DNA of 6,591 nucleotides from Prolixibacteraceae bacterium (GTDB taxonomy: Bacteria > Bacteroidota > Bacteroidia > Bacteroidales > Prolixibacteraceae). Both the position numbers and the translations under genes were made by a program. Positions 1 through 6,591 of this stretch are shown here, in pieces (the first letter of the stretch is position 1; each line of letters begins with the position of its first letter). A model generated the notes under the pieces. The model saw only the letters and a list, made by a program, of their open reading frames with translations, was not told the origin of the DNA and did not search any database. The stretch is from positions 1 to 6,591 of the forward strand of contig WRIQ01000067.1 of the NCBI GenBank assembly GCA_009782655.1, read 5' to 3'.

Positions 1-27
1 TTGAGAGTTGAGAACCAATTAAAAATT

Positions 28-70
28 AAGAATTGAATCGCTCCGCGCCTGATTCAATTTTCAATTCTCA
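28..70 (-). terminator. Hairpin downstream of hypD, probable transcription terminator
   Basis: A 9-bp perfect inverted repeat (AATTGAATC at 31-39 and GATTCAATT at 51-59) encloses an 11-nt GC-rich loop. It begins about 20 nt after the hypD stop codon. Read on the minus strand, the stem is followed by a T/A-rich tract (CTTAATTTTTAATT), so it resembles a weak Rho-independent terminator. The surrounding bases (GAGAATTGAA and TTGAGAACCAATT) form a looser outer palindrome, so it may instead be a member of an AT-rich dispersed palindrome family. The window ends here, so the downstream neighbour is unknown. Confidence 0.5.
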
Positions 71-77
71 GTGAGAC

Positions 78-2441
78 TCATGCGCCCTCATGTTCTGTAC
101 GCTTGATAATTTCATTTTGGAGGTCTTCACCCAAATCATTGAAATAGTCGCTATAACCGGCAACGCGCACAATCAGGTTTTTATATTTTTCGGGATGTTT
201 CTGCGCATCGCGAAGCGTGTCGGCAGTAACCACGTTGAACTGGATATGATGGCCATTCAAGCGGAAATAGCTGCGCACCAAACCCGAAATTTTGCGAATG
301 GCCGTTTCGTCTTCGAAAAACGAAGGGCTGAACTTTTGATTCAGCAACGTGCCGCCAGTATGTAAATGGTCGATTTTGGCAGCCGATTTCACCACCGAAG
401 TGGGGCCTTTCCTGTCGGCTCCCTGCACGGGCGAAATACCTTCCGACACAGGCGTTTTCGATTTGCGCCCGTCGGGGCTGGCATGCATCACACTACCGAA
501 ATAAACGTGACAGGTGGTAGGCAGCAAGTTGATGCGGTATTGCGCGCCGCGTGGACTGGTATGGCCACTCACTGCGTCGTGATAGATATTGAAAACATCG
601 ACCAGTTGAGCATCAGCAAAATCATCATCGTTGCCATATTTTGGGGTTTTGTAAAGCAATCGGTAGAGCAACTCGTCGTTCCCTGCAAAATTATCTTCCA
701 GCATTTTTACAAAATCGGGCAAAGTGATAGCTCCGTCTTCAAAAACCAACTTTTTCAATGCGGTGAGCGAATCGGTGATGGTTCCCATTCCCACGCCCTG
801 AATGTAGTTGGTGTTGTAGCGTGCGCCTCCCTGTATATAATCCATGCCGCGTGCCACGCAATCGTCGATGATCAGCGACAGGAAAGGCGTTGGCATATGC
901 GACATGAAAATTCTTTCAATCACATTGTTTCCCCTGATTTTCACATCGACAAAATGTTGCACCTGCTTTTGGAATGCCGCCAGCAATGCCTCATACGATT
1001 TCAATTCCGAAGCGTTGCCTGTGTGCAATCCGATTTGGTTTCCGGTTCGCGTGTCGAAACCGTCGTGCAGCGTTACTTCCAGAATTTTGGGCAGGTTGAA
1101 ATAGCCGCACAAAATGTAACTTTCCGTGCCGAAAGCGCCGCTCTCAACACAACCGCTGGCCCCTCCGTTGCGTGCGTCTTCCACATCTTTACCCTGATTT
1201 ACCAGTTCCTGCACAATAGCGTCGGTGTTAAAAATCGACGGCTGCCCGAATCCTGTTTTGGTGATTTTCACAGCGCGGTCGATAAAACTGTCGGGATTCT
1301 GACGGCTTAACTGCACCATGGAACCGGGCTGCAACAAACGCATCTCTTCAATCACATCCAACAAAATGAAGGTCATTTCATTAACGGCGTTCTTTCCATC
1401 CGACGTTAATCCGCCCAGATTTATCAGGCAGAAATCGGTGTAGGTATTACTCTCTTCGGCCGTTACGCCTATTTTTGGCGGCGACGGATGGTTGTTGAAT
1501 TTTATCCAGAACGATTGCAGCAACTCAACGGCAAATTCGCGGGTCAGGGAACCCGCTTCGATTTCGGCTTTGTAAAAGGGATAAAGATGCTGGTCGAGCC
1601 GCCCCGGATTGAACGAATCCCACGGATTCAACTCGGTGACAACGCCCAGATGCACAAACCAGTAATGCTGCAAAACCTCATGAAAGGTGGTTGGGGCATG
1701 CGCCGGAACACGACGACAGACGCGCGCCATTTCCGTCATTTCTCTTTTTCTTTTTTCGTCTGTTTCGGTCTGCGCTAACTGTTCCAGTTTTTCGGCATGG
1801 CGCTCGGCGAAACCGATGGCGGCCTGCGCTGCTATCTTCATGGCTTTCAGCTCTTCCAACTTGTCGTAAGCCTGTGCATCGTTTATCCTGTCGATGGCGG
1901 CCGCGCTTTCTTCAATATCGTTCATTATCTCGAACATTCCTTTTTGAAAGATTTTGTAGCCTGCAACCGTATGCCCGGGGGCACGCTGCTCCATAAACTC
2001 GGTGAAAATGCCGGCTTCGTATGCATCGTGCCATGCGGACGTCATGGCTTCCATAATCCTATCGCGATTGGAGCGGCCTTTCCAAAACGGAATGATGGTT
2101 TTTTCGTAATCGGCACGGGTTTGCTCGTCGACACGAAACCAAACCTTTTCGCGCAAATTGAGAATATCGAGGTCATCCAACGAGTGAACGGTAATTTCGG
2201 GATAGGTGGGCGTAGCTTTGGGGGCAGGGCCGCGCTCACCCACAATCAGCTCGTCGTCGTTGATGCAAATGGCTTTGTTCATCAACAGATAATCGAATGA
2301 TTTGGCGCGTTGCACGGGAATGGAGTCGCCAAATGCCGCGTGGTTTTTATAAAATTCGGTCATCAACAATGCCCGTTCCGACGAAATTTTGTTGACGGCG
2401 TCAAGGCTCTGATTTCTTAATTTTGCTATTCTGGGCGTCAT
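78..2441 (-). CDS. hypD: Glycyl radical enzyme, trans-4-hydroxy-L-proline dehydratase
   Basis: This enzyme is predicted to dehydrate trans-4-hydroxy-L-proline to (S)-1-pyrroline-5-carboxylate by radical chemistry in the anaerobic cytoplasm. The 787 residues match the usual family length. A PFL-type barrel fills about residues 15-640, and the C-terminal glycyl radical domain carries RVAGYSD with the radical glycine at Gly762. The catalytic loop GCVESG gives Cys431 (thiyl radical) and Glu433. Compared from memory with Clostridioides difficile HypD, known active-site residues recur at a constant offset of three: Phe149, His157 (RAPGHTV), Asp275 (NPWDSF), Ser331, Tyr447 and Thr642. This separates it from pyruvate formate-lyase, choline lyase and diol dehydratases. 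The start is an ATG with an AT-rich leader, 28 bp after the activase stop, so the two form an operon. No proC is present in the window. The family call is near certain; the substrate rests on the residue match. Confidence 0.88.
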   Translation of the reverse strand: MTPRIAKLRNQSLDAVNKISSERALLMTEFYKNHAAFGDSIPVQRAKSFDYLLMNKAICINDDELIVGERGPAPKATPTYPEITVHSLDDLDILNLREKVWFRVDEQTRADYEKTIIPFWKGRSNRDRIMEAMTSAWHDAYEAGIFTEFMEQRAPGHTVAGYKIFQKGMFEIMNDIEESAAAIDRINDAQAYDKLEELKAMKIAAQAAIGFAERHAEKLEQLAQTETDEKRKREMTEMARVCRRVPAHAPTTFHEVLQHYWFVHLGVVTELNPWDSFNPGRLDQHLYPFYKAEIEAGSLTREFAVELLQSFWIKFNNHPSPPKIGVTAEESNTYTDFCLINLGGLTSDGKNAVNEMTFILLDVIEEMRLLQPGSMVQLSRQNPDSFIDRAVKITKTGFGQPSIFNTDAIVQELVNQGKDVEDARNGGASGCVESGAFGTESYILCGYFNLPKILEVTLHDGFDTRTGNQIGLHTGNASELKSYEALLAAFQKQVQHFVDVKIRGNNVIERIFMSHMPTPFLSLIIDDCVARGMDYIQGGARYNTNYIQGVGMGTITDSLTALKKLVFEDGAITLPDFVKMLEDNFAGNDELLYRLLYKTPKYGNDDDFADAQLVDVFNIYHDAVSGHTSPRGAQYRINLLPTTCHVYFGSVMHASPDGRKSKTPVSEGISPVQGADRKGPTSVVKSAAKIDHLHTGGTLLNQKFSPSFFEDETAIRKISGLVRSYFRLNGHHIQFNVVTADTLRDAQKHPEKYKNLIVRVAGYSDYFNDLGEDLQNEIIKRTEHEGA

Positions 2442-2469
2442 ATTTTTAGTTTTTATTGAGATTTATCCA

Positions 2470-3303
2470 TCATCCGCCAATATGGGTTTCATATCCTGCG
2501 GTTTCAAATTGTTGTTTTACAACGAACAGTTCCTCTTTGGGCAACGATTTCAGCGTTTCGAAGCGGTTTGCCATACCAAAACGGCGATATTTGTGCGACG
2601 CCATATTGTGATAGGGCAACAAATCGACGCTGCGCACGGGCGAAGGCAATTTGTCAAGGAAAGACAAAATTCCGCTTATATTTTCGTCTGTAAACGTCAC
2701 TTGGGGAATCATGGGAATGCGAATGCGAATACACTTATTTTCAGCAGACAATCGAATCAGGTTTTCCAAAATCAATTTGTTGGAACAGCCTGTGAACCGT
2801 TGGTGCAAATCATCGTCTATCAACTTCAAATCATAGAGAAATAAATCGGTGGGGGGAATCATTTCCTCAAAATTTTTCCAAGGCGCAAATCCCGATGTAT
2901 CAACAGCCGTGTGCATATTTTCCTGCTTGCACAACGAAAGCGCCTCGGCCAAAAACTCGTGCTGCATAAGCGGTTCACCGCCCGAAAAGGTAACTCCGCC
3001 GCCCGATTCTTCCATGAAAACTCGATCCTTGCAAAATTCGGCAATCAACTCCCCGGGCATGACGACTTGCCCAACAACTTCGTCGTCCGTAAAAATTTTA
3101 TCGCCTGTTTTCACATTTTTCGAAACCGTACAAATTACAGGATCGATGCTTTCGGGATTATGGCACCACAGACAAACCAGCGGACAGCCTTTCAGAAAAA
3201 CTGTTACCCGAATGCCCGGCCCGTCGTGCACCGCAAAACGCTTGATATCAAAGATGACTCCCTGCAATTCTATTAATTTATTATTCAACGATTTCCGTTT
3301 CAA
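2470..3303 (-). CDS. Radical-SAM glycyl radical enzyme activase (HypD activase)
   Basis: This protein should install the glycyl radical on Gly762 of the adjacent HypD, using S-adenosylmethionine and a [4Fe-4S] cluster. It shows the radical-SAM motif CX3CX2C (Cys40, Cys44, Cys47) within GCPLVCLWCHNPES, preceded by the activase signature HDGPGIR. The SAM-binding stretch SGGGVTFSGGEP follows at 100-111, then DTSG at 135, YDLK at 157 and LLPYH at 228. Between Cys47 and the GGE motif there are no paired cysteines, so the two-cluster ferredoxin insertion common in activases of this type is missing. The frame has no ATG. It opens with TTG at 3303, and TTG at 3267 (giving M-Q-G-V-I-F-D) fits the usual N-terminus of the family better. 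A TATTTTTG sequence at 3308-3301 resembles a -7 box but has no -33 partner. Placed directly before hypD, it is almost certainly that enzyme's activase. Confidence 0.9.
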   Translation of the reverse strand: MKRKSLNNKLIELQGVIFDIKRFAVHDGPGIRVTVFLKGCPLVCLWCHNPESIDPVICTVSKNVKTGDKIFTDDEVVGQVVMPGELIAEFCKDRVFMEESGGGVTFSGGEPLMQHEFLAEALSLCKQENMHTAVDTSGFAPWKNFEEMIPPTDLFLYDLKLIDDDLHQRFTGCSNKLILENLIRLSAENKCIRIRIPMIPQVTFTDENISGILSFLDKLPSPVRSVDLLPYHNMASHKYRRFGMANRFETLKSLPKEELFVVKQQFETAGYETHIGG

Positions 3304-3422
3304 AAATAGAAAAACGAAAACAGAAACCGACTGATGAAACGCATTTTTACTCGTTTTCGCAATCAGTATTTTTTATTACCAGTTGATTTAATCTATAAAT
3401 AATTATAAGTTCAATTAAACTA

Positions 3423-3443
3423 CTTTCGGCTTTGAGCCGAAAG
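3423..3443. repeat. Perfect 9-bp inverted repeat with 3-nt loop
   Basis: CTTTCGGCT (3423-3431) and AGCCGAAAG (3435-3443) are exact reverse complements around a TTG loop. No T-run follows on the minus strand, so it is not a standard Rho-independent terminator. It could end peptidase read-through, mark a dispersed repeat family, or act as a protein-binding palindrome upstream of the activase. Confidence 0.75.
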
Positions 3444-3448
3444 ATTTG

Positions 3449-3468
3449 AGTTCGGCTGAAGCCGACTT
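3449..3468. repeat. Second inverted repeat sharing the TCGGCT/AGCCGA core
   Basis: TCGGCT (3452-3457) and AGCCGA (3460-3465) pair around a 2-nt spacer, and the stem can be lengthened by AGT/ACT if one base is bulged. The core repeats that of the hairpin at 3423-3443 eight bases away, so the two form a tandem pair of related palindromes. Confidence 0.65.
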
Positions 3469-3489
3469 AAGAAAAGCGCCGCCACAGAA

Positions 3490-3580
3490 CATCCCGTTAA
3501 GGATGCAAAAACATAATGATACCGTATTTTCTAAAGATAGAAGCATTCCTAACGGAATGCGGTTTCAATGTTCTATCATT
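3490..3580. repeat. REP-like cluster of nested palindromes
   Basis: Three inverted repeats lie together. CATCC/GGATG (3490-3494, 3501-3505) encloses CGTTAA. GCATTCC/GGAATGC (3543-3549, 3554-3560) encloses TAAC. AATGATA/TATCATT (3515-3521, 3574-3580) flanks the second hairpin at a distance. The two small hairpins are variants of one design, a CATYCC stem with a TAAC or GTTAA loop. From memory, similar palindromes recur in Bacteroidetes intergenic regions. A dispersed REP-type element is an inference that needs a genome copy count. Confidence 0.5.
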
Positions 3581-3647
3581 ACACTAAAGTCTTCGCTTGA
3601 AGGCGAGGGATTTTCCCCCAGATTGATATATTAAATATGCGATAATT

Positions 3648-5021
3648 TTAGCGCAATGCTTCCACCTCTTCGGCTGTGAGGGGAATTTTCTTTCCCAGCC
3701 TTCGCGCTCCGGTTTCGGTGATAAGGAAATCTTCTTCGTTGCGCAAACCTCCAAAATTTCGGTATGCTTCGAGTTTTTCGTAATTGATGAACTGCGCGAA
3801 CCGCTTTTCTTTCTTCCAAAGGTCGATCAATTCGGGAATGAAATAGATTCCGGGTTCGATGGTGAGGACAAATCCGGGTTCCAGTTTGCGGGCGAGACGC
3901 AGCGATTTACGCCCGAACTGCGTACTTTTTGGCGCTCCGTCGTAACCGACCCACACTTCGCCGAGGTTTTCCATGTCGTGCACATCGAGGCCCATCATGT
4001 GTCCCAGTCCGCAGGGGAAAAACATGGCATGTGCACCCTCCCGCACCGCTTCGGCCGCGTCGCCGCGCATAACGCCCAGCGATTTCATTCCTTCGCAGAT
4101 TATCGTTGCCGAGAGATCGTACACATCGCTGAAAAAAACGCCCGGACGCAATGCTTCCACAGCCGCCATGTGCGATGCCACCTGAATATCGTATATCTCT
4201 TTTTGGCACGTTGAGAATTTTTTTCCCGCCGGAATGGTCGACGACATGTCGCCGCAATAGCCCGTCATGGTCTCTGCTCCGGCATCAACCAGAAACATGT
4301 CGCCTTCTTTAACCGTATTGCCATGATAGTGGTTATGCAGCGTTTGTCCGTTAACGGTAGCGATAGTCGGGAAGGCCAGCCTGCCACCCTGCGCCAACGC
4401 AATTTCCGACAAAAGGGCTGCAATTTCATACTCTTTCATGCCAATGCGAACTGCCTTTACGGCAGCAATGTGCATGTCGGCCGTGATGTCGCAGGCTTTT
4501 TCAATTTCGGCAATTTCTTCCGGCAATTTGTAGTTGCGCTGCGCCACTACAGCCTTAATGAAATCGACCGAAGATTCCTGTTTTGCAGCATCGACGCCCA
4601 ACAGGTTCATCAGTTTCAGCTTATGTTCAGGGCGATAGGCCGGTAGAAAGTGAATTTTTTGTCCCTTTGACTGCGCCTTTTCCAAATAGGCCGACAAATT
4701 TTTGATAGGCATACTCGACTGAATACCAATCAAATCGCTCTTCTCGCGAATGGAAGGTTGCGTTCCCATCCACACAATGTGGTCGATAGAAAGATCGTCG
4801 CCGAAAATTATCTCCTTGTCTTCGTCAACGTCGATTACGGCATACAATCCGGCATACGACAATCCGAAGAAATAGAGGAAAGTGGAATCCTGACGAAAAT
4901 CGTAGGTGTTATCCTCATAATTCATTGCACATTCGTCGTTGCCGATAAATAGCAAAATGCCCGAACCTGTCGACTGCTTCAACAGGTTTCTGCGTTTGAT
5001 ATAGGTTTCTTTTGAAAACAT
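3648..5021 (-). CDS. pepP: Xaa-Pro aminopeptidase (aminopeptidase P, M24B)
   Basis: This is a two-metal (usually Mn) peptidase that removes the N-terminal residue from peptides with proline at position two; related enzymes also cleave X-Hyp bonds. At 457 residues it is close to E. coli PepP. An aminopeptidase-P N-terminal domain covers about 3-140, and the pita-bread M24 domain about 170-440. All five metal ligands are visible: Asp246 (VDAGAE), Asp258 (YCGDMS), His341 (GLGHMMG), Glu389 (TIEPG) and Glu429 (GGLRNEED). Accessory histidines are His229 (TLHNH) and His348 (DVHD). There is no signal peptide, so it acts in the cytoplasm on imported peptides. The start is an ATG with an A/T-rich leader. 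It lies 344 bp upstream of the activase-hypD pair on the same strand, which suggests a proline/hydroxyproline peptide pathway. A dipeptide-specific prolidase is the main alternative. Confidence 0.9.
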   Translation of the reverse strand: MFSKETYIKRRNLLKQSTGSGILLFIGNDECAMNYEDNTYDFRQDSTFLYFFGLSYAGLYAVIDVDEDKEIIFGDDLSIDHIVWMGTQPSIREKSDLIGIQSSMPIKNLSAYLEKAQSKGQKIHFLPAYRPEHKLKLMNLLGVDAAKQESSVDFIKAVVAQRNYKLPEEIAEIEKACDITADMHIAAVKAVRIGMKEYEIAALLSEIALAQGGRLAFPTIATVNGQTLHNHYHGNTVKEGDMFLVDAGAETMTGYCGDMSSTIPAGKKFSTCQKEIYDIQVASHMAAVEALRPGVFFSDVYDLSATIICEGMKSLGVMRGDAAEAVREGAHAMFFPCGLGHMMGLDVHDMENLGEVWVGYDGAPKSTQFGRKSLRLARKLEPGFVLTIEPGIYFIPELIDLWKKEKRFAQFINYEKLEAYRNFGGLRNEEDFLITETGARRLGKKIPLTAEEVEALR

Positions 5022-5090
5022 ATTTTTATGATTTTTAAATAGATAGACTTCATACTTTTTTCTTTTATGCCTGAACCGCCCGCATTCTCA

Positions 5091-5582
5091 TTATTGTTTT
5101 GTCTGGCGTTGTACTGACTTTTCAATAAATTCTCTACTCAAGCCTGTCAATTTAGAAATTTCATCGATGGTGTTCCCTTGTTTGTATAGCCGAAACGACA
5201 AATGTTCTAATGTTTCGCCAATCTCAATGATATTCTTGTCGGGGTCATAAAATTTCACACCGAGTTGTTTCCAAGGGGCTTCTTGAAGTTCGTGTATAAA
5301 TTCAACTTTTTCGGTTATCAATTTTTCAACAATTTGTTCCACATTGTCGTATTCAAAGTAAAGTTCAAAATTGTTGCCGCCAACAACAACCTCTTTATTG
5401 TCAATCAGCATTCTGAAATGAGGTCGCAAGTGAATCGAAAATCCTCCAAATGAAACATTTTCGCCATAATCGGCTTCAACTTTTTGTCCCAATACATTTT
5501 CGTAAAAACTTCGCGACCTTTTAATGTCCGCAACTGTTATCAGAGAACCCATAAATTTTATTGTTCCTGTTTCTTTGTCCAT
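5091..5582 (-). CDS. VOC/glyoxalase-fold protein with C-terminal helix-turn-helix-like tail
   Basis: The open frame reaches a TTG at 5603, but I prefer the ATG at 5582 (163 residues). That start puts GSLITVADIKRSRSFYENVLG, a typical opening of a vicinal oxygen chelate (VOC) repeat, about ten residues in. The VOC fold covers about residues 9-124, with FELYFEY (Glu73) and NIIEIGE (Glu120) in positions where family members hold metal or substrate. The first ligand position, often His, is Val17, so lactoylglutathione lyase activity is unlikely. After the fold, residues 129-157 read like a small helix-turn-helix (TIDEISKLTGLSREFIEKSV), suggesting binding or regulation rather than plain catalysis. 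The gene is more AT-rich than region 1. It sits 131 bp after a promoter-bearing repeat and 69 bp before pepP, so read-through into pepP is possible. The substrate is unknown. Confidence 0.75.
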   Translation of the reverse strand: MDKETGTIKFMGSLITVADIKRSRSFYENVLGQKVEADYGENVSFGGFSIHLRPHFRMLIDNKEVVVGGNNFELYFEYDNVEQIVEKLITEKVEFIHELQEAPWKQLGVKFYDPDKNIIEIGETLEHLSFRLYKQGNTIDEISKLTGLSREFIEKSVQRQTKQ

Positions 5583-5662
5583 ATGCTTATTTTCAAATTT
5601 CAATGTTCTCTCATTGTCCGTTTATATTTTCTTCATTGTCGCACCGCGCTTTCGCCGCTCGT

Positions 5663-5790
5663 GTGCAACGGATCGCACGCTTTGCGCAGCGGGGGACTCA
5701 TTCAACTTGCCACAAAGGTACAAAACTTCCTTTTACCGCCAAACTGGCGAACCGTTACATCCCCCGCTTGCGAGAAACCGACAATTGTGC
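5663..5790 (-). repeat. Promoter-bearing palindromic repeat, copy 1 (attC-like)
   Basis: This pairs with the copy at 6436-6561. Positions 5687-5759 are identical to 6459-6531 over 73 bp, and after one extra T here 5761-5781 matches 6532-6552. AGCGGGGGA (5688-5696) pairs with TCCCCCGCT (5760-5768), and with one bulge the stem extends to CGCA/TGCG. An inner hairpin CGCCA-AAC-TGGCG lies at 5737-5749. The outer ends read, on the minus strand, GCACAAT (5790-5784) and GTTGCAC (5669-5663), placed like the R boxes of integron attC sites but fitting the consensus imperfectly. It begins about 30 nt after the upstream reading frame's stop and precedes the VOC gene. Confidence 0.85.
5713..5743 (-). promoter_or_regulatory. 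Bacteroidetes-type promoter inside repeat copy 1
   Basis: On the minus strand, TTTG (5743-5740) is followed after 19 nt by TACCTTTG (5720-5713). This is an exact fit to the Bacteroidetes sigma-ABfr consensus of a -33 TTTG and a -7 TAnnTTTG. Transcription would start near 5706 and give a leader of about 125 nt before the VOC gene's ATG at 5582. Both boxes lie within the 73 bp conserved exactly between the repeats. Confidence 0.7.
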
Positions 5791-5820
5791 TCTGGCACTA
5801 TATTTTCAAATACCGTCACT

Positions 5821-6045
5821 TTATGTTAATGGGTATTCATTGGATCGAATACCCATCCATATTCCAATCGGTGCTAAAAGCGACAATAAAAGCAATATGA
5901 ATCCGTAATAAGCCCCGAACATTCCCTGTCCAAGCCATAGATAACCAATTTTTATTACGCCGGGCATGGAAAGCAAAGCGCATAAAATTGAGTACACGAA
6001 AACAGGGATATTATTTTTTATCTGCGATGTAGATGTGTACTTTAT
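5821..6045 (-). CDS. Reading frame with two membrane segments, in -1 frame after the zinc protein
   Basis: A 74-codon frame ending in TAA (5823-5821) overlaps the end of the zinc-protein gene and has no ATG near its beginning. Its translation carries two hydrophobic segments, about residues 12-38 (IPVFVYSILCALLSMPGV onward) and 43-66 (FGAYYGFILLLLSLLAPIGI). A short polar tail RSNEYPLT follows. This is unlike chance translation of noncoding DNA. It joins the upstream frame exactly by a -1 slip on the A7 run at 6045-6051, giving a 179-residue zinc-ribbon plus membrane-anchor protein. Alternatives are an independent small gene from GTG 5997 (58 residues) or ATG 5967 (48 residues), or the broken half of a pseudogene. 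I favour one original gene, either frameshifted or programmed. Confidence 0.5.
   Translation of the reverse strand: MKYTSTSQIKNNIPVFVYSILCALLSMPGVIKIGYLWLGQGMFGAYYGFILLLLSLLAPIGIWMGIRSNEYPLT
5829..5856 (-). repeat. Perfect 10-bp inverted repeat at the end of the membrane-segment frame
   Basis: ATGGGTATTC (5829-5838) and GAATACCCAT (5847-5856) are exact reverse complements around an 8-nt loop. The structure covers the last codons of the 5821-6045 frame and ends just before its stop. No T-run follows on the minus strand, so an RNA-stabilising or terminator-like hairpin, or a protein-binding site, are all possible. Confidence 0.6.
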
Positions 6046-6359
6046 TTTTTTGTTAAACCATATCTCATTTCTGCCTGCCTTAATAAATCTGAATAATCAT
6101 CTTTTCCGGCTAACTCAAAGATTGTATATTGGTCACATGCCGGGCAAAGTTGTCCATCTCGGCTTGAAGCGGAATGTTTTGGCATTTTTCTTTTGCAACC
6201 ATCACAAATAATTGTGCCGCATCTCACACAAGTTAATGCAAGTGGATTCTCGCTTTTATTCATCGGGTCCGTAGCAACTATTGTCTTATACAACACAATA
6301 TCGTTACGGCTACATACTTTACAAATTAATTCATTCATTTTCTTCAATTTTTGCTCCAT
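6042..6359 (-). CDS. Small Cys8 zinc-binding protein, function unknown
   Basis: I do not recognise a named family. From the ATG at 6359 the product has 105 residues with four CXXC knuckles: Cys13/16, Cys44/47, Cys52/55 and Cys72/75. Eight evenly paired cysteines suggest two zinc ions, either as two ribbons or as a RING-like cross-brace (spacings between pairs of 27, 4 and 16). The C-terminal part, about 86-103 (DDYSDLLRQAEMRYGL), is likely helical. A second ATG at 6338 (Met8) is also possible. The gene ends AAA AAA TAA on a seven-A run, and a -1 slip there continues into a frame with two membrane helices, suggesting a membrane-anchored zinc protein. It lies between the two promoter-bearing repeats, 126 bp after the promoter in repeat 2, as a one-gene cassette. 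Confidence 0.72.
   Translation of the reverse strand: MEQKLKKMNELICKVCSRNDIVLYKTIVATDPMNKSENPLALTCVRCGTIICDGCKRKMPKHSASSRDGQLCPACDQYTIFELAGKDDYSDLLRQAEMRYGLTKK
6045..6051 (-). other. A7 slippery heptamer (A AAA AAA) before the zinc-protein stop
   Basis: On the minus strand the zinc-protein frame reads ACA AAA AAA TAA. The A_AAA_AAA heptamer in that phase is a classic -1 frameshift site, and the -1 frame stays open for 74 codons. I see no strong downstream hairpin. A purine-rich AAGGCAGG lies roughly 25 nt upstream, farther than in known stimulators. One extra A would also fuse the frames, so an assembly error or mutation must be considered. Confidence 0.5.
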
Positions 6360-6435
6360 GTGGAACGGTTTATACTAATTTCGACTAACTTTCATTTTTT
6401 TCAATTCATTGTCCATTGCACTGTCGCCCGCTTGC

Positions 6436-6561
6436 GTTTAACATTCTGCGGCTTTGCTCAGCGGGGGACTCATTCAACTTGCCACAAAGGTACAAAACTT
6501 CCTTTTACCGCCAAACTGGCGAACCGTTACACCCCCGCTTGCGAGAAACCGAACGTTGCAC
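6436..6561 (-). repeat. Promoter-bearing palindromic repeat, copy 2 (attC-like)
   Basis: This second copy lies 772 bp from copy 1. Its core 6459-6531 is identical to 5687-5759. AGCGGGGG (6460-6467) pairs with CCCCCGCT (6532-6539). The pairing continues outward imperfectly: minus-strand GCGTGCAACGTTC, starting two bases before the GTGCAAC box, aligns with the reverse complement of the other end, GCGTTTAACATTC. The terminal boxes are GTGCAAC (6561-6555) and GTTAAAC (6442-6436); the second fits the integron R' consensus GTTRRRY exactly. An inner hairpin CGCCA-AAC-TGGCG lies at 6509-6521. It precedes the zinc-protein gene. Confidence 0.85.
6485..6515 (-). promoter_or_regulatory. Bacteroidetes-type promoter inside repeat copy 2
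   Basis: Minus-strand TTTG (6515-6512), a 19-nt spacer and TACCTTTG (6492-6485) match the -33/-7 consensus exactly. The start would be near 6478, giving a leader of about 119 nt before the zinc-protein ATG at 6359. The geometry is nearly the same as that of copy 1 with its gene. Confidence 0.7.
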
Positions 6562-6591
6562 GCTGGCATTTTTGAAATTATTTCTTTCATT

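Follow-up and report, generated by a model that had tools for sequence, protein, structure and literature searches.

In this work, the stretch of DNA analysed (the window) was a 6591-bp contig whose minus strand has genes for a glycyl-radical enzyme, for a radical-SAM protein like its activase, for an M24 peptidase and for a glyoxalase, besides small ORFs. The M24 peptidase has 77% identity with its counterpart in a Tannerella MAG, and the gene order peptidase – activase – enzyme is common to the window and a 'Prevotellaceae' MAG. Judged by gene sequence, the closest relatives of the window are Bacteroidales. Two direct repeats, at 5679-5764 and 6451-6536, share 98% identity, and one more block matches at 84%. 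The longest stretch without a mismatch measures exactly 73 bp (5687-5759 = 6459-6531), and a second one has 21 bp (5761-5781 = 6532-6552). A sequence-only reading of this DNA had described, within 5663-6561, two same-orientation repeats 772 bp apart with a 73-bp identical core; the repeat comparison recovered them, and that span corresponds to the two sites delimited here, at 5663-5792 and 6436-6563. The features of the region are the following:

5663..5792, minus strand: attC-like site A (hairpin); covariance model R1, 76.9 bits, a match that is partly by construction because A is among the 18 sequences building the model; alignment A1
5784-5790 (R'' side) and 5663-5669 (R', GTTGCAC), minus strand: boxes of site A
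6436..6563, minus strand: attC-like site B; R1, 83.9 bits (B is also in the model); alignment A1
6555-6561 (R'', GTGCAAC) and 6436-6442 (R', GTTAAAC), minus strand: boxes of site B
5687..5759, minus strand: 73-bp identical core, copy A (loop and inner stem)
6459..6531, minus strand: 73-bp identical core, copy B
5669..6441, minus strand: putative gene cassette of about 773 bp between two G|TT junctions, from which it was delimited
6042..6359, minus strand: 105-aa ORF of the putative cassette, with a weak B-box zinc-finger-like match below the cut-off
5821..5997, minus strand: 58-aa ORF of the same putative cassette, which may not be a gene; no Pfam match
5091..5603, minus strand: glyoxalase-like gene after site A, ATG at 5582; Pfam Glyoxalase_2
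5713..5743, minus strand: promoter-like TTTG-N19-TACCTTTG in the loop of A
6485..6515, minus strand: promoter-like TTTG-N19-TACCTTTG in the loop of B

Apart from itself, the 105-aa ORF matched one homologue (61% identity), which lies on a contig of 528 bp, and a repeat ORF used as a protein query gave no match. Exact 21- and 22-mers of the core occur neither in the viral contigs nor in the genome contigs (0 in each). BLAST of the repeat gave 10 weak matches in six of eight genomes at E ≤ 1 and none in the 393 genomes of the order at 1e-3; matches in 4 of 395 genomes of the phylum were judged to lie within coding sequence (ORFs listed for L091 only), and blastn against plasmids and phages gave one weak match each. 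The family-level search matched 6 of 199 genomes, of which locus L120 of genome G809 was kept; in G809 there were matches to the arm TTACACCCCCGCTTGCG as well as to the promoter-like part. The same genome holds CCCCCGCTTGCG five times (three places just behind a gene, one before metK, one inside a gene), with no match in the control. For AAGCGGRGGTRTANGYCCGC, 4 of 299 genomes matched; G809 was kept, and the three single matches were judged from their sequence to be due to chance. The palindrome search GCGGGGG..CCCCCGC matched 22 of 393 genomes, its reversed control also matching in many, and locus L097 of G309 was kept. In G203 and G289, several near-identical palindromes of this kind, about 93 bp long, were seen, which are perhaps another dispersed repeat family. 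Among viral contigs, CGCAAGCGGGGGTGT gave 30 stretches, of which L129 was kept, and pattern scans added L128, L129 and the group L185-L195. On rescoring with R1, L186 and L187 were found not to be members, and L170, first set aside as chance, was found to be one (58.9 bits, with a second site at 7890-8023); it is included in no count.

Nineteen sites were cut out and 18 of them aligned (alignment A1), with site C30c left out. The sites form a hairpin family of ~130 bp kept by compensatory changes. In the stem, both sides had changed in 28 cells, where shuffling gave a mean of 11.0 (0 of 500 shuffles as high), 91.4% of cells were paired against 78.3%, and sliding the partner lowered the pairing from 91% to 40-57%. 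The hairpin that is characteristic of attC is thus present in the family, as seen from this covariation. For the R''–R' pairing within one site, the local covariation was not significant (P 0.075). With the covariance model R1, 20 sites were detected in G809 (from 21 matches, of which one was a palindrome read on the opposite strand; some of the 20 are half-sites), five in G185, three in G123 and one in G309. None was detected in G001 or G003, to which the window's closest relatives by gene belong. The family occurs in viral contigs as well. In the R1 site set, 51 matches minus two opposite-strand palindrome matches gave 49 sites, L190 and L193 being left out as the same site as L188. Furthermore, in an even sample of 84 genomes from the order of G123, apparently Bacteroidales, 26 matched R1 at E ≤ 1e-5 with stricter filters, these E-values being rough. 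As background served 80 named loci around the M24 housekeeping gene (L001-L080, mostly Bacteroidales, about 0.8 million bases, including three viral loci), which gave no R1 match at E ≤ 1 outside the viral locus L170.

As the sequence-only reading had supposed, the copies are not randomly oriented to genes. For the 70 sites outside six phage-type contigs, the preceding gene lies on the site strand in 58 cases, on the opposite strand in two, and is lacking in ten; for the following gene the figures are 46, 21 and 3. In the same order (same/opposite/none), a subset of 33 sites gives 25/1/7 before and 27/5/1 after, and 37 further sites give 33/1/3 and 19/16/2. The six phage-type contigs (L185, L188, L191, L192, L194 and L195) were set apart after the result had been seen. 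Their 16 sites give 4/7/5 before and 2/14/0 after, the genes running mostly against the site strand; without this split, all 86 sites give 62/9/15 and 48/35/3. L128 and L129, which are also viral contigs, were kept among the 33. Because the test relies on the longest ORF (60 aa or more) in the neighbourhood of a site, single rows can be wrong; at L251, for example, metK follows on the same strand and the row says opposite. A site at the 3' end of a gene and in the same orientation was thus found for the 70 sites but not for the 16 phage-type ones. The orientation of the sites is tied more closely to the preceding gene than to the following one, which is the layout of attC, a site that belongs to the gene before it. 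In the viral contigs L192, L194, L195 and L170, sites lie between small genes and DNA methylases, and some of the methylase genes start inside a site and run against its strand. An exchange of cassettes with phages is a possible reason for the reversed genes.

In integron cassettes the start and the end are complementary, and the start (R' of the preceding site) was therefore compared with the end (R'' of the next site), G-T pairs being allowed. In a set of 15 pairs of neighbouring sites taken from new genomes, pairing was seen at 52 of the 60 variable positions, against 33.8 on average after shuffling, and none of 20,000 shuffles scored as high. This set comprises same-strand neighbours within 6000 bp, between some of which undetected sites may lie, and its 20 regions, from 15 of the 26 matching genomes, were chosen for strong or neighbouring matches. 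In the first set, 33 of 52 positions pair in 13 pairs (shuffled mean 22.5, P 0.0026), where two of 15 pairs had been skipped with R' or R'' unreadable and one pair with an empty R'' was scored 0; seven pairs are perfect, in L192, L194 and L195. Complementarity of the cassette start to the cassette's own R'' was thus observed when pooled over the relatives, whereas the cassette of the window failed the test, its own pair (GTTAAAC / GCACAAT) pairing at one of four variable positions. The window cassette is possibly decayed. The R'' box GTGCAAC of site B is the exact complement of GTTGCAC, the R' box of site A. An insertion of the 773-bp segment into an older site would lead to such a match, and this single case suggests such an insertion. 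The boxes themselves are loosely kept: of the 49 sites, 42 have AAC at the 5' end, 35 have GTT at the 3' end, 30 have both, and six have the strict RYYYAAC. Contig C30 of G809 carries five tandem sites with all genes in one direction, which follow a 134-aa ORF, a 310-aa ORF, a Fic protein, an HTH protein and a 241-aa ORF, respectively. An ORF that is HNH-like by its sequence precedes the 134-aa ORF.

At locus L281 of genome G035, a recombinase gene (7469-8269, plus strand) is divergent from an array whose five sites lie between 6451 and 362. On the minus strand at 6472-7368, the first cassette of this array starts with GTTAGCGGC and ends with GCCGCTAAC, giving complementary ends of 9 nt; in the later cassettes the genes run mostly against the site strand, as in the phage-type contigs. 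A contig of G123 begins within a cassette start, G|TTAGCAGC, from which an intact recombinase gene (239-1081) is divergent, and in G309 a recombinase remnant is divergent from a cassette with GTTAGGC..GCCTAAC ends. The remnant consists of an N-terminal piece in one frame and TTEIYTHIADISKSAIKSPLD, resembling the end of the intact enzymes, in another. With the N-terminal piece as the query, 3 of 198 genomes were found, G309, G185 and G123, and the intact recombinase genes of the latter two lie near a contig end. By searching 29 regions, such a recombinase was found in two, L281 and L290, that of L290 running in the same direction as the site and not divergent from it. A divergent integrase beside an array is thus seen in L281, in agreement with G123 and the G309 remnant, but not in L290 and not in the window, within which no recombinase of this kind was found. 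The first cassette of L281, beside the recombinase, encodes a CAP12/Pycsar TIR effector, probably an anti-phage gene.

The kinship of these enzymes was assessed with profile models. The recombinases of G123 and G185 reach 233-234 bits against TIGR02249 (integron integrase), under its cut-off of 265, and 200-203 against the XerD model; the ordinary XerD of G309 reaches 165 and 357, respectively. The L281 recombinase scores 126 bits against TIGR02249, less than against XerC or XerD. NF040815 (recomb_XerA, 'site-specific tyrosine recombinase/integron integrase', cut-off 220) is passed by G123 (238) and G185 (236) and failed by L281 (168), but it is not discriminating because the ordinary XerD of G309 (250) also passes. 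Residues 188-204 of the G123 recombinase (16 residues) span residues 185-244 of IntI4 (59 residues), and the extra IntI domain is therefore missing in it; an integrase with the IntI-specific extra domain was thus not seen in this comparison. The scores are suggestive of a kinship of the G123 and G185 recombinases to IntI. G809 gave no TIGR02249 match over the cut-off, and matches below the cut-off, since they occur in five of six genomes (G809 included) and in 14 of 14 controls, say little. Among plasmids, recombinase matches amounted to 707 records, with no array noticed in the three contexts viewed. The recombinase search of viral contigs gave two distant loci, and ten viral-contig records held two distant matches of 25-27% identity. 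A Flagellimonas plasmid (L220, NZ_CP092416, 11038-12813) has an annotated 'tyrosine recombinase/integron integrase' beside an annotated resistance gene, with no cassette array noticed by this annotated integrase.

We hypothesize, with a probability of about 0.8, that Bacteroidales and their phages have an integron-like system of gene cassettes, most likely with an unusual recombinase, and that the repeats are its attC-like recombination sites. The complementary cassette ends and the divergent recombinase at one array indicate that the repeats are attC-like and the 773-bp segment a cassette, so the window most likely contains two attC-like sites and one cassette. At the level of sequence, the argument is carried by the family and its hairpin, the complementary ends in relatives and the sites at gene 3' ends, together with the tandem one-gene cassettes and the divergent recombinase gene beside one array. 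Each site would form a hairpin with the outer R''/R' boxes, a site-specific recombinase of the tyrosine type, akin to Xer and the integron integrases, would cut the G|TT of R', and this cut would lead to the insertion or removal of one gene with its site. The recombinase found here would be the one that acts on these sites, and the window would be a stretch of such an array.

The promoter-like sequence TTTG-N19-TACCTTTG, which we take to be the consensus promoter of the Bacteroidota type, is present exactly in both copies and faces the next gene, as had been claimed. The -7 boxes lie at 5713-5720 (A) and 6485-6492 (B) on the minus strand, and the near-equal distances to the start codons were also confirmed (131 from 5713 to the glyoxalase ATG at 5582, 126 from 6485 to the start of the 105-aa ORF at 6359). 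Both strands of the window give only these two matches to TTG-N18-21-TANNTTTG, which count as one event because both repeats are copies of one sequence. By comparing with 79 sites outside the window that were not selected for a promoter (five sites picked by TANNTTTG being excluded from the 42), the looser pattern is found in the loop in two of two window copies and in 3 of 79 other sites (1/42 and 2/37), with none on the opposite strand. The single match among the 42 is a G809 half-site upstream of metK. The bare -7 box TANNTTTG occurs in 2 of the 42, which is the chance level (shuffled mean 2.05), and in 3 of the 37. In the subset of 33 sites there are three in-site promoter matches, both window copies and the metK half-site, with none on the opposite strand, and five matches in the 300 bases behind these sites. 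Common to the family is ANNTTTGTG, often near the 3' stem, which was found in 22 of 42 and 21 of 37 sites and never on the opposite strand; the shuffled mean for the 42 is 0.90, the related sites not being independent. In alignment A1, the -7 box of the window lies about a dozen columns before the ANNTTTGTG motif and not at it. Compared by eye, site L240 of G809 has TGTACCCCGC where the window has TGTACCTTTG, and over a longer stretch GTTTGTACCCCGC against GTTTTGTACCTTTG. The letters of L240 differ at the -7 box, which suggests that the box of the window is derived. This kind of promoter, found in 3 of the 79 sites outside the window, is therefore local and at best exapted. Thus, the loop promoter is real as a sequence and plausible as a promoter, and it does not define the repeat; in the two window copies it may serve the next gene, possibly as a local exaptation. 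In L120 (1480-1600, contig C25 of G809), a half-site with the exact TTTG-N19-TACCTTTG lies directly upstream of metK, a gene named by reading of the ORFs, and adjoins two small ORFs resembling a toxin-antitoxin pair. An essential gene may here use a captured site as its promoter, and no other site hints as clearly as this half-site at an exaptation of such loops. By eye, the loops of the sites in L225-L236 and L277-L296 are built of about three degenerate repeat units, roughly 20 bp long, with TTTGTG.

The repeat had originally been read as a possible portable promoter cassette, a unit that spreads or is kept since its core drives the next gene while its arms insulate it. The exact promoter facing the next gene in both copies, its recurrence in the metK half-site of G809 and the restriction of the looser ANNTTTGTG to the gene strand (22/42 and 21/37) speak for this proposal, which was not supported as an account of what the repeat is: the promoter is rare in other sites, its bare box is at chance level in the 42, the orientation is tied to the preceding gene, and the terminator signal is absent in 5000-6591. 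We consider it improbable. The same promoter evidence bears on another account, in which the attC-like sites also carry working promoters in this host, so that both readings hold for the two window copies, both of which keep the promoter near-equally far from a start codon. With the two copies amounting to one event and the promoter placed elsewhere than the ANNTTTGTG motif of the family, this combination is a serious but tentative possibility, to which we give rather less than even odds. The hairpin invites two further explanations. As short dispersed palindromes found in several genomes, the repeats could be REP/MITE-like elements spread by a transposase, but the complementary ends belong to the segment between two sites and not to one site, and the sites stand in tandem with about one gene between them; this origin appears slightly less probable still than a portable promoter. 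Ordinary transcription terminators or RNA structures at gene ends would likewise follow genes and fold strongly. The sequence-only reading had proposed such a strong hairpin as a possible terminator; the hairpin is indeed predicted, but a search of 5000-6591 revealed no stem of the terminator type with a T run. In addition, no Rfam family fits (one chance-level match elsewhere), and the complementary cassette ends are left unexplained, which makes this the most improbable of the explanations.

The attC-like sites can be compared with known systems. The long attC repeats of Vibrio cholerae, 101-128 bp in length (PMC11014356), resemble the family in size and in being palindromes with R''/R'. Integron attC of the long type shares with it the G|TT junction, the site after the gene and the complementary cassette ends. 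On the other hand, the family differs in R boxes looser than RYYYAAC/GTTRRRY, in a loop that by eye comprises some three degenerate repeat units and bears ANNTTTGTG, and in its Bacteroidales hosts. The window, contig C30 of G809 and the viral contigs are like CALIN, clusters of attC without an integrase (PMC9024848), the likeness being that of tandem sites on a contig where no integrase was seen. Phages, among them the Polaribacter phage P12002L, carry CALINs that contain cassettes for DNA methyltransferases, and attC2 of P12002L was recombined by IntI1 when assayed (PMC9892861); these methylase cassettes recall the methylase genes among the sites of L192, L194, L195 and L170. In P12002L, R1 gave weak short matches (55-67 nt, E 0.11-0.89), two of them near methylase genes, which may not be the tested sites. 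Cassette-borne promoters have been reported in other bacteria. In Vibrio sp. DAT722 a cassette promoter bridges the attC junction (PMC2945992), so that promoter parts lie within attC, as here; its -10 box is in the next cassette, whereas in the window both boxes lie within the loop. A review judges attC not to act as a terminator.

The IntegronFinder 2.0 survey of complete RefSeq genomes lists for Bacteroidetes proper one complete integron, that of Salinibacter ruber M1 (PMC9024848), and a 2008 survey places intI in the Bacteroidetes/Chlorobi group. In the open-access literature consulted, no account of Bacteroidales arrays like these was seen. Compared with the one complete Bacteroidetes integron of the IntegronFinder survey (PMC9024848), sites of one related family are found here in 26 of 84 genomes of one order. 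If the proposed reading is true, integron-like gene capture would be common in a major gut group and shared with its phages, with Fic, HTH and TIR-effector genes as examples of what is carried. The sites also make it possible to test whether hairpin attC sites can be recombined by an enzyme that lacks the extra domain of IntI. A wider proposal, an overlooked and widespread integron-like system of Bacteroidales with an Xer-like recombinase lacking the IntI extra domain, attC-like loops that turn into promoters and cassettes shared with phages, is more speculative, and as a whole we hold it to be rather unlikely; if true, a cassette would bring a promoter for whatever is inserted behind it.

Two other parts of the window carry repeats of their own. 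Between the activase and M24 genes, at 3421-3605, there are short inverted repeats (CATCCCGTTAAGGATG, TTCCTAACGGAATG) that look like a different dispersed repeat, and near the contig end, at 24-66, an AT-rich inverted repeat is perhaps a third repeat family.
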